Assembly: GCF_003668565.1 (NCBI RefSeq) | Contig: NZ_RCWJ01000002.1 | Span: 248,001 to 312,000 of the forward strand | DNA from: Mycetocola zhadangensis | Lineage (GTDB): Bacteria > Actinomycetota > Actinomycetes > Actinomycetales > Microbacteriaceae | DNA: 64,000 nt | Reading direction: 5' to 3' | In this document: one piece after another, positions 1 to 64,000 of the stretch | How positions within the stretch are numbered: position 1 is the stretch's first letter | Layout: each line of letters begins with the position of its first letter | Translations under genes and position numbers: made by a program | The notes under the pieces: model-generated | What the model saw: only the letters and a program-made list of their open reading frames with translations | Database searches by the model: none | What the model was told of the DNA's origin: nothing

Positions 1-300
1 AAAGTCGGCCATCGCGAGGTTGCGTGCGCCACCGAGAACCTCGTCACCGACGGCGAAGCGGGTGACGCCCTCGCCGACCTGCTCAACCACACCCGAAAAG
101 TCATTCGCGACGCCGGTCGGTGGTTTTGCGCCGTAGGTTTCCGCGGCCGGTCCGCGAAAGATCTTGACGTCGACCGGGTTGAGACCGATGGCGCGAACCC
201 GCACCAGAATCTCGCCTGGGCCAGCGGTCGGCTTGTCGACCGAAAGAAGCGTCAGGACCTCAGGCCCACCAAACTCGGAGTACGAAAGAAATCGAGGCAT
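1..300 (-). CDS. MDR-family NADP-dependent quinone/alcohol oxidoreductase, N-terminal part
   Basis: Starts at the ATG at 300 and runs off the left edge, so only the first 100 residues are visible. They form the GroES-like catalytic domain of the zeta-crystallin/quinone-oxidoreductase type of medium-chain dehydrogenase: FGGPEVL at residues 10-16, GLNPVDVK at 39-46 and GDEV at 85-88. Enzymes of this family pass hydride from NADPH to quinones, enones or carbonyls in the cytosol. No zinc-ligand cysteines are seen in this part, which fits the zinc-free quinone reductase branch. It is divergent from the MFS gene at 370, with 69 bp between them, so the two may share control. The substrate cannot be told. 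Confidence 0.85.
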   Translation of the reverse strand, partial: MPRFLSYSEFGGPEVLTLLSVDKPTAGPGEILVRVRAIGLNPVDVKIFRGPAAETYGAKPPTGVANDFSGVVEQVGEGVTRFAVGDEVLGGARNLAMADF

Positions 301-359
301 GAGTCCTGCTTTCTGAGCGGTGATCGAGCGTTACCTCAGGTCTACCCGACGGATGTCCG

Positions 360-382
360 TATTGTTCCCATGGCTGACAATA
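360..382. promoter_or_regulatory. Possible operator: inverted repeat between divergent oxidoreductase and MFS genes
   Basis: TATTGT (360-365) and ACAATA (377-382) are perfect 6-bp inverted arms around an 11-bp centre that contains the proposed ATG of the MFS gene. The position fits a regulator controlling the divergent pair. Alternatively the left arm could be part of a -10 element. The short arms make this a weak call. Confidence 0.35.
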
Positions 383-1680
383 TTTCGCTCGCGCCGAGGG
401 AAGGTGGCAGCCAGAATGGTGCGGTGACTTCCACCACTCTTGACCTTGTTGCCCTTCAGCAGCGCACAATGCGCGTGCTCGTCGCTGGCCAGATCCTCGG
501 CGGGCTCGGCATCGGTGCGACGCTCTCGATTGGCTCGGTGCTCGCCGCGGAGGTGAGCGGGTCAGAGGCGTGGGCCGGGTCGGCGGCGACCATGAGCACG
601 CTCGGTGCTGCCGCTGTCGCGATCCCGCTCGGCAGGCTCACCCGCCGGTATGGCCGCCGCGTCTCGCTCGCCCTCGGCACGAGTATCGCCCTGCTCGGCG
701 CCATCGTCACAGTCTTCGCGGCCGCCATCGACGTCTTCCCGCTGCTGCTCGTCGGTTTCGCGATGCTCGGCTCCGGTGCGGCCGTTGGGCTGCAGTCCCG
801 CTTTGCAGCGACCGATGTCGCCGATCCGCGCCACCGTGGTCGTGACCTCTCGATTGTGGTCTGGTCGGCCACGATCGGTTCGGTGGTCGGGCCTAACCTG
901 TTCGGTCCAGGCGAGGTGATAGCGACCTGGTTACGGATGCCACCCCTCACCGGATCCTTCGTGGTCGCGATCGCGGCCCAACTCGCGGCCGTCTGCGTTT
1001 ATGCGTTCGCACTTCGGCCTGACCCGTACCTGGTCAGCCAGTCGATCGCCGCCCCGGCGGAAGCGGCGGTCGGTGTGAACAACACGGTGAGTGAAGACGC
1101 AGACGCCCAGCGCAACCGCTCGCTCGTGATCATCACCATCGGGATCCTCGGGCTCAGCCACGCCACCATGATCGCGGTCATGTCGATGACGCCGGTGCAC
1201 CTCGTGCACCACGGCACCTCCCTCGCCGGGGTCGGGCTGACGCTGAGCCTGCACATCGCCGGCATGTTCGCCCTCTCCCCCGTGTTCGGCTGGCTCAGCG
1301 ACCGCTACGGCCGGTATCGGATCATCCTCACCGGGCAGGCCCTGTTCGCGGTCTCTCTCGTAATTGTCGCGTTCGGTGAGCAGTCCATGACCTGGGTGAC
1401 GGTTGGCCTCATCTTCCTCGGCCTCGGCTGGAGCGCGTCGACGGTGTCGGCATCCGCTCTGCTTGGTGACCTCGTCACGGGATCGGCGCGACCGATCATT
1501 CAGGCGCGCAGCGACCTCGTGATGAACCTTGCCGGGGCGCTCGGCGGCGCAGCGGCCGGACCGGCGCTCGCCCTTCTCGGCTACCCGGGGCTCGCGGCGT
1601 CGGCCGGAGTGCTCGTTGCCATTGTGGTGATCGCGGTGACCGTGGTCGCTGTTCCCACCTCTCGAGCTCGCACCGCCTGA
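370..1680 (+). CDS. Major facilitator superfamily transporter
   Basis: The 436-residue protein has about twelve hydrophobic segments and the MFS loop signature in both halves: GRLTRRYGRR after the second helix of the first half and GWLSDRYGRY in the second half. The hydrophilic first ~35 residues precede the first helix. This is the usual layout of proton-driven drug or metabolite exporters in the cytoplasmic membrane. The start is uncertain: ATG at 370 sits only 4 bases after a TATTGT hexamer, and GTG at 424 is an alternative nearer the first helix. The divergent MDR oxidoreductase suggests a joint role in handling a reactive or toxic compound (inference). The substrate is not predictable. 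Confidence 0.85.
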   Translation: MADNISLAPREGGSQNGAVTSTTLDLVALQQRTMRVLVAGQILGGLGIGATLSIGSVLAAEVSGSEAWAGSAATMSTLGAAAVAIPLGRLTRRYGRRVSLALGTSIALLGAIVTVFAAAIDVFPLLLVGFAMLGSGAAVGLQSRFAATDVADPRHRGRDLSIVVWSATIGSVVGPNLFGPGEVIATWLRMPPLTGSFVVAIAAQLAAVCVYAFALRPDPYLVSQSIAAPAEAAVGVNNTVSEDADAQRNRSLVIITIGILGLSHATMIAVMSMTPVHLVHHGTSLAGVGLTLSLHIAGMFALSPVFGWLSDRYGRYRIILTGQALFAVSLVIVAFGEQSMTWVTVGLIFLGLGWSASTVSASALLGDLVTGSARPIIQARSDLVMNLAGALGGAAAGPALALLGYPGLAASAGVLVAIVVIAVTVVAVPTSRARTA

Positions 1681-1697
1681 CGCCAGGTAACTTTTCC

Positions 1698-1737
1698 TTG
1701 ACACCAAGTCAAAGTTTCTTTACATTGAAGAATGTAA
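1698..1737 (+). promoter_or_regulatory. Strong sigma-70-type promoter with overlapping palindromic operator
   Basis: TTGACA (1698-1703), a 17-bp spacer and TACATT (1721-1726) form a near-consensus promoter, rare in this GC-rich window. The palindrome TTACATT-gaag-AATGTAA (1720-1737) overlaps the -10 box. TTTCTTTACAT occurs directly at 1715-1725 and again at 1741-1751. This arrangement fits autorepression by the Xre-type regulator encoded at 2190-2432. Confidence 0.7.
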
Positions 1738-1767
1738 GGTTTTCTTTACATGATCGAGGAGCAGCGG

Positions 1768-2196
1768 ATGTCATCCGAAGAGAAAAGCGCATGGGTCATG
1801 CTGGTCGTATCGCTGGCTGGCTACGCGACGTATCTGGTCATCGTGGCCGCACAGGCGGCATCCGTTTCACTGATGGAAACCGCGTGGGTGACCGCGATGC
1901 TGTGGACGATCGGTGGCGGGATTGTCGCCGGGATGCTGCTGAACATCGTTCTCGGGATTTTCTCGCCGAAGGATGCGGGCAGGAAAGACCAGCGTGACCG
2001 CGAGATCACCCGCTTCGGTGACTCGATCGGGCAGTCCTTTGTGATCATCGGCGGTGTTGCGGCGCTGATCCTTGCGATGCTCGAGGCGCCGTACTTCTGG
2101 ATCGCGAACGTGATCTACCTCGCGTTCGTGCTGTCGGCGTTTTTGGGCTCGATCGCCCGCGTCATCGCCTACCGTCGAGGGCTGCCGACATGGTGA
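1768..2196 (+). CDS. Small four-helix membrane protein partnered with an Xre regulator
   Basis: About 142 residues with four hydrophobic segments: WVMLVVSLAGYATYLVIVA near the start, one around the AMLWTIGGGIVAGMLL stretch, and two near the end. GAGGAG at 1756-1761, six bases before the ATG at 1768, decides the start. An in-frame ATG at 1750 lies within the repeat next to the promoter and has no ribosome site. It overlaps the downstream Xre gene by 7 bp, so the two are translationally coupled. Pairs of a DUF2178-like membrane protein and a short Xre regulator are common in Gram-positive bacteria; the job of the membrane partner is not established. Confidence 0.8.
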   Translation: MSSEEKSAWVMLVVSLAGYATYLVIVAAQAASVSLMETAWVTAMLWTIGGGIVAGMLLNIVLGIFSPKDAGRKDQRDREITRFGDSIGQSFVIIGGVAALILAMLEAPYFWIANVIYLAFVLSAFLGSIARVIAYRRGLPTW

Positions 2197-2432
2197 GGTC
2201 GAAGGCTGCGACGCGGGTGACGAACGACATCCGCCGGCTGAGATTTCTTCATGGTGAGATGACACAGGCCGAACTGGCCGACCGCATCGGGGTCACCCGA
2301 CAGACGATCATCGCCATTGAGCAGGGTCGCTATTCGCCGTCGCTTGAGATGGCATTCGAAATCGCCGGTGTTTTCAGGGTGCCGCTCGACGATGTCTTCT
2401 CTTATTCGGCGCCCGTCATCACTGAGGAGTGA
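2190..2432 (+). CDS. Xre-family helix-turn-helix transcriptional regulator
   Basis: An 80-residue, single-domain regulator. The HTH core MTQAELADRIGVTRQTIIAI spans about residues 24-43 and is followed by EQGRYSPSLEMAFEIA, the classic Cro/CI-type fold. It starts inside the end of the membrane-protein gene and is followed 2 bp later by the MDR dehydrogenase gene at 2435, making a three-gene operon. The palindrome over the promoter at 1698-1737 is the likely binding site, giving autoregulation (inference). No ligand-binding or protease domain is present. Confidence 0.92.
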   Translation: MVRSKAATRVTNDIRRLRFLHGEMTQAELADRIGVTRQTIIAIEQGRYSPSLEMAFEIAGVFRVPLDDVFSYSAPVITEE

Positions 2433-2434
2433 TC

Positions 2435-3409
2435 ATGAAGGCTGTCGTGCAACACAAATATGGGGAGCGCGATGTGTTCCGCATTGAGAACGTTCAAGCG
2501 CCCGAGGTGGGTGATCACGACGTCGTGGTTCGGGTGAAGGCCGCTGGCGTTGACGCTGGCGTCTGGCACACGATGGCAGGCAAACCGTACCTGTTGCGGC
2601 TGTTCGGCTTTGGGTTGCGTGCGCCGAAGCAGAGAATTCCGGGGCGGGATGTTGCCGGCACCGTTTCGCGGGTCGGCGCGGGCGTGACGCGGTTCGTCGT
2701 CGGTGACGAGGTGTTCGGCACGACCCTGAAGGGCAGCTATGCCGAATTTACGCAAACTCCCGAGACTCGGCTCACGCAGAAGCCCTCGAACATCTCGTTC
2801 GAGCAGGCCGCGGCGGCGTCGGTGTCTGGATGTACGGCGATGCACGGTGTGCGTGATGCCGGGGGTTTGAAGGCTGGTCAGAAAGTGCTCGTACTCGGAG
2901 CTGGCGGTGGAGTTGGTTCGTTCGCCGTGCAGATCGCGGTGGCGATGGGTGCGACCGTGACCGGGGTGTGCAGCACAAACAAGGTTGAGTTCGTCTCGTC
3001 CCTGGGCGCAACACGGGTGATCGACCGGAGCCGCGAGGACTTCGCGGCGGGGAGTGACCGGTACGACCTGATCATCGACACGGCAGGGCACACGTCGCTG
3101 GGCCGGTTGCGCCGGGTGTTGACGAAGCGCGGCACGCTGGTGATCGTCGGCGGAGAGGGTGGCGGTCCGCTGCTCGGCGGATTCGGTCGGTCGCTTCGGG
3201 CACCACTCGTTTCACTCTTCGGAAGCCAGAAACTTCGAGGGCTGATGTCTGGCGAAGACCTGCCCACACTCGAAGCGCTGCGCGACCTGATCGGGGCGGG
3301 CAATGTTGTGCCGCCCGTCGATCGAACGTTTCCGCTTGAGCAGGCCGGCAAGGCAGTCGAGTACCTGCACGATGGTCGTCCGGTCGGCAAGGTTGTCGTC
3401 ACGGTCTGA
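2435..3409 (+). CDS. MDR-family NAD(P)-dependent alcohol dehydrogenase/quinone reductase
   Basis: The 324-residue protein starts MKAVVQHKYGERDVF, contains the GroES-like domain (GDEVFGT near residue 88) and the Rossmann motif LGAGGGVGSFAVQIA near residue 150, and ends in the usual VGKVVVTV strand. No catalytic zinc cysteines appear at the expected positions, so it belongs with the quinone-reductase-like enzymes. ATG at 2435 is chosen because the GAGGAG of the preceding gene's tail lies 5 bases upstream; a GTG at 2429 would overlap that site. It is the third gene of the operon with the membrane protein and Xre regulator. The substrate is unknown. Confidence 0.85.
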   Translation: MKAVVQHKYGERDVFRIENVQAPEVGDHDVVVRVKAAGVDAGVWHTMAGKPYLLRLFGFGLRAPKQRIPGRDVAGTVSRVGAGVTRFVVGDEVFGTTLKGSYAEFTQTPETRLTQKPSNISFEQAAAASVSGCTAMHGVRDAGGLKAGQKVLVLGAGGGVGSFAVQIAVAMGATVTGVCSTNKVEFVSSLGATRVIDRSREDFAAGSDRYDLIIDTAGHTSLGRLRRVLTKRGTLVIVGGEGGGPLLGGFGRSLRAPLVSLFGSQKLRGLMSGEDLPTLEALRDLIGAGNVVPPVDRTFPLEQAGKAVEYLHDGRPVGKVVVTV

Positions 3410-3545
3410 GAGCCGCGCATTCTCCGGGCGTGATTCCTATTCCGATGTCGACGTAATATGACGGTGATCAGGCTGAGTACCGTGTGGTGACTATCGGTTC
3501 GTCACATGGGAGGCTAGCCGAGAGGCCCGTGAAACCATTGAGGCC

Positions 3546-4553
3546 ATGATCTCAACGCTTCCGATTCTCGACTTCTCCCGACTGGACGCTGGTGCCGACG
3601 AGGCAGCTGCGTTCCGCGTCGATTTGCTTCGCGCGACACACGAGGTGGGATTCTTCTACCTCGTCGGGCACGGTGTCGACCGGCAGCTGATCGACGACCT
3701 GCTCGATGTGTCGCGTCGGTTCTTCGCTCTGCCGACCGAGGAGAAGCTGAAGCTCGAGAACGTGCACAGCCCGCAGTTCCGCGGGTACACCCGGGTCGGT
3801 GGTGAGCTCACTCACGGCGACGTCGACTGGCGTGAGCAGATTGACATTGGACCCGAACGGGATGCCGTGAAGCAAGCCGAGGGGACGGCCGACTATTGGC
3901 GGCTGGAGGGTCCAAACCACTGGCCCGAGTTCCTGCCGGAACTGCAGGAGACCGCGGAGCGCTGGAACGACGAGCTCAGCCGCGTCTCGCTCCGGCTGCT
4001 CCGCGCCTGGGCGCTGGCGCTCGGAGCCCCCGAGGACTCCTTCGACGAGGCCTTCGCTGAGAAGCCGTTCTCTCTCACCAAGATCGTGCGATACCCGGGT
4101 GAGTCTGACACCGAGCGCAAGCAGGGCGTTGGTGCTCATCGGGACGGTGGGGTGCTTACCTTGCTTCTGGTCGAGCCGGGCAAGGAGGGTCTGCAGGTCG
4201 AACACGAAGGCGAGTGGATCGATGCACCCTCCATTCCGGGCGCGTTTGTCGTCAACATCGGCGAGATGCTTGAGCTCGCCACTGGCGGTTACCTGAAGGC
4301 GACGTTGCACCGGGTGTTCTCACCGCCGGTCGGTTCGGACCGCATCTCTGTACCGTTCTTCTTCAACCCGGCCCTCGACACGGTGATGCCGCGGCTGGAA
4401 CTGAGCCCGGAGCTTGCCGCTGCGGCTCGAGGGCTGTCGGTCGACCCGACCAACAGCCCGATCCTCGACACGTACGGAGACAACGCGCTGCGCTACCGGT
4501 TGCGCGCTCACCCCAACGTGGCGGAGATCCACCACAGTGATCTGTTGACGTAG
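3546..4553 (+). CDS. Fe(II)/2-oxoglutarate-dependent oxygenase, isopenicillin-N-synthase-like family
   Basis: The 335-residue protein has the N-terminal DIOX_N region (LPILDFSRL at residues 5-13, VGFFYLVGHGV around 34-44) and the double-stranded beta-helix core. The iron ligands read H198-x-D200 in GAHRDGG and H255 in TLHRV; R266-x-S268 fits the 2-oxoglutarate carboxylate clamp. All key residues are present, so an active enzyme is expected. Members hydroxylate, desaturate or cyclise small molecules using oxygen and 2-oxoglutarate. The gene is monocistronic and convergent with the secreted-protein gene 5 bp downstream. The substrate is unknown. Confidence 0.9.
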   Translation: MISTLPILDFSRLDAGADEAAAFRVDLLRATHEVGFFYLVGHGVDRQLIDDLLDVSRRFFALPTEEKLKLENVHSPQFRGYTRVGGELTHGDVDWREQIDIGPERDAVKQAEGTADYWRLEGPNHWPEFLPELQETAERWNDELSRVSLRLLRAWALALGAPEDSFDEAFAEKPFSLTKIVRYPGESDTERKQGVGAHRDGGVLTLLLVEPGKEGLQVEHEGEWIDAPSIPGAFVVNIGEMLELATGGYLKATLHRVFSPPVGSDRISVPFFFNPALDTVMPRLELSPELAAAARGLSVDPTNSPILDTYGDNALRYRLRAHPNVAEIHHSDLLT

Positions 4554-4558
4554 GGGTG

Positions 4559-5005
4559 CTACCGAGCCGAGCCGATGTAACGGTCGTCGATACCGTTCTC
4601 GGTGCTCGTGCCGATGAGAGACCCGGACGCTTTCACTCCGTCGAGGAAGCCCCGTCCGTCGAGGACGGTCCACTTTCCTCGAGACCCAAATTCGCCGAAT
4701 ACCGCGGAGAGGTGTACGTCGACCCCACCCTCCCCGCCAGCGCAGGTGAACTCCTTCACTCCTGTGTAGACCCCTCCCCACGATGTGAAGTGCGTCGTGC
4801 TTCGACCCTCGGTCACGGTGCCGGTCTCGCACCCGGGGATATTCCCTTCGAACGAGCTCACCTCTGAACCGAAGACGGTGTGAACGACGACGTCAACCGA
4901 CGTGCGCACCGGTGCTGCCTCGGCCGGTGCGACCGCGCCGACCGCTAAAAGCGTGCCGAGTGCGATGCCCGTGGCGCCGGCTCGCGCTAGTGATTTTTTG
5001 AACAT
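4559..5005 (-). CDS. Secreted hypothetical protein
   Basis: A 148-residue protein starting MFKKSLARAGATGIALG, with a typical Sec signal peptide that probably ends at AEA-AP near residue 31. The mature part is Gly/Ser/Thr-rich with two cysteines (CETGT and FTCAGG) that could form a disulfide. The ATG at 5005 is chosen because the signal peptide begins there; longer in-frame starts would put 28 polar residues in front. I recognise no family. It probably acts outside the cell. Confidence 0.65.
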   Translation of the reverse strand: MFKKSLARAGATGIALGTLLAVGAVAPAEAAPVRTSVDVVVHTVFGSEVSSFEGNIPGCETGTVTEGRSTTHFTSWGGVYTGVKEFTCAGGEGGVDVHLSAVFGEFGSRGKWTVLDGRGFLDGVKASGSLIGTSTENGIDDRYIGSAR

Positions 5006-5148
5006 TGTGTTGCCCCAAACTCGGACAGTCTGCCCGATGGGTCGCACAGTACTCCCTACGGCGGTGTGCCTCCATCCCACTTCGAACACGGTGGCAGGCG
5101 GGTGCGACGGGGACGCGACGAGCGTATGTAGGCGGTTTACTCGAGCGG

Positions 5149-5421
5149 TCAGAGGTCTCCCAGGATGTCTTCCCGAGCGGCGGCATACTCTTCGAGGGTG
5201 ATCTCACGCGAGGCGCGGCGGATCCCTAATTCATGCAGACGTTCGGCCGGTGTTCCAGCCTCCGGCTGTGCTCCATCCACACCCGGCGGGTGCGGCGGCG
5301 CACTGGGTTTGGCTTCGGAGCGGTTCCGCACCGTCAACGGCACGAGAATGATGACGACCACGATGAGGACGACGGCGGCCAGGGTTATGAGGACCTATAG
5401 GAAGTCGAGGATGAGGTTCAC
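5149..5421 (-). pseudogene. Small membrane protein with SHOCT-like tail, interrupted by an amber codon
   Basis: A GTG at 5421, five bases after a perfect GGAGG, begins MNLILDFL. The next codon (5397-5395) is TAG, after which the same frame continues with VLITLAAVVLIVVVIILVPL, a clear membrane helix. It then runs through a Pro-rich linker to LHELGIRRASREITLEEYAA, which resembles the short C-terminal SHOCT domain of oligomerising membrane-associated proteins. The stop sits just before the helix. It may be a recent nonsense mutation, or translation may restart at the GTG at 5361, which would lose half the helix. The intact tail argues that the loss is young. Confidence 0.6.
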
Positions 5422-5482
5422 GGAAGCCTCCGGTCGGGAGGCTACAAGCTTGGCAACTCGCCGGGTCGGCGTCAATAAACGC

Positions 5483-5671
5483 TTAGCGTCCCGCGCCATC
5501 GGCTGTCGCTCCCGCACGACGGAGGCAGGCGCGGAAGGCCCGCACAAAGGCGGATGCCCCGTCGAACACGGCGTCTGCGCCGTAACCGTCAGTAAGTGCG
5601 AGCACCTGTGCCGCGGTGTCGCTGCCGTCGAGGAAGGTCACCTCTGCGCCGTGTCCGCGCTCAATCTCGAG
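5483..5671 (-). pseudogene. Remnant of a zinc-type MDR dehydrogenase
   Basis: In the minus frame ending at TAA 5483-5485 the translation contains GAEVTFLDG and later ALTDGYGADAVFDGASAFV. This matches the coenzyme-domain segment of alcohol dehydrogenases (the GADvViD...tdGrGADvvfDavG pattern). There is no start codon, no Gly-rich Rossmann turn and no C-terminal lobe, so only about 62 residues survive. It lies just left of the defence island and may mark a former insertion point. Confidence 0.5.
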
Positions 5672-5976
5672 TTCTGTTCAACTCGAGTCGATCGCGAACC
5701 CTGTCGGCGGCCCTTGAATGGAGATGGGGCGGCGTTAGTGCGCTGAGCAATTCCGTGGGGAGCAAGTCGACCAGTTGGACAGGGTGATCACGCCGCGCAA
5801 CCGAACCGCCATGTCGGCGCCTTAGCCCTCCGTGGTTTTCAGCCACCAACACGGCGAGATGGCCGATGATGCGGCCCAGTGTGCCCGCCTCCTATCGAAT
5901 GGACCTATTCTTATGCAGGTTGATCATCGTCAATGCGGGATATTTGGGTCAGCACTTGAATCATCAAAGGAGATAA
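5672..5976. other. Gene-free stretch upstream of the defence island
   Basis: About 305 bp without a credible gene. Composition falls to less GC near 5890-5976, ahead of the DUF262 gene. No convincing repeat, att-like duplication or terminator was seen. The only clear element is the ribosome site AAAGGAG at 5966-5972 serving the gene at 5977. Confidence 0.5.
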
Positions 5977-7140
5977 ATGAGCAGTGGTGAGTTCTTGAAC
6001 TCTGACGACGCGACGGATTCGGCTGTCGACGATGAGACTGAAGCCGACGATCTAGGTCTATTCGAGACGGCAGCGTCCAGTTTGCCGTATTTCGGGGCAG
6101 ACTTTGACGTTGCAGGCCTTGTCCGGCGTCTTGAAGACGAGGACATCCTTGTTCCCCGTTTTGACCCGGACGAGTCCGAAGATCTGACAATTGAAGGTTT
6201 CCAACGCCAGCGTGTATGGACGGCGCCGCGCATGGAGAAATTTATCGAATCCCTCCTTTTGGGCTGGCCAGTTCCGAGTATCTTCCTGGTCGTCGAGCCC
6301 GATGGACGTTATCTCGTCTTGGATGGGCAACAGCGGCTCACCACTTTGCAGAATTTTTACAGCGGCACTCATCTGGACGGGCGTCCTTTCGTTCTTACCG
6401 AAGTCGCTGAGCATCTTCAAAATGCGACTTACGCCACTCTCTCCAAGGAAAGCCAACGGCGCTTAAATAACACGTTCATCCAGGCCGTGGTAATCGAGCC
6501 TGCTGGCGAGGATGGACGGGATGCGGTTTACCGCTTATTCGGCCGACTCAACAGTGGAGGAGTTTCACTTACGGCGCAGGAGATTCGAGTGGCGCTTTAT
6601 CGTGGCCCTTTAGTCGAGTTCATCCGCGATTTGAACCACGACCCATCATGGCGGCACCTCTTCGGGGCGCCCCACAAGAAGTTGAAGGACCACGAGCTAA
6701 TACTGCGCGCCCTTTCTATGTCTGACGTGATTGGAAAAGTAGCGGAGCGGTGGGAGGATGACGACCTGCGATTGACGGCGTACAAGCCGCCGATGGCGCA
6801 GTTCCTGAACCATTTCCTTGAGACTCATGGTGATCTAGCTAGTTTGGCCCCCAATGTAGCCGAGGCCTTCGGCGCTAGTTGTCGACTTCTGGTCGATGCT
6901 GGCGGTCGCGATGGACTCAAATTCGCTGGGCGTCTCAACGCGGCTCACATCGATGCGTTGTTAGGTGCGCTGATCTCCGCCCATTTGAATGGCAACGCAG
7001 TCACCGCCACGCAAGTCAAGACGGCGGTCGCGGCGTTGAGGAATGACCCACAGTACGTGGACTGGGTGTCGCGCAGCACGTCTCACCGTGACAGCGTGTT
7101 CGGGAGGCTGCGTACCGCCTACGAATCGTTGAAGGTCTAA
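5977..7140 (+). CDS. DUF262 domain protein (GmrS-like, ParB/sulfiredoxin fold), likely defence
   Basis: The 387-residue protein has an acidic N-terminus and then the DUF262 core: FQRQRVWTAPRMEKFIESLL near residues 74-93, PSIFLVV, and D116-G-Q-Q-R120-LTTL, the signature that binds nucleotide in GmrSD-type enzymes. The C-terminal DUF1524/HNH nuclease half of GmrSD proteins is absent; the last 200 residues are alpha-helical without known motifs. The next gene, one base downstream, encodes a HEPN-type RNase candidate, so the nuclease may be supplied in trans. DUF262 proteins are widespread in anti-phage islands, and the R-M genes that follow support that role. It is less GC-rich than its neighbours outside the island. 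The ribosome site is AAAGGAG, four bases from the ATG. Confidence 0.88.
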   Translation: MSSGEFLNSDDATDSAVDDETEADDLGLFETAASSLPYFGADFDVAGLVRRLEDEDILVPRFDPDESEDLTIEGFQRQRVWTAPRMEKFIESLLLGWPVPSIFLVVEPDGRYLVLDGQQRLTTLQNFYSGTHLDGRPFVLTEVAEHLQNATYATLSKESQRRLNNTFIQAVVIEPAGEDGRDAVYRLFGRLNSGGVSLTAQEIRVALYRGPLVEFIRDLNHDPSWRHLFGAPHKKLKDHELILRALSMSDVIGKVAERWEDDDLRLTAYKPPMAQFLNHFLETHGDLASLAPNVAEAFGASCRLLVDAGGRDGLKFAGRLNAAHIDALLGALISAHLNGNAVTATQVKTAVAALRNDPQYVDWVSRSTSHRDSVFGRLRTAYESLKV

Positions 7141-7141
7141 A

Positions 7142-7681
7142 GTGTCCGCGACCACTATCGCGCACAAGGACGCTTTCGCACTATGGTCCCGGCTTCAATC
7201 CGAATTCGACAGATACCACGCTGCTATTTCATTCATCCCAACCAACCAGCTCAAACTGCAAGACGACCTACGACGCTATCTATGCCTGCGTTGCGCGGGT
7301 TTCTTAGAGAAGCTCGTTCACGAATGCGTTACCCAATACTTGGAGACCAAGGCTGGCGGTCCCGGACTCGAGTTCGCCAGGTCGTTTTTTTCGAAGGCTC
7401 CGAACTTGAACTCGGAGGCTTTTGTCAAACTGATGGGTAGGTTCGGCGAAGACCATGCCGCTCGTTTTGAGGAATTCTTAACCAAGCCGCTGCGAGATAG
7501 TCTCAATGACCTTTCGTCTGTGCGGAATGCGATCGCGCACGGCGCGGTCACGGGCGGTCAGAAGCTTGACCCAGAGAGGTATAGAAAGCTGTGCGAAGCC
7601 GTCTACGTTTGGATGACAAGTGAACTGCTTTCGCCGCCAGCTGTATCGACAGTCTTTCCGGCGGGGTCGCTAAAAACGTGA
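7142..7681 (+). CDS. HEPN-domain RNase-like protein, MAE_28990/MAE_18760 type
   Basis: A 179-residue, mostly helical protein. R128-N-A-I-A-H133 is the canonical HEPN Rx4-6H catalytic motif, with the expected Asn after Arg. SFIPTNQLKLQDDLRRYLCLR (22-51 region) and FLEKLVHECV match the early helices of the MAE_28990/RiboL-PSP group. Such HEPN proteins cleave RNA, often as abortive-infection effectors. The GTG start at 7142 is one base after the stop of the DUF262 gene, so both are co-translated. No antitoxin-like third gene follows; 137 bp separate it from the methyltransferase. Function is inferred from family and context. Confidence 0.82.
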   Translation: MSATTIAHKDAFALWSRLQSEFDRYHAAISFIPTNQLKLQDDLRRYLCLRCAGFLEKLVHECVTQYLETKAGGPGLEFARSFFSKAPNLNSEAFVKLMGRFGEDHAARFEEFLTKPLRDSLNDLSSVRNAIAHGAVTGGQKLDPERYRKLCEAVYVWMTSELLSPPAVSTVFPAGSLKT

Positions 7682-7818
7682 TCCCGCGGCAAGAACTCGA
7701 GGTTGGTGCCTGGCTATCTCGTTGAGAGCGGCGGAGCTTCAGCTTGGGAGTGGCATAAGTGTGTTGATACTCCGGCCCACCGCCCCGCCTTGTCGGTGGC
7801 GCAACGTAGGCTGTTCAT

Positions 7819-8805
7819 ATGAGCTCAAATCAACTTTCCGCGATCGAGATTTGCGCTGGCGCTGGCGGCCAATCATCCGGTTTGGAGTTGGCCGGATTCG
7901 GGCATGAGCTGGCCCTTGAGATCGACGTGGACGCCGCGCAGACTCTTCGACGGAACCGCCCGAAATGGAACGTTGTAACCGACGACGTTCGCAACCTCAA
8001 TGGCACGGATTATCGTGGCATAGATCTTTTGGCCGGTGGTGTACCGTGCCCTCCGTTCAGCTTGGCTGGTAAACAACTGGGTGCGGACGACGAGAGGGAT
8101 CTGTTTCCTGAGGCTCTCCGATTGGTTCGAGAGGCGAAGCCCAAAGCCGTAATGCTCGAGAATGTGAAGGGGCTCGCCTCGGCGCGCTTTGCGCCGTATC
8201 GCGCCCAGATCCTTGATGAGCTTGAGCACCTGGGTTATGAGTCGAGCTGGCAGCTTCTGTTCTCGTCCGAGTTCGGCGTGCCGCAGTTGAGACCGCGGTT
8301 CATCTTGGTCGCACTCAAGCGTTCCAAAATGAAAAAGTTTGAATGGCCGCGCCCCGTGACCGCAATGTCGACTGTTGGCGACGTGCTCAAACCGCTAATG
8401 GGGGCGAACGGTTGGAGTGGAACCGAGCGGTGGGCGCAAAACGCCAATGGGATCGCTCCAACAGTTGTTGGTGGATCGAAGAAGCATGGCGGTGCAGATC
8501 TAGGGCCGACTCGTGCGAAAGCCGCATGGCTCGCTCTCGGTGTCGATGGTAAGGGCATCGTGGACGAAGCTCCAACAGTCGACATGCCGGAGACGCATAT
8601 CCCACGCCTCACAAACCCGATGGTCGCCAGAATCCAGGGATTCGAGCCCGACTGGCAATTTGAGGGTCGTAAGACTTCGGTATATCGCCAAATCGGAAAC
8701 GCATTCCCCCCTCCGGTGGCTTGCGGAGTCGGAGCTGCTATAGCCGCTGCGCTCGGCTCGAAACAGGCGGCTACGGAACCGGCCATTCTTCGCGCGGCTG
8801 GGTAG
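7819..8805 (+). CDS. C5-cytosine DNA methyltransferase of a type II R-M system
   Basis: A 328-residue m5C methyltransferase with the motifs in order: I (EICAGAGGQSSGLELAGF, AdoMet binding), IV (GGVPCPPFS, catalytic C77), VI (E114-N-V), VIII (QLRPR at 156-160), and X (IGNAFPPPVA near the end). The target-recognition region between VIII and IX is about 110 residues, compatible with one short site. TAGGCT at 7807-7812, six bases before the ATG, suggests a leaderless transcript. It is convergent with the NaeI-like nuclease gene 14 bp downstream and so is its likely protective partner. If the pair behaves like NaeI the target would be GCCGGC (inference). Confidence 0.93.
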   Translation: MSSNQLSAIEICAGAGGQSSGLELAGFGHELALEIDVDAAQTLRRNRPKWNVVTDDVRNLNGTDYRGIDLLAGGVPCPPFSLAGKQLGADDERDLFPEALRLVREAKPKAVMLENVKGLASARFAPYRAQILDELEHLGYESSWQLLFSSEFGVPQLRPRFILVALKRSKMKKFEWPRPVTAMSTVGDVLKPLMGANGWSGTERWAQNANGIAPTVVGGSKKHGGADLGPTRAKAAWLALGVDGKGIVDEAPTVDMPETHIPRLTNPMVARIQGFEPDWQFEGRKTSVYRQIGNAFPPPVACGVGAAIAAALGSKQAATEPAILRAAG

Positions 8806-8819
8806 TCGAGTTAACGAAC

Positions 8820-9761
8820 TTAGGCTTTGTTGCTCAACATCGTAAGCGTTGGGGCGGGCACCTCGATTAGTTCCGAGGGCAGGGCAGCTCTCCACCAGGC
8901 GCCATCAAGCATCACAGAGTTGCGGTCATCACGCGTAGCCGGGACAACTCGAACGCTAACGAGTTCACCTGGTTCCGGGATTGTGATATTCAGGGCCCGC
9001 GCGACAGCCACTTGCGCCGCGTAGTCCCCTCCTAGCACTAGGTAGCCCTCCGGTTGCAGTTTCTCGCGCGCACCCCCATTGGCGCGGACTCTCTTCATGA
9101 AGTCATCTTGTTGCGCCACTGTCGCGATGATAGAGCGCGACAGGCGACGGTTAATCGCAACGCGAAAAAGTTCGTTGATCCGCTGTTGCCCGCTTGAGGA
9201 AGCAAATATGCGCTTGACGTCGGCTGGTGACAGCTGAGCCAAAACATTCGGTTGCATCGGCGCGTTACGATGCAACCAGGTGACGTTGCTACGGCCCACC
9301 GAGTTGAGGCCGGTCTTCTTGTCGCGATTCTCGCTTAGTCTCCGGTTGGCAAGCGTCGCCCGGACTACACCCAGGCTCCATTGCGACTGGAGGTCGTCCG
9401 CTTGGGCCACGAGGATCAGCTGCTCGAAGCTTTCAGGCGGCAGCATCCACGCGCCCGTATGGGAATACTTGCAGTCAACCTCGTGACCCGCGATCCGAAA
9501 ATCGAGCACGTCCCCGTCGACAAACTCGAACTCTCGTTGGAGGTTGATTTCTATCAGAGTTCCGAAGTGGGTCTTCTCTGTTTTGAAGAGTTGATCCACC
9601 TTGAATCGACCCGTTCTTTGCCCGTCATAAAGCTGGTCGAAGGTTCGACGAAATACCTTGGCGGCCCGAGTGCCGTCTGGGTCCAGTCGCTTCATTTCCG
9701 CGACTACTGCGGTGAGGGCGTGGTCGTTCTCGGGGGCGCCCGGGTAGTCGAATAAGGTCAT
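8820..9761 (-). CDS. NaeI-like type II restriction endonuclease
   Basis: A 313-residue protein colinear with NaeI (about 317 residues). TFDQLYDGQR (40-49), KTEKTHFGTLIEIN (60-73), VDCK (95-98) and ATVAQQDDFMKRV match it closely. The catalytic set is intact: E70, D87, D96 and K98. The C-terminal half is the CAP-like second DNA-binding (topo) domain. NaeI is a type IIE enzyme that must bind two GCCGGC sites. Leu44 occupies the position that is lysine in DNA ligase active sites, as in NaeI. The ATG at 9761 is chosen by NaeI length and by TATTCT at 9773-9768 placed for a leaderless message; the 75-codon open extension upstream is not conserved with NaeI. It faces the methyltransferase gene tail to tail. 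Confidence 0.93.
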   Translation of the reverse strand: MTLFDYPGAPENDHALTAVVAEMKRLDPDGTRAAKVFRRTFDQLYDGQRTGRFKVDQLFKTEKTHFGTLIEINLQREFEFVDGDVLDFRIAGHEVDCKYSHTGAWMLPPESFEQLILVAQADDLQSQWSLGVVRATLANRRLSENRDKKTGLNSVGRSNVTWLHRNAPMQPNVLAQLSPADVKRIFASSSGQQRINELFRVAINRRLSRSIIATVAQQDDFMKRVRANGGAREKLQPEGYLVLGGDYAAQVAVARALNITIPEPGELVSVRVVPATRDDRNSVMLDGAWWRAALPSELIEVPAPTLTMLSNKA

Positions 9762-10138
9762 GAGATCAGAATAGGGAACTGTAGACCTGGCGGTCGCAGC
9801 TTGGGGAAGCAGGCGCCTACTACGCCGGTCGATCGCTGCCATGGCATGGATGGTCGTTGTCGCGGCCTCACTACGCGACTCACTTTTCACAACCGGAGAA
9901 CCTTCCACTCGGCCGATTCGAGCGTGAGCGCGCTCAGCGGTTGCATCTACATCCCGCACACTGGGGCTGCTGTTGCGTCTGCTCAATCGGTAGCGTCATG
10001 AATGACGACGAAACAGGGGAAGATGTCAGACGAATTGCGCAAGCGCCGGTATTCCCATGCCGACTCAGCTCCTGAAGTATCAAGAGTGCCTATGCTCCAT
10101 GCCGACGGTCTCCACGATCGTGTGAGCGTTTTCGACTG
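9762..10138. other. Intergenic stretch between the divergent nuclease genes
   Basis: About 377 bp between the NaeI-like gene (leftward) and the HNH gene (rightward). The minus strand stays open in the frame of the restriction gene up to 9986, but nothing in that extension looks conserved. The one element I can support is TATTCT (complement of 9768-9773), seven bases ahead of the restriction start. I saw no C-protein box or controller gene. Confidence 0.45.
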
Positions 10139-11134
10139 ATGCTTGAATTGCGAGATTACTTGCAGCTTTCCCGTTCTGCGGCGGAGGCTCAGTGGCGGGA
10201 GGTGCTCCAACGATCTTCTGTTCCCGCCGGTGCCCGCCAGGTCGATTTCGCACCAATCGAAACGCTGTTGTGCTTCGGACTTGGTCTGATCGGGCATCGA
10301 AGTAAACGCGGGAACATCAACATCAGCGAACGGGACCCGGTCGCACTGAAACTTGCGAGCTTGGTGAAGCGGACTCCTGCCAGCCTCGCGGCTAAGCTCG
10401 CCAATTTGGACGGACGTCGGCCGAATTCCGCCCGACACGAGCGCGCGCTGTGGGTAGCCCTGACGAACGATCTGTTTCATTTTGGTCATCTCTATGCGAC
10501 TGTCATCGACGCGGCGCGCCTCGTCGGTATCGATGAGAATCAGTTGCCAGACTTCCTTGATCTTCCAGACACGCCTTTGCACGCAGTTGTGGAGGCCGAT
10601 CGCATTTCAACCGATGAGTTGAGGGACTCGATTGAGGATGAGATACGCGACTGGATGAACCTGAATCCCGGCGTGGATACCGTGGAAACCGAACGGGCGA
10701 TGTTGGGCAGCGCACGTGTGGGCCAGCAGCAATTTGCGCGGAAGGTTCTGTCGAACGCCGGTTTCGCGTGTGTCTTTTGCGGGCTCAGCTTCAAAGCAAT
10801 GGGCCTGCCCTCCGCGCGGATGCTGGTCGCTAGCCACATAAAGCCCTGGAAAAACAGTATCGGCTCAGAGCGGATCGATCCCTTGAACGGGCTTGCGGCT
10901 TGTCCTACGCATGATGCGGCATTCGACGCTTTCTTGATCACAGTCTTGCCAGACCTCTCAGTTGTGGTGACAAGGGAATTGAAAAAAGCGATCGCTGGCG
11001 ATGCTGCCATTGAGAGAAATTTCGGTCAGGAGGGCCTCGTCCGATCGTTGCGAATCCGGGCTCGTGAGCTGGCGCCAGGCGAAAGGTATTTATCGTGGCA
11101 TCGAAAGATAAGTCTGGGGCGTGAGGTTGCGTAG
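10139..11134 (+). CDS. HNH endonuclease with C-terminal nuclease domain
   Basis: A 331-residue protein. Residues 1-185 are helical and unrecognised. A linker with TERAMLGSARVGQQQFARKVL (185-204) leads into an HNH domain: C211-x2-C214, SHIKPW (H233), DPLNG (N250), CPTHDAAFD (C255, H258). The GQxxFRxxVL-CxxC-ASHIKPW-NG-LxxxxHxxFD order is that of HNH_2-type restriction or defence nucleases; all catalytic residues are present. The N-terminal part would give target recognition. It follows the NaeI-like R-M pair and overlaps the next (membrane protein) gene by 14 bp. It may be a stand-alone modification-dependent nuclease or work with that membrane partner. Confidence 0.85.
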   Translation: MLELRDYLQLSRSAAEAQWREVLQRSSVPAGARQVDFAPIETLLCFGLGLIGHRSKRGNINISERDPVALKLASLVKRTPASLAAKLANLDGRRPNSARHERALWVALTNDLFHFGHLYATVIDAARLVGIDENQLPDFLDLPDTPLHAVVEADRISTDELRDSIEDEIRDWMNLNPGVDTVETERAMLGSARVGQQQFARKVLSNAGFACVFCGLSFKAMGLPSARMLVASHIKPWKNSIGSERIDPLNGLAACPTHDAAFDAFLITVLPDLSVVVTRELKKAIAGDAAIERNFGQEGLVRSLRIRARELAPGERYLSWHRKISLGREVA

Positions 11135-11834
11135 CCAGCCGGAAGGCAAGCCTCCGGCATCAAACTCGAGATATGCGTCTGCAGCATCCCCTCCACCGAG
11201 GAAAAAGCCTGAATTCCATGTTCCTGACCTTCCGACCGTCGAGAGCGTCGTCGTCAACCTTGTCATCGTCGTAGTGATTTGCTTTGCCGTACTGCATCCG
11301 GCGCCCTGGGTACTGCCTACGTTGGGCGGCGTGGCGCTCTCCCGAGTGGCGACGAGTCTTTCGATTCTTGCCATCGTTCCGCCGCTGGTGCCCTTGGCCA
11401 GCAAGAGCCACCTGCTGGCGCGAGTCGCTTGGTTGGGGAAGGTCGTCCGTGGTGCCGCGTTGTTCTGTATTTCGTCGTTCACCGGCGCGATCGTTGGTTT
11501 GCAAATGCAGGCTCAGACATCTAAGTCGATGCAAGAAGTTGTCGAGTTGTTGTCTTGGGTCATCGCGACCACTGCTTACGTCGGCATCATGGTTCTGGCG
11601 TTGTGGCTAGCCGTTGACGTGTGGGGACTCGGTGGTCGCAGCGGGCGAGAGGCTGCTGGCAGAGCGATCGCATTCGTTGTGGGTGGTCACGCCGGTGATT
11701 GGCTTATGCAAGGACGCATCACAAACTGGTTTGTTGCCGTGGCTTCCCCCCTGTGGACAGCAGTCACCATCTGGGTGTTCGCTACCCAAACGCTCTGGCC
11801 GACGTTAGAGTCAGGCCCGTTGACCTTTCATTAG
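11121..11834 (+). CDS. Multi-pass membrane protein overlapping the HNH gene
   Basis: A 237-residue protein with a polar, Pro-rich N-terminus (about 40 residues) and then six or so hydrophobic segments, such as VVVNLVIVVVICFAVLH, GAALFCISSFTGAIVG and AYVGIMVLALWLAVDV. The GTG start at 11121 lies within the last 14 bases of the HNH gene, which implies coupled translation. No family was recognised. The coupling suggests it could place the nuclease at the membrane or act as a second effector, but the sequence alone does not show this. Confidence 0.7.
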   Translation: MRLRSQPEGKPPASNSRYASAASPPPRKKPEFHVPDLPTVESVVVNLVIVVVICFAVLHPAPWVLPTLGGVALSRVATSLSILAIVPPLVPLASKSHLLARVAWLGKVVRGAALFCISSFTGAIVGLQMQAQTSKSMQEVVELLSWVIATTAYVGIMVLALWLAVDVWGLGGRSGREAAGRAIAFVVGGHAGDWLMQGRITNWFVAVASPLWTAVTIWVFATQTLWPTLESGPLTFH

Positions 11835-11918
11835 GCACTCCGCCTCATCGGTTTGGAGAACGAATCACGCTCAAGAATTGAGCGTGAGACCCGTGGGCGC
11901 AATCAATTGCGGCCTTGA

Positions 11919-12254
11919 AAGTCTGACGAAGTATCGGCGACCACCGCCTATGAGGACGAGTTGATCGACACTCGCACGTTCAGCTGGTACACGCGGAGCA
12001 AGCGCACGCTCGAGAGTGCAGAGGTGCGATCCATAGTGGAGAACTCGGTCGGTCTGCATGTCTTCGTGAAGAAGAATGACGCCGAGCGCACGGGCTTCTA
12101 CTCCCTCGGCAGGGCACGCTCAAGCGAGGCCATGCAGACAACGATGAGCGGCGAAAAGGGGAGCGTTGTCCCGGTAGTTCGGATGCTCCTGAGCTTCGAA
12201 AAGCCCATCGAGGCCGCACTGTTCGATTACTTTCACACCGACTTGACTGACTAG
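11919..12254 (+). pseudogene. C-terminal remnant of a DUF3427 helicase-type defence protein
   Basis: After an in-frame stop at 11916-11918 the frame reads AYEDELIDTRTFSWYTRSKRT, then VGLHVFVKKNDAERTGFYSLG and FEKPIEAALFDYFH. This is the end of the DUF3427 domain found at the C-terminus of DEAD/DEAH helicases (pattern YxDxLhxxxtFxWxSxxxT ... hhFVRK ... YLG ... PhxxxLFxxY). The helicase and nuclease parts are missing, so the ~110 residues are unlikely to work alone. A TTG at 11961 could allow a 97-residue product. It marks the right edge of the defence island. Confidence 0.65.
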
Positions 12255-12337
12255 TTCCGGCAGCTTGGCAGTAATTGGAGACATGACTCGTAGGCCGACG
12301 TGAGCGCGAAGGTGTGCCACGCGACGGGTAGATGGTG

Positions 12338-13276
12338 CTAGCGGGAGCCGCCGATCCAATCCCGGATTCTCAGCGCCCGCAGCGTGACCCAGCGGCTCGG
12401 CCCGGCCTCCTTCTCCAGCTCGAAATGCACCCTGCCGGGGTGTGACAGCTCGAGTAGCCACCGGTCGTCGGGTCCACGCTTGCTCTCGACCAGGTCGATC
12501 GCCTCGGCGAGACGCAGGTCCGGCGCGTCGCCCGTCCGCCGGAAGTAGTCGAGACCCCTCAGGACGTCGTAAAACCAGCGGGTGGGGAAGGAGAAGCGGG
12601 CGAAATCGGGATCCGCGATTTGTCCTGTCGACAGGCGGCGGAGCATCCGTCGTTCGAGGAGATATTCCTCCGCTCGCCGTCTCGCCGCAGTAACGTCGGC
12701 GGATGGCCCGTGCGTCTGTTCGTGCTGCAATAGCCCGTCGAGGACGCAGATCGTGGTGTGGAATGACGAGCGGGTGGAGCCGCGCTCAGCCTCGCAGTTC
12801 CAACCTCCGTCGTCGAGTTGTTCACCGAGGAGCCGGTCGACCAGAGACCGCACATTTTCGCCGAAGTAGTTGCCGAGCGCGACGACCATTCCGTTGACGC
12901 ATGGTTCGATCTCGCCGTCAAAGTAGTTCTCGCCGGCGTGATCCCATTTGACCTGCTCGCGAACGAGGGTGATCGCGGTGCGGGCTTCGGCGCTCGCCGG
13001 ATCGAGGCCCAGCTCGCGGAGGAGGACGAGTGTGTGGTGCGTGGCAGTCCACGGCTGTCCGGGAGCGTCCGGGTCGCGCTGCTCGGCTGGGTCATAAACG
13101 CCGCCGTCCCACAGCCCATCTGGCGTTTGTAGGGCGAGGAGTTGCGCCCCCCATCCCTCGGTTGCGACCTTCGCTCGCTCGGCGGCAACCACCTCGGCCG
13201 GCTCGTGGAGCAGGTCGCGCATCACCTGCCAGCGGATCGAGGGATCGGAGTCGAGCAGCCAGTCCGTGACGGTCAT
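12338..13276 (-). CDS. Terpenoid-cyclase-fold (squalene cyclase-like) protein
   Basis: A 312-residue all-helical protein with prenyltransferase/squalene-cyclase-type repeats: LLALQTPDGLWDGG, LLGEQLDDGGWNCE and SRWVTLRALRI. The QxxDGxW and QxxDGGW motifs are the QW repeats of alpha/alpha-toroid proteins. No DxDD cyclase motif is present, so it is probably not a real terpene cyclase but a toroid protein of unknown activity found in actinobacteria. The ATG at 13276 follows TAGGAT by seven bases (complement of 13284-13289), indicating a leaderless message. It stands alone. Confidence 0.75.
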   Translation of the reverse strand: MTVTDWLLDSDPSIRWQVMRDLLHEPAEVVAAERAKVATEGWGAQLLALQTPDGLWDGGVYDPAEQRDPDAPGQPWTATHHTLVLLRELGLDPASAEARTAITLVREQVKWDHAGENYFDGEIEPCVNGMVVALGNYFGENVRSLVDRLLGEQLDDGGWNCEAERGSTRSSFHTTICVLDGLLQHEQTHGPSADVTAARRRAEEYLLERRMLRRLSTGQIADPDFARFSFPTRWFYDVLRGLDYFRRTGDAPDLRLAEAIDLVESKRGPDDRWLLELSHPGRVHFELEKEAGPSRWVTLRALRIRDWIGGSR

Positions 13277-13378
13277 GACCGGAATCCTAGGGCGCTGTTT
13301 CGGCAGGTGAAAGGGGCGACCTGAGCGTGGCCGCACACAAGGCTTCCGTACACGCCGACCCGCTGACAGACTCGGGCC

Positions 13379-13900
13379 GTGCCCATTTTTACAGACATGC
13401 CCGAGCTATTCCCGCTCATGCGTGGGGGCGGTGCGTTCCTGGTGGCGATCGGGCTCGGCATCCTCGTCGGGGCATTCGGCGGACGCAAGTGGCGCATCGT
13501 CTGGCTGATCGCAGGTGCCGCCCTTGGTGTGCTGATCATGGCCGTTGGTGGTGCGACCCGGCTGATCTTCGACGAAGGCGTGCGCCCGCCGATATGGCAG
13601 TGGATCGTGCTTGGCATTGCATTTCTCGTCGAGGGCTACCTCGTTAGCGTCGTCGTGCGGAAGTTCCTTGACATGGACTCGCGCCCGTTCTGGATGTGGA
13701 TGCTCTTTATCGTCGGCGCACACTTCCTGATCCTCGGCCTCAGTCATGGCCCGATCTGCGCCGTTCTTGCGATTGTCTGCATGGTCAATGCTTGGATCGG
13801 GTTGAGGACAACGAGCGTCGACCTCCGTGTGTTCTGGGCGGTCGACGGCGTGCTCAAGATCCTTGGTGGCGCGCTCATGATCGCCGTGAGCTACAGCTAG
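13379..13900 (+). CDS. Small integral membrane protein (DUF6609-like)
   Basis: A 173-residue protein with about six hydrophobic segments, including GAFLVAIGLGILVGAFGG, IVWLIAGAALGVLIMAVGG and WIVLGIAFLVEGYLVSVVV. The pattern of helices and the central Glu in VEGYLVS recall the DUF6609 family, but I hold that name loosely. It starts with GTG at 13379. It ends 26 bp before the GyrI-like gene and probably shares its transcript. No function is known. Confidence 0.7.
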   Translation: MPIFTDMPELFPLMRGGGAFLVAIGLGILVGAFGGRKWRIVWLIAGAALGVLIMAVGGATRLIFDEGVRPPIWQWIVLGIAFLVEGYLVSVVVRKFLDMDSRPFWMWMLFIVGAHFLILGLSHGPICAVLAIVCMVNAWIGLRTTSVDLRVFWAVDGVLKILGGALMIAVSYS

Positions 13901-13926
13901 CCATGGCTTCGGAGGAAGGGAACCGA

Positions 13927-14544
13927 GTGGACAAGTACGACGTCAAGACCGCGCATAAGGCGCTGTATGCGCCGTCATCCAAGGACTTTTCGGTCGTGGA
14001 CGTGCCCGAGCTGCAGTACCTCGCGATCGACGGACACGGCGACCCCAACACCTCGCCCGAGTACACGGAAGCACTCGAAACCCTGTATCCCGTGGCCTAC
14101 TCGCTCAAGTTCGAGAGTAAGAAGGCGCTCGGTCGGGACTTCGTTGTCGGACCGCTCGAAGGGCTGTGGCGAGCTGACGATATGACCGCGTTCACCCGGC
14201 GTGAGAAGGACACCTGGGACTGGACCATGCTGATTAACCAACCAGAGTGGATCACCGTCGACATGGTCGAGCGTGCCGTCGCGAATGTGAAAGCGAAGAA
14301 GGGCGTTCCGGGCGCCGAGCGCGTGCGGCTCCTCACGTTGAACGAGGGCACCACGGTGCAGATTCTCCACGTGGGTTCCTACGACGATGAGGCCCCGACG
14401 CTGCACAGGCTTCACCACGAATATATGCCTGCACACCGGTTGGCGTTCAACGGTGACCACCACGAGATCTACCTGAGCGACCCGCGCCGCACCGCCCCCG
14501 CCAAGCTCAAAACAGTGTTGCGACAGCCCGTCCGACCGCTGTGA
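13927..14544 (+). CDS. GyrI-like small-molecule-binding domain protein
   Basis: A 205-residue protein beginning MDKYDVKTAHKALYAPSSKD, followed by FSVVDVPELQYLAIDGHGDPN, the hallmark start of stand-alone GyrI-like (AraC/BmrR effector-binding fold) proteins. WVTVDMVE-type and VQILHVGSYDDEAPTLHRLH segments follow. It has no DNA-binding domain. The GTG at 13927 is preferred over the ATG at 13903 because GGAGGAAGGG (13911-13920) is placed for it and family members start at this Met. Such proteins bind or hydrolyse hydrophobic small molecules (cyclopropanecarboxyl-ester hydrolase activity is known for some relatives). It lies just downstream of the membrane-protein gene. Confidence 0.88.
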   Translation: MDKYDVKTAHKALYAPSSKDFSVVDVPELQYLAIDGHGDPNTSPEYTEALETLYPVAYSLKFESKKALGRDFVVGPLEGLWRADDMTAFTRREKDTWDWTMLINQPEWITVDMVERAVANVKAKKGVPGAERVRLLTLNEGTTVQILHVGSYDDEAPTLHRLHHEYMPAHRLAFNGDHHEIYLSDPRRTAPAKLKTVLRQPVRPL

Positions 14545-14565
14545 CGAGCGCCACGGCTCGAGACA

Positions 14566-15153
14566 TCAGGACGACGCTGGCGGCCGGTCGGACCAGGTGT
14601 TCTGCGCAGTCTCACGCCTGGTGTTGGCAACGGGGTCGCTGGTGCCACTCTCGATCGGTACGTTCGGGATAGCCTCGAGACCTTCGAGCAGCTCGTCGAG
14701 GATGGCCTCTGGCTCGTTCTCGTCATCGAGCGAATCGTCGAGCAGTGTTCCGATGAACTGAATCGATTCGTCGAACTCTTCATCAGTGCCGCGCCAGGCG
14801 TCGGTTTCATTGAGGAACTCGAGGAAGTGCATGAACACGTCGAGGGCTGGTCCCTCGAGCTCGCTGAGTTCCTCGTCGTCCGCGACCATTCCGAGCACGG
14901 TATCGAGCACGTCGACGGTGGGGTGGCTCAGTGAGAGTCCGCGGTCGGCGGCCAATTGGAAGAGGACACCAGCGAGGATTTTGAATGCATCGGGCTCGGG
15001 ATGCTCGTCGTATTCGACGGCGTGCTTGCGGTACCAGGTGGTGAATTTCAGCAGGAGAGCGGTATCCGCGGTTGACGGTGAGCCGACCAGGTTGAGGTGG
15101 CTGCGGCGGGCGGGATGTCCGGTGCGATTCGCGGGCTTCTTCTTCTTCGACAT
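14566..15153 (-). CDS. Conserved acidic hypothetical protein
   Basis: A 195-residue protein with a basic start (MSKKKKPANRTGHPARRSH) and a strongly acidic, helical body (DDEELSELEG, DDSLDDENEPEAILDELLEG). Long helices dominate and no catalytic motif is seen. I recognise no family. It looks cytoplasmic, and the charge split could suit binding to a basic partner or nucleic acid. It is divergent from the small membrane protein at 15349. Confidence 0.65.
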   Translation of the reverse strand: MSKKKKPANRTGHPARRSHLNLVGSPSTADTALLLKFTTWYRKHAVEYDEHPEPDAFKILAGVLFQLAADRGLSLSHPTVDVLDTVLGMVADDEELSELEGPALDVFMHFLEFLNETDAWRGTDEEFDESIQFIGTLLDDSLDDENEPEAILDELLEGLEAIPNVPIESGTSDPVANTRRETAQNTWSDRPPASS

Positions 15154-15348
15154 GGCATCCGTTCGTCGGCGAGCGATTCAGGGTGTGGTTCGCTCCCCAC
15201 GATAGCGAGCCGCTTTGAGCACGACCAAGGATGGGTCGGCGACCGGGGATTTGCTGTTTCGTGCCCCGTGGCATCCGCTCGCCGTGAGATCCCGACGTTT
15301 CCTGTGCCGCGTGGTTCACTACAAGCTGATCGATGAACGGGAGACGTC

Positions 15349-15660
15349 GTGACGAATCTGCACATACCGGCGGTGCGGCGCAATCGCGTGAGCGTGGTCG
15401 CACTCGTCTTCGCCGGGATTGCTCTGTTGTTCGCGGTGGTGCCGAAGCTTTCGGGCTTCACCTTCCTGTTCGCGATCACCGCGATGGTGCTGGCGATTAT
15501 CGGCATCGCTCAGCGCCAGACGGGTCGGTGGATGGCGACGATCGCGCTGATCGTCGGCATACTCGCGCTGCCGATTTCGACGGTTGTGTTCTGGTCGAAT
15601 GTTCTCGAGAACGCCGATGACCCCTGGCACAAGGTTCCAGGGGGTCGGGAGGGACTCTAA
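15349..15660 (+). CDS. DUF4190-like small membrane protein
   Basis: A 103-residue protein with three closely spaced hydrophobic segments (VALVFAGIALLFAVVPKL, FTFLFAITAMVLAIIGIAQ, MATIALIVGILALPISTVVF). The G-I-A-Q-R-Q-T-G-R turn between the last two helices is typical of DUF4190-like proteins. GTG at 15349 follows a GGGAGA site. It is convergent with and touches the PIN-toxin gene (4-bp overlap of the ends). Function unknown. Confidence 0.7.
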   Translation: MTNLHIPAVRRNRVSVVALVFAGIALLFAVVPKLSGFTFLFAITAMVLAIIGIAQRQTGRWMATIALIVGILALPISTVVFWSNVLENADDPWHKVPGGREGL

Positions 15661-16061
15661 CGTTCGAGGGTCAGGACGTTTGCGGCGAGACCGTGGGAGG
15701 CAACGGCGAGCCGAGAGTCGTTCGTCCACAGCTCGTCACAGCCCGAGAGCTGGGCGGCCGCGAGATGGAGGGCATCCGGCGTGCGCAGGTTATGCCTCGC
15801 GCGCAGTTCGGCTGCCCGGAAGAACTCGTTCTCCGTGAGTGGAAGGCGCCGGAATTGGGCGAGGAACGCGACGTAGTGGTCGCGGAGCTCCAGGTCATCG
15901 TTTCGCAGCGGGCCTACGAGCAGTTCCAAGGTGACGAGAGGGCTGACCGCAAACGTCACATCGGGGCGCGCGGCGATGCGTGCGCGAACGATGTCGCCTC
16001 GAGGCCCTGTATCTTCCAGCGCGTATACGAGGATGCAGGTATCGAGGTAGATCACTCCCAC
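15657..16061 (-). CDS. vapC: PIN-domain toxin, VapC family
   Basis: A 134-residue PIN-domain protein. MGVIYLDTCILVYALED carries the first catalytic Asp (D7). E46 lies in LVTLELLVGP, the middle acidic residue of PIN active sites, and LRTPDALHLAAA plus ELWTNDSRLA give the C-terminal aspartates. The set is complete, so an Mg-dependent RNase is expected; VapC toxins cut tRNA or rRNA. The start overlaps the end of the antitoxin gene by 10 bp, the usual coupling for type II toxin-antitoxin pairs. Confidence 0.9.
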   Translation of the reverse strand: MGVIYLDTCILVYALEDTGPRGDIVRARIAARPDVTFAVSPLVTLELLVGPLRNDDLELRDHYVAFLAQFRRLPLTENEFFRAAELRARHNLRTPDALHLAAAQLSGCDELWTNDSRLAVASHGLAANVLTLER

Positions 16062-16309
16062 GCCTCGCGTTCGAGAAGGATCTGCTCATCCAGGTCCGCA
16101 GTGTTTCGACGAATCCTGTCGGGAAGAGTGTGCTCGTTCAACCACGAGGTGAGAGCAGCACCGGTGTGGGCGTTGGCTTCATCAGGGATCGCCGTGAGAC
16201 GGGCCACCGGCTTGCCGCGCTTCGCGATCACCACATCTTCGCCCCGCTCGGCCGCCGATACGAGCTTCGAGAGACTGTTGCGCGCGTCGAGGATGTTGAC
16301 AGTTTCCAT
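16052..16309 (-). CDS. Phd/YefM-type antitoxin of the VapC pair
   Basis: An 85-residue protein: METVNILDARNSLSKLVSAA is the Phd/YefM DNA-binding start, and GEDVVIAKRGKPVARLTAI is the conserved beta-strand core. The C-terminal ~40 residues (DRIRRNTADLDEQILLERE) would wrap the toxin. The ATG at 16309 is chosen because the family motif starts there; 29 extra in-frame codons upstream run through the operator. The gene lies first in the pair. Autorepression through the palindrome at 16334-16350 is likely. Confidence 0.9.
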   Translation of the reverse strand: METVNILDARNSLSKLVSAAERGEDVVIAKRGKPVARLTAIPDEANAHTGAALTSWLNEHTLPDRIRRNTADLDEQILLEREAWE

Positions 16310-16333
16310 ACTGATCGCCTCGCGTTCCAAGAT

Positions 16334-16350
16334 GGCTAGGTTATCTAGCC
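16334..16350. promoter_or_regulatory. Palindromic operator upstream of the toxin-antitoxin pair
   Basis: GGCTAG-gttat-CTAGCC is a perfect 6+6 inverted repeat 25 bases ahead of the antitoxin start and overlaps the region where a -10 would lie. Phd/YefM antitoxins bind such short palindromes with their toxin to repress their own operon. Confidence 0.6.
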
Positions 16351-16548
16351 AGAATACCCAGCGATGTGCGCGTGCGGAAGAACTCGGCGTTGTCATTTCG
16401 TGAGGCTAACCTCGCGCCGATCGCAGAGAACAGAGTGGCCCAGTCCTGTGGATAACTCTTGCGTGAACGCATCCGAGCCGAGAAGATCAAGTGGATCTGT
16501 GCCGGGCAGAATTGGCAGACTTGGGTCGGCAAAAAACTTTTGGCGCAG

Positions 16549-16575
16549 TGTCGATCTGACGCAACGCCGTTCGAC
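16549..16575 (+). promoter_or_regulatory. Predicted ECF42 sigma-factor promoter
   Basis: TGTCGA (16549-16554) and CGAC (16572-16575) are separated by 17 bp, about 50 bp ahead of the YciI gene. ECF42 sigma factors are reported to use a TGTCGA -35 and a CGA(T/C)-type -10 in front of DGPF/YciI genes, and the next-but-one gene here encodes such a sigma factor. This would make the pair autoregulated. Confidence 0.65.
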
Positions 16576-16624
16576 GTTTGTGTAGAGGGCGCAATCGGCG
16601 CCCACAACTCAAGGAGAAACTCTC

Positions 16625-17044
16625 ATGAAGTACATGTTGATCATGCGGTCGTCGCAGAAGGCATTCGAGGCGTACAAGGACATTCCGTTCGAGCAGGTGC
16701 TCGAGCAGATGGGTAACTACAACGAGCAACTCATCAATGCTGGAGTGATGCTCTCCGGCGAGGGGCTCGCCGAAGACATGACCGATAACTTCGTCGTCGA
16801 TTTCGAGGGCGACACCCCTGCCGTGACCGACGGTCCATACGGTGAGCTCCACGAGCTGTTCAACGGTTTCTGGATCATCGAGGTCGCCTCGAAGGAAGAG
16901 GCCGTCGAATGGGCAAGCCGGTGCCCGCTCGGTCCAGGCGCCAGGCTCGAGGTGCGTCGGGTCACGGACATGAGCGACTTCGCCGAGTACGCCGACACCC
17001 CGGCCATGCAGAAGGAAGCCGTCTGGCGGGCCGAGGGCTTCTAG
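16625..17044 (+). CDS. YciI/DGPF-domain protein, partner of ECF42 sigma factor
   Basis: A 139-residue YCII-fold protein: MKYMLIMRSSQKAFEAYKD at the start, DGPYGELHELFNGFWIIEV in the middle (the DGPF-type signature) and PLGPGARLEVRRV near the end. AAGGAG lies eight bases before the ATG. DGPF proteins sit beside ECF42 sigma factors across actinobacteria and are thought to be their targets and perhaps their co-factors; their biochemistry is open. The sigma gene begins 24 bp downstream, and the TGTCGA promoter lies upstream. Confidence 0.92.
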   Translation: MKYMLIMRSSQKAFEAYKDIPFEQVLEQMGNYNEQLINAGVMLSGEGLAEDMTDNFVVDFEGDTPAVTDGPYGELHELFNGFWIIEVASKEEAVEWASRCPLGPGARLEVRRVTDMSDFAEYADTPAMQKEAVWRAEGF

Positions 17045-17068
17045 CCCGTCGGTCTGCTGAGGTTTGTC

Positions 17069-18313
17069 ATGGCTGACGTGAAGCGCACCCTCGATGCACT
17101 CTGGCGCATCGAGGGTGCGAAGATCGTCGCCACCCTGGCCCGCATGACCGGCGATCTCGGGTTCGCCGAGGACCTCGCGCACGAGGCCGTCGTCGACGCA
17201 CTGGCCCAGTGGCCCGAGTCCGGGGTGCCACGCAACGGTGCAGCCTGGCTCACCGCCGTCGCCAAACGCAAGGCGATCGACAGCTGGCGACGCCGCGAGC
17301 GGCTCGACGAACGCTATCGCGCGCTGGCTCAGGATCTGGAAGACGCCGCCGATGGCGAAGGAATGGCAGCGGATGTCTGGGAGCCGATTGACGACGACGT
17401 CTTGCGTCTGGTCTTCACCGCGTGCCACCCCGTGCTCAGTCGTGAGGGACAGATCGCGCTGACACTGCGGATTGTTGGAGGCCTCACCACCGAGGAGATC
17501 GCGCGGATGTTCCTCGTTCCGGTCGCGACCATCCAGCAGAGGATTGTGCGGGCGAAGAAGACCCTCGCTGCGGCGCATGTTCCGTTCGAGGTGCCGGAAC
17601 CCAGCGAGTGGAAACCGCGCCTGTCCGCAGTGCTCGGCGTGGTCTACCTCATCTTCACCGAGGGCTACGCGGCCACATCGGGAGAGAGGTGGTTTCGTGC
17701 TGAGCCGGCGAACGAGGCGCTGCGGCTCGGCCGAGTGCTCGCTGGCCTCGTGCCGAAAGAGCCCGAGGCGCACGCGCTCGTCGCGCTAATGGAGTTTCAG
17801 GCGTCCCGGTTTGCTGCCCGGGTGGACAAGGACGGTGCGCCTATTCTGCTGGCTGACCAGGACAGGAGCCGCTGGGATCGAGCGCAGATCGGCAGGGGTC
17901 GCGCTGCCCTTGCGCGAGCGGACGAACTCGGTCGCGGCCGGGCCAGCTATGCCCTGCAGGCGGCGATCGCTGAGTGCCACGCGACAGCGCCGAGTGTGAG
18001 GGACACCAACTGGGATCGAATCGTGCTGCTGTACGAGGCGCTTGGCCGGGTCGCTCCCAACCCGGTCGTTGAACTGAATCGAGCCGCGGCAGTCTCGATG
18101 GCGACCGGACCGGCATCCGCTCTTCGTATTGTGAACAGCCTCGTCGACGCGGGCAGTCTGCGCGGGTCCTACCTGGTGCCGAGCGTGCGCGGCGAGTTGC
18201 TGGCGCAACTCGGCCGGGTCGAGGAGGCGCGCTCGGAGTTCGCAACAGCTGCGGCCCTGACGCCGAACTCGCGACAACGGGACGTGTTGATCGCGAAGGC
18301 CGCCGCGCTCTGA
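17069..18313 (+). CDS. ECF42-group RNA polymerase sigma factor with C-terminal TPR-like extension
   Basis: A 414-residue sigma-70-family protein. Region 2 covers about residues 10-75 (GFAEDLAHEAVVDALAQWP, WLTAVAKRKAIDSWRRRER). Region 4 covers about 105-165 (GGLTTEEIARMFLVPVATIQ, then QRIVRAKKTL). The remaining ~240 residues, starting near YLIFTEGYAA, form the SnoaL-free, TPR-like extension typical of ECF42. There is no anti-sigma gene, also typical for the group, where the extension itself seems to govern activity. It is co-transcribed with the YciI gene and ends at a 15-bp-stem terminator. It is expected to direct transcription of YciI-type genes under stress. Confidence 0.92.
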   Translation: MADVKRTLDALWRIEGAKIVATLARMTGDLGFAEDLAHEAVVDALAQWPESGVPRNGAAWLTAVAKRKAIDSWRRRERLDERYRALAQDLEDAADGEGMAADVWEPIDDDVLRLVFTACHPVLSREGQIALTLRIVGGLTTEEIARMFLVPVATIQQRIVRAKKTLAAAHVPFEVPEPSEWKPRLSAVLGVVYLIFTEGYAATSGERWFRAEPANEALRLGRVLAGLVPKEPEAHALVALMEFQASRFAARVDKDGAPILLADQDRSRWDRAQIGRGRAALARADELGRGRASYALQAAIAECHATAPSVRDTNWDRIVLLYEALGRVAPNPVVELNRAAAVSMATGPASALRIVNSLVDAGSLRGSYLVPSVRGELLAQLGRVEEARSEFATAAALTPNSRQRDVLIAKAAAL

Positions 18314-18318
18314 ACGAA

Positions 18319-18353
18319 GACGAGGCCGAGCACCGTGGGTGCTCGGCCTCGTC
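18319..18353. terminator. Bidirectional hairpin terminator
   Basis: A perfect 15-bp stem (GACGAGGCCGAGCAC at 18319-18333 with 18339-18353) and 5-base loop sit between the convergent sigma-factor and DUF4190 genes. There is no long U-run, as usual in high-GC actinobacteria. Confidence 0.85.
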
Positions 18354-18365
18354 GAATCGTGATTG

Positions 18366-19286
18366 TTACTGTGCGGCGAAGAAGAACGAGTCGCCCCAGA
18401 AGAGGGCCTCAACCGTCCATGCACCGTTTGCGGCGTCAGCCGTCGGGATGGCGACAACGATGTTGCCGGTGCCGCTGGCGCCCGGGTACAGCTCGTTGAT
18501 CTCCATGAACGTCGGTGCGGGAGCAACGACCAGGCTGTCCGCTTCGTCGTGAGTGGTGCCCGCGGCCGAGACGAATGCGAGGTTCAGGTCGATCCACGGC
18601 GTACCGGTGTCGGTTCCGACGTAGGTCACCGTGACCGGGAGGACCGCGTACTGGAAGCCCTCCGGGGCGGGCTCGTTGAACTGGTTGGCTTCGGCGACAG
18701 CTGCTGTCGCGTCCAGGATCGGAGCACCGAGGGTCACTTCGTACTCGGGTGTTCCAGCATCGGTAATTTCGACGGTGGTGCCGATCGGCGCCGGGTTCTC
18801 GCGGGTTCCAACCTCTGCTGACGCGTCGGTTGCGACGTCATCCCGTGGACCGACTGCGGCTTCTTCCTCTTCTTTTTGCTCGCTGGTCTGCGGCGTCGAA
18901 TCCTCGACGGCGGCGACGAACCCTGCGGTGTACGCGAATGCGAGTACAACAGACAGGATCAGGGCAACGACCGACACGATCAAACCGGCGATGGCGAGCT
19001 TCTTGGGCTTGTTCTTGCGAACCACTGCAATGATGCCCAGGATGATGCCGACAACTGCCAGGAAGCCGGAAACGAAGTTGATGAGAGGGATAAAAGCGCC
19101 GATCAAGGCGACAATGCCGACGATCAGAGCTGCAACGCCGAGGCCGTTACCTGGCTTGGCGGGTGGTGCGCTCGGCGGGTACTGCATGCCGGGGGCGGGA
19201 GGGGTCGGTGCTCCGTACGGCGATCCCAAAGTGTCGGGGGCGGGCGGAACTGGCTGTGCGCTGTAAGGCTGCTGCGTTTCGGACAT
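18366..19286 (-). CDS. DUF4190/DUF4352-type membrane-anchored protein
   Basis: A 306-residue protein. Residues 1-50 are Pro/Gln-rich and cytoplasmic. Two to three hydrophobic segments follow (GLGVAALIVGIVALIGAFIP, FLAVVGIILGIIAVV, AGLIVSVVALILSVVLAFAY), in the DUF4190 pattern with KNKPKK in the loop. An acidic linker (EQKEEEEAAV) leads to an extracellular beta-rich domain of the DUF4352 type (GTTVEITDAGTPEYEVTLG). The second ATG (19286) is chosen because GGAG of the first lies nine bases before it. It is a surface protein of unknown role and ends next to a strong terminator. Confidence 0.8.
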   Translation of the reverse strand: MSETQQPYSAQPVPPAPDTLGSPYGAPTPPAPGMQYPPSAPPAKPGNGLGVAALIVGIVALIGAFIPLINFVSGFLAVVGIILGIIAVVRKNKPKKLAIAGLIVSVVALILSVVLAFAYTAGFVAAVEDSTPQTSEQKEEEEAAVGPRDDVATDASAEVGTRENPAPIGTTVEITDAGTPEYEVTLGAPILDATAAVAEANQFNEPAPEGFQYAVLPVTVTYVGTDTGTPWIDLNLAFVSAAGTTHDEADSLVVAPAPTFMEINELYPGASGTGNIVVAIPTADAANGAWTVEALFWGDSFFFAAQ

Positions 19287-19468
19287 AATTCGATTCTCCA
19301 TTGCACTCAGCGTTCCCCCAGCCTGATTGCCCGTTGTCGCTACCCCGTCTTAGGGTGACACTCGATTGACGTCGTCCCGTTGGCGTCGCTTCTGCCATGC
19401 GAGGCAATCCCCAGTTGGTCGGTCGAGAACCATGGCACTCACGAATGCGCATGGCTAGCCTTGGGGCC

Positions 19469-20083
19469 ATGCCGACGACGCGCGGACTTGAACGACTCAT
19501 CTTCTTCACGGATGCGGTCGTCGCCATCGCGATAACGCTACTGATCCTGCCGCTGGTGGATGCGGCATCCGTTCACAGCGATACCGAAAAAACCGCGGCC
19601 CATTTTTTCACCGAGGAATGGCCCCAGGTTCTCGCTTTTCTCATCAGTTTCGCCGTGATTGCGCGGCTGTGGGTAGCGCATCACACGCTCTTCGAGCACG
19701 TCGCGTCGTACAACGGGCGCGTCATCTTTCTCAGCCTGGCCTGGGTGTTCACGATCGTTGTGCTGCCGTTGCCGACGGCGATGTCGGCTGAGTTCGACAC
19801 CGAAAAGCTGACCATCGTGTTTTACCTAGGCACCATGCTTGTGAGCAGTTTGTTGCTGACGCTGTTGTCGCTCACGGTTCGGGGGAACTCCCAGCTGGAA
19901 GCGTCGGAGAATCCGATCGACCCGCGCGGGGTTCGCGGCACCGCAGTGATGACTATCCTGTTCGGGATTGCGCTCGTCGTTGCTGTGCTCGTGCCGGGCG
20001 TGAATTATCTCGCGCTCTTGCTCCTGGTCCTCGCGGGGCCGATCGAGCGGGTGCTTGGTCGGCGTGCTGCGCGGGTGACGTGA
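19469..20083 (+). CDS. TMEM175-family (DUF1211) potassium-channel-like membrane protein
   Basis: A 204-residue protein with six hydrophobic segments. LERLIFFTDAVVAIAITLLI holds the FSD-like motif (here FTD) of the TMEM175/DUF1211 family, followed by VLAFLISFAVIARLWVAHHTLFE, also typical. Bacterial members form potassium-permeable channels. It is about the size of one family repeat. The ATG at 19469 follows TAGCCT by seven bases (leaderless); longer in-frame starts at 19397 or 19445 lack such support. It converges with the VOC gene 6 bp away. Confidence 0.85.
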   Translation: MPTTRGLERLIFFTDAVVAIAITLLILPLVDAASVHSDTEKTAAHFFTEEWPQVLAFLISFAVIARLWVAHHTLFEHVASYNGRVIFLSLAWVFTIVVLPLPTAMSAEFDTEKLTIVFYLGTMLVSSLLLTLLSLTVRGNSQLEASENPIDPRGVRGTAVMTILFGIALVVAVLVPGVNYLALLLLVLAGPIERVLGRRAARVT

Positions 20084-20089
20084 TGGGAG

Positions 20090-20512
20090 TTACGTCAGGC
20101 GTGAGCTGAAGCGGAGCAGGTAACCGTCGGGATCCTGGACGAGGAACTGCCTGACCCCCGTGCTGCCCGTTGCAGTTCGGTAATGCTTTGTCTCGGGAGC
20201 CAGAAAGAGAGGCCAGTTGGCCTCGTCGAGTGTGGACACGATGTCGTCGATGGCGTCAACCGAGATCTCGAAGTTGACTCCCCGTCCGAAAGGCCGTTGG
20301 AGCGTTCCGGTCACCCAGTCTCGGCCCTGTCCTATCTGGTCGAGCATGAAGTGGGCGGAACCACGGTGCACAAGGGCGAATCCCTCTTCAGGACGCTCAT
20401 AGAGAACCTCGAAGCCACACAAGCCCGACCAGAAGGCAAGACTGGCACTGAGATCGGATATGAGGAGCTCCGGTACAACAGATGGGAGCGGGGCGTCCGC
20501 TTTCTGGCTCAT
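20090..20512 (-). CDS. VOC-superfamily protein (glyoxalase/bleomycin-resistance-like)
   Basis: A 140-residue protein with the two beta-alpha-beta-beta-beta modules of the VOC fold: PELLISDLSASLAFWSGLCG and FEVLYERPEEGFALVHRG in the first half, VNFEISVDAIDDIVSTLDEA and VRQFLVQDPDGYLLRFS in the second. The C-terminal DPDGYLLRF with a preceding Glu-type metal site matches bleomycin-binding and glyoxalase relatives. It starts at ATG 20512, six bases after CATACT. The ligand is unknown. Confidence 0.88.
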   Translation of the reverse strand: MSQKADAPLPSVVPELLISDLSASLAFWSGLCGFEVLYERPEEGFALVHRGSAHFMLDQIGQGRDWVTGTLQRPFGRGVNFEISVDAIDDIVSTLDEANWPLFLAPETKHYRTATGSTGVRQFLVQDPDGYLLRFSSRLT

Positions 20513-20679
20513 GATCTCAGTATGAGCGCCCGAGCCGAATCAGGCGGAATAGAGATTGAGGCCCGCCGCTTAGCCTCGGAGTTTCGTCGTCGCCCGGACA
20601 CAGCGGTCTCGTCCCGCGATTGTGCGACTTCGCAACCCGGTCATCCTCTCGATGCGACGTCGGTAGGCTGGCGAACACC

Positions 20680-22227
20680 ATGCTGAGCTACCCGAGATCC
20701 CACACCGAAGGCGGTCGTGACCGCACGATTGCCGAGCCGCACACCGATCTCGAGGACGAGTTCCGCGTCGACGTTGAACGCATCCGGTTCTCTCCCTACT
20801 TCTCGCGGCTGTCCGCCGTCACGCAGGTGATCCCGCAGGCCGGTTCAGGCACCGTCGTACACAACCGTCTCACTCACTCGCTCAAAGTGTCTGCCGTTGC
20901 CCGCTCGATCGCCGTGAGCTTCCGTGACGCATCCGACGAGGTGCGCCGCACCATCGAGGACCTCGGCGGATGTGACCCCGTGGTCGTTCAGGCCGCAGCA
21001 GCGGCGCACGACCTCGGGCACCCGCCGTTCGGTCACCTCGGCGAGCAGGTGCTCGACCGTGCGGCCCGCACCAAGCTGGGCCTGCCTGACGGCTTCGAGG
21101 GCAACGCCCAGACCTTCCGCATCCTCACCGCACTCGACAGCAGCGACGCGACCCCGCGCGGCCTCAATCTCACCAAAGCCGTGCGAGCCGCTGTGCTCAA
21201 GTACCCGTGGACTCGCAACGAGTGGCGCACCATCCCCCCACGTGACGCCGAAGACCTGCCACGTGGTGTTGGCTCAGACTTCTCGACCGGTGCGCAGAAG
21301 TTCTCGGCGTACTCGATCGACGCTCGGGAGATGGCAGACGTGCTCGCCGCTTTCCCCGCCATCGGGCGCCACCAGCAAACCCTCGAGTGCTCGGTCATGG
21401 ACGTCGCAGACGACATCGCGTATTCCGTGCACGACCTTGACGACTTCTACCGCGCTGGGGTTCTGCAGTACACCTCGGTGTCCGCCGAGCTCAACGGCTG
21501 GCTCGCTTCCCAGTCGGCGCTCGCCGCGCTCGACGACTCGGAACTCGCCGTTCGCCGCATCCCAGGGCACTCGCTCGAAGCAGCATGGCGACAGGTGCAG
21601 GCAAAGGATGCCTGGATTGCCGATGCGGATGCTTTCCGCAACGCGGTCGAACGGGTCACGAGCGATCTCGTTGAGGGTCTCCTGACAATTCCGTACGACG
21701 GCGGACTCGAGGCAGACCGCGCGGTTTCCGCATTTACCCGGCGCTGGATCGACCGGCTCAAAGGGTCCATTCGGGTCGAGCGGGAGCCAAACATTCGCAG
21801 CGGACACGTGCGGCTGAGCCGGCAGGCCTGGCACGACGTCGTTGTGCTGAAGTTCGTGCACACCCGCTTTGTGCTCGACCGCCCCGACCTCGCCGTGTTC
21901 CAGCGCGGCCAGTCCCGCGTGATCGAAGCCCTCGTCGACGGTTTCCACGGCTGGCTTAACGACCCGGCAGACGCCGCCCGTGCCCCACGCCGACTGCTCG
22001 ACTCGGTCGAAGCGACCACAGACGAATACCGCCGCCTGCGCGACGAAGCACCCGAGTACTTCACCCTGGCAGGGGTGTCGACAGGCGAGTCGGACATCAC
22101 CCGCCTGGGCCAGGCTCGCGCCGTGATCGATTACATCGCGTCACTCACCGACGCCCAGGCCATTTCGGTGGCGACGCTGATCAGCGGCACCTCAGACAAC
22201 CTCTGGGAGTCGGGCCGCGGCCTGTAG
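20680..22227 (+). CDS. Deoxyguanosinetriphosphate triphosphohydrolase-like HD protein
   Basis: A 515-residue HD-domain phosphohydrolase. HNRLTHSLKV (61-70), AAHDLGHPPFGH (108-119, H110-D111), FEGNAQTFRILT (139-150) and VMDVADDIAYSVHDLDDF (last metal Asp) are the dGTPase signatures in order. The family splits dNTPs into nucleoside and tripolyphosphate in the cytosol, controlling nucleotide pools and sometimes acting against phages. The ATG at 20680 follows TAGGCT by ten bases and begins MLSYPRSHTEGG; earlier in-frame codons lie before that element. It converges with the HTTM gene. Confidence 0.92.
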   Translation: MLSYPRSHTEGGRDRTIAEPHTDLEDEFRVDVERIRFSPYFSRLSAVTQVIPQAGSGTVVHNRLTHSLKVSAVARSIAVSFRDASDEVRRTIEDLGGCDPVVVQAAAAAHDLGHPPFGHLGEQVLDRAARTKLGLPDGFEGNAQTFRILTALDSSDATPRGLNLTKAVRAAVLKYPWTRNEWRTIPPRDAEDLPRGVGSDFSTGAQKFSAYSIDAREMADVLAAFPAIGRHQQTLECSVMDVADDIAYSVHDLDDFYRAGVLQYTSVSAELNGWLASQSALAALDDSELAVRRIPGHSLEAAWRQVQAKDAWIADADAFRNAVERVTSDLVEGLLTIPYDGGLEADRAVSAFTRRWIDRLKGSIRVEREPNIRSGHVRLSRQAWHDVVVLKFVHTRFVLDRPDLAVFQRGQSRVIEALVDGFHGWLNDPADAARAPRRLLDSVEATTDEYRRLRDEAPEYFTLAGVSTGESDITRLGQARAVIDYIASLTDAQAISVATLISGTSDNLWESGRGL

Positions 22228-22233
22228 CCCAGT

Positions 22234-23385
22234 TCAGGAGCGCGCCCCGGCCGTCTCGCGTACCTCGGGTTGCGTCGGCTCAGCCGGTGCGGGCTCATCC
22301 TGAGCGAGCGCTGGCGCTCGGCGCTGCTGCACGATCTCCCGCAGGGTGGCGCTCACCCCACGAAGCCAGATGATCGCCTGGCACCAGGAACTGTCTCGAA
22401 CGAACAGGAGATCGAGCGCGATCATGGCGAGCGAGAACGGCCACAGGCCCAGGAACAAACCGATTCCGAGGTGCATGCCGAGAATGAAGACCAGCGCGAC
22501 GATGCGGGTCGGCCGCCACAGCAGGAAGAGAGGGAAGAGCAACTGCACCCAAATCGACAGGAATGTCGCGACGTAGACGCCGAATTCCCACTGCCAGGTG
22601 AGGTCGCTCAGCGCCGGGAACGGGCGGAACACGTCGAGCACCACCGAGTAGTAGAAGGCCGTGCCGTCGCGCCACTCCTCACCCATCAGTTTGTATATGC
22701 CGGAGTTCACATACACAAGAAGGATTTGGTACGCACAGAGCATGACGGCTGCATTGTGCGCCGCGTTTCCCACCCATGACGGAAACGTGAACCAGCCCTT
22801 GAGTACGGGTTTGCGCGTGGGGCCGCGCTTGCGCCGCAGCCAGGCATCGACTGACCAGTGCTGTGAGAGGTTCGCGAAGACCAGGAACAGCAGCGAAATC
22901 CTCATGATCGTGTCGCCGCCGTTGGTCAGGACCGCGCTGTTCGTCGACAGCCCCACCCAGAACAACGTCAACAGTGGCGTCACAAACCGGGTCTGCCACC
23001 CGACGAGGAAGACGAGCGCGAGAACGAACAGAGCGCCGTACGCCACATCGAAGAGAAACGCGTTGTCCTTACTGAACAGAACCCTCAGGATCTCGGCCCA
23101 ACCCCTGCGTTTCGCTTCCGGTTCAACCCAAGCAGAGGCCACACCCCAGAGGTAATGCCGATCCCTCAGGTTGGTGCTGAGAAACGCGAGAATGATCGTC
23201 CCGTACACGATCCGCAGCGCCGAAAGGCTGTAGGTGGCACGTTTCGCGTCTGTGATCCAGCGCACCAGGGCATCGAATCGGTTTGAGACCGAAAACGCAG
23301 AAACGGATGCTGTCGCTTGCGGCTTGCGCGAAGCATCCGTTGCTGAAATGGTGCGCTTCTTCGTCCGACTGGGCGTTGTGGTCAT
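22234..23385 (-). CDS. HTTM-domain membrane protein (SdpB-like, gamma-carboxylase homologue)
   Basis: A 383-residue integral membrane protein with about seven hydrophobic segments. The first 45 residues are polar. LSALRIVYGTIILAFLST begins the HTTM domain, and FVLALVFLVGWQTRFVTPLLTL, LCAYQILLVYVNSGIYKLMG and WRDGTAFYYSVVLDVF are typical of the SdpB/vitamin-K-dependent-carboxylase-like superfamily. In Bacillus SdpB acts with SdpA to mature the SDP toxin. The ATG overlaps the stop of the DUF5819 gene by 4 bp, so they form one unit. The tail (EPAPAEPTQPEVRE) is polar. Whether it is an enzyme here is unknown. Confidence 0.88.
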   Translation of the reverse strand: MTTTPSRTKKRTISATDASRKPQATASVSAFSVSNRFDALVRWITDAKRATYSLSALRIVYGTIILAFLSTNLRDRHYLWGVASAWVEPEAKRRGWAEILRVLFSKDNAFLFDVAYGALFVLALVFLVGWQTRFVTPLLTLFWVGLSTNSAVLTNGGDTIMRISLLFLVFANLSQHWSVDAWLRRKRGPTRKPVLKGWFTFPSWVGNAAHNAAVMLCAYQILLVYVNSGIYKLMGEEWRDGTAFYYSVVLDVFRPFPALSDLTWQWEFGVYVATFLSIWVQLLFPLFLLWRPTRIVALVFILGMHLGIGLFLGLWPFSLAMIALDLLFVRDSSWCQAIIWLRGVSATLREIVQQRRAPALAQDEPAPAEPTQPEVRETAGARS

Positions 23386-24131
23386 CGGGAGTCTCCGTAT
23401 CGGGCCAGGACGTCGTCGTACACGGCGATGGTTTCGGGATCGATCAGGTCGTCGGCGTGGCGCCAGCCGAAGACAACAACGTACGGATCGAATTGGGCCT
23501 CGTCATCGAACCGGTGCTCGAAGTCGTTCGGTCGTTCGCGCTGCAACTTCCAACGGACGCGTTCGATGGGTTTGTCGAAGTGTGCGGTTGCGAAGGTGGT
23601 GGCGGACTCCTTGAGCATGTAGTCGTACCGCAAGAACTGGACCACTGCGGCGCGGTTCTGGCCCATTTCGGTGAGTTGAGACACCAGCGGTTCGGCCTGC
23701 TTCGCGCGGTAGCCACCGTCGTGCCGCTCGATGAAGGTGTCGCGAACCACGTTGCGTTGGGCCTCGGTGAGCGCAACGTATCGCTTGTTGTATGCGTTGA
23801 CGGCGTTCCAGGAGGACTTCTGGATGCGGGAGGGCATGGCGCTTCCCGCCACCGAGTTCTGCTCGATCGCTGTAATGCTGACCCAGTCACTCTTGACGAG
23901 CTGGCCATCGTCGCGCCACTGGGCCTGGATGACCAGTTCGGAGTTCGTCTTCATGATGTTGGGAGCGAAGACGTTCCACTTCTGGGAAAAGTATGGGCTC
24001 GCCGCCGAGACGACCGCTGGTCGCATGGGCGACGACGGGAGGACGATGATCAGGGTGACGGCGACATAGGCGGCAACCGCCAGCAAGGCGACAATCGCTG
24101 CGATCCGCGGACCCTTTGCTCTCGAACTCAT
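23382..24131 (-). CDS. DUF5819 (SdpA-like) membrane-anchored protein
   Basis: A 249-residue protein with one N-terminal hydrophobic anchor (AAIVALLAVAAYVAVTLIIV) and an extracytoplasmic body. PYFSQKWNVFAPNIMKTNSE is the DUF5819 hallmark and resembles the W-x-F-F/A-P segment of SdpA. The ATG at 24131 is chosen because GGAG lies five bases upstream and the preceding 17 in-frame codons are Pro/Leu filler. It is coupled to the HTTM gene by a 4-bp overlap. Two hairpins upstream (24171-24247) separate it from the adhesin gene, so it has its own promoter. Confidence 0.85.
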   Translation of the reverse strand: MSSRAKGPRIAAIVALLAVAAYVAVTLIIVLPSSPMRPAVVSAASPYFSQKWNVFAPNIMKTNSELVIQAQWRDDGQLVKSDWVSITAIEQNSVAGSAMPSRIQKSSWNAVNAYNKRYVALTEAQRNVVRDTFIERHDGGYRAKQAEPLVSQLTEMGQNRAAVVQFLRYDYMLKESATTFATAHFDKPIERVRWKLQRERPNDFEHRFDDEAQFDPYVVVFGWRHADDLIDPETIAVYDDVLARYGDSR

Positions 24132-24170
24132 TCGTTCTCCGATAGGTAGTGGGAGTGGAAGTGGAAATTG

Positions 24171-24202
24171 AGTGGCGGCCATCGATGTCGATGGCCGCCA
24201 CT
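24171..24202. terminator. Long hairpin between adhesin and DUF5819 genes
   Basis: AGTGGCGGCCATCGA (24171-24185) pairs perfectly with 24188-24202, giving about a 14-bp stem with a small loop. It lies 40 bases before the DUF5819 start and after the first terminator of the adhesin gene. Confidence 0.7.
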
Positions 24203-24210
24203 CTGAGGTG

Positions 24211-24247
24211 TGAGCGGGTCACGGTCGGGAGGACAGTGACCCGCTCA
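24211..24247. terminator. Terminator of the adhesin gene
   Basis: TGAGCGGGTCAC (24211-24222) pairs with GTGACCCGCTCA (24236-24247), a 12-bp perfect stem with a 13-base loop, beginning 6 bp after the adhesin stop codon. With the hairpin at 24171-24202 it forms a tandem terminator. Confidence 0.8.
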
Positions 24248-24252
24248 AGGTG

Positions 24253-27200
24253 TTACTGGAGTTGCGTCTTGCGAACGAACACCAGCGAAGCTCCGAGAAG
24301 GAGCAGGAGGGCGGAGACACCGCCGAGCCAGATTCCGCCGAAGCCGGTGCCCGGAAGGCTGCCAGCATCGCCGTTGCCCGCGGTAACCGGAGCGATCACC
24401 GTGAACTGAGTGGCTTCGTTGCGGTCGAGAACCTCACCCGACACGCTTCCGACCAGGTCGACCCTGTGGGCTCCGAGCTCGAATGCCGCGTCGATGGCGA
24501 AGCTGAACGTCACGTTGCCCGCAGCGTCAGCGACCTTCGGGGTGAGTGGGAACGGTGTCGAGTGAACCGTGCCGGAGACCGTCTCGCCGGGCGCGAACCC
24601 AATTCCGAGGACCTCCTGCACCACGCCGGTACCGCGGACGATGCTGGTGTGCTTCACCATGCCCTTGGTGCCGCTGTTGTCCACGTCGCCGCCTGCGTCG
24701 GTTGCACCGTCAGCATCAGCTGCGGCGTCTGCTGCATCAGCATCAGCATCAGCATCAGCATCGGCTGCCGCGTCCGTGTCGGTTCCTGCATCCGCGTCAG
24801 CGTCGGCGTCTGCATCTACGTCTGCTGCTGCGCCGTCTGCGTCTGCTGCTGCGTCAGCGTCAGCGTCAGTTGCATCAACGTCTGCGGCTGCGTCTGTGTC
24901 CGTTGCGTCCACGTCTGCGTCAGCGTCCACGTCAGCGTCCACGTCTGCATCTACGTCTGCTGCTGCGCCGTCTGCGTCTGCTGCTGCGTCAGCGTCGGTC
25001 GCATCAACGTCTGAGTCAGCATCCACGTCCGCAGCTGCGTCCGTGTCTGCTCCTGCGACGGTGTCCGTTGCGTCCACGTCTGTGTCAGCATCTACGTCCG
25101 CTGCTGCGTCTGTGTCTGATGCCGCGTCCGTGTCTGCGTCGGTGTCCGCCGCATCAACATCTGCTGCAGCGTCCACGTCGGCCGCTGCGTCGGCGTCTGT
25201 CGCGTCGACGTCGGCCCCTGCATCAGCATCAGTCGCGTCCACGTCCGCTGCTGCGTCCACGTCTGCGTCGGCTGCTGCGCCAGCATCTACGTCCGCTGCT
25301 GCGTCGGTGTCAGCATCGGCTGCTGCATCCGTGTCTGCGTCTGCGTCTACATCTACGTCTGCTGCTGCGCCGTCTGCGTCTGTGTCTGCGGCTGCGTCAG
25401 CGTCGGTCGCATCAACGTCAGCGTCAGCGTCCACGTCGGTTGCCGCGTCGGCGTCTGTCGCATCGACGTCTGAGTCAGCATCCACGTCCGCAGCTGCGTC
25501 CGTGTCTGCTCCTGCGACGGTGTCCGTTGCGTCCACGTCTGTGTCAGCATCTACGTCCGCTGCTGCGTCTGCATCTGATGCCGCGTCGGTGTCTGCCGCA
25601 TCAACGTCTGCTGCAGCATCCACGTCGGCTGCTGCGTCTGTCGCGTCCACGTCTGCTGCTGCGTCCACGTCTGCGTCAGCGTCGGCTGCTGCGTCCGTGT
25701 CTGCGTCGGTGTCCGCATCTGCTGCCACATCGATTGCCACAGAGAAGTCAACCGTTGCGGTGCTGACATCAGAGCCCGAGGTCTGAGTGGCCGTTGCAGT
25801 GTACGAGCCCACCGGCAAGGCCGGGAAGGGGATCGTCCAGGTGCCGTCAGGGTCAACGGTCGCCGTCTGCTCTGGTTGCCCAGGGATTGTGACGGTCACT
25901 GTTCCCTCGGGCTCACCCGCGCCAGCAAATGTCACCGGAGTGTTTGTGCTCCCCAGTGGCACCTCGATCACCTGTCCATCCGTCGGTGCGGTGATGGTGA
26001 CCTCAGTAACATCAACAGCGACAGAGAAGTCGACTGTTGCCGTGCTCACCTCCGTGCCCACGGTTTGGGTCGCTGTGAGGGTGTGAGCGCCTACGGGGAC
26101 TCCGGTGAAGGGGGCGACCCACGTGCCGTCCTCACCAACAGCAACGGTCTGCACCGGCAGACCGGGCACGTTGACGACTACTGATGCACCGGCTTCACCG
26201 GTACCGGCGACCGAAATGGAAGCAGTGTCATCTTCACCCGGGACCTCAAATACACGGCCTGAGGTAGGAGCAGTGATCGCAACGTCATCGATCACTGCGA
26301 CGGCCACCGTGAAGTCCACGGTCGTCGTGCTGACATCGCCACCGGACGTTTGCGTCGCCGTGGCCGTGTATGGGCCGACAGGCAAGCCAGTGAAAGGCGC
26401 GGTCCACGTGCCATCCGTGCCCACGATTACGCTTTGTTCTTCCTCGTCGGTGAGATTGACGACAACTGTGGCACCGGGCTCGCCTTCGCCGCTGACGGTC
26501 ACGTCAGCTGTGCCGCCTTCAGCCGGAACTTCAACTACCTGTCCCGGCGTGGGGGACGTGATCACAACATCCGTCACGTCGAGTGCCGCCGAAACGTTCG
26601 GTCCGACCTGGGCGCGGCCGAGATCAACCGTGCCTAGCATGCCGCCCAGAAGTGTCACGCGGACGGCTGTTTCGCGGAACACTCCGGGTGCGGGCTGCTC
26701 CTGGACGTTTACCGTGACTCCTGCGACATCGCCGATAGCCCGAAGAGCAGGATCAAGAACGTTCGCAGCATTCGTGACAACCGAACCCACGGCCGTGCCC
26801 GTCGTGCTCAGCAGAGTCTCGAGTACTGGAGACAGCACACCGGAAACCGCGCCCTGAAGGGTGGACAGCAGTGGAGTCAAAATTGGGTCGAGCACCGCGA
26901 GCAGGCCCGTTCCAGTGACCGTAAGCGCGGCATCACCGTCGAGGAGATCGCCGAGCGTTCCGTCATAGTTGATGTCCAGTCCCGCCGTGCAGATTCCAAG
27001 CAGGCTGAGGAGGCAAACGCCGCCGGAGATGTCAACCGCCACTGCGTTCACAGCAGGCGCGATGGCGTTGTTAAGCGTCGTTTGCAGGTTGCCCAGCAGT
27101 TCTGCCAGCGTGTCGGCGACGGCGCCAATGGTTGCCGCGCTGAGAACCGGCGTGTTGGGTGCCAGGCCATTCAGATTGGCAATCTCGGCCCAGTCGACGA

Positions 27201-28119
27201 CTATGGTTCCTGCTGCCAGGTCGACTGTGACCCCATTCAGGGATGTCGGTGTCGAAAGGACACCTGAGACGGCGGCCTCGAGGTCCGCGCTGATGGCGAC
27301 CTCAAGATCGTTAGCCCCCAATTGAACACCGGGAAGGATTCCGCCGATCAGATCCAGCGAGTCGAGTACTCCGTCAAGGACGCCCTGCTCGATCACATCA
27401 GAAAGTCCGTTGACCGTTGTCGAAGCGGTCGCCAGGGCACCGTTGACGCCCGCGCTGATACCGCTGACGGTCTCCGAGCCGACATTCAGTCCCAGTCCGG
27501 CAACAGAGTAACCACGGCAGTGGTCGGGGTTCGTCACGTCGTCGCAGGCCTCAGCAATCACGGCCGGGTTCGCAGCATCGAGCGCTGCAACACCGGTGAC
27601 GGCGCCGACGTTGAGTGACGCAGTGTCGAGTATCGACGTGGAAGGCAGCAGCGCCATCAGGTCGAGAGTCGCATCCGCCGGGTACGCGGCTGATCCACTC
27701 GTGTCGATAATTCCCGCGTCGGTGACCGTGCCGGAAACGGCACGAGACGAGCCATCAGCGGAGGACTCGGAATACTGGTTCGCGGCACCGAGAGCGAGGA
27801 GGTCCCCGAGCGGAATGCTCAGCCCTGACGGCATCGCAACATTCAGCGTGCTCAGGACCTCAAGATCCAGCGGCGTCGCCTGGCTTTCAGACTCCGTCCC
27901 GTCGCTTGAGGTAGAGACACCTTCGAGTTCAGCGATCGCGTCCAGAAGTTCACCGTTTGCCAACAACGATCCGGACAAGAACCGCGCCGACGAGTTAGAG
28001 CTATCGCCCGGAGCAGCGTGGGCTGCTGTCACGGACCCGAAGAGCATCAAAGATGTGGCCCCGACGACTGCTCCCAGCCTCAATGCTTTCGGCCTACCGC
28101 GAGCTCGCGTTGAATTCAT
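24253..28119 (-). CDS. LPXTG-anchored adhesin with Ig-like domains and an Asp/Ala-rich repeat stalk
   Basis: A 1288-residue surface protein. A signal peptide (about 1-35, ending AHA) is followed by a ~470-residue head of the choice-of-anchor-G type (LDLEVLSTLNVAMPSGLSIP; CDDVTNPDHCRGYSVAGLGL). Three Ig-like repeats of ~90 residues start near 516, 611 and 703 (each with GxVxEVP ... GTWxxPFxxLPVGxYTATATQT). A stalk of ~345 residues (about 795-1140) is made almost only of D, A, T, V, S and G. One more beta domain follows, then LPGTG at 1255-1259, a membrane helix and RKTQLQ. A sortase, not in this window, would attach it to the cell wall. AGGGGA precedes the ATG by five bases. The divergent LuxR-type regulator probably controls it. 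Confidence 0.9.
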   Translation of the reverse strand: MNSTRARGRPKALRLGAVVGATSLMLFGSVTAAHAAPGDSSNSSARFLSGSLLANGELLDAIAELEGVSTSSDGTESESQATPLDLEVLSTLNVAMPSGLSIPLGDLLALGAANQYSESSADGSSRAVSGTVTDAGIIDTSGSAAYPADATLDLMALLPSTSILDTASLNVGAVTGVAALDAANPAVIAEACDDVTNPDHCRGYSVAGLGLNVGSETVSGISAGVNGALATASTTVNGLSDVIEQGVLDGVLDSLDLIGGILPGVQLGANDLEVAISADLEAAVSGVLSTPTSLNGVTVDLAAGTIVVDWAEIANLNGLAPNTPVLSAATIGAVADTLAELLGNLQTTLNNAIAPAVNAVAVDISGGVCLLSLLGICTAGLDINYDGTLGDLLDGDAALTVTGTGLLAVLDPILTPLLSTLQGAVSGVLSPVLETLLSTTGTAVGSVVTNAANVLDPALRAIGDVAGVTVNVQEQPAPGVFRETAVRVTLLGGMLGTVDLGRAQVGPNVSAALDVTDVVITSPTPGQVVEVPAEGGTADVTVSGEGEPGATVVVNLTDEEEQSVIVGTDGTWTAPFTGLPVGPYTATATQTSGGDVSTTTVDFTVAVAVIDDVAITAPTSGRVFEVPGEDDTASISVAGTGEAGASVVVNVPGLPVQTVAVGEDGTWVAPFTGVPVGAHTLTATQTVGTEVSTATVDFSVAVDVTEVTITAPTDGQVIEVPLGSTNTPVTFAGAGEPEGTVTVTIPGQPEQTATVDPDGTWTIPFPALPVGSYTATATQTSGSDVSTATVDFSVAIDVAADADTDADTDAAADADADVDAAADVDATDAAADVDAAADVDAADTDAASDADAAADVDADTDVDATDTVAGADTDAAADVDADSDVDATDADAATDVDADADVDATDADAAADTDADGAAADVDVDADADTDAAADADTDAAADVDAGAAADADVDAAADVDATDADAGADVDATDADAAADVDAAADVDAADTDADTDAASDTDAAADVDADTDVDATDTVAGADTDAAADVDADSDVDATDADAAADADGAAADVDADVDADVDADADVDATDTDAAADVDATDADADAAADADGAAADVDADADADADAGTDTDAAADADADADADAADAAADADGATDAGGDVDNSGTKGMVKHTSIVRGTGVVQEVLGIGFAPGETVSGTVHSTPFPLTPKVADAAGNVTFSFAIDAAFELGAHRVDLVGSVSGEVLDRNEATQFTVIAPVTAGNGDAGSLPGTGFGGIWLGGVSALLLLLGASLVFVRKTQLQ
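24690..25740 (-). repeat. In-frame low-complexity repeat coding for the Asp/Ala stalk
   Basis: About 1 kb built from GCN, GAC/GAT, ACN and GTN codons. It contains long exact copies: 25007-25112 is repeated base for base at 25466-25571 (106 bp, 459 bp apart, a multiple of three). The block starting at 24811 recurs at 24946 (135 bp apart, also in frame). Such copies invite slippage or recombination that changes stalk length without breaking the frame. Confidence 0.9.
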
Positions 28120-28540
28120 GAAATCCCCTAATTCGAGAAGGAATGACGGCGGGGAACGACCCGCGTCATTTGAGGGCCGACAGAAGGGCCCAAAATGAAG
28201 GTATTGCCGGCGGGTGCGGTGAAAACGAGGGTGAACTACTGCTTAAACTCAGTAGCGATGCTGATGTACTGAGGCGCAACCTGAGGGAAGTTAGGATTGT
28301 TCAACCCCGGGTATGGGGGCACGCTCGGGTTTGGAAGATCAAGGTGTGGCTGGCGGTCGAAGTTGACCGGCTTTGCACGTTCTTCTTCCCTCGGAAAACC
28401 GGCGGCTTCAGTAGCGACTACCGAGACCGTCTCAGCAGTGAATCGCGAAATCACGTTACTACTGAGGTGTTCGGGCGGGTCGGGGAGGTAAGGCGTCTCT
28501 CCGCAATTGAGATCGATACAAACGGTTCGGGGGAACAAAC
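28120..28540. promoter_or_regulatory. Divergent control region between adhesin and LuxR-type regulator
   Basis: About 421 bp with no credible gene. It must hold the promoters of both the leftward adhesin gene and the rightward regulator. Ribosome sites are AGGGGA (adhesin) and GGGGGAA (regulator). I could not pick out a convincing -10/-35 pair or a clear palindrome. Confidence 0.5.
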
Positions 28541-31279
28541 GTGACGGTAACAAGCGCTGTGGGGTACTCCGCCTTCCACATCGAGGTCGCTGAGGGTTCA
28601 TCTACCTTGGACGCGGAACGAGAGCGCCTGGTTTCGCATCTTCTCTCGCGTCTCGGTTTCGGAACCGGGGTCGTGATTGCGGCGGCGTGGGGTGCTGGCA
28701 AAAGTTTCATGCTCTCTCGCCTCGTAACTGAACTGCGTTCGGTGGACACCCAGGTCTCGATTATCAAAGTCCGCGGTGCGCGTTCGACGAAACTCGTTCT
28801 GGACTACATCCAGCACGCGCAACCGAATCAGCTGTTGGCGATCGACGATGCGCATGCGCTTTCCGACGAAGCCTTCACACTTCTTCTGAACCATTTGGTG
28901 GAAACCGGTACGCCCTTTATCGCGACGATCTCCACGGAGCCGTCACGAGGGCAAGGTGAACCTTTACGAGGCCGTGATCTATCGGCCCTGTGGACTGACC
29001 TCGACTCCGAGAGAGTCGACCTCAAAGGTGTTGGATATGACGAAGCAACTCGAATAGTCAACGAGGCCTCAGGCAAGGTTCAACTCGACGCAGTGACGCG
29101 GGCGCAGATCATCGGGGAAGCTGCCGGAAGCCCTCTCCTCCTTCGCGAACTTACGCAGGCAGCCGTCGATTCCGACGGGTGGAGCCTGGGCGACTCGTTC
29201 TCCCTTGCCGTCGGACCGGCCGTCGTTTCGTCGCGACTGATCGAGCTCGTCGCGCCACAGCTCGGTGAGCTCACGGAGCGCGACCGAGTCGCTCTCATCG
29301 TCCTGGCGAAGCTCGGGCCGGTGGCTTATCCGTGGGCAACCCGCCTCTTCGGTACGGACGTCATCAACACTCTTGTGCGTCGGCGCTTTATCCGCCGAAA
29401 CCCGGGGTCAGTTGAAGGCGTCTCGACTGGCGTGCTGTATGCGAATGTGCTTCTGGCGGATGCAGATCCTGTGTTCATCGCGAAGTGCGAGCGCGACCTG
29501 GAGCAAGCGTTGGTGTGCCTGATACGCGACGGAGCGGACAGCCCGGAGGCTTGCGTCGTTGTGGGCACCTTGTGGGCTAACGACGAAGACGGGACCCCCG
29601 CGACTGCTGGTTCTCCCGCGGAGGCGGCTCGCATCCTCGAGAGGGCCGCCGAGCGCGCCAACAGCGCAGGGCACCCAATCTCCGCCGAACTTTTTGCGCG
29701 GCGCGCACGCGCTCTCCACACGAGCCCCGGCATCCTGGAACAGCTCTCCCGCGCCCGTGCCGCGCAAAGGGATGTACATGGAGCTTTCGAGCTCCTCGAG
29801 AACTCCCCGGCTGCGATTCACACGGAACGCGAGAACGACATCCGACTCCTGTCGTGGTGGATGACACTCATTCAGTGGGATGGAGATCGTGAGTCCAGGC
29901 GACGAACCTGTTTCGATGTCGCTCGAAGCTGGGGCACGGTGAATGACCTGGTCGACGACTGGGAGGTCCTCACGTCTGCCGGTTCCGAGCTTGTTGAGTC
30001 CCGATACGCCCGCGGCATCGACCACCTCGAGCGCCTGCTCGAAGCGCGCAGCACCAGTCCTGAGATACGGCTCCGGTCGCTGACAGCGCTGGTTCCGGCT
30101 TACGTGTACACGGGTCGGGCTCGGGAACTCGACACCGCAATCGACCTCGGTCGCACGCTCGCCTCCGAACTTATCGCGGTCGGCTCAGCCGACAGCCCGG
30201 AAGTCAGACATGCAAGCCTGGAGTTTCTTCTGCACTCGGGTTTATTCCGCGGCCTGACCGGGACCCGATCCTCGACGCTGATGAAAGACGCAAACTCGTT
30301 TGCGCTCAAGGCAGCAGACAGCGGTGACGTTGCCGCCCTCGCCTGCGTCAACATCGTCGCGGGGCACGCTGCGCTCGTGGGTGGCCGCGCGGACCAGGCG
30401 CTGAGCGAGCTGCTCGCCGCCGCCAAACGGGTCGAAGGCACGACGGCTGCCATTCTCACCCCTCTGATTCTGCTCTTGCTTACGCATACCCTCGCCGTGC
30501 TGAAACAATCAGATAGCGCTCGCGCGATGCGCACGCGACTCGCCGCCTTTGAGAACACGCGATCGCCATGGCAAAGCTTTGGTGAGGACCTGGGTTTGGT
30601 CCAGCTCCTCATCAGTTCGGGAGATACCGACGCTGCCAGACAGAAGTGCCTTAGCATCGCTGACACCCTGGATCGGCGTTGCCGACTGATGCTCGTCCGC
30701 GTTCTCCACCTCGCATACGCACTGGGCGAACCGGCGAAGAAGACCGTCGCCCAGCTCGGTTGCCCGCCGCCTGTCGAGCAGTGTGAGGTAACTCGCGCTC
30801 TTGAGGAGCACCTTCGGGCGGCAGACGCGGCTGATGCGTTCCGGCTCGACGCCGCGGCCACGCACCTCCAGTCGATCGGTTTGTTCGCAGAGTCCGCGCT
30901 CGCATACGGCGCCGCTCACGTCGCCCACCTCGCCCACGGGCGGACCGAGGCCGCAACGTCGAGCTTCACGGCCGCTTCCCATTTGGCTCAGGGTCGCGGA
31001 TGGACCGATTCACCTGGCCAGCGCCATGCGACGCCCCAGCTCCAGATGGCCAGCTCCCCACTTGCCCTTCTCACCAAACGGGAACTCGAGGTCGGCCGTC
31101 TCGCGAGCGTCGGGCTGAGCAACGCCGAGATCGCCGAGCGGCTGTACCTCAGTGTGCGAACCGTCGAATCACACATCCTTCAAGCACGGAAGAAGCTCGG
31201 CGCCGGTCGACGCACCGAACTAGCGCTCCACTTCAGGCACACGCCAGGCACACACGCAGGCGGAACGTCACACCGATAG
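28541..31279 (+). CDS. Large LuxR-family regulator with N-terminal ATPase domain (LAL-like)
   Basis: A 912-residue STAND/AAA-type regulator. Walker A is GAGKS at residues 51-55 (preceded by VVIAAAW), Walker B is LLAIDDAHAL near 95-104, and a long helical TPR-like middle follows. The C-terminal ~60 residues are a LuxR HTH: LLTKRELEVGRLASVGLSNA, then EIAERLYLSVRTVESHI. GTG at 28541 has GGGGGAA six bases upstream. LAL proteins bind DNA through the HTH after ATP- and ligand-driven oligomerisation. The divergent adhesin gene is the natural target (inference). The inducer is unknown. Confidence 0.92.
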   Translation: MTVTSAVGYSAFHIEVAEGSSTLDAERERLVSHLLSRLGFGTGVVIAAAWGAGKSFMLSRLVTELRSVDTQVSIIKVRGARSTKLVLDYIQHAQPNQLLAIDDAHALSDEAFTLLLNHLVETGTPFIATISTEPSRGQGEPLRGRDLSALWTDLDSERVDLKGVGYDEATRIVNEASGKVQLDAVTRAQIIGEAAGSPLLLRELTQAAVDSDGWSLGDSFSLAVGPAVVSSRLIELVAPQLGELTERDRVALIVLAKLGPVAYPWATRLFGTDVINTLVRRRFIRRNPGSVEGVSTGVLYANVLLADADPVFIAKCERDLEQALVCLIRDGADSPEACVVVGTLWANDEDGTPATAGSPAEAARILERAAERANSAGHPISAELFARRARALHTSPGILEQLSRARAAQRDVHGAFELLENSPAAIHTERENDIRLLSWWMTLIQWDGDRESRRRTCFDVARSWGTVNDLVDDWEVLTSAGSELVESRYARGIDHLERLLEARSTSPEIRLRSLTALVPAYVYTGRARELDTAIDLGRTLASELIAVGSADSPEVRHASLEFLLHSGLFRGLTGTRSSTLMKDANSFALKAADSGDVAALACVNIVAGHAALVGGRADQALSELLAAAKRVEGTTAAILTPLILLLLTHTLAVLKQSDSARAMRTRLAAFENTRSPWQSFGEDLGLVQLLISSGDTDAARQKCLSIADTLDRRCRLMLVRVLHLAYALGEPAKKTVAQLGCPPPVEQCEVTRALEEHLRAADAADAFRLDAAATHLQSIGLFAESALAYGAAHVAHLAHGRTEAATSSFTAASHLAQGRGWTDSPGQRHATPQLQMASSPLALLTKRELEVGRLASVGLSNAEIAERLYLSVRTVESHILQARKKLGAGRRTELALHFRHTPGTHAGGTSHR

Positions 31280-31294
31280 TCGCGGCGAGACAGC

Positions 31295-33178
31295 TCAGGC
31301 GCTCGCCGCCCCGAGTGCCGCCCGCAGGAACCCGTGGTGATCGGCGAGCAGCTGCCGCGCCTGGTCAGGCGTGAGGCTCCCCCGAATCGCCAGAATGGCT
31401 TCTTTCACCGAGTTATCCGCAGCGACGAGGGCAGTTGCTGCACGCTCGCTCGAAGCATCCGTCACCGACATAATCGTGCGCTCCGCGCGCGCCCTGAGCT
31501 TCTCGTTGGTGACCTTCAGGTCGACCATGACGTTGCCGAAAGTCTTGCCGAGCCGCACCATCGTGAGCGTCGAGATCATGTTGAGGATCAGTTTCTGAGC
31601 GGTTCCGGCCTTGAGGCGGGTCGAGCCAGCGACGAACTCGCCTCCGACAACAACCTCGAGCGGATGCTTCGCGAGAGCGCCGATCCGTGAATTGCTGTTG
31701 CACGCAACGGCGACGGTCAACGCGTCGACCGATGCGGCATACGCGAGCGCTCCCGCGACGTACGGCGTGCGGCCGGACGCCGACAGGCCGACCACCACAT
31801 CGGTGGGTTGCAGGTGCACGGCACGAAGGTCGTTCGCGCCGGCATCCGCATCATCCTCTGCGCCCTCAACGGCAGACGTGATCGCCGTGGGGCCGCCAGC
31901 CATGATGCCGATCACGAGGCTCGGGTCGGTGCCGAAGGTCGGGGGAACCTCGCTCGCGTCGAGCACTCCGAGCCTGCCTGAGGTGCCGGCGCCGATGTAG
32001 ATCAGGCGCCCGCCGGCCGTCATGCGTTCGACGATGGCGTCCACGGCCGCGGCGATCGCCGGTGTGAGCGCCGCAACGGCATCGGCGACGGTTCGGTCCT
32101 GCGCGTTCATGGCCGCTGCCATCTCTGCCGTGCTGCGCAGGTCGAGGTCACGGAGATCCTCGGCCACCACCTCGGTGCTCAGCTGGGACAGTTCGTTCCG
32201 AAGGTCGCCGCGGGCATCGGGAGCCCCATCCGTCTCGCCGGCCGGGGCGCTCAACTCCGGCTGTGACTCCCGAACGGCATCGAGCGACACAGCATCGGGT
32301 ACATCACCGGCCGTGGTCAGGGCGAGAACGGCTTGCCGGTGCCCCGCCGTCAGTCGGTTCGCAGCGTTCGCTCCGGCGAGTGATGCGGCGAGGTAGCCGC
32401 CCGCGAAGGCGTCGCCGGCACCGACAGCCTCGAGCACCTCGGTCTGGATCGCCGGAACGAAGACGGCTCCTCCCGCCGAGAACTCGGTGGCTCCGACATG
32501 TCCGTCCTTAATGACGAGTCGCGCGGGAGTGTCGATCAGCGCTCGTACCTCTTCCGCCGTCGACGTTCCCCACAGCGTTTCTGCCTCGTCCAGGCCGACA
32601 AGCACGATGTCCGACCGTCGTGCCAACTCGAGCAGTCGCGGTGCGGCCGTGGCGACATCCCACAGTCCACTCCGATAATTAACGTCAAAGCTCAGCAGCA
32701 CATCGGTCGCAGCGAGGCGCTCGATCACCGCGTCGAGCATCGCATCGCAGCTCGAGGAGAGCGCTGCCGTGATGCCGGAAATGTGCACGATCGACGCCCG
32801 CTCGAGCGGGATGCCGTCGAGGGACGCCGGCGACATCCGGGAGGCCGCCGAGCCGCCGCGGTAGTACAGAACGCCCCTGCCCGGGTCCTTGACGTACACC
32901 CCGGTAGGTGCGTCAGGGTGCACGGTGAGCCAGCGGGTGTCGACATCCCGCTCAGATACCTGCCGGGTCAGGCGACGACCGAGAGCATCGTTCCCAACCG
33001 CGCTCACCCAGGCCGCTCGCTGGCCGAGCCCCGCGACGTGAATGGCCACATTCGACTCAGCCCCGCCGGCTCCGAGCGAGAAGTCCGTCGCGGTCTCAAG
33101 CGACCCCGCATTGGTTGGCGCGATCACGACCATCGTCTCGCCGATCGTGATCAGGTCGGGAAACCGAGGTTCAGACAT
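31295..33178 (-). CDS. Fused PfkB-type sugar kinase and N-acetylmuramic acid 6-phosphate etherase
   Basis: One 627-residue open frame with two whole enzymes. Residues 5-305 are a ribokinase/PfkB kinase: ITIGETMVVI at the start, GAGGAESNVAIHVAGLG (36-52), FDVNYR (164-169) and the catalytic GAGDAF (253-258, Asp256). After a ~25-residue linker, residues ~333-627 are MurQ: YIGAGTSGRLGVLDASE (394-410) with Glu410, then GGPTAITSAVEGAEDD. MurQ splits MurNAc-6-P into GlcNAc-6-P and D-lactate. The kinase could make that substrate from MurNAc, channelling peptidoglycan recycling. By sequence the kinase half is nearest 2-keto-3-deoxygluconate kinases. The ATG at 33178 lies at the kinase start, six bases after GATAGT; longer in-frame starts lack homology. 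Confidence 0.9.
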   Translation of the reverse strand: MSEPRFPDLITIGETMVVIAPTNAGSLETATDFSLGAGGAESNVAIHVAGLGQRAAWVSAVGNDALGRRLTRQVSERDVDTRWLTVHPDAPTGVYVKDPGRGVLYYRGGSAASRMSPASLDGIPLERASIVHISGITAALSSSCDAMLDAVIERLAATDVLLSFDVNYRSGLWDVATAAPRLLELARRSDIVLVGLDEAETLWGTSTAEEVRALIDTPARLVIKDGHVGATEFSAGGAVFVPAIQTEVLEAVGAGDAFAGGYLAASLAGANAANRLTAGHRQAVLALTTAGDVPDAVSLDAVRESQPELSAPAGETDGAPDARGDLRNELSQLSTEVVAEDLRDLDLRSTAEMAAAMNAQDRTVADAVAALTPAIAAAVDAIVERMTAGGRLIYIGAGTSGRLGVLDASEVPPTFGTDPSLVIGIMAGGPTAITSAVEGAEDDADAGANDLRAVHLQPTDVVVGLSASGRTPYVAGALAYAASVDALTVAVACNSNSRIGALAKHPLEVVVGGEFVAGSTRLKAGTAQKLILNMISTLTMVRLGKTFGNVMVDLKVTNEKLRARAERTIMSVTDASSERAATALVAADNSVKEAILAIRGSLTPDQARQLLADHHGFLRAALGAASA

Positions 33179-33292
33179 GGCTCCACTATCGCACGGGGCA
33201 TTCCCAGGCGGTCGGAATAGTTCGCCCGCTCCCCCGGTTGGGCCCAGAGGCCCTGCTTCAGCCGGGCCCCACCAACGAAAGGCACGCACTTT

Positions 33293-34384
33293 ATGGACTT
33301 GTTCTCGCCCGTTTCCCTCGGAGACCTCCAGCTCGCCAACCGCATAGTGATGGCACCACTCACCCGGCTCCGTGCCGGAGAGGATGGCGTGCCAGGCGAC
33401 CTGATCGCCGAACACTACGCGCAGAGAGCCAGCCTTGGGCTGATCATCACCGAGGGAACGTACCCGAGCGCCGAGTCACGTGCATACCCGGGCCAGCCCG
33501 GCATCATCACCGATGCGCAGGTCGCCGGCTGGCGCTCGGTCGCCGAGGCTGTTCACGCTCGGGGCGGACGCATCGTCATGCAGGTCATGAACGGCGGTCG
33601 TGTCTCGCACACGGCGATCACCGGCACCGACCGCATCGTCGCACCGAGTGCGATCGCGATCGATGGTGACGTGCGCACGCCGGACGGCAAGCTTCCCTTC
33701 CCGGTGCCGCATGCACTGTCTCTCGAAGAACTCGAGACGGTTCGCGATGAGTTCGTGACAGCATCCGTTCGAGCAATCGAGGCGGGCCTCGACGGAGTCG
33801 AAGTTCACGGTGCGAACGGCTACCTCCTGCACGAGTTCCTCTCCCCCGCCTCCAACACGCGAGACGACGCATTCGGCGGATCGCCCGAGAAGCGCGCGGC
33901 TTTCGTTCTCGAGGTGACCAAAGCGGTAGCGGATGCTGTGGGGCCAGGCCGCGTAGGCATCCGTATTTCTCCTTCACACAACATTCAGGACGTGCTCGAA
34001 ACCGACGCGGACGACGTTGCGGCCACCTACGGTGCGCTGATGGACGGGCTTGCCCCGCTCGGGCTTGCCTACCTCAGCATTCTGCACAACGACCCGACCG
34101 GCGACTTTGTTCAGGGACTGCGTTCGCGGTTCGGCGGCAAGATCATCGCGAACAGCGGGTTCGGCGCCGTCACCACCCGCGACGAGGCGATCGAGCTCAT
34201 CGATTCGTCACACGCTGACGCCGTCGCGATCGGTCGAATGGCGATCGCCAACCCCGACCTTGTGGAGCGCTGGAGCGGCGAGCACCCCGAGAATGAGCCG
34301 AACCCGGCAACTTTCTACGCAGAGGGTGCACTCGGTTACACCGACTACCCGCGCCTCGACGAGTCAGTGCTCGCCGGCGCGTAG
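33293..34384 (+). CDS. Old-yellow-enzyme-family alkene reductase (FMN, NADPH)
   Basis: A 363-residue OYE protein: DLFSPVSLGDLQLANRIVMA then PLTRLRA at the start (FMN-binding strand), GRIVMQVMNGGRVSH (Gln and the H-x-x-N-type loop), DGVEVHGANGYLLHEFLSPA (substrate/FMN signature), DDAFGGSPEKR and the C-terminal ADAVAIGRMAIANPDLVERW phosphate-binding site. Members reduce activated C=C bonds, nitro compounds or nitrate esters. It is divergent from the kinase-etherase fusion and ends at a strong hairpin at 34394-34430. The physiological substrate is unknown. Confidence 0.93.
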   Translation: MDLFSPVSLGDLQLANRIVMAPLTRLRAGEDGVPGDLIAEHYAQRASLGLIITEGTYPSAESRAYPGQPGIITDAQVAGWRSVAEAVHARGGRIVMQVMNGGRVSHTAITGTDRIVAPSAIAIDGDVRTPDGKLPFPVPHALSLEELETVRDEFVTASVRAIEAGLDGVEVHGANGYLLHEFLSPASNTRDDAFGGSPEKRAAFVLEVTKAVADAVGPGRVGIRISPSHNIQDVLETDADDVAATYGALMDGLAPLGLAYLSILHNDPTGDFVQGLRSRFGGKIIANSGFGAVTTRDEAIELIDSSHADAVAIGRMAIANPDLVERWSGEHPENEPNPATFYAEGALGYTDYPRLDESVLAGA

Positions 34385-34393
34385 GTGCTTCTC

Positions 34394-34430
34394 CCGCTGG
34401 CCCGCACTGTTCATCGGTGCGGGCCAGCGG
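34394..34430. terminator. Hairpin terminator after the alkene reductase gene
   Basis: A perfect 14-bp stem, CCGCTGGCCCGCAC (34394-34407) with 34417-34430, and a 9-base loop, starting 9 bp after the stop codon. Confidence 0.85.
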
Positions 34431-34533
34431 TGTTCGAAGTTCGAATACCCAGCGAAACCCCGTAACGTAGAGAGGTGGCACCGGGTCCCCCCTCGGGCGC
34501 CGAGCGCACGCCACGCTCTCCGAAAGGTTTGCC

Positions 34534-35349
34534 TTGAGCAACGAATGTAAGCACGGTTTCGAAAACGGAGCCTGTGCAACCTGTTTCCCCTCCGCCCCAC
34601 CAGCTCCGAAGGTCGTTGTCGCTCCGAAACGCGCACCTCGTCCTCGCACCACAAGCCTGCGCACGGCCCCTGCCGCAGGGTCGAAAGCCGCAGCGGAGTC
34701 GTCGATCGACATCGCCGAGCAGCGGATCTACCATGTCACCCACATCTCAAACCTCGAGAAGATGCTCGCGTCCGGAGTGTTGCTCGCTGACTCCGTGTCA
34801 GCGGATCCCCGCGTTGACATCTCGTCTCCCGAGAACCGCGACGCGCGACGCTCGACCCTGGTTTCGAAGGCAGGAACCGCGACGGTCGCCGACTACGTGC
34901 CGTTCTTCCTGACCCCGAACGCCAGCCTTTGGGCGAGCCTTCGGTCCGACGCCGCTGACCCGCGGCTCTCAGGTGAAGCACGCAGCACAGCCGTCAACGA
35001 CTACGTGGTCCTGGTCAGCTCGATCAAGAAGGTCCGCGACACGAGCGAACCCGGCTACTCCAACATCGTCGTCACCGACGGAGACGCTGCAGGAGCGGTC
35101 ACCCGACTCGAGGCCACGAAGGAAAGCGCCGAGCGAATGCTGCGCAAGCTCCGTGCCGAGGAGGAATCGGGTGCCATTCTTGAGGCTGAAGTCCTCGTCG
35201 AGACCAGCCTGCCGTTCGACGCCATCTCAGTGATCAGTGTCGCAACGGTGTCCGTTCGGGAAACGGTGAAGGAAATGCTCGAATCGACGCCGTACAAGGC
35301 GAAGGTTGCCGCGCACCCGCCGTGGTTCCAGTACGAGAGCGCGCTGTAA
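34534..35349 (+). CDS. DarT-like (DUF4433) ADP-ribosyltransferase with zinc-knuckle N-terminus
   Basis: A 271-residue protein. The first 18 residues hold C5-x-H7-x6-C14-x2-C17, a likely zinc knuckle, and residues 20-55 are a Pro/Ala linker. From 62 on it follows the DarT fold: IYHVTHISNLEKMLASGVLL (65-84, with the H70/N73 NAD-site pattern), a loop with Arg105-106, DYVPFFLTPNASL (120-132), and EAEVLVE (217-223), where Glu219 fits the catalytic glutamate. DarT enzymes ADP-ribosylate thymidine in single-stranded DNA and are normally paired with a DarG macrodomain antitoxin. I recognise none in this window. It starts with TTG at 34534 after AAAGG. Identity as DarT superfamily is good; DNA as target is inferred. 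Confidence 0.8.
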   Translation: MSNECKHGFENGACATCFPSAPPAPKVVVAPKRAPRPRTTSLRTAPAAGSKAAAESSIDIAEQRIYHVTHISNLEKMLASGVLLADSVSADPRVDISSPENRDARRSTLVSKAGTATVADYVPFFLTPNASLWASLRSDAADPRLSGEARSTAVNDYVVLVSSIKKVRDTSEPGYSNIVVTDGDAAGAVTRLEATKESAERMLRKLRAEEESGAILEAEVLVETSLPFDAISVISVATVSVRETVKEMLESTPYKAKVAAHPPWFQYESAL

Positions 35350-35363
35350 ACCAATTCTCGCCG

Positions 35364-38228
35364 CTACTCACGCAGCGTACGACTGGCAAACCGGGCCAGA
35401 TCGACCCGGTTTGCCGTTCCTGTTTTGCGCAGCAGATTCGAAATGTGCGAGCTCACCGTTTTCTCGCTGATCACCAGCGCCCGGGCGATTTCCGAGTAGG
35501 TCCGCCCGGCGATGACGTGATCGAGGATCTCGTGCTCGCGCGGTGTGAGCCCCGCCTCGGGCAAGCGTGACGTGCCCGCCTGCTCGACGTGCCCGAGCGG
35601 CACTCGCGCGGTTTCAGCCAGCGACAGCAGCAACTGCCCCAGTGGGTCGGCGGAGAGCCGTTCGCTCAGGTCGACTCCACGGCGAAGCACGGATGCTGCC
35701 TGGTCACGATGGTGATGACCTCGCGTCAGCAGCGACTCAGCGGCCCGCCAGCAGGCGTACGTCTCCTCCCACGGAAGTCGCGCATCGGCGAACCGATCGG
35801 CAACGTTCACCCATTGAATGCCCAGATCGGCATGCGCTCGCCCGCGTGCAACCTCGGCGGCATATAGGGCTTCCAGGGCTGAACACTGGCGGTCGTAGAG
35901 GTCGGATCCAGCGCCGGTATGACGGATGACTGCGGGAAACTGTGCGACGAATCCGTCGAGCTGATCGATCAGGTCGGTGGGGTCCTGGCCTGCATCTCGT
36001 TGCTCGCCGATCAGGTTAGCCAGAGCCGACGCGGCAAGCGGAACCAGCCATTCGCATCGCATGGGCGGAAGTCCGGTGAATGTCGCACCGGCGAGAGCTG
36101 CGTCGAACGCGGCGGTGTTGTTCCCCTGCGCCAGGGCGACCTCGCTTCGCACTGCATCGAAAGGGAGCGCCAGAAACTCGCTTTTGTCTCCGAACAACTC
36201 GTCTGCGCGCTCAAGATGCGCGTGCGCTTCTGCCGTGTGACCCTGCCAGGCTGAGAGCCGAGCCGCTGTGAGGCGGGCAGTGGCGTCTGCCACAGCTCCC
36301 GGATCCGAGCCAAGGACGACGCGAAGCCCGCCGAGGACCGTCATCCAATCACCGAAGGCCAGTCGAGAGGACGATTCTTCGGCCGAGAGATACGCCAGGT
36401 AGGTGTGCGGGGCGTTCAACGCGCTCAGGCGCTCACGCCTCCCGCTGAGGTGGTTCGCGAACTCCTGCGCCGTCCAGGTTTCGAGAGCATGCGCTTCCCA
36501 CGACGCGGCATGGACGTAGGCCCACCAGTCGCGCGCGTCGACCGCCTCCTCGAGTCCCTTCGACGCGTGATCGAACGCCTCGGCGTCGTTGTGCTGGTCG
36601 AACAGGACAGCCATGGCCATCGCCGAATGGGCATAGGACATCGCTCGTGGGTGTCCGGCGCTCAGTGCCAGGTCCAGGGCATCCGCTGCCCGCGCCGAAG
36701 CCCCGTCGACACCGGCCCAGAGTTCGGCGTGGGCGAGTTCTGCCAGCGCGAGGGCGTATTGCCAACTGGACGCGTCAGACCGGGCTACGTCCACTGCGGC
36801 GCGAGCTTCAGGAACGGAGAGAAACGCACGCCCGGTCGAGAATCGCAGGTGCATCCTGCGGACCAGCATCTCGGCAACGTCGAGCGGAGGCAGATCCGGG
36901 TTCTCGAGTAACTGCTCGATCGCACCGAGCTCCTCCTCGTGCGCCCCGGCAGCATCCGCCGCTGCGCGAAGTCGCACGAGCAGGTCATGAACGCTCGCGG
37001 ACGCATCCGGAAGTTCCTTCCGCAGGGCAACGGCCCGGCGCAGGAGCCTGAGCATCTCGGGACGCCCACCGGAGTCGCCGGCTTCCTCAGCCGCCTGAAG
37101 CGCCCAATCGAGCGCCTCGGCCGCATGCCCGGCACGGTCGTGATGGTCCGCGACCGCGACGAGCACTTCGATACGTCCGGGGCCGTCCGACAGCTTCCCT
37201 TCGTAGTAGTCCGCGAAACGGGCATGCCAGCGGTGGCTGGAGTCCGGCGCGAGAGAGCGCTCGAGCACCTCAGCGATGAGCGGGTGATGGAACCAGTACG
37301 TGCCGTTGGGTGCCGCATCGACAGTTCCTGCGTCGACGGCCTCCGCAAGCAGCGGCAGGATGTCGTGGACGCCGGAGACCGCCTCGAGGTCGTTCACGCT
37401 CATCGGGCCGCCGTTTACCGCGAGCGTTTGCGCGAGGCGGCGTGCCTCGGGCGAAAGCTGCCGCCAGGACTGCAGCACCGCCGAGCGCAGATCGTCGGGG
37501 AAGTTCGACCGGATATGGCGGGCGTTTGCGGACAGGCCGGAAACAACGAGCCGGGTGAGGTAGGCGTTTCCACGTGTGTGCGAGTAGACCTCGTCGACGA
37601 GGGACTGGTGCGGAGTGCTGTCAAAGATTTTGGCCATCTGTTCACCGGTCGCGATCCGATCCAGCGGCTGGAGAACCAGTTCGGTGATCTCGGGCAGACG
37701 GCGGATGTCCGCGAGCCAGCGCTGCAGCCGAAGGTTTGAGTCGTCCTTGCGGATGGTGCAGAGGATGGTGAGGGGTCGGCGCACTCGCCCGGCGATCAGG
37801 TACATGAGCACGTCGAGAGTGCTTTGGTCGGCCCACTGGAGATCGTCAACCGTGAGGACCACCGGGCGGATGGCACACAGTTCGTCCAGCCACGTGTCAA
37901 TGAGAACGGGAACGTTCATGGTGGTGTCCGTCACGCGCGGCGGCGGTGGCCCGTCGTCGGGGCTGAGATTGCGCACCGCCGAGCGCAACGCGAGGAATGG
38001 CACGCTCAGTGAGGTAAGCGGAAGGCAGGTTCCGTACAGTTCGGTGACGGAACCGGCAAGGCGTTTTACCCCTCTCACCAGGGCAGTCTTGCCCACACCG
38101 GGGTCTCCCGTGACGAGGAGGGTTGCCGCATCTCCGCCGCTCGCCCGTTCAAGAATCGCGCGAAGGACGGCCAGTTCTGCGTCGCGACCGACGAGAACGG
38201 GGTCCGGTACGCTTCCCCGCGCCTCCAT
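35364..38228 (-). CDS. Large LuxR-family regulator with ATPase domain (LAL/MalT-like)
   Basis: A 954-residue regulator. VLVGRDAELAVLRAILERAS (about 10-29) leads into Walker A GDPGVGKTALV (about 40-50) and Walker B VVLTVDDLQWAD, the standard AAA_16 start of LAL regulators. Long TPR-like helices fill the middle, and the end is a LuxR HTH (LTPREHEILDHVIAGRTYSE, EIARALVISEKTVSSHISNL). The ATG at 38228 (MEARGSVPDP) is chosen because the conserved domain begins right after; 28 upstream codons lack support. It converges with the DarT-like gene 14 bp away. The target genes are not evident; the small secreted protein at 38525 is the nearest divergent gene. Confidence 0.92.
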   Translation of the reverse strand: MEARGSVPDPVLVGRDAELAVLRAILERASGGDAATLLVTGDPGVGKTALVRGVKRLAGSVTELYGTCLPLTSLSVPFLALRSAVRNLSPDDGPPPPRVTDTTMNVPVLIDTWLDELCAIRPVVLTVDDLQWADQSTLDVLMYLIAGRVRRPLTILCTIRKDDSNLRLQRWLADIRRLPEITELVLQPLDRIATGEQMAKIFDSTPHQSLVDEVYSHTRGNAYLTRLVVSGLSANARHIRSNFPDDLRSAVLQSWRQLSPEARRLAQTLAVNGGPMSVNDLEAVSGVHDILPLLAEAVDAGTVDAAPNGTYWFHHPLIAEVLERSLAPDSSHRWHARFADYYEGKLSDGPGRIEVLVAVADHHDRAGHAAEALDWALQAAEEAGDSGGRPEMLRLLRRAVALRKELPDASASVHDLLVRLRAAADAAGAHEEELGAIEQLLENPDLPPLDVAEMLVRRMHLRFSTGRAFLSVPEARAAVDVARSDASSWQYALALAELAHAELWAGVDGASARAADALDLALSAGHPRAMSYAHSAMAMAVLFDQHNDAEAFDHASKGLEEAVDARDWWAYVHAASWEAHALETWTAQEFANHLSGRRERLSALNAPHTYLAYLSAEESSSRLAFGDWMTVLGGLRVVLGSDPGAVADATARLTAARLSAWQGHTAEAHAHLERADELFGDKSEFLALPFDAVRSEVALAQGNNTAAFDAALAGATFTGLPPMRCEWLVPLAASALANLIGEQRDAGQDPTDLIDQLDGFVAQFPAVIRHTGAGSDLYDRQCSALEALYAAEVARGRAHADLGIQWVNVADRFADARLPWEETYACWRAAESLLTRGHHHRDQAASVLRRGVDLSERLSADPLGQLLLSLAETARVPLGHVEQAGTSRLPEAGLTPREHEILDHVIAGRTYSEIARALVISEKTVSSHISNLLRKTGTANRVDLARFASRTLRE

Positions 38229-38524
38229 TGCCCCAGTGTTGCACTGATCGGTCCGGCAGCCGAGCCCCTCCCCTGAGGATATTTCCTGATTTGCGCACCT
38301 GGAATTCGGCAAAATGACCTCTCGTCGCCCGGATCTCAGGGTTCGCTACGAGGTTCTGAGGGGTGGTTTCTGATGTGTAGGTGGTGTCATGCGGAGGATC
38401 CTCAAGCCAGATCAGGTGCGGAGTCGGCGTGATCTTTCCCCCTGGGGATCCGTCGGCTCCCACCGGTTTACGGCTGTCGGGTGCTCCCGGCGGGCGTTGG
38501 TCGCCTCAAGAAAAGGGTGTGCTG

Positions 38525-38785
38525 ATGTTGAAAATACGTGGTCGTCTTGCCGTTAGTGCCGCTGCTGGCGCGCTTCTACTCGGCGCGGGAGTCGCCGGTC
38601 TCTCCGGTGGGGCTGCCGCTTCCACCGCACCATCACCGTCCGAGACGCTCACCTTCTCGCAAACCTGCCTTCTCCAACGGATCGGCGGCCAGTTCACACG
38701 ATGCGACAATCTCACGGGAGCCGGCGTGCGAGCCCCGGCGTACATCCCGCAGGTCCAGCGCATGGGACTCAGCGACTTCCGCTAG
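38525..38785 (+). CDS. Small secreted hypothetical protein
   Basis: An 86-residue protein: MLKIRGRLAVSAAAGALLLG starts a clear Sec signal peptide ending near AAAS (about residue 34). The ~50-residue mature part has two cysteines 12 apart (TCLLQRIGGQFTRC), likely a disulfide loop. AAAGGG precedes the ATG by seven bases. It is divergent from the LuxR-type regulator, whose start is 296 bp away with no other gene between. No family is recognised; a small signalling or antimicrobial peptide is possible but unsupported. Confidence 0.6.
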   Translation: MLKIRGRLAVSAAAGALLLGAGVAGLSGGAAASTAPSPSETLTFSQTCLLQRIGGQFTRCDNLTGAGVRAPAYIPQVQRMGLSDFR

Positions 38786-38795
38786 CGTCCGCGTC

Positions 38796-39986
38796 TTATC
38801 GCGTGCAAGCGCCTGATTGCACTTGGGCCGAGAACGACGGTGCCTGTGCGATCACCGGAAGTACCTCTTCCATGGTGAGCGCATAACCAACGTTCTCCGT
38901 GACATCCGACTTCGCAAAAATTACGCCGACAACCGCGCCGTCCGTCGTCAGCAGCGGGCCGCCCGAATTGCCCTGCTGCACGTTGGCGGCGAGCGTGTAG
39001 ACCTGGCGCGGAGCCGGGGTGGCGCCGTAAATGTCGGGAACGAGCGTGGTGCCGTGGGCGAGAACGCTCGCCGACCCTGCGGTGAACGGTCCGCCGAACG
39101 GGTAACCCATCACCGCGGCCTCGGATCCGGGCGAGAGTGCCGTCGCCATCGGCAGGGCCGGAGCGTCGAGTCCGGATACGTCGATCACGGCGAGGTCATC
39201 CACGGGGTCGAAGTACACGATGCGGCCTGGCCGCGGCATTTCGTTCGGCGCCTCAACCACGAGCTCCGTCACCCCGGCCAGCACGTGGGCGTTGGTCACG
39301 ACGCGGTCCTCGGAGACGACAAATCCGCTCCCCACGCGCCCGGTTCCGCAGGATGGCGCGTTTCCGGTGATTCGAACGACGGATGCCGCTGCTGTCGTCA
39401 ACGCCGGAGAGTCCAGTTGGACGGCGGGCAAGTCTGGCGAGGTCGTCGGAACACCGACCGCGTCGAGGACACGCGGCAGTCCGTCGTTCATGACGGTGGT
39501 GCGCACCTGGGCCAGGAACGACTCGACGGGCGCAGGCATGAGCGAGTCGAGGGTGCGAAGCACGGTGGACGACGCCATGGCCTGGCTCACCATGGGCGCT
39601 CCGAGGGCCTGCGCGCTGAAGGCGAGTACCGAGATGACCAGAAGCGCGACCGAGGTGTTTGCGAGCGCGCCAACGAGCTTGTCGACCAGCTTGAGCGGGG
39701 TCTTGTGCAGCGGGCGCCGAATCAGGTTTCCGAGCGCGATGCCGACCGTGTATCCGATACTGATGAGCAGCACCGCCGCGGCGATGGACGCGAGAACCCG
39801 CCATTCCGGGAGCCAGGTGGCGATCAGTGGCAGGGAGAAGAACGCGGCCACTCCCCCGGCAATCATGCCCGCAATGCCGCCGACGATACGAAACAACCCG
39901 CGGCTGTAGCCCTGGATCAGGGCGCCAACAACAACGACAAGGAGAACGACGTCGAGCGCGATCGACCCGAATGATGCTGCGTTCAA
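38796..39986 (-). CDS. MarP-type membrane-anchored serine protease
   Basis: A 396-residue protein: four N-terminal membrane helices of the CvpA type (to about residue 135) and a periplasmic trypsin-like domain. Counted from the TTG start, the catalytic triad is H234 (TNAHVL), D264 (DDLAVID) and S341 (GNSGGP). In mycobacteria MarP protects against acid and oxidative stress by processing a peptidoglycan hydrolase. The TTG at 39986 is preferred: the ATG at 40013 overlaps a TAGAAT hexamer (complement of 40012-40017) that would be the -10, and GGAGGG lies four bases before the TTG. The call of a colicin V production protein would be misleading. Confidence 0.88.
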   Translation of the reverse strand: MNAASFGSIALDVVLLVVVVGALIQGYSRGLFRIVGGIAGMIAGGVAAFFSLPLIATWLPEWRVLASIAAAVLLISIGYTVGIALGNLIRRPLHKTPLKLVDKLVGALANTSVALLVISVLAFSAQALGAPMVSQAMASSTVLRTLDSLMPAPVESFLAQVRTTVMNDGLPRVLDAVGVPTTSPDLPAVQLDSPALTTAAASVVRITGNAPSCGTGRVGSGFVVSEDRVVTNAHVLAGVTELVVEAPNEMPRPGRIVYFDPVDDLAVIDVSGLDAPALPMATALSPGSEAAVMGYPFGGPFTAGSASVLAHGTTLVPDIYGATPAPRQVYTLAANVQQGNSGGPLLTTDGAVVGVIFAKSDVTENVGYALTMEEVLPVIAQAPSFSAQVQSGACTR

Positions 39987-40078
39987 GGGCCCTCCAGCCG
40001 TATCCGGATTCATTCTAGGCGCGGCATCCGTGAGGATCCCGATGGCAGAGAGTCGGTCGTTTCCGGGTTAACTACAGA

Positions 40079-40108
40079 GACCTGCCGCCCGGGTAGGGGC
40101 GGCAGGTC
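40079..40108. terminator. Hairpin terminator after the acidic-protein gene
   Basis: An 11-bp perfect stem (GACCTGCCGCC at 40079-40089 with 40098-40108) and an 8-base loop lie 14 bp beyond the stop of the leftward gene at 40123. Confidence 0.8.
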
Positions 40109-40122
40109 GCTGATCGACTGGT

Positions 40123-40521
40123 TTAGTTTTCGGAGCCGGTCTCATCTGTGGCTGGAGCCTCGCTCGAGGCGAGAGCGTCGCTGTCGAGAGCGTCGGTCAA
40201 CTGCGACGTCGTAGTGTCCTGGTTGTCCGTGCCCGGCTCGACCTCTCCGTGCGTGTTGCTGAAGAGGTGCTGGTCGTTCTCAGAATCCATCGAGTCGCCA
40301 GACAGCGAGGTCTCAACGTCAGCCTCGTCAACGTCAATGAACGCGGCGTCGACCGGCTCGCCTGCGACCGCATCATTGGTGACGGTCTGGTTGGCGAGCA
40401 TTTCCTCGTCCTTCGGGTCGCCAACCCCCCAGACGCCGCCCTCAGAGGTCAGACCGTCTGTTGCCGGGCTCTCGTCGTTCACCGAGGTGTCGTTCGAACC
40501 GGTGTTCTCTGCATCGCTCAT
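40123..40521 (-). CDS. Highly acidic, low-complexity hypothetical protein
   Basis: A 132-residue protein rich in D, E, S, T and N (MSDAENTGSNDTSVNDE; TDNQDTTTSQLTDALDSD), with no hydrophobic segment and few aromatic residues, so it is probably disordered. One conserved-looking island is GGVWGVGDPKDEEMLANQTV near residue 28. GGAG lies four bases before the ATG, and a terminator follows the stop, which supports a real gene. I recognise no family. It does not end in the GGE/GGQ of a Pup protein. Confidence 0.65.
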   Translation of the reverse strand: MSDAENTGSNDTSVNDESPATDGLTSEGGVWGVGDPKDEEMLANQTVTNDAVAGEPVDAAFIDVDEADVETSLSGDSMDSENDQHLFSNTHGEVEPGTDNQDTTTSQLTDALDSDALASSEAPATDETGSEN

Positions 40522-40600
40522 GATTCTCCAATCGTCGGAATATTCACGCTAGGGCGACCTCGAGAAGAGCCTCAAGGGGTTGCGAACGGGAGCGAAATCC

Positions 40601-41107
40601 CTATGCTCGCGCGACAGGCACGAGCGTGACATCCCGAAGCTCGCCATCGTCAGCGACCGCCGTCAGGTAGGTGCAGACGGGTTGTCGCCGACGATCAGTT
40701 GGCGAACCGGGGTTGAGGAGCCGGAGCCCATTGGGGCTCACCGCGTCCCACGGAATGTGGCTGTGCCCGAAGATCAACACATCCGCATCAGGAAACCCCA
40801 GATCAGCCCTTACTTCCCGGCCCTTCGCCTGTCCCGTTTCGTGAATCATTGAAAAACGGATGCCATCGATCACCGCGTTCGCGACCAGCGGCAGGCGACG
40901 CCGCAGGGCTTCACCGTCATTGTTGCCGTACACGCCAATCAACCGGGCGGCCCGGTGCTCGATCGAGTCGAGCAGATCCTCGGTCACCCAGTCACCAGCG
41001 TGGAACACAACATCGGCCTGGTCGATGGCGTCCCACACCTGACCTGGCATCTCTCGTGCTCGTTTTGGGACGTGGGTGTCAGCGAGCAGAAGAAGGCGGG
41101 TTGGCAT
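40601..41107 (-). CDS. YfcE/MJ0936-type metallophosphoesterase
   Basis: A 168-residue calcineurin-like phosphoesterase. Metal-site motifs come in order: LLADTHVPK (residues 5-13, D-x-H), FHAGDWV (GD), VYGNNDGE (GNND), SMIHETG (H) and IFGHSHIP (GHSH). This is the small single-domain YfcE group, which hydrolyses phosphodiesters with two metal ions in the cytosol. The ATG at 41107 is chosen because the first motif starts right after it. The true substrate is unknown. Confidence 0.92.
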   Translation of the reverse strand: MPTRLLLLADTHVPKRAREMPGQVWDAIDQADVVFHAGDWVTEDLLDSIEHRAARLIGVYGNNDGEALRRRLPLVANAVIDGIRFSMIHETGQAKGREVRADLGFPDADVLIFGHSHIPWDAVSPNGLRLLNPGSPTDRRRQPVCTYLTAVADDGELRDVTLVPVARA

Positions 41108-41154
41108 ATTCCGATTGTTGCATTGGGGCACGAGGAGCGGGGGATGCCCGAGGG

Positions 41155-41337
41155 TCAGAGGAGCTCATCGGCCCCGCCGGCGAGGAAATTGTCGATGTGT
41201 TCCGACTCGATGGCTTCGTCCTCGAGCGCCTGCATCCGCTCGCGCCTGCGGGCATCTTCGTGGGCGTCGTCGTGGACAACCGGTTTGTTCTGGCCCTCCA
41301 GGGCTGGTTCTGCCGCGTCATATTCTGGATTGCTCAT
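41155..41337 (-). CDS. Small conserved-looking actinobacterial protein
   Basis: A 60-residue, strongly acidic protein (MSNPEYDAAEPALEGQNKPV; helical DARRRERMQALEDEAIESEH). A GGAA site lies just before the ATG. It is followed 47 bp later by the phosphoesterase gene in the same direction. The helix of alternating charged residues could form a coiled coil. No family is recognised. Confidence 0.55.
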   Translation of the reverse strand: MSNPEYDAAEPALEGQNKPVVHDDAHEDARRRERMQALEDEAIESEHIDNFLAGGADELL

Positions 41338-41437
41338 GCCATTCCATTTCCGATATGGAGGCGGACCGCGAGCGGTCCGCCGTCGGTCGTGGCGTCAGTG
41401 CGCTTGTGGGGCGCTGGCGTCGTCGTCGGTTCATGAT

Positions 41438-41473
41438 GTTGAGGCCCGGAGCGCAGTGACCCCGGGCCTCAAC
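41438..41473. terminator. Hairpin terminator after the PRC-barrel gene
   Basis: A perfect 12-bp stem (GTTGAGGCCCGG at 41438-41449 with CCGGGCCTCAAC at 41462-41473) and a 12-base loop begin 5 bp beyond the stop of the leftward gene at 41479. Confidence 0.85.
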
Positions 41474-41478
41474 TGGTT

Positions 41479-42147
41479 CTACAGCGCGGAGTTCGGTTTA
41501 GCGTGGCGCGGTCCCGATGAACCGCCGTTCGCCTGTACGTCGCCGAGGTCCGCCCGAACCGGGGCGGATTCTCGGCCCACGTCTCCCCCGCTGTCCCGAA
41601 CAGGCTCAGCCGCTTCGTTCTCGCGTGCCTGCTCGTCGAAGTTGCGGTCGTGCGCCTGCTCGTCGGTCTCGCGAGCGTGCCCGTCGTTCTCACTGTCGTG
41701 CGTGTTCTCGCCGGCGTCGTGCGCCGAGCGCTCCCCGCCCTCCTCGTTACGCTGGCGGGCGGCGGCCTGCTCCAGGAGTTCCGTCCGTTCGGGGTATTCC
41801 TCGGCTGGGCGCGCCGTTCCGCCGTCGGTGTCCACATCGCTCAGGCCGAAGTGGCGGTTGAGCGCCTCCTCGTTGTGCGGACTGAGACCCTCGTCCGCGT
41901 TCAGCCGCGGTGCAGCGAGCAGGGTCTCCTTGTCGAGGTCCAGTCGCAGAATCTCTCCGTCCCAGGTGGAGTTCGCCAGCGGTGCGAAGATTTCGTGGCG
42001 CCCAAGGAAACCCGTCTTGAGGGTTACCCAGTTCGGCGCACCGGTCACCGCGTCAACAAAGACCTGGTGAACGTTGCCGATCTTCTCGTTGTCGGGTCCG
42101 TGGACCGGGGCGCCCTGCAGGCCACCGATGTCTCGTGAATCCAGCAT
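41479..42147 (-). CDS. PRC-barrel domain protein with long disordered tail
   Basis: A 222-residue protein. Residues 1-80 are a PRC-barrel (LQGAPVHGPDNEKIGNVHQV, WVTLKTGFLGRHEIFAPLAN). Residues ~85-110 resemble the conserved C-terminal extension of actinobacterial PRC proteins (GLSPHNEEALNRHFGL). The rest is a polar, acidic, probably disordered tail (RDSGGDVGRES). AAAGGAA lies four bases before the ATG at 42147. PRC-barrels bind RNA or act in stress adaptation; many actinobacterial copies sit with stress-related membrane proteins, as here with the gene at 42164. The exact role is unknown. Confidence 0.85.
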   Translation of the reverse strand: MLDSRDIGGLQGAPVHGPDNEKIGNVHQVFVDAVTGAPNWVTLKTGFLGRHEIFAPLANSTWDGEILRLDLDKETLLAAPRLNADEGLSPHNEEALNRHFGLSDVDTDGGTARPAEEYPERTELLEQAAARQRNEEGGERSAHDAGENTHDSENDGHARETDEQAHDRNFDEQARENEAAEPVRDSGGDVGRESAPVRADLGDVQANGGSSGPRHAKPNSAL

Positions 42148-42163
42148 CTGTTTCCTTTCTGAA

Positions 42164-42820
42164 CTAGCGGCCGAGGCCAGCGCGGTCAACGCGGCGGTGG
42201 AATCGCATTCCGGCGAGACCGCCGAGAACTGCGCCACCGAGGGCAACCACGAGCGCAAGAATCGCCGTGATGACTCCGCCGGATGTCAGCTCATCCGCAC
42301 TCATCGGAATCCGCGGGAAGGTGTTGAGGTTGGCCAGGATGTTGAACTGGCTGCCAGCGATCGCTCCGAAGATCGCGACAACGATAGCGATCACGACAGA
42401 CCAGATCCAGACCGCGATGCCCTGCTTCGCTCCGCTGAACCGTGCCATGCGCCCGGCGACATATCCACCGCAGTAGTAGGCGACAAACAACACCGCGAGC
42501 ACGACGATCGCGTACACGAGGACTCCACCGAGCTGCGCACTCAGCGTGCTCTCCGCAGCATCCTCAACCCCACCGGATACGGCGACAACTATCGCCGCGA
42601 CTAGGGCTGTGAGGATCACAGTGAGTCCGACCGCGGTCAGCCAGCCGAAGAACGCCGACCCGAATTTCATTCCGCCGAAGCGTTCCTTCTCCCGTGCGAC
42701 CACGTTTTCGCGGTGCGACTGCTGTGATTCAGCGGGTACAGCGCCGTGCGTCTGTGGCCCGGCGTCCCGATCGTACGCGGCTGTGCGCGCGTCCCGTTCC
42801 CTGTCTTCTGGAGTGCTCAT
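42164..42820 (-). CDS. Four-helix membrane protein, stress-gene neighbour of PRC-barrel protein
   Basis: A 218-residue protein. The first 45 residues are polar and cytoplasmic (RENVVAREKERFGGMKFGSA). Four hydrophobic segments follow (WLTAVGLTVILTALVAAIVV, VLVYAIVVLAVLFVAYYCGG, IWSVVIAIVVAIFGAIAGS, ITAILALVVALGGAVLGGLA). It ends in a short basic tail and lies 16 bp before the PRC-barrel start, so the two are one operon. The glycine-rich helices and the YCGGYVAGRMARF loop recur in actinobacterial stress proteins of unknown function. Confidence 0.8.
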   Translation of the reverse strand: MSTPEDRERDARTAAYDRDAGPQTHGAVPAESQQSHRENVVAREKERFGGMKFGSAFFGWLTAVGLTVILTALVAAIVVAVSGGVEDAAESTLSAQLGGVLVYAIVVLAVLFVAYYCGGYVAGRMARFSGAKQGIAVWIWSVVIAIVVAIFGAIAGSQFNILANLNTFPRIPMSADELTSGGVITAILALVVALGGAVLGGLAGMRFHRRVDRAGLGR

Positions 42821-42938
42821 GGTCTGTGTCCTCTCTCCATTGCTGACTCAAGTCAAGGCCGCGGCCCGAATTTGATGCAAGGGGTTGCGAATTGGGCCAC
42901 TCGTGTTCGAGAGTGCCGAGAGACCGTAGATTAGACGG

Positions 42939-43688
42939 GTGACCCGCAGACAGAGCCCGCTGGTGCCCCTCATAGTCGGGCTTGTCGCGCTCATCGGTTT
43001 CGGGTGGGTCTGGATCGCCACCGAAACCTCCGACGCTCCGGCCTCAACGGTCAGCTGGTTCATCTCCGAATCCGCGCTCGCGCTCGCCATTCTCGTCCCC
43101 GCGGTGTGTCTCTACTTCGTCGTTCGGGCGATGCATGCCCGCCGCGTCGAAGCCCGCCAGGTGACCGGCCCGGCGAGCAACGGCATCCAGCAGGGGAGTG
43201 AGTTGTTGTGGTCCCTGTCGAACGGACTGCTTCCGCAGGCGACAACGTCACCCGATATTCAAACGGATGCCACTGAGCTGGTTTTCCTCTCCGAAACCGC
43301 GGTCGTCGCCAGGCACCGGCAGCCCACACCAACGACCCGCACGCTCACCGCATCAGCGCGAGCGTTGGCATCCTCATCCGAAGCTGGTCCGGACACTCAG
43401 CGCTCGCCGCGCACCGACGGAGCCTGGTCGTCGATTGACGATGTCAGTCTCGCTGTAACAGATCGTCGCATCCTGCTCCGGGGGAGCGGCGGACTGATCG
43501 ACGTGCCATACGCGGACATCACTGCCGTTCATCTTGTTCCCGGTGCCGTCGTGCTCCGGGTCAACGATCAGGCACCGCTCCTTGTGGCCTGCGCACACGC
43601 CGAGTCTGTCGCGGTGCTTGCCGTCTGGGGAAGCGCGGGGGAGTCGGCGCTCAAGCGGCACCCCGACTTCGCTGCGTTCCGGTCCTGA
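42939..43688 (+). CDS. Membrane-anchored hypothetical protein with PH-like C-terminal half
   Basis: A 249-residue protein. Two hydrophobic segments near the start (LVPLIVGLVALIGFGWVWIA, ALAILVPAVCLYFVVRAM) form a hairpin, and the rest is cytoplasmic. The C-terminal stretch DVSLAVTDRRILLRGSGGLI with YADITAVHLVPGAVVLRV looks like a bacterial PH domain, which reads lipids or proteins at the membrane. The GTG at 42939 lies six bases after TAGATT, so the message is leaderless. The next gene begins 33 bp downstream. The PH assignment is tentative. Confidence 0.7.
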   Translation: MTRRQSPLVPLIVGLVALIGFGWVWIATETSDAPASTVSWFISESALALAILVPAVCLYFVVRAMHARRVEARQVTGPASNGIQQGSELLWSLSNGLLPQATTSPDIQTDATELVFLSETAVVARHRQPTPTTRTLTASARALASSSEAGPDTQRSPRTDGAWSSIDDVSLAVTDRRILLRGSGGLIDVPYADITAVHLVPGAVVLRVNDQAPLLVACAHAESVAVLAVWGSAGESALKRHPDFAAFRS

Positions 43689-43721
43689 CCGCTCGTGGAT
43701 CACGCACCGAAGGGTGAGGGC

Positions 43722-44681
43722 ATGCGTTGGGGCCGGATCTATTTCGCCGTGCAGGCGGCGGCAGGGGCGATCTGGTGGTTCGCCGTTTTCACCTCACCTT
43801 TCGTGCGCGAAGCGACCCTGGGCGGTCTTGATCCCGTTCTGGTGGCGTGCTTCGACATTCCGCTTTTCGTGGTGGCCTCGGCGATCGCGGCGTGCGGTGT
43901 TCGAAGTGCGGCTGCCGTGACGGCGGGCTGGACGGGCTGTGTCGCGATGGCGCTCGCCGTATATGCCACGGTCACGACAGAGGCCGGCTGGGGCGTAATC
44001 ATCATGATCGCGGCCACCGTGTGCTCCGCGCTTGCGCTGTGTCTTCTCGTGCTGGGGCGGGTGCCGACGTCCGAGCTCATCCGTGGCCCGTTCGCGTTTC
44101 GTCCGGCGGCCGTTGCTCCAGCGGCCGCTACTCACGTGGCGAGAACCTTCCGGCAGATCGCGGTCTTCTGGGGACTCTTCCTCGTCGTAATTCCCCTGGT
44201 CGTTGCTGCGCTCGAGCGACGGTGGGAACTGGCCCTCCCGCCGTCGGTGCTCGCCGCAACGCTGGGGGGAGTGGTGCTCATCGCCGCAAGCGCCCTCGGT
44301 ATCTGGGCCGCCGTCACCATGTCGACGCTTGGAAACGGAACGCCGCTGCCGTCAGCCATGCCCCACAGGCTGGTTGTTGCCGGTCCCTACCTGTGGGTGC
44401 GCAATCCGATGGCGGTCTCCGGCATCGTGCAGGGCATCGGTGTCGGACTCCTGCTCTCTTCGTGGCTCGTCGTCATCTATGCGATTGCTGGCTCACTGCT
44501 GTGGAACTTCGCCATCAGACCGCACGAGGAAAGCGATCTGGAGCAGCGCTTCGGTGAGGAGTTTCGCCGATACACCAGCTCCGTTCGCTGCTGGATTCCC
44601 CGGGTGCCACGGGCAGGTATGGTCCACCCGAGGGCGGATTTTCCGGCGACTGAAGCGGCACAGTCTTATGCAAGTGAATAA
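43722..44681 (+). CDS. Isoprenylcysteine carboxyl methyltransferase-like membrane protein
   Basis: A 319-residue protein with about eight hydrophobic segments. The C-terminal ~100 residues match the ICMT/PEMT family: PHRLVVAGPYLWVRNPMAVS and then RPHEESDLEQRFGEEFRRYT, the two AdoMet-site signatures. Such enzymes methylate lipids or small molecules at the membrane. The ATG at 43722 is preferred because AAGGG lies seven bases upstream; a GTG at 43695 is the alternative. The N-terminal ~150 residues are an extra membrane region beyond the core family. Confidence 0.8.
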   Translation: MRWGRIYFAVQAAAGAIWWFAVFTSPFVREATLGGLDPVLVACFDIPLFVVASAIAACGVRSAAAVTAGWTGCVAMALAVYATVTTEAGWGVIIMIAATVCSALALCLLVLGRVPTSELIRGPFAFRPAAVAPAAATHVARTFRQIAVFWGLFLVVIPLVVAALERRWELALPPSVLAATLGGVVLIAASALGIWAAVTMSTLGNGTPLPSAMPHRLVVAGPYLWVRNPMAVSGIVQGIGVGLLLSSWLVVIYAIAGSLLWNFAIRPHEESDLEQRFGEEFRRYTSSVRCWIPRVPRAGMVHPRADFPATEAAQSYASE

Positions 44682-44765
44682 ATCGGGGGAAATGTTGTTG
44701 GGATAAGTAGTCGGTCGTTTGGGCCGACCTTCCACGTGCCTCCACAAGGGGCTGAAGGAGAAAAC

Positions 44766-45518
44766 ATGACTGAGAAATTTGCAGGCAAGACCGCGCTCGT
44801 TACGGGCGGCGGATCAGGTATCGGCAAGGCAGTCGCCACGGCCCTCGCGGCCGAGGGTGCGAGCGTCGTCATCAACGACCTCAAGATCGAGGTTGCCCAG
44901 TCGGTCGCCGACGAGATCACCTCGGCGGGTGGAACAGCCGTCGCTATCGCCGGTGACGTGTCCAACCCCGACGACGTCCAGGCTGCGGTGCAGAAGGCAG
45001 TCGACACATACGGTGGACTCCACCTCGCGTTCAACAACGCCGGAATCGGCGGCCCACAGGGCCCAGTCGCCGACATCGACATCGCCGGATACCGCGCACT
45101 GATGGGCGTCAACCTCGACTCCGTCTTCTACGGACTGCACTTCCAGGTGCCCGCGATCCTCGCGGCTGGCGGCGGAGCGATCGTCAACACCTCATCCATC
45201 CTCGGAGTTGTCGGCGACGCAAACGCGCTGCCCTACGTTGCGGCCAAGCACGGCGTCGCCGGCATGACCAAGGCTGCGGCGATCAGCTACGCCGACAAGG
45301 GAATCCGGATCAACTCGGTGCACCCGGGCTACATCGACACCCCGCTGCTTCAGGGGCTGCCGGAAGAGGCATACAACGGTCTCGTCGCGAAGCACCCGAT
45401 CGGTCGCCTCGGTGCATCCGAAGAGGTCGCCAAGGTGGTGCTGTTCCTGCTCTCGGACGACGCCTCGTTCGTGACCGGGTCGCAGTACCTGGTTGACGGC
45501 GGCTACACCGCCCAGTAA
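44766..45518 (+). CDS. Short-chain dehydrogenase/reductase (glucose-1-dehydrogenase-like)
   Basis: A 250-residue classical SDR: TALVTGGGSGIGKAVATALA (cofactor TGxxxGIG, about residues 8-27), FNNAGIGGPQG (NNAG, about 87-97), NTSSILGVVG (catalytic Ser) with Y-V-A-A-K (Tyr/Lys pair near 158-162), and the end FVTGSQYLVDGGYTAQ. All catalytic residues are present. It oxidises or reduces an alcohol/ketone with NAD(P). GGAG lies five bases before the ATG at 44766. It stands alone, and the substrate is not clear. Confidence 0.93.
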   Translation: MTEKFAGKTALVTGGGSGIGKAVATALAAEGASVVINDLKIEVAQSVADEITSAGGTAVAIAGDVSNPDDVQAAVQKAVDTYGGLHLAFNNAGIGGPQGPVADIDIAGYRALMGVNLDSVFYGLHFQVPAILAAGGGAIVNTSSILGVVGDANALPYVAAKHGVAGMTKAAAISYADKGIRINSVHPGYIDTPLLQGLPEEAYNGLVAKHPIGRLGASEEVAKVVLFLLSDDASFVTGSQYLVDGGYTAQ

Positions 45519-45551
45519 TCGCGCAGGGCGGGCGCGTGATTGGATGGAACC

Positions 45552-46844
45552 ATGACGAACGCGCCCGCCCGAACCGATTCCGTCGCCGAGTACATCGAGG
45601 ACTTCGCCCGTTTTATAGCGGCCAGCCCGTCGTCGTACCACGCGGCAGCCGAGGTGGCTCGACGGCTCGATGACGCGGGTTTTTCGCGACTGAAGGAATC
45701 GGCAGAATGGCCGACAGAGGCTGGGAAGCGCTATGTCGTTCGGGATGGCGCGGTAATCGCGTGGAACCAGCCGATGGCATCCGCGTCAATAACGCCTTTT
45801 CGAATTCTGGGAGCGCACACCGACTCGCCGGGTTTCAAGCTCAAGCCGAAGCCGACGATCGGGTCGCACGGCTGGCTGCAGGCCGGTGTCGAGATTTACG
45901 GTGGGCCGCTCCTCAACTCCTGGCTCGACCGGGAGCTTGAGCTCGCCGGTCGCCTCGTCACCCGCGACGGACGTGAGTACCTCGTGCGCACCGGGCCGTT
46001 CCTGCGGATTCCGCAGCTGGCCATTCACCTCGACCGCGACGCCAATGCCGGACTCACGCTCGACAGGCAGCGCCACACCACCCCGGTCTTCGGGGTTGGT
46101 GACGCCAGCCAGGCTGACTTGATCGGGCACCTGGCTCACATCGCCGGGATCGACGGCTGGGCTGTTGCCGGCTACGACATCCTCACCGCAGATACCCAGG
46201 AGCCGCGCCGGTTCGGCCTCGCTGACTCGCTGTTCGCTGCGGGACGGATGGACAACCTGTCTTCGGTATACGCCGGTCTCGTCGCGCTGCTCGGTGCGCC
46301 AGAGGACGCCGACCACATCAACGTGCTCGCCGCGTTCGATCACGAAGAGCTCGGGTCGAACTCCCGCTCGGGTGCCTCCGGACCGATGCTCGACGACGTG
46401 CTCTCACGGATCGGGGCGGGCCTCGGCGCGAGCGTGTCAGACAAGCTGCGTGCGTATGCCGACTCGTGGTGTCTCTCGGCAGATGCCGGCCACTCGGTGC
46501 ACCCGAACTACGCCGAGAAGCACGACCCGGTGAACCAGCCGGTGATGGGCTCAGGCCCGTTGCTGAAGATCAACGCCAACCAGCGCTACTCGACCGACGC
46601 TGCAGGAGCAGCACTGTGGGCACGTGCCTGCGCCGCTGCCGACGTGTCGTACAGCGAGTTCGTGTCGAACAACACCGTGCCGTGTGGCTCGACGATCGGC
46701 CCGCTCACGGCGACGCGACTCGGCATTCGGGTGCTCGACGTCGGAGTGCCGCTGTTGTCGATGCACTCCGCGCGCGAACTGGCTCACGTGAACGACCTCG
46801 TCGGATTGTCCAGGGCCATCGGCTCGTTCTTCGCCGGCGCCTGA
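45552..46844 (+). CDS. M18-family aminopeptidase
   Basis: A 430-residue metallopeptidase of the aspartyl-aminopeptidase family: ILGAHTDSPGFKLKPKPTIG (metal His/Asp), DRELELAGRLVTRDG, ADSLFAAGRMDNLSSVYAGL (metal Asp), AAFDHEELGSNSRSGASGP (catalytic/metal Glu pair) and MHSARELAHVNDLVGLSRAI (last metal His). It releases N-terminal acidic or neutral residues from peptides in the cytosol. The ATG at 45552 is chosen (MTNAPARTDSV); an in-frame TTG at 45540 has less support. Length fits the family. Confidence 0.95.
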   Translation: MTNAPARTDSVAEYIEDFARFIAASPSSYHAAAEVARRLDDAGFSRLKESAEWPTEAGKRYVVRDGAVIAWNQPMASASITPFRILGAHTDSPGFKLKPKPTIGSHGWLQAGVEIYGGPLLNSWLDRELELAGRLVTRDGREYLVRTGPFLRIPQLAIHLDRDANAGLTLDRQRHTTPVFGVGDASQADLIGHLAHIAGIDGWAVAGYDILTADTQEPRRFGLADSLFAAGRMDNLSSVYAGLVALLGAPEDADHINVLAAFDHEELGSNSRSGASGPMLDDVLSRIGAGLGASVSDKLRAYADSWCLSADAGHSVHPNYAEKHDPVNQPVMGSGPLLKINANQRYSTDAAGAALWARACAAADVSYSEFVSNNTVPCGSTIGPLTATRLGIRVLDVGVPLLSMHSARELAHVNDLVGLSRAIGSFFAGA

Positions 46845-47039
46845 GAGTCGCTGCTCCGCTGAAGAGACATACTTCGTCGTTCACCGCGCGCCGCTTTGGG
46901 ACGATTTGTGACAGCTCAGGCCCCTGAGCGCCCGGTCGCGTTCATCGGGAACCCAGAGGCAGGGTAGCGGGCCTCGGTGCTGGCGTCGAGGCCCCGGGCG
47001 AAACGGGGCGCGCCCGGCGCCGGTGCCTAGGCTGATGTC

Positions 47040-48095
47040 ATGAGCACGCAGGGATCCACGACGGGCAGCTACGTCGAGCCGGGCGAGGAATACACCCGCG
47101 ACACGAACTACATCGAAGACCGCATCACGCGCGACGGTCGCGACGGCTGGCCAGTCGAGGCAGGCAGGTACCGACTGGTTGCCGCCCGCGCCTGCCCGTG
47201 GGCGAACCGCACGGCCATCGTTCGACGGCTGCTCGGTCTCGAGGACGCGATTTCGCTCGGCCTGCCCGGCCCCACCCATGACGCCCGCAGCTGGACCTTT
47301 GACCTCGACCCAGACGGACTCGACCCCGTGCTCGGCATTCACCACCTGCAGGACGCCTACTTCCGGCGATTCGCCGACTACCCGCGCGGTATCACGGTGC
47401 CAGCGATCGTCGAGATCGCGTCGGGCAAGGTCGTCACGAACGACTTTCCGCAGATCACGCTCGATTTTGAAACCGAGTGGACCGAGCACCACCGTGACGG
47501 CGCACCCGACCTGTACCCCGAGCACCTCCGCGCTGAGATCGACGAGGTCAACGACCTCGTCTTCCGCGACGTCAACAACGGCGTCTATCGCGCCGGATTC
47601 GCCGGGTCGCAGGAGGCATACGAGAAGGCGTATTCGCGTCTCTTCGACCGGCTCGACTGGCTCGAGAAACGGCTCGCCGGGCAGCGTTACCTCGTCGGCG
47701 ACACCATCACCGAAGCCGACATTCGCCTCTTCACCACCCTCGCCAGGTTCGACGCGGTCTACCACGGCCACTTCAAGTGCAACCGCAACAAGCTCACCGA
47801 GATGCCGGTGCTGTGGGCATACGCCCGCGACCTGTTCCAGACGCCCGGCTTCGGTGACACCACAGACTTCGAGCAGATCAAGCAGCACTATTACGTCGTT
47901 CACTCCGACATCAACCCGACCGGAATTGTGCCTGCGGGGCCGGATGCCTCTGGCTGGCTCACAGCGCACGGTCGCGAATTACTCGGTGGACGGCCGTTCG
48001 GCGACGGAACTCCGCCTGGACCGCCGCTGCCCGCCGAGCGGGCAACTGAGGGGCACGGTCTTGAGGCGACGCTTGCACATATAAGTCGCGCCTGA
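47040..48095 (+). CDS. Glutathione S-transferase omega/xi-type (glutathionyl-hydroquinone reductase-like)
   Basis: A 351-residue protein of the ECM4/YqjG group. GRYRLVAARACPWANRTAIV holds the CPWA active site, then DGLDPVLGIHHLQDAYFR, VTVPAIVEIASGKVVTNDFP and ITEADIRLFTTLARFDAVYH (C-terminal helical domain) follow the family order. These enzymes reduce glutathionyl- or mycothiol-type hydroquinones; actinobacteria mostly use mycothiol, so the thiol partner is open. The ATG at 47040 lies six bases after TAGGCT (47028-47033), a leaderless start. Confidence 0.92.
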   Translation: MSTQGSTTGSYVEPGEEYTRDTNYIEDRITRDGRDGWPVEAGRYRLVAARACPWANRTAIVRRLLGLEDAISLGLPGPTHDARSWTFDLDPDGLDPVLGIHHLQDAYFRRFADYPRGITVPAIVEIASGKVVTNDFPQITLDFETEWTEHHRDGAPDLYPEHLRAEIDEVNDLVFRDVNNGVYRAGFAGSQEAYEKAYSRLFDRLDWLEKRLAGQRYLVGDTITEADIRLFTTLARFDAVYHGHFKCNRNKLTEMPVLWAYARDLFQTPGFGDTTDFEQIKQHYYVVHSDINPTGIVPAGPDASGWLTAHGRELLGGRPFGDGTPPGPPLPAERATEGHGLEATLAHISRA

Positions 48096-48107
48096 TACTT
48101 TGTCCGC

Positions 48108-48788
48108 ATGGACATCAACACTTCGGAACTCACAGAGGCGACCGGCGCCCAGATCGACGCCGTCACGCGAACCCTGAGCCGCCGCGAGATCGACGGCGAA
48201 AACGGTCGCGTCCTCACCCTGTCGCAGACCTATCCCACCAGCCAGGCCGACCTGTGGAATGCGATCACTACCGGCGATCGCATCTCGCGCTGGCTCATGC
48301 CGATCAGCGGTGACCTCAAGCTCGGCGGGCACTACCAGCTGGAGGGCAACGCTGGCGGCGAGATCCTCGAGTGCGCCGAGCCACACACCCTCGCAGTCAC
48401 GTGGGAATACGGCGGCGACGTCAGCTGGGTCACCGCCCGCCTCACCGGCGACGAAAACTCGGCGACCCTCGAGGTCGAGCACGCGGCGCTCGTCGACGAC
48501 GCCGACTGGAAGCAGTTCGGCCCGGGCGCCGTCGGTATCGGCTGGGACTCGATGCTCCTCGGTCTTGCCCTCCACACTTCGAGCGGCGCAAGCCTCGCTC
48601 CCGAAGAAGCCATGGCTTGGATGGAATCAGCCGATGGCATCCGTTTCATGACTCGATCGAACGATGCGTGGCGGAACGCCAGCATCGCGGCAGGGGAGAA
48701 GAAGGCCGACGCAGACGCTGCCGCAGCTCGCTGCCTCGCGGCCTACACCGGCGTCGGACCCGACCCCGCCGAGGGTGTTGCCGGGTAG
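48108..48788 (+). CDS. SRPBCC (AHSA1-type) domain protein
   Basis: A 226-residue protein with an SRPBCC/START-like fold: ALSQTYPTSQADLWNAITTG-type opening, RISRWLMPISGDLKLGGHYQ, GGEILECAEPHTLAVTWEYG and WDSMLLGLALH follow the AHSA1 order. The ~50-residue C-terminal extension carries no motif. These proteins bind hydrophobic ligands. The ATG at 48108 lies six bases after TACTTT. The ArsR-type gene starts in the last base of the stop codon (TAGTG), so the two are translated together, a frequent ArsR-AHSA1 pairing. Confidence 0.9.
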   Translation: MDINTSELTEATGAQIDAVTRTLSRREIDGENGRVLTLSQTYPTSQADLWNAITTGDRISRWLMPISGDLKLGGHYQLEGNAGGEILECAEPHTLAVTWEYGGDVSWVTARLTGDENSATLEVEHAALVDDADWKQFGPGAVGIGWDSMLLGLALHTSSGASLAPEEAMAWMESADGIRFMTRSNDAWRNASIAAGEKKADADAAAARCLAAYTGVGPDPAEGVAG

Positions 48789-49108
48789 TGCACGCGTTCG
48801 ACATCCTGGGCGACCCGGTGCGGCGCAGGCTGCTCGAGCTGCTTGCGGATGGTGAGCGGCCGGCTGGCGAGCTCGTCGACATCATCCGTGGTGAGTTCGG
48901 CATCAGCCAGCCGGCTGTGTCGCAACACCTCAAAGTGCTGCGCGAGCAGGGGTTCACGACGGTCCGTGCTGATGGCCGGCGGCGCATCTACGCGGTCGAC
49001 GCCGATCCGCTTCACGCGGTCGACGACTGGCTCGAGCACTTCCGCGGCTTCTGGACCCAGCGGCTCGATGCCCTCGGAACCGAGATCGTGCGCGGTTCAC
49101 GTCATTAA
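48788..49108 (+). CDS. ArsR-family winged-helix repressor
   Basis: A 106-residue single-domain regulator: FDILGDPVRRRLLELLADGE, RPAGELVDIIRGEFGISQPA, VSQHLKVLREQGFTTVRADG and RRRIYAVDADPLHAVDDWL. It has the ArsR winged helix but no metal-binding cysteines, like the group that pairs with AHSA1 genes. The GTG at 48788 shares its G with the stop of the SRPBCC gene. It probably represses its own operon, perhaps sensing the same ligand (inference). An 18-bp-stem terminator follows. Confidence 0.93.
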   Translation: MHAFDILGDPVRRRLLELLADGERPAGELVDIIRGEFGISQPAVSQHLKVLREQGFTTVRADGRRRIYAVDADPLHAVDDWLEHFRGFWTQRLDALGTEIVRGSRH

Positions 49109-49114
49109 ACGATA

Positions 49115-49153
49115 AACGGATGCTGTCCCGCAGCGTGCGGGACAGCATCCGTT
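49115..49153. terminator. Very strong hairpin terminator
   Basis: A perfect 18-bp stem, 49115-49132 with 49136-49153 (AACGGATGCTGTCCCGCA and its complement), and a 3-base loop begin 6 bp after the ArsR stop and lie before the leftward zf-TFIIB gene, so it can act on both strands. The heptamer CGGATGC/GCATCCG is built into its arms. Confidence 0.9.
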
Positions 49154-49192
49154 CATCGAGTGGTGACGTGGGTCGACACGTCGGCTCTCGGG

Positions 49193-49507
49193 TTAACCGA
49201 AGAGGTCGGCGATCCAGCTTTCCTTCTTCGACTTGCGGTAGCCGTCGCGGTCGTCGTAGCGGCGGTCGTTGTTGCGCTCACCGTACTGCGGGGCGTACGA
49301 ACGGGGGTTCGTCGGGTACTGCTGCTGGGGCATCGCAGGCGCGGCTGGAGCTGGAGTGCTCTTCGCGATCTCGTTCTCGGCGCGTTCGATGATCTTGTCG
49401 AGTTCACCGCGGTCGAGCCACACACCCCGGCACTCGGGGCAGTAGTCAATCTCGACGCCGCTGCGCTCGCTCATGACGAGGGTGGCTGAATCTGTCGGGC
49501 ACTTCAT
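49193..49507 (-). CDS. zf-TFIIB-type zinc-ribbon protein
   Basis: A 104-residue protein: MKCPTDSATLVMSERSGVEI then DYCPECRGVWLDRGELDKII, the zf-TFIIB signature with C3, C23 and C26 as zinc ligands. The rest is a Pro/Gln/Tyr-rich linker (MPQQQYPTNPRSYAPQYGER) and a basic tail. GGAGG lies five bases before the ATG at 49507, which rules out the longer in-frame starts. The role is unknown in bacteria; it may bind nucleic acid or protein. Confidence 0.88.
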   Translation of the reverse strand: MKCPTDSATLVMSERSGVEIDYCPECRGVWLDRGELDKIIERAENEIAKSTPAPAAPAMPQQQYPTNPRSYAPQYGERNNDRRYDDRDGYRKSKKESWIADLFG

Positions 49508-49643
49508 GATGTCCTCCAAGGCGAAAAGTGTTCGGTTCATCCTAGGGAGCCGGTTTCTGCTGATCCTGAGAGTTGCGCGTGCAGAGCGTGGGGGTGACCG
49601 GTCTTTCAGGATTGGGCGGGCCGGTCCCCGTAGGCTCGAAAGC

Positions 49644-50006
49644 ATGATTCGCCGATTCGCTCCGCTTCTTGCCGTTCCGCTTCTCGTTGTGCTCGCCGGG
49701 TGCAGCTCGGTCGGTGACGCCGCGAGGGACATTGCCGGTGAGGCCGCTTCGCAGGCCGGATCGGCTGCCGTTGCTGAACTTCAGGAGCAGATCTGCACGA
49801 CGATCGAGGACGGCCAGCTCAGCGAGCAGGACAAGGATGTGCTTGCCGGGCTGCTCACGGCGGCCGAGGCGGCCGGCGTTCCGGCCGAGTTCCTGAACCC
49901 GATCGACAGCATCGCCGGCGGAGATGGCCAAGTGTCACGCGAAACCATCGACGCTCTGCTTGACGCCTGCGGCAACACCGCGACTCCAGCGCCGAGCAAC
50001 GGCTAA
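49644..50006 (+). CDS. Small lipoprotein
   Basis: A 120-residue protein with a lipoprotein signal: MIRRFAPLLAVPLLVVLAGC, lipobox LAGC with Cys20. The mature part is helical and Ala/Gly-rich (DIAGEAASQAGSAAVAELQE) with two further cysteines (QICTTIE and LLDACGN) that may pair. TAGGCT at 49631-49636 is seven bases before the ATG (leaderless). It lies on the outer face of the membrane. No family is recognised. Confidence 0.85.
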   Translation: MIRRFAPLLAVPLLVVLAGCSSVGDAARDIAGEAASQAGSAAVAELQEQICTTIEDGQLSEQDKDVLAGLLTAAEAAGVPAEFLNPIDSIAGGDGQVSRETIDALLDACGNTATPAPSNG

Positions 50007-50009
50007 GCG

Positions 50010-50495
50010 CTACACGGTCGCGAGTGCGCCCTCGATGACCGAGACGATCTCGGGAGCGTCAGGAACCGTCGTCGGACGGAAGCGGTGCACAGTGTCGTCG
50101 GGAGTGATGACGAACTTTTCGAAGTTCCACTTCACCTTGCCCGCCTTGCCGCTGCCATCCGGAGTCTGAGTCAACTCGGCGTAGAGCGGGTGGGCGTTCT
50201 TGCCGTTTACCTTGGTTTTCTCGAACAGCGGGAAGGTCACGCCGTGGTTGATTCGGCAGGTCTCTTCGAGCGCCTCGCCCTCGCCGGGCTCCTGGAAGAA
50301 CTGGTTGCTCGGGAAGCCGAGAACTATAAAGCCGCGGTCGCGGTACTTCTGGTACATCGCCTCGAGGGTGTCGTACTGCGGCGCGAGCCCGCACTTGGAG
50401 GCGACGTTGACGATCAGGACCACCTTGTCCGAATGCTCAGCCAGGGTCGTTGTCGAGCCGGAGATTGTGGTGAGGGGAATGTCGCGGATGCTCAT
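50010..50495 (-). CDS. Glutathione peroxidase family (thioredoxin-dependent type)
   Basis: A 161-residue peroxidase: VVLIVNVASKCGLAPQYDTL carries the peroxidatic Cys36, FIVLGFPSNQFFQEPGEGEA the Gln, and KVKWNFEKFVITPDDTVHRF the Trp/Asn of the catalytic tetrad. It has Cys, not selenocysteine, as usual in bacteria, where such enzymes take electrons from thioredoxin to reduce peroxides. The ATG at 50495 is seven bases after TAACCT (complement of 50503-50508). It converges with the lipoprotein gene. Confidence 0.95.
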   Translation of the reverse strand: MSIRDIPLTTISGSTTTLAEHSDKVVLIVNVASKCGLAPQYDTLEAMYQKYRDRGFIVLGFPSNQFFQEPGEGEALEETCRINHGVTFPLFEKTKVNGKNAHPLYAELTQTPDGSGKAGKVKWNFEKFVITPDDTVHRFRPTTVPDAPEIVSVIEGALATV

Positions 50496-50667
50496 GATTC
50501 TGAGGTTACGACCGGATGCTGGAGGTTGCCTGCGCAGTTTGCAGCGACTGCATACTCGGAACGATCGATGACATCGCGGGGTGCTCGGTGACACACCACA
50601 GGCCCGCACGGACCAAGCGGGCAGTCGGTGGCGGTCCGACGCCGCGCGTAAACCTAGGATGAAGAGC

Positions 50668-51387
50668 ATGCCTGCCACCGTCATCCTCGTGCACGGCCTG
50701 CGCACGTCAGCGACCCTGTGGCGTCACCAGGTTGAAGAGTTGAGCACACTCGGCATCCCCACCGACGCAATCGACCTGCCCGGGCACGGGAAACGAATCG
50801 GCGAACGGTTCACCCTGGAGCTCGCTCTCGAGAGTATCGATGACGCTGTGACCGCCGCCGAGGCATCCGGAACCAAACCGTACCTCGTCGGATTCTCGCT
50901 CGGCGGTTACCTGGCCATCGAGTGGGTGGCACGAAACCCCGGCCGGGTTGCAGGCCTGCTCGCTGCGGCCTGCGCCACAGTGCCGCACCCGGTGATCATG
51001 CACGGTTGGCGAGCAATCTCGAAGGTGATCCACACATTTCCTGACCGCGGTCGAGCACTCAACGACTTCACCGTGCGTCTGTTCGTGCCGAACCCCGGTG
51101 CAACAGACGTGATTGCCGGGGGAGTGGCCCTGGAGGTGATGGACGACGTGCTGCTCACGTTGTTGACGCTGCGCCCCCTCGAGCGATTGCCCGAAATAGA
51201 CGTGCCCGTGTTGTTCATCAACGGACAATTCGATCACGTGCGGGCCCATGCCGGTCGGTACCTCGCGGCGACGCGTGACGCGCGACTGGTTACGGTGCCA
51301 GGTGCCAGTCACATGGTTAGCGTTGTGCGGCCCACCGAGTTCACCGAGGCCCTGCTCGACGGTTACCGGCACGCCACATTGGGTTAA
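50668..51387 (+). CDS. Alpha/beta-hydrolase
   Basis: A 239-residue hydrolase: TVILVHGLRTSATLWRHQVE (oxyanion HG), AIDLPGHGKRIGERFTLE, YLVGFSLGGYLAIEWVARNP (nucleophile elbow G-F-S-L-G, Ser near residue 81), VLFINGQFDHVRAHA (acid) and VTVPGASHMVSVVRPTEFTE (His). The triad is complete. The ATG at 50668 follows TAGGAT by seven bases and matches the fold start. The substrate (ester, lactone or similar) is unknown. Confidence 0.92.
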   Translation: MPATVILVHGLRTSATLWRHQVEELSTLGIPTDAIDLPGHGKRIGERFTLELALESIDDAVTAAEASGTKPYLVGFSLGGYLAIEWVARNPGRVAGLLAAACATVPHPVIMHGWRAISKVIHTFPDRGRALNDFTVRLFVPNPGATDVIAGGVALEVMDDVLLTLLTLRPLERLPEIDVPVLFINGQFDHVRAHAGRYLAATRDARLVTVPGASHMVSVVRPTEFTEALLDGYRHATLG

Positions 51388-51398
51388 GTGCGGGTTGG

Positions 51399-51575
51399 CT
51401 ATCGCGCCGACCAGCCGCCGTTCATTGTGTAGCTCGCGCCGGTGACCATCGCGGCGTACCCTCACGCCGTCGCCGTCGCCGCGCGTGCCCCGGCCCTCGA
51501 TGGCATCGACATTCTGGTGAATAACGCCGGCATCCAAGAGGTAAGCCCGATCGAGGAGTTTGACCCAACGTGTTT
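51399..51575. pseudogene. Scrambled remnants of a short-chain dehydrogenase gene
   Basis: On the minus strand 51399-51449 reads AMVTGASYTMNGGWSAR-stop, the C-terminus of an SDR (TGxxxxxxGGW). On the plus strand about 51466-51575 reads ALDGIDILVNNAGIQEVSPI then EEFDPT, the middle NNAG segment of the same kind of enzyme. The pieces lie in opposite directions with everything between them gone, so an SDR gene was broken by inversion and deletion. Confidence 0.6.
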
Positions 51576-51806
51576 GTGCACGTCGAGGCGACGCGTGCTG
51601 GCGCGGGTGTCGGGTTGTTGCCGTGCTTCATGGCTGACCAGCACGATGATCTGGTGCGACTGCTGCCCGGAGACTTCCGCGAGGAGCAGCCGTACTTTAT
51701 GGTGCTGAGGCCTGACTCGCTGCGTCAGCCCGCAGTCGCCGTGGTTGCGGATGCGCTCCGGGTGCGTGCGGCTGCGTTCAAACCGCAACTGATGGGCGAG
51801 ATCTGA
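51576..51806 (+). pseudogene. C-terminal remnant of a LysR-type regulator
   Basis: The frame ending at the TGA of 51804-51806 reads GAGVGLLPCFMADQHDDLVR, then PDSLRQPAVAVVADALR, the end of a LysR substrate-binding domain. The HTH and first lobe are missing. It abuts the SDR fragment, as LysR and SDR genes often lie side by side. An ATG at 51570 could start a 78-residue product, but nothing suggests it works. Confidence 0.65.
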
Positions 51807-51816
51807 CGCTTCGGCT

Positions 51817-52146
51817 CTACGCCGTGGCGAACGCGTGTGCCGACCCGGCGATCCCACGGCTTCGGGTGTTCATACCGGCCTGGACAAAGGTGGCCCCAAT
51901 GTTGCCCAGGAGGAGCAGGAGCGCAAACTTGCCTCCGGTGCCGCCTCCCGAGACCTTAGAGATGCCGGCCGAGAGCGTCCACAGCCACCAGATCGATACG
52001 AACGGAACGATAAAGAGCCAGGTGGTCGGGACGGAGGTGCCCTGGCCGTTCACTTCGCCCCTGGTTTTGGCGAGCCAGACGATCCAGTAGATGCCGAACG
52101 TAATGAGTGGGAGAAAAAATACGGCTGCCGCGCTGCGCTGCTTCAA
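51817..52146 (-). CDS. DUF4234-type small membrane protein
   Basis: About 109 residues with three hydrophobic segments; RSAAAVFFLPLITFGIYWIV then WLAKTRGEVN is the DUF4234 hallmark (R..A..hhh..hTfGIYyhhW...REhN). TTG at 52146 is the only start near the domain and has a weak ribosome site. The open frame goes on upstream for 19 codons to a TGA but without a better start, so the N-terminus is uncertain; a frameshift that removed a longer N-terminus is possible. Function unknown. Confidence 0.65.
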   Translation of the reverse strand: MKQRSAAAVFFLPLITFGIYWIVWLAKTRGEVNGQGTSVPTTWLFIVPFVSIWWLWTLSAGISKVSGGGTGGKFALLLLLGNIGATFVQAGMNTRSRGIAGSAHAFATA

Positions 52147-52311
52147 GAGGATCCGATCGATGGGGTTTCTCGAACCGTAGTGGAGGGTGAGCTGTGGGGG
52201 TAGCCCTCACTCGGGGCTCCGCAATCGGTGTGGACACGCTGGTGTAGCTGCCGCCCGGGGCCGTGACAATAGTGGGCGGCATACGACGGTTGCCTGCTGA
52301 TGAAATCGGGA

Positions 52312-52671
52312 TTACCAGTCTTTGCGGGGCACACCCTTGGCGGTAAGCCACCGCTGCCGGCGGCCAGCAATGATGAAGGCCCAGACGCCTGCCGTGGCCG
52401 CTCCCAAAAAAATCAGACCGGCATAAATGCTGCCGGGCATGGTAAAGCCAGACAGCGTGGCCGGGTAGATCGGAACGCAGGCAATAACGAACAGGACAAC
52501 GCCCAGAATGCGGATGCCGATGGGATTCTGCAGCGGTGCTTTTGCGTGGAACGTGTAGTCGGACGGGACTCCACCCGGCCCGTATTCCTCCCGGTACTGG
52601 TTTACGTTGAACGGATTTGGATCGTAGTTCGGTCCGTGTTGCGGCTGGCTGTTGTCTGGGCTTTCACTCAC
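52312..52671 (-). CDS. Small two-helix membrane protein
   Basis: A 119-residue protein. Polar, Asn/Pro-rich residues 1-45 (NPFNVNQYREEYGPGGVPS) are followed by two membrane segments (IGIRILGVVLFVIACVPIYP and IYAGLIFLGAATAGVWAFII) and a basic tail. The GTG at 52671 follows directly the stop of a 37-residue reading frame (TAA-GTG), so it is translationally coupled to it. I recognise no family. Confidence 0.7.
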   Translation of the reverse strand: MSESPDNSQPQHGPNYDPNPFNVNQYREEYGPGGVPSDYTFHAKAPLQNPIGIRILGVVLFVIACVPIYPATLSGFTMPGSIYAGLIFLGAATAGVWAFIIAGRRQRWLTAKGVPRKDW

Positions 52672-52785
52672 TTAGGCCTCATTCAACTGCTGCCGCAGGG
52701 CTACGGCGAGTAACTGAGATCTGCCAGAGAATTCCTTGGCCAGTGCGCTGAGTTCTTGAACATCGGCGCCAAGCGATTCAGACAT
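52672..52785 (-). CDS. 37-residue helical small protein coupled to a membrane-protein gene
   Basis: ATG at 52785 with CCGGAG five bases upstream starts MSESLGADVQELSALAKEFS and ends LRQQLNEA at TAA 52672. The product is one amphipathic helix resembling the first helix of WXG100-like proteins. Its stop touches the GTG of the next gene without a gap. Ribosome site, charge pattern and coupling support it as a true gene; the job is unknown. It might be a truncated ancestor or a regulatory leader. Confidence 0.6.
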   Translation of the reverse strand: MSESLGADVQELSALAKEFSGRSQLLAVALRQQLNEA

Positions 52786-53011
52786 GGCAGCTCCGGAGGG
52801 TGGCGAACAAAAGCAGGTGCACGTTCACCTTGAGCTTAGCGGCGACCCACATTTTGCCCCATGGGGCGGACTCCCCATGGGGGCTATTCCGACTGGAACT
52901 CGGTGTCGCCCTTGGCCCACATGGAAATTCCGTTCCCGGTATCGCAGTAAATTGCGGATGCGAGCGAGGTCTCGCCTTGCTACGGTGACTGCATTACCGG
53001 GAGGAAACGGC

Positions 53012-53302
53012 ATGTCATTTCAGGCGTACCTTGACACGATCGAAGACAAGACGGGACTCACCCCACGTCAGCTGCTCGATATTGCTCACAGCAAGGGGTT
53101 CGAGGGGGAGTCGGTGAAGGCCGGCGAGGTGCTCGAGTGGCTCAAGGTCGACTACGGCCTCGGTCGCGGGCACGGTATGGCGCTCGTGCACGTCATCAAA
53201 AAGGGCCCGCAGATCGATGCGAAATTCGTGGGAACCACAGGCACCCATCGCGATGACTCAGACGTCCTGTGGCTGGACGGAAAGGCGAGCAAACCGGCCT
53301 AA
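53012..53302 (+). CDS. DUF4287 domain protein
   Basis: A 96-residue protein: MSFQAYLDTIEDKTGLTPRQ, LLDIAHSKGFEGESVKAGEV and EWLKVDYGLGRGHGMALVHV are the DUF4287 signature (YLDxIExKTGxTPxxhhxxA...GLGRGHAMAhhHhh). GGGAGGAA lies five bases before the ATG. It is small and cytoplasmic, without catalytic motifs. Relatives sit alone or are fused to DUF5655. Function is unknown. Confidence 0.92.
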   Translation: MSFQAYLDTIEDKTGLTPRQLLDIAHSKGFEGESVKAGEVLEWLKVDYGLGRGHGMALVHVIKKGPQIDAKFVGTTGTHRDDSDVLWLDGKASKPA

Positions 53303-53443
53303 CGCGCGGCAAACCTCGCCCCGTAGGGTTACCTTGCTAGCTGGCGGTAGCCCGTTTTCCGCGGGTCGTCAACACATCGCCGTGGGAGTTCCTCGGCTGT
53401 AGCGTGGCCGGGCGAGACCTGTTCGACGACGGAAGGGGCGCTG

Positions 53444-53722
53444 ATGCGGCGCACGACACTCACCATCGAAGGGCACTCCTACGTGCTCGCCCAGGGAACG
53501 GAAACTGCCACACTGAAAGCCTCCGCGGAGGAGGCGGTGGTCGCTGGCGGCAAGTTTGTGGACCTCACAGTTGTTGGAAACATTGCTGTAAGCGTTCTGG
53601 TGAGTCCCGGTGTCGCCATTGTCATCACCACGCAGGAGGTCCCCGATGACCCGCGTGACACGGGTCACCTTTCAGAGCCGTACAGCGACGACAATGCATG
53701 GGACATCGCTGACCTGTTCTGA
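53444..53722 (+). CDS. Conserved hypothetical protein
   Basis: A 92-residue protein (MRRTTLTIEGHSYVLAQGTE; VDLTVVGNIAVSVLVSPGVA), predicted as mixed beta strands with an acidic, unstructured tail (SEPYSDDNAWDIADLF). AAGGGG lies six bases before the ATG. The beta pattern resembles small actinobacterial proteins often seen near cell-envelope genes, but I cannot name the family. It converges with the DUF2207-like gene. Confidence 0.6.
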   Translation: MRRTTLTIEGHSYVLAQGTETATLKASAEEAVVAGGKFVDLTVVGNIAVSVLVSPGVAIVITTQEVPDDPRDTGHLSEPYSDDNAWDIADLF

Positions 53723-53780
53723 CCCGACCGCGCTGGGTCAGAACTTTGTGTCGGACGCGCAGAGCAGCCGCGGAGCGGGG

Positions 53781-54878
53781 TTAGAGCCCATCGAAGAGAT
53801 CGGCAAAAGCGCCGACGGCTTCGAATACCGCGCCGCCAGCGTCGACGGCATCGCCGAGGGCGAAGGCCAATTCAGCGAGGTTGCCGACGACGCTCGCGAG
53901 GAGGAGAAGATCAGCGGCAACGTCGAGTGCGGCACCGACGCCCTGGAGATCGGTCGCACCGACCGCGTTATAACTGACCCGGAGCTCGGCAAGCCATTCC
54001 TCGCTGTGCCCAAAGAGGATGGCATACGGTAGCAACCGTTCATTCAGGATGAGCCTGTCGAGTTCGAAGGACGGGCCTGATTGTCCGGTGACGCCAACGC
54101 CGACGGCGAGGCCAGCCGCAGTGACCCCGGACGCGGTGCGCAATGCTCCTGACGGGCTCTGCAGGAATCGAAGCCGATCGGCTTCGGCAAGGGAGATGTA
54201 CCCGTTGAGCCCGGCCAACTGTTCCCGGAGAAGAGCCGATGGCTCCCCGTACCTACGCCACTTACCCGGCGCCACGATCATGGAGGCCAGAGCGATCCCG
54301 GCTGTCAGCAGAGAGATATACATCGCGGCGATCTCGCCGTTGCCGCCAGCGCCGAGCGCGACGAAGAGAGCGAAAAGAAGGAAGATTCCCGCGCACACGC
54401 GGAGGAGAATCAGGCGCCACTTTACGAGGGGGCCGATGAGCCCATAGCTCCTGAGGTAGGACTCGGCAGCGGCCAATACCTTCGCAAGTTGAGCGGACTG
54501 CGCCCGTCGGTCTTTACTGAAGCGCCGGACCCGACTTGAGCTGTGTCCCGGGCCAAACAAGGCATCGAGAAGACCGAGCTCCTGGATGGTGAACACAGCG
54601 TGGGGTTGCACCTCGACAGCAACCGGCGCTTTTTTGTCGGGTTCGGCGAGAAGGCGGATCTTGCGGTCGACGGCCATCCCGATGAGAGCCGCGGCGATCC
54701 CGCGCTTCTCGTTGCCGCTCAGCAGAGCGGCGTCGAGAACGGGCACACCCTTCGGGGGAACGTACTCGACGACGCGCGGTTTGGGCAAAGCTCGCCCGGT
54801 CGCCCGAGCAGTGATGGCTATCGCAAGCAACGCCAGTGTTGGCAAGGTCAGGAAAACGAGCACCAGGACGAGCATCAT
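53781..54878 (-). CDS. DUF2207-like membrane protein, first paralogue
   Basis: A 365-residue protein. An N-terminal hydrophobic segment (MMLVLVLVFLTLPTLALLAI) is followed by a cytoplasmic winged-helix-like region: VEYVPPKGVPVLDAALLSGN, EKRGIAAALIGMAVDRKIRL. A membrane hairpin (LLRVCAGIFLLFALFVALGA, YISLLTAGIALASMIVAPGK) and the tail YISLAEADRLRFLQSPSGAL with LLPYAILFGHSEEWLAEL match the YciQ/DUF2207 C-terminal half. The usual large extracellular N-terminal domain is absent. The neighbour at 54914 is a paralogue with the same order. Function unknown. Confidence 0.8.
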   Translation of the reverse strand: MMLVLVLVFLTLPTLALLAIAITARATGRALPKPRVVEYVPPKGVPVLDAALLSGNEKRGIAAALIGMAVDRKIRLLAEPDKKAPVAVEVQPHAVFTIQELGLLDALFGPGHSSSRVRRFSKDRRAQSAQLAKVLAAAESYLRSYGLIGPLVKWRLILLRVCAGIFLLFALFVALGAGGNGEIAAMYISLLTAGIALASMIVAPGKWRRYGEPSALLREQLAGLNGYISLAEADRLRFLQSPSGALRTASGVTAAGLAVGVGVTGQSGPSFELDRLILNERLLPYAILFGHSEEWLAELRVSYNAVGATDLQGVGAALDVAADLLLLASVVGNLAELAFALGDAVDAGGAVFEAVGAFADLFDGL

Positions 54879-54913
54879 GTCACGAGTCTGGCAGAGTCCG
54901 CGTGCCGAGAGAG

Positions 54914-55981
54914 CTAGTCGCCGCCTCCGCCTCCACCTCCACCGCCGTCTCCACCTCCACCGCTGTCTCCGCCGCCGTCGCCAGAGCTCCCGCCGGAATC
55001 TCCGAAGTCCATTCCACCTGAGTTCCCGAAGTCGGATCCACCCTCGTCTGACGAGTCGAAGCTTCCTGAAATGCCTGTGGAAGCGACGCCTTCGAATGCC
55101 TCGGAGAACCCAAGGGTCACTGGCACGCTCGTGAGGGTGCCGCCATCGGTGTTCTCCCGCTGCAGTTCAAGCAGTTGTGCCCACGGTTTGCCGTAACCAA
55201 ACAGCACGGCCCAACCGAGAAGACGTTCCGTGAGAACGAGCACATCTCCGCGGGTCATCGCGGTGTCCGGGCCTTGCAGCACCCGGATCCGATCCGACTC
55301 AGCCAGCCGAATATACTCGCGCAGTCCATGAAGGTAGTCGCGCAGTTCGACACCTCGTGGAGTGAGCGCGTGATATCGCCCGAACGCGAAACCGATCGTG
55401 ATCAGCCCGAAGGCTAACGCGAGCAGCCCGATCGGGACGACTCCGGCACCCCACACCATCGCCGGTGCAACGATGAGCAGCTGCGGGAACGGCAGTATTG
55501 CGCGCAATCCATTTCTCGGTGGGCGCATCAGGTTGGCCTGAACAACTGCGGCGGCCGCGCGTCCCTGGGCGATCATCAGGCGTCGGGCGAGCCGGGCGTT
55601 TGTCTTGTTAACGCGCACGACGTCGCCAGGTTTCCCGGTTCGGCCGAAGATCGCATGGACAACACGTTCCTCGATGGGCCCGTTTACCAGACGCGGGTCG
55701 TCCAGTCGTAAGAGGTAGATTTTGCCGACCTGTTCGGGCTCAAGCGCCGACAGCACGCCGCGCACGGCAAGGTCAACGATTTGAGCGCTGACGCTACGTT
55801 TCTGTCCGTGAAGAACGATTGCAGCCTCGAGAACTGAAATACCAGCGGGCGGTACATACTGAGCGATCACGGCGCGGGTCGATTTCGGGGAGCGCGGCGA
55901 TCGAAAAAAATGAATTCCTGACACCGCGCAAATAATGCCGCTGATCACCGTGAAGAGAATCGCCAACTGGATGTCGCTCAC
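54914..55981 (-). CDS. DUF2207-like membrane protein, second paralogue with Gly-rich tail
   Basis: A 355-residue paralogue of the next gene: AQYVPPAGISVLEAAIVLHG, QKRSVSAQIVDLAVRGVLSA, then two membrane segments, YIRLAESDRIRVLQGPDTAM and LLGWAVLFGYGKPWAQLLEL. It differs by ending in some 50 residues of Gly/Asp/Ser (the last stretch almost pure glycine), as in many DUF2207 proteins whose tails end in GGGGGGG. GTG at 55981 has GGGGG five bases upstream. The two genes lie 35 bp apart, in the same direction, and form a duplicated operon. Confidence 0.8.
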   Translation of the reverse strand: MSDIQLAILFTVISGIICAVSGIHFFRSPRSPKSTRAVIAQYVPPAGISVLEAAIVLHGQKRSVSAQIVDLAVRGVLSALEPEQVGKIYLLRLDDPRLVNGPIEERVVHAIFGRTGKPGDVVRVNKTNARLARRLMIAQGRAAAAVVQANLMRPPRNGLRAILPFPQLLIVAPAMVWGAGVVPIGLLALAFGLITIGFAFGRYHALTPRGVELRDYLHGLREYIRLAESDRIRVLQGPDTAMTRGDVLVLTERLLGWAVLFGYGKPWAQLLELQRENTDGGTLTSVPVTLGFSEAFEGVASTGISGSFDSSDEGGSDFGNSGGMDFGDSGGSSGDGGGDSGGGGDGGGGGGGGGD

Positions 55982-56087
55982 TCATACCCCCGTCAGAACC
56001 GGCGGACGTCGCACGGTGTCGTGGGTTCAGTGTGGCAGCAATCGACCGGATGCCACGCGGCGCGTCCAGGTCCACAACGGCAGCGGA

Positions 56088-57143
56088 CTAACTCTTTTGT
56101 GCCGCCGCACCGTGCGTTGCAAACCGCTGTTGCAGCAGCACGGCCACCACGATGATCAGGCCTTTGGCGATCGCCTGCACGGAGGTGTCGAGGTTGTTCT
56201 GCGTGAACACGTTGGTCAGGGTCGAGAAGATCAGCACACCGAGCACGGTGCCGACGATCGTTCCCCGGCCACCGATAAGGAGCGTGCCACCGACGACGAC
56301 CGCAGCGATGGCATCCAACTCCACGAGCGTTCCGTGGGTGGATGTTCCTGCCGTCGTGCGACCGAGCATCATGATGCCGGCGATGCCTGCGGTGAAGCCG
56401 GACAGCACGTAGACCATGAGCAGGTGACGCCTCACCTTGATGCCAGCGAGGCGGGATGCTTCGGCATTCCCGCCGATCGCGACGGTGCGGCGGCCGAACG
56501 TGGTGCGGTTGAGGAGGATCCATCCGGCGATCGCCACGATCGCGAAGATCCAGATCAGCACTGGCACACCGAGCAGGTTTGCGCGCGTGAACTCGAGGAA
56601 ACCCGTGTTGGTGACGATCTGCGTACGCCGCCCGGAGATGAGCTCGGCGAGGCCCCGCGCGCCGACGAGCATCGCCAGTGTCGCCATGAAGGCCACGACA
56701 TTGCCGTACGCGATGATGATGCCGTTAACCAGCCCTGCGGCGGCGCCCACGGCAAGCGGGACCAGGATCATCAGCAACCACGAGCTCTGCGTCGCAGCGA
56801 GTTGCACTGCCGTGAGGCTCGCGACGACCGTTGAGAGGCCCATCACTGAACCGACGGAGAGATCGATGCCTCCTGCGGTGATGACGAACGTCATGCCGAT
56901 TGAGATCACGCCAATGATTGACGCGTAACGGATGATCGTGAGGAAATTATTGACGTCAGCGAAACGATCGCCTGCGGTCACTGTTCCGATGATCAACAGC
57001 ACGACAAGCGCGATGACGAGGCCGAGGTTTCGACCGACGGACCCGCCAAGGACACGCTTCAGCGCACTGGGGCGTTCCGCCTGCTGTGATGCACCCGGGA
57101 CGGGCGCAGCCTCCGCGTGGACCGGGGTCTTCTGCTCGCTCAC
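56088..57143 (-). CDS. CUT2-type sugar ABC transporter permease
   Basis: A 351-residue permease of the RbsC/XylH family: about eight to ten membrane segments, with SIIGVISIGMTFVITAGGID then LSVGSVMGLS (the highly conserved BPD_transp_2 signature), NGIIIAYGNVVAFMATLAML, and GRRTVAIGGNAEASRLAGIK (the EAA-like loop facing the ATPase). The C-terminal TGIAGIMMLGRTTAG and GGTLLIGGRGTIVGTVLGVL also fit. It overlaps the ATPase gene by 4 bp (GTGA). It forms the membrane channel of the importer encoded at 56088-59884. Confidence 0.95.
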   Translation of the reverse strand: MSEQKTPVHAEAAPVPGASQQAERPSALKRVLGGSVGRNLGLVIALVVLLIIGTVTAGDRFADVNNFLTIIRYASIIGVISIGMTFVITAGGIDLSVGSVMGLSTVVASLTAVQLAATQSSWLLMILVPLAVGAAAGLVNGIIIAYGNVVAFMATLAMLVGARGLAELISGRRTQIVTNTGFLEFTRANLLGVPVLIWIFAIVAIAGWILLNRTTFGRRTVAIGGNAEASRLAGIKVRRHLLMVYVLSGFTAGIAGIMMLGRTTAGTSTHGTLVELDAIAAVVVGGTLLIGGRGTIVGTVLGVLIFSTLTNVFTQNNLDTSVQAIAKGLIIVVAVLLQQRFATHGAAAQKS

Positions 57144-58660
57144 GCGGCACTTCCTTTCATTACGAGGTCAAGCACACCGGATTCATCGATGTCACCGGCG
57201 TTCGTCTCGGCCAGCACGTTCCCGTCGCTGATCACGAGCACCCGGTCGGAAAGGCCGAGGACCTCTTCAATTTCGCTCGAGACGACGACAATGGCTGTGC
57301 CTTCGGCCGCCAACCGGCGGATGAGGGCGTAGATCTCTGCACGCGCCCCCACGTCGACGCCACGCGTCGGTTCGTCGAGCAGCAGCACACGGGTGCCGTG
57401 CACGAGCCAGCGAGCAAGGAGAATCTTTTGCTGGTTGCCACCGGAGAGGGTGCGCGCGGGGCGTTCAGGATCGGCTGGCCGCAGTTCGAGGGCGTTGATC
57501 TGTTCGCGAGCCGCGACCTTCTCCGCACCTTCGTTAAGGAAGCCTGCGCGTGAGAACCGGCTGAAGGTCGACAGCGTGACGTTCTTGAAGATCGGTTCGT
57601 CGAGGATCAGACCTTGGCTCTTGCGTTCCTCGGGTGAGAAACCCATCCCGGCGCCGACCGCTGAACTGACAGAGCCGGCGTGCAGGGGCTTGCCTTGAAC
57701 AGAGACGGTGCCGGATGTCGCTTTGCGCGCCCCGTAGATCGTCTCCAGAATTTCCGAGCGGCCGGAACCGACGAGCCCGGCGAGCCCAACGATCTCTCCC
57801 GCACGAACGGTGAAGTGCACATCGGAGAAGTGGCCGCGGAGGTTGAGGTGATCCACCTCGAGAAGGATAGGAGCGCTGGCGGGCACCGGGACGGCATCCG
57901 GAAACACGTTGGCGACGTCACGCCCGGTCATCAGCCTGATCAGCTCAGGAGTCGGTGTCTCAGATACGGCCAGGCCGCTCGCGGTGCTCCTCCCGTCCTT
58001 AATCACTGAGATGCGGTCGCCGATCTGCCGAATCTCCTCGAGCCGATGAGAGATGTAGACGACCGCGATTCCGGAGCTCGTCAGTTCGCGGATGACGCGG
58101 AACAGATTGGCCACCTCTCCGGAGTCCAGTACGGCACTCGGCTCGTCCATGATGATGAGCCTGGTGTCGCGGGAGAGGGCACGGGCCATGCTGACGATCT
58201 GTTTGTTCGCTGCCGACAGTTGGCCGACCTCGGTCGACGCGGGTATGTCGCCGTGGCCGAGCCGGCTGAGCAGCTCCCTGGTGATGCGGTTCGCCTGCGA
58301 GACCTTCAGCAACCCGCCGGTGGAATGTTCATGGCCGAGGAAGATGTTCTCGGCGATGGTGAGGCCGTCGACGACATCGAGCTCCTGGTACATGGTCGCG
58401 ATTCCGAGGTCGAGCGCAGCGACCGGGTGGGCGATGGTTACCGCTTCGCCGCGCCAGAGGATCTCTCCCGAGTCTGGTTGGTGCACTCCGGCGAGCGTCT
58501 TGATCAGCGTCGACTTGCCCGCGCCGTTCTGCCCGAGAACACAGTGGACCTCTCCCGCACGAACGGTGAGGTTCACGCCCTTGAGCGCCTGCACCCCAGC
58601 GAAGGTTTTGGTGATTCCGCGGACTTCGAGCAGGGGTGCTGCATGGTCGTCATCGATCAT
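57140..58660 (-). CDS. CUT2-type sugar ABC transporter ATP-binding protein (RbsA/MglA-like)
   Basis: A 506-residue double ATPase. The first half has Walker A GQNGAGKS (43-50), an ABC signature in LSAANKQIVSMARALSRDTR and Walker B LIIMDEPSAVLDSGE. The second half has the degenerate Walker A GLVGSGRSE and LSGGNQQKILLARWLVHGTR with LLLDEPTRGVDVGA. This is the RbsA/MglA/AraG layout, in which the second site is usually inactive. It pairs with the permease downstream and with the divergent binding protein. The ATG at 58660 is close to the divergent promoter region. Confidence 0.95.
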   Translation of the reverse strand: MIDDDHAAPLLEVRGITKTFAGVQALKGVNLTVRAGEVHCVLGQNGAGKSTLIKTLAGVHQPDSGEILWRGEAVTIAHPVAALDLGIATMYQELDVVDGLTIAENIFLGHEHSTGGLLKVSQANRITRELLSRLGHGDIPASTEVGQLSAANKQIVSMARALSRDTRLIIMDEPSAVLDSGEVANLFRVIRELTSSGIAVVYISHRLEEIRQIGDRISVIKDGRSTASGLAVSETPTPELIRLMTGRDVANVFPDAVPVPASAPILLEVDHLNLRGHFSDVHFTVRAGEIVGLAGLVGSGRSEILETIYGARKATSGTVSVQGKPLHAGSVSSAVGAGMGFSPEERKSQGLILDEPIFKNVTLSTFSRFSRAGFLNEGAEKVAAREQINALELRPADPERPARTLSGGNQQKILLARWLVHGTRVLLLDEPTRGVDVGARAEIYALIRRLAAEGTAIVVVSSEIEEVLGLSDRVLVISDGNVLAETNAGDIDESGVLDLVMKGSAA

Positions 58661-58834
58661 GAGCGCAATCTAGCACACATATGACGATGGACGATAATAA
58701 GTCGCCGATTTCGTGACCACTTCTGCTATGGTGACAAAAGTCAGCGTCGACACAGGCATTTCGGTTCAGCAGCCCCCTGGCCAAGCCCTCCTCATCGTTG
58801 GCAACCTTGCGAATCACCCAAACGGAGGAATCAC
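58661..58834. promoter_or_regulatory. Divergent promoter region of the sugar-uptake locus
   Basis: 174 bp between the leftward ATPase and the rightward binding-protein gene. It contains TGAC-aaaa-GTCA (58732-58743), a perfect short palindrome next to TATGGT (58727-58732), which could be the -10 of the rightward promoter. The ribosome site GGAGG precedes the binding-protein ATG. The ROK regulator at 62592 is the likely binder (inference). Confidence 0.5.
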
Positions 58835-59884
58835 ATGCTTTCACTACACAAACGGGGAAGGACGCTCGTCGCCGCGGGCGCTACCCTGGCCGCCGCTCTC
58901 GTTCTCACCGGCTGTACGGCCGGTGACACTGGCACGGACACCGGTGCCGAAACCGGCGGATCGACAGTTGAAGACAACGAGGCAAAGGGTGACACTGTCG
59001 TCATCGGTTTCTCGGGTCCGGCTGCCGACCACGGCTGGCTCGGCGCGATCAACGCATCGGCCATCGCCGAAGCGGAGAAGTACCCCGACATTGACCTCCG
59101 GGTCGCCGAGGGAACCAACGACGCAAACCTGCAGATCAGTCAGGTTGAAACGTTCATCAACGACAAAGTCGATGCCATCGTCCTGCTGCCTACCGATGGA
59201 GCTGCGCTGACCGAGGTCGCCATTCAGGCGATGGAGGCAGGCATCCCGGTGATCAACGTCGACCGTGAGTTCTCGAGCACATTCGCCTCCCGTGTCACGA
59301 TCCTCGGCGACAACTACGGCATGGGCGTCTCGGCAGGAACCTACATTTGTGAAGAAGTCGGTGACAACCCGGATGCCATCGTGGCGGAGATCGCCGGAAT
59401 CGACTCGCTTCCGTTGACCCAGGACCGCACGCAGGGTTTCAATGACGCACTCGAAGACTGCGGACTTGAAGTCTCCAACCGCGTCGCTGCTGACTTCACC
59501 GTGCAGGGTGGCGAAGCGGCCACCTCGCAGCTGCTCGCGGCGGCACCTCAGATTGACGCCCTGTGGAACCACGACGACGACCAGGGCATCGGCGTCCTCG
59601 CAGCCATCGACGCCGCAGGCCGCGATGAGTTCATCATGGTCGGCGGCGCCGGATCAAAGAACGCCATGGAACTGATCAAGAGTGGTGACAGCGTGCTGAA
59701 GGCGACGGTCATCTACCCGTCGACGCAGGCCGCTGACGGCATCCGCCTCGCCCGACTCGTGGCACAGGAAAAGGCAATGAGTGACCTGGTCGAGATCGAG
59801 GTCCCGAACCGCATCGTCCTCAACGCTCCCGTCGTAACGAGCGAGAACGTCGATAAGTATCTGCCGACGGCTTTCGAGTCATAG
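58835..59884 (+). CDS. Sugar ABC transporter substrate-binding lipoprotein
   Basis: A 349-residue periplasmic-binding-protein-like I protein. A lipoprotein signal (LVAAGATLAAALVLTGC, lipobox LTGC near residue 28) is followed by an acidic linker (TGTDTGAETGG). The fold starts at DTVVIGFSGPAADHGWLGAI; LQISQVETFINDKVDAIVLL, IPVINVDREFSSTFASRVTI and ALWNHDDDQGIGVLAAIDAA are ribose/galactose-binding-type segments. It hands the sugar to the permease. The intact sugar-contact positions do not name the ligand. A 10-bp-stem hairpin 10 bp past the stop may limit readthrough into the dehydrogenase. Confidence 0.93.
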   Translation: MLSLHKRGRTLVAAGATLAAALVLTGCTAGDTGTDTGAETGGSTVEDNEAKGDTVVIGFSGPAADHGWLGAINASAIAEAEKYPDIDLRVAEGTNDANLQISQVETFINDKVDAIVLLPTDGAALTEVAIQAMEAGIPVINVDREFSSTFASRVTILGDNYGMGVSAGTYICEEVGDNPDAIVAEIAGIDSLPLTQDRTQGFNDALEDCGLEVSNRVAADFTVQGGEAATSQLLAAAPQIDALWNHDDDQGIGVLAAIDAAGRDEFIMVGGAGSKNAMELIKSGDSVLKATVIYPSTQAADGIRLARLVAQEKAMSDLVEIEVPNRIVLNAPVVTSENVDKYLPTAFES

Positions 59885-59894
59885 GCAAACCGGG

Positions 59895-59918
59895 CGGGGG
59901 TGCCTCGGGGCGCCCCCG
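59895..59918 (+). terminator. Intercistronic hairpin after the binding-protein gene
   Basis: Ten paired bases (59895-59904 with 59909-59918, one G-T pair) close a TCGG tetraloop and are followed by TCTTCTC. In binding-protein operons such hairpins let the binding protein be made in excess over the enzymes downstream. Confidence 0.7.
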
Positions 59919-59968
59919 TCTTCTCATTGCACCGCTGCATCCGCGGCGAACCGCCAGAAAGAGGAACC

Positions 59969-61150
59969 GTGCCAAAAAAACCACCGCTTCGGATCGCCAT
60001 GATCGGATACGGCTTCATGGGGGCCGCGCATTCGCAGGGTTGGCGGGTCGCTCCACGGTTCTTCGATCTGCCCGTCGCTCCCGAGATGACGCTGCTCGTC
60101 GGTCGTAATGCCGAAGCGGCAACGGCCGCCGCCGACAAGTTCGGCTGGGCCGAGACGGCGACCGACTGGCGGGATGCCGTCGCGCGCGATGACATCGATG
60201 TGATCGACATCGTGACCCCGGGCGACTCGCATGTCGACATCGCGATCGCCGCACTCGAGGCAGGCAAGCACGTTCTGTGCGAGAAACCCCTGGCGAACAC
60301 GGTCGAGGAGGCGCGCGCGATGGCGAATGCCGCCGAGAAGGCTGCGGCGAACGGCGTCTACGCCATGGTGGGATTCACCTATCGACGGGTGCCAGCCGCG
60401 ACGTTCGCTCGCGACCTCGTGGCATCCGGTGCCGTTGGAGAGGTCCGGCAGGTGCGCGCCATGTACCTGCAGGACTGGCTCGTTGACCCTGAAGTTCCTC
60501 TGGCGTGGCGGCTGCAGAAGCACCTGGCCGGATCGGGTGCGCTCGGCGACATTGGCGCGCACGCCATCGACCTGGCCCAGTTCATCACCGGCCAGCGGTT
60601 GACGAGCGTAAGCGGCATGCTCGAGACGTTCGTGAAGCAGCGCCCGAAGCTCGCTGAGGTGTCGGGGCTGGCCGGAACGGCGTCGGACGAGATGGGCGAC
60701 GTCACCGTCGACGACCTCGCCCTGTTCACCGGTCGGTTCGACGGGGGAGCGGTCGGATCGTTCGAAGCGACACGCATGTCGACCGGGCGGAAGAACGCGC
60801 TGCGCATCGAGGTCTCCGGATCGAAGGGTGCGATCTCGTTCGACCTCGAGGACCTCAACTCACTCGGCTTCTACGACGCAACGGCCCCAGCGGACCGGCA
60901 GGGATTCACCAGGATCCTCGTCACCGAGCCGCAGCACCCGTACCTCGAAGCCTGGTGGCCCACCGGTCACATGCTCGGCTACGAGCACGGCTTCACCCAC
61001 CAGGCCCGCGACTTCGTGATCGGCGTCGCCGGGAGCAGCCAGCCAACACCGTCGTTCGCCGACGGGCTGCAGGTGCAGCAGGTGCTCGACGCCGTCGAGC
61101 GCAGTGCGGAGTCCGGAAGCGCGTGGACCGCGACGTCCGGGCCGAACTGA
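59969..61150 (+). CDS. Gfo/Idh/MocA-family sugar or cyclitol dehydrogenase
   Basis: A 393-residue oxidoreductase. RIAMIGYGFMGAAHSQGWRV binds NAD(P) (GxGxxG-like), CEKPLANTVEEARAM holds the catalytic EKP lysine, and GSGALGDIGAHAIDLAQFIT gives the conserved D-x-G-x-H-x-x-D. GTG at 59969 is chosen because GAGGA precedes it and the Rossmann strand follows ten residues later. The family oxidises sugars or inositols at a ring carbon. It lies after the binding protein and before the isomerase, so it should act on the imported compound. Confidence 0.93.
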   Translation: MPKKPPLRIAMIGYGFMGAAHSQGWRVAPRFFDLPVAPEMTLLVGRNAEAATAAADKFGWAETATDWRDAVARDDIDVIDIVTPGDSHVDIAIAALEAGKHVLCEKPLANTVEEARAMANAAEKAAANGVYAMVGFTYRRVPAATFARDLVASGAVGEVRQVRAMYLQDWLVDPEVPLAWRLQKHLAGSGALGDIGAHAIDLAQFITGQRLTSVSGMLETFVKQRPKLAEVSGLAGTASDEMGDVTVDDLALFTGRFDGGAVGSFEATRMSTGRKNALRIEVSGSKGAISFDLEDLNSLGFYDATAPADRQGFTRILVTEPQHPYLEAWWPTGHMLGYEHGFTHQARDFVIGVAGSSQPTPSFADGLQVQQVLDAVERSAESGSAWTATSGPN

Positions 61151-61198
61151 GCTCGTGGCATCCGTTCTCTCGATCGACATCGACCAAGGAGTAGTTTC

Positions 61199-62203
61199 AT
61201 GACCCGTCCTGTCACATTGTTCACCGGTCAGTGGGCCGACCTGCCGTTCGAGGAGGTCGTGCGTCTTGCCTCGGGGTGGGGCTATGACGGTCTCGAGATT
61301 GCCTGTTGGGGTGACCACCTCGACCCGTGGCGCTGGGATGACGAGGAGTATGTGGCCGGCAAGCTCGCGCTGCTTGAGAAGCACAACCTCAAGGTGTGGG
61401 CCGTCTCGAACCACCTGAAGGGGCAGGTGGTGTGTGACGACCCGATCGACCAGCGGCACCGCGACATTGTGTCTGACCGGGTCTGGGGTGATGGCGACCC
61501 CGAGGGTGTGCGGCAGCGTGCGGCCGAGGAGTTGAAGAACACCGCGCGGCTCGCCGCTGCGCTTGGCGTGAGAACGGTGACCGGGTTCACGGGGTCGTCG
61601 ATCTGGAAGTATGTGGCGATGTTCCCGCCGGCGACCGAGGCGATGGTTGAGGCCGGTTATCAGGACTTTGCCGACCGGTGGAACCCGATTCTCGACGTGT
61701 TTGACGAGGTTGGGGTGCGGTTCGCGCTCGAGGTGCACCCGTCGGAGATCGCGTACGACTACTGGACGACGAAGCGCACGCTTGAGGCGATCGGGCACCG
61801 CGAGGCGTTTGGCCTCAACTGGGACCCGTCGCACATGGTCTGGCAGGACATCGACCCGGTCGGTTTCCTCTGGGATTTCCAGGACCGGATTTATAACGTG
61901 CACTGCAAAGACACGAAGAAGCGTCTCGGCAACGGCCGCAACGGGCGGCTCTCGTCGCACCTGCCGTGGGCGGATCCGCGCCGCGGCTGGGACTTCATCT
62001 CGGTTGGTCACGGTGATGTGCCATGGGAGAACGCGTTCCGGATGATGAATGCGATCGGTTACGACGGGCCGCTGTCTGTCGAGTGGGAGGACGCCGGTAT
62101 GGATCGCCTCGTTGGTGCGCCCGAGGCGCTCGAGTTCGTGCGGAAGTTCGCCTTTCCGGCGCCGGCGGCCGCGTTCGACGCGGCGTTCAGTACGAAAAAC
62201 TGA
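61199..62203 (+). CDS. Sugar phosphate isomerase/epimerase-type TIM-barrel protein
   Basis: A 334-residue AP_endonuc_2 (xylose-isomerase-like) protein. Metal ligands appear at [12 protein letters not shown] (Glu), [20 protein letters not shown] (Asp and His), [13 protein letters not shown] (His, with Asp nearby) and [11 protein letters not shown] (Glu). It starts [20 protein letters not shown] with AAGGAG about seven bases upstream. Family members epimerise or dehydrate keto-sugars and inosoles. With the dehydrogenase it makes an oxidation-plus-isomerisation path like that for inositol or related cyclitols (inference). Confidence 0.92.
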
Positions 62204-62591
62204 CTCGATCGGTCACGAACGGTCGTTTCTGCAATCGATCGGTCCGAGAAGGTCGTTCGTTTTGCGTGGAACGACCCTTTGGGCCGACTCGATTTCGTGA
62301 GTGACCCTTTGGGCCGACTCGATTTCGTGAGTGACCCTTTGGGCCGACTCGATTTCGCGTGGTGGTCGGTGGACCGAGTTGGCCGGCGCGTTCGGGCGGC
62401 CCGAGTGGTGTGAATGCCACACGCCGTCGTAGCGCCAGCTGAGTTGCCGAACTTCGTCGTTCGTGGGCGCACCCAACGGCAAAGTGGGTCTGTTCAGCGG
62501 GTGCAACCGATTCTCGATGGCTCGAGGCGCGTGCGGTCGGCGAAACCCGCGAGCGGATGCCACGGGGTGGCGTGCGAAACGCAGCGTGGGT
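62204..62591. other. Gene-free stretch with tandem repeats and a small hairpin
   Basis: 388 bp between the isomerase gene and the end of the ROK gene. Apart from the 30-bp tandem repeats (62271-62357), GATCGGTC occurs twice upstream of them (62208 and 62237 regions) and GTGTGAATGCCACAC at 62408-62422 can fold into a short hairpin. No credible gene on either strand. Confidence 0.6.
62271..62357. repeat. Three tandem copies of a 30-bp unit
   Basis: The unit GACCCTTTGGGCCGACTCGA plus TTTCGTGAGT occurs nearly three times head to tail (unit starts at about 62273, 62303 and 62333) with no mismatch in the shared core; the last copy ends at TTTCG. It contains the palindrome CCCTTTGGG-like core. The unit is about three helical turns long, which would place bound proteins on one face. 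No spacer separates the copies. Confidence 0.85.
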
Positions 62592-63791
62592 TTACCTCGC
62601 GGTGGCGTCCGCGAGGTCGACCACCATGGCCTCGACGCTCTCAGGGGAGAGCACGTGGTGGATCGCCAGCAGGCTCGCGCCCAGGACGGCCGCGTTCGCG
62701 CCAACGCTCGACTGGGTGATCTGCAGGTGCTGGGTCGCGAGCGGCATCGAGCGGGCATAAACTACCTCGCGCACGCCGGCGATGAGGTGCTCGCCCGCTT
62801 GCGCCATGGCGCCGCCGACCACGATGACCGAGGGGTTGATCAGGCTGATGCAGGCCGTGAGCACCTCGCCGAGGTCGCGCCCCGCCTGGCGTACGGCCTG
62901 GATGGCGTCGAGGTTGCCCGAACGCACGAGGTCGATGACGTCCTGACTCGAGGGTGTCGCGACGCCGAGCGAGTGCGCGAGGGCCGGACCCGACGCCAGT
63001 GCTTCCAAGCAGCCGGTGTTGCCGCAGTGGCAGAGCGTACCGCTGTCTCGTGACACCCGAACATGGCCGAGGTCGCCGGCCACTCCCTGGGCGCCGCGTT
63101 GCAGCATCCCCCCGGAAATCACACCGGCACCGATGCCCGTCGCGACCTTCACAAAGATGAGGTGATCAACCTGTGGCCAGGCCACCTCGCGCTCGCCGAG
63201 CGCCATGATGTTGACGTCGTTATCGACGAGCACTGGCACGTGAAAGTGCGTGCCGAGCCAGGCGGGTACATCGAAGTTGTCCCAGCCGGGCATAATCGGC
63301 GGGTTGATCGGGCGGCCGCTGGAGTGCTCGACCGGTCCGGGCAGGCCAACGCCGATCGCGAGCAGGTCGCTGGGCGATCGACCAGCCGTGGTGAGGAGGC
63401 TGTCGCCTGCGTCAATCACCCAATTGAGCACGGCCTCCGGCCCTCGGGTGACCTCAATCGCGGCTGTGTCTTCGCTGAGCGGGTGGCCGGTGAGGTCGCT
63501 CACGGCGATCCGCACGTGCGTGGCCCCGATGTCGACGGCGAGCACGACCCTGTTGCCGGCGCGCAGCGCGAACTGCGACGACGGGCGGCCACCAGTGGAT
63601 GGGGCTGTCTCGGCCGGCCCGATCAGGCCGAGTTGGGTGAGCGAGTCGATGCGCAGCGCAACAGTGGAGCGTGCCAACCCGGTGAGCGTGGCGAGCTCGG
63701 TGCGAGTGCGCGGTCGACCGTCTCGCAGAATTTGGAAGATATCGCTCGTCGCACTCGATCCGAGCGCTCCTCCGGGACTTATGTCGACCAT
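62592..63791 (-). CDS. ROK-family transcriptional regulator
   Basis: A 399-residue ROK repressor. The winged helix spans about residues 15-65 (PRTRTELATLTGLARSTVAL, RIDSLTQLGLI). The ROK kinase-like domain follows: VVLAVDIGATHVRIAVSDLT, GVGLPGPVEHSSGRPINPPI, then the zinc site LCHCGNTGCLEALASGPAL (C-x-C-x4-C). Such proteins (NagC/XylR type) repress sugar operons until a sugar or sugar phosphate binds. The ATG at 63791 is chosen over a TTG at 63803. It is convergent with the sugar enzymes and is the likely regulator of the whole locus, although the repeats and the 58661-58834 region remain untested as its sites. Confidence 0.93.
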   Translation of the reverse strand: MVDISPGGALGSSATSDIFQILRDGRPRTRTELATLTGLARSTVALRIDSLTQLGLIGPAETAPSTGGRPSSQFALRAGNRVVLAVDIGATHVRIAVSDLTGHPLSEDTAAIEVTRGPEAVLNWVIDAGDSLLTTAGRSPSDLLAIGVGLPGPVEHSSGRPINPPIMPGWDNFDVPAWLGTHFHVPVLVDNDVNIMALGEREVAWPQVDHLIFVKVATGIGAGVISGGMLQRGAQGVAGDLGHVRVSRDSGTLCHCGNTGCLEALASGPALAHSLGVATPSSQDVIDLVRSGNLDAIQAVRQAGRDLGEVLTACISLINPSVIVVGGAMAQAGEHLIAGVREVVYARSMPLATQHLQITQSSVGANAAVLGASLLAIHHVLSPESVEAMVVDLADATAR

Positions 63792-63883
63792 CAGGCAATT
63801 CAACCACAGCCAACGAGCATATGTTGCGAGGCTTCGTCATATCTGCGGGAGGCGAGCCGGGTTAGCCGGGTTACCCTCGAAGG

Positions 63884-64000
63884 GTGTCCGACGCAGTTCT
63901 CGCCCCACCCGTGTTGCTGACGCGCGCCGACTGGCAGGCGCGCGAGGTGACGCACGCCGAGCGGGCCGACGCGATCACCGCCGACTGGCGGGCGCGGGTG
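63884..64000 (+). CDS. Unidentified protein, N-terminal part (possible 3-methyladenine glycosylase-annotated family)
   Basis: A GTG at 63884, six bases after TACCCT (63872-63877), opens 39 codons that run off the window: MSDAVLAPPVLLTRADWQAR and then EVTHAERADAITADWRARV. The L-x-x-x-DWxxRxxxHxxRxDxxTxxxxxRR start resembles an actinobacterial family annotated as 3-methyladenine DNA glycosylase, but too little is seen to be sure. Leaderless transcription is likely. Confidence 0.6.
   Translation, partial: MSDAVLAPPVLLTRADWQAREVTHAERADAITADWRARV

Follow-up and report, generated by a model that had tools for sequence, protein, structure and literature searches.

The window, the whole stretch of 64,000 nucleotides of Mycetocola zhadangensis DNA that was analysed, carries near its beginning two adjacent genes on the forward strand, here called A and B. 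Gene A (5977-7140, ATG start, 387 aa) encodes a short DUF262 protein (GmrSD_N, ParB/Srx-fold NTPase-like), a putative sensor or regulator, and is preceded by AAAGGAG at 5966-5972, as read directly from the sequence. Gene B (7142-7681, GTG start, 179 aa) encodes a HEPN protein of the RiboL-PSP type (PF18735), a putative RNase. An earlier note on this DNA had placed the two genes one base apart, and this is correct: the TAA stop codon of A occupies 7138-7140, B starts at 7142, and a GAAGG lies at 7131-7135. The pair is followed by a NaeI-type restriction-modification (R-M) system, made of a cytosine-5 (C5) DNA methyltransferase, M (7819-8805, forward strand; PF00145, 226 bits), and the restriction endonuclease, R (8820-9986, reverse strand; PF09126, 362 bits), the latter delimited as the longest open frame, with an uncertain start codon. 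Between positions 5700 and 8000 no promoter-like site was detected and the candidate terminators did not rise above shuffled sequences; nothing in Rfam matched between 4000 and 14000.

A further gene, encoding an HNH endonuclease-like protein (10139-11134, forward strand; PF13391, 39 bits; PADLOC HNH, 1.2e-28), lies in the same low-GC island, and its membership of the module is uncertain. A phmmer search (E 1e-4) of the other five loci in the NaeI-linked clade described below gave no homologue of it. The same protein also matches phosphorothioated-DNA-binding restriction endonucleases, although at 45.7 bits it stays below their cut-off of 180.

The GC content of the island (6-12 kb) is 56-59%; elsewhere in the first 16 kb it is 62-66%. 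In a congener (L250, 3878-12655), the same slot, corresponding to about 5.1-12.3 kb of the window, holds a HATPase-Z1-DUF4420-AIPR-C5 methyltransferase cluster between conserved flanking genes; in another (L249), the flanking genes are about 3.2 kb apart (versus 7.8 kb). As a different defence-type cluster occupies the slot in a congener, the slot looks like a defence hotspot, which supports the defence context that the earlier note had read from the R-M neighbourhood. The genome of the window contains a second DUF262-HEPN pair (L248, 5215-14966; C1, about 648.5-668 kb), carried by an element with a serine recombinase that is located between two parts of dprA. This element also shows a weak P22-coat-like match, below the cut-off.

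Protein A matches PF03235 (GmrSD_N) with 94.9 bits over residues 70-208, and no DUF1524 or HNH model of Pfam matches A or B at E ≤ 1. The DGQQR motif (D116-R120; 6322-6336, forward strand), a putative nucleotide pocket, is invariant, together with many other residues, among 81 aligned A proteins (that of the window included, L103 left out); in more distant relatives its third residue varies. The earlier description of a DUF262 protein with DGQQR and without DUF1524/HNH is thus accurate. Its wording that A lacks its nuclease half, in the sense of a truncated GmrSD, was rejected. The matches to two short-DUF262 models of PADLOC, NsnA (4.2e-50, 169 bits, model positions 70-379 of 385) and PD-T4-2_A (7e-33, positions 50-360 of 363), extend through to the C-terminal ends of the models, so that A looks complete for its class. 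Judged from these profile matches, A is probably a complete short-DUF262 protein and not a GmrSD minus its nuclease.

The C-terminal half of A is conserved in the alignment and is confidently predicted by AlphaFold to be helical (mean pLDDT of the whole model, 89.4). A Foldseek search with this model gave BrxU (7p9k) as the best match (E 1.9e-4), followed by ParB/Noc proteins; as all TM-scores are low, only the DUF262 part is clearly common to A and these matches. A search of solved structures by sequence also found BrxU 7p9k (1.1e-8), along with other DUF262 entries. The PHROGs families matched by A have no known function, and none matches B; neither protein is matched by an NCBIfam model.

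Protein B matches PF18735 (HEPN_RiboL-PSP) with 45.4 bits, against a curated cut-off of 28.4. The HEPN Rx4H active-site motif R128-N-A-I-A-H133 (7523-7540, forward strand), which the earlier note had reported as intact, is indeed so, and its R128 and H133 do not vary in an alignment of 76 B proteins. That alignment, which includes the window and omits the unusually long L052 and the duplicate L103, has a mean column identity of 26%; G53 is the only other invariant residue, and E56 and G134 are nearly invariant. The structural model of B is all-helical (pLDDT 92.4). Its top Foldseek matches are HEPN toxins, all of them weak (best E 0.21, nothing at E ≤ 0.001), and the B profile found no meaningful match among solved structures. 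As these searches gave nothing strong, the HEPN assignment relies on Pfam, the motif and the weak structural matches. B is a HEPN protein alone, without a fused ABC-ATPase, and its adjacent partner is a DUF262 protein, not the MNT nucleotidyltransferase by which HEPN-MNT pairs are recognised.

The earlier note had proposed to look for conserved DUF262-HEPN neighbourhoods in other genomes, whose absence would have told against a module. Such neighbourhoods proved to be common: a HEPN gene lies immediately downstream of A in 77 of the 81 retained A relatives. In 76 of these 77 pairs, the gap between the genes is -20 to +17 nt, a 4-nt overlap being the commonest arrangement (26 pairs), with the limit that the start of B was set as the in-frame start nearest to the A stop, which biases the gaps towards zero. 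The 81 loci were gathered mainly from the side of A. They come from a scan of species genomes with the A alignment, of which the best 80 of 155 confirmed loci fed the set, and from plasmids, order and class genomes and the window's own genome. Two of them, L070 and L103, have identical A proteins. The window and its copies (L001, L003, L004), second copies of counted genomes (L036, L039, L054), and partial or broken A genes (L104, L105, L107, L108) were left out, as were A relatives that did not reach E 1e-40 or 330 aa; L105, L107 and L108 do carry a HEPN gene. Among the four retained loci without HEPN, A is followed by a transposase-like sequence in L067 and by a HEPN-like start severed by the end of the locus in L102 (both read by eye), the contig ends after A in L076, and no HEPN was seen downstream of A in L097.

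The association is also seen from the side of B. In 248 order genomes, PF18735 has 12 matches, in 11 genomes (two of the matches from the genome of the window itself, one of these below the curated cut-off), and ten of the 12 directly follow a PD-T4-2_A-type match of the same strand, on its 3' side. The A and B distances correlate (r 0.84 for 73 pairs; maximum 0.09 in 1000 permutations), which is supportive of a partnership and not proof of contact, as shared ancestry contributes. A-B relatives are spread over several phyla with adjacency and order conserved, and some are carried on plasmids and mobile elements.

The partner of the DUF262 protein is not always of this type. Ten fetched loci, a subset of those with a strong A match and no PF18735 match, were inspected. 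The downstream protein has an R-x4-H motif in seven of the ten, and at least a weak Pfam HEPN match in five of these seven; the partner in L024 has the motif and no Pfam match, and that in L031, which also has the motif, was found with a profile of MAE_28990-type partners. In the loci L025, L027 and L028, the gene after A encodes an ABC-type ATPase with DUF3696. NsnB is matched by this ATPase in L025 (1e-112) and L027 (5e-101), and the A protein of L025 scores 454 bits with NsnA. The Nsn names (a DUF262 protein NsnA and an ATPase NsnB) presumably designate Menshen, which fits the NsnA-NsnB pair of L025. With HEPN in some loci and an ATPase in others, related DUF262 proteins are thus paired with at least two kinds of partners. 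The HEPN partner of L013 (3819-4490) weakly matches the C-terminal part of a PD-Lambda-5_A model (E 0.0012), a hint that PD-Lambda-5_A may be a fusion of ParB and HEPN.

The pairing itself is not new. The earlier note had suspected that it might already stand in HEPN surveys, and the 2013 survey, in the portion available, lists a RiboL-PSP-HEPN "operon with ParB" (PMC3710099). According to the accessible text of a review, PD-T4-2 consists of DUF262 and a PF18735 HEPN (PMC10952713); it protects E. coli from T4, and its deletion raises T4 plaquing (PMC9519451, as far as that text goes). The window resembles PD-T4-2 in having a DUF262 gene and a PF18735-type HEPN gene, adjacent, co-directional and in the same order (the PD-T4-2 order being taken from its A/B names), and A matches PD-T4-2_A by profile comparison. 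It differs in that A scores higher with NsnA, that a NaeI R-M system lies alongside, and that B has no match to PADLOC PD-T4-2_B at E ≤ 1 (the HMMER filters drop most matches above about 0.1). That model is matched weakly by the partners in L007 and L010 and by two of ten other family members. A is an NsnA-type DUF262 protein as in Menshen, where the partner, as in L025 and L027, is the ATPase NsnB instead of a HEPN protein. Membership of Menshen, and of PD-T4-2 in the strict sense, was rejected on the partner models NsnB and PD-T4-2_B. With GmrSD, BrxU and SspE, the window shares DUF262 and DGQQR, BrxU being the best Foldseek match; these are DUF262-DUF1524 restriction enzymes, whereas neither A nor B matches DUF1524/HNH and a HEPN protein encoded by its own gene is the putative effector.

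With moderate confidence, we consider the pair to be a two-gene anti-phage module of the abortive-infection type, related to PD-T4-2. A would contribute a nucleotide pocket of the ParB/Srx type together with a C-terminal domain made of helices, and B an intact HEPN ribonuclease subunit, probably dimeric, with one Rx4H per subunit. The two proteins would be co-produced through coupled translation, and A would bind B and keep it silent. Upon infection, A would meet a cue, which may be DNA that is foreign or modified, a product of the phage or a disturbance of the R-M system. Binding or hydrolysis of NTP at the DGQQR of A would then rearrange the A-B complex, by analogy with the DUF262 relative SspE, which acts by 'recognize-hydrolyze-activate' (PMC13251355, in the text available), and with BrxU, whose effector domain acts only after nucleotide binding and hydrolysis (PMC8565348, likewise in part). 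The released B would cut RNA, and growth would stop before phage release. We infer complex formation, silencing, the trigger, RNase activity and growth arrest; nucleotide sensing by A gating the RNase B is plausible by this analogy. In the literature consulted on DUF262-HEPN systems such as PD-T4-2, part of it available only in excerpt, no description of a mechanism was found.

Members of the NaeI-linked lineage may take their cue from the state of the R-M system, by analogy with PrrC and PrrI. Here the pair would watch the NaeI R-M system as a second line of defence, to be released once a phage has inhibited or overwhelmed that system. This reading narrows the favoured explanation by naming the trigger, and we regard it as tentative and rather unlikely. 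In its favour, the six NaeI-linked A proteins form a single clade with a support of 100/100, and all six lie beside NaeI R-M in five gene arrangements: A B M R(-) in the window, A B R M(-) in Kocuria polaris (L032), R(-) M A B on plasmid pROB02 of Rhodococcus opacus (L009), M R(-) A B in Leekyejoonella (L033) and Nocardioides (L100), and M R A B in L127, which was located from the NaeI side. On the A tree (n=83), the NaeI label needs two changes, owing to the distant L120, compared with a mean of 6.8 for shuffled labels, and none of 500 shuffles was as low as two. In our sample, the lineage of the window pair is confined to NaeI R-M loci.

On the NaeI tree (n=33), for which the bootstrap has not settled, the seven linked rows need six changes, at least four of them forced by starred branches, and shuffled labels give a mean of 6.5, with 227 of 500 shuffles as low as six. 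The NaeI partners of the clade are thus scattered, and the identity tables of A and B agree with each other and disagree with that of R. A single frozen NaeI-A-B cassette is therefore a poor explanation, roughly so given the state of the bootstrap, and it is also disfavoured by the varying gene order. The comparison of L100 with L124 adds to this picture. Their NaeI genes are nearly identical and the stretch from M to NaeI is 84% identical; after NaeI, L100 has the A-B pair, whereas L124 has another two-gene unit in that slot, after which similarity resumes. This unit (L124, 10684-12887) encodes a PD-Lambda-5_A-like (ParB-like) protein (1.4e-24) and a 340-aa protein without a PADLOC or Pfam match. 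The swap indicates that the A-B pair is an optional component at NaeI loci. A precedent is in print as well, as the available part of the 2013 survey describes PrrC-PrrI and makes a general proposal for R-M-linked HEPN proteins (PMC3710099).

Other observations weigh against such a guard. The likeness to PrrC/PrrI is that a HEPN RNase, putative in the window, is genetically tied to an R-M system; however, PrrC is an ABC-ATPase-HEPN fusion guarding a type Ic system, whereas in the window the HEPN partner is a DUF262 protein and the system is of type II. In most relatives, the fetched flanks, some of which are short, contain no NaeI: it is found in only five of the 81 retained A loci, all of them clade relatives, and a C5 methyltransferase was detected in the flanks of only four of the 76 loci without NaeI, so that the kind as a whole does not need this R-M type. 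Conversely, NaeI is present in 26 of 394 class genomes and three of 296 phylum genomes (both samples include the genome of the window), and among 27 other NaeI loci fetched, 25 of which have a C5 methyltransferase homologue, the A-HEPN pair occurs at only two. One is L127, of the clade; the other is L120, whose A is distant and lies about 1.8 kb from the methyltransferase. Among plasmid records with NaeI, the pair is found in one of three, that of R. opacus. Recombination among NaeI islands is possible and could move the pair without functional linkage. No NaeI was found in viral contigs with search patterns made from a single-sequence query. A link between the DUF262-HEPN pair and NaeI was not found in the literature, in which subscription papers were thinly covered; PMC7159879, in the part available, names NaeI in another context.

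An additional gene encoding 276-281 aa is located between M and NaeI in L033 (1679-2521), L100 (6580-7425) and L127 (10353-11183). In L100 its product gives no more than a weak HNH match (E 0.042); the equivalent position in R. opacus is taken by an annotated HNH gene.

A second alternative, which we hold to be decidedly improbable, is that A reads the C5 methylation that the linked methyltransferase imposes on DNA and that unmethylated foreign DNA would activate the HEPN RNase, replacing or joining a DNase. It draws on a related branch with HEPN_MAE_28990-type partners, found in viral contigs (L168-L247, the best 80 of 121 loci). Both A and HEPN were retained in 73 of these loci, which form 46 clusters at 80% identity. 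Among the best 80 loci so clustered, a C5 methyltransferase lies within 100 bp of the pair in 38 of the 46 clusters, on the opposite strand in 29 and on the same strand in nine, and usually convergent with the HEPN gene. Six clusters lack one at this distance, but two of the six carry one farther off (about 415 and 516 bp); the last two clusters are cut off too early for a judgement. Operons of methylase, ParB and MAE_28990 had already been noted (PMC3710099, in the portion available). These HEPN_MAE_28990 + ParB + DNA methylase operons (Anantharaman 2013) resemble the window in the DUF262-HEPN order and the linked C5 methyltransferase; they differ in the HEPN subfamily and, in viral contigs, in a solo methyltransferase in place of NaeI R-M. 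In addition, M is found in all six loci of the NaeI clade, and the DUF262 enzymes GmrSD (PMC10952713) and BrxU (PMC8565348) act on modified cytosines, according to the accessible parts of these sources.

Against this reading, five of the six seed proteins of the viral-contig scan were themselves methyltransferase-linked, so that the scan was not blind to that link. In the window's own branch, a C5 methyltransferase is nearby in only the four of 76 loci given above, outside the NaeI clade, and none accompanies window-type pairs in any of five viral-contig clusters. The methyltransferase of the window already serves NaeI, DNA binding by A is putative, and the methyltransferases of phages may instead shield them against host restriction.

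It is also improbable, and slightly harder to credit, that the genes form a plain toxin-antitoxin pair kept by addiction, A being only an antitoxin that senses no infection. The small operon of two overlapping or nearly overlapping genes, the toxin-like HEPN partner and the carriage on plasmids and mobile elements would all suit such a pair. However, the invariant NTP-type motif and other invariant residues of A would seem to exceed the needs of an antitoxin, the kin of A act in defence (PMC10952713 and PMC9519451, both available in part), and in Menshen-type loci an ATPase gene comes after the A relative. That a decayed GmrSD gene and an unrelated HEPN gene are neighbours by chance, as the missing DUF1524 of A might suggest, is ruled out for practical purposes by the adjacency, gene order and active-site residues conserved across several phyla.

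Under the favoured reading of an anti-phage DUF262-HEPN module, what appears new at the level of sequence is a lineage seen only at NaeI R-M loci in the sample, with a B protein that has no PD-T4-2_B match. The restriction to a single type II R-M system suggests a candidate trigger: methylation or cleavage by the NaeI system, or the loss of NaeI. A bolder and unlikely extension would be an R-M system with an RNA-cutting arm, in which A reads R-M status or the C5 methylation made by the linked methyltransferase, and unmarked DNA or a crippled NaeI activates the HEPN RNase and shuts down the cell. If this were true, a single principle would appear in two forms, as the NaeI-confined lineage and as the triads of DUF262, HEPN and C5 methyltransferase in viral contigs. 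The triads raise the broader possibility that methylation-controlled RNases may serve as restriction effectors.
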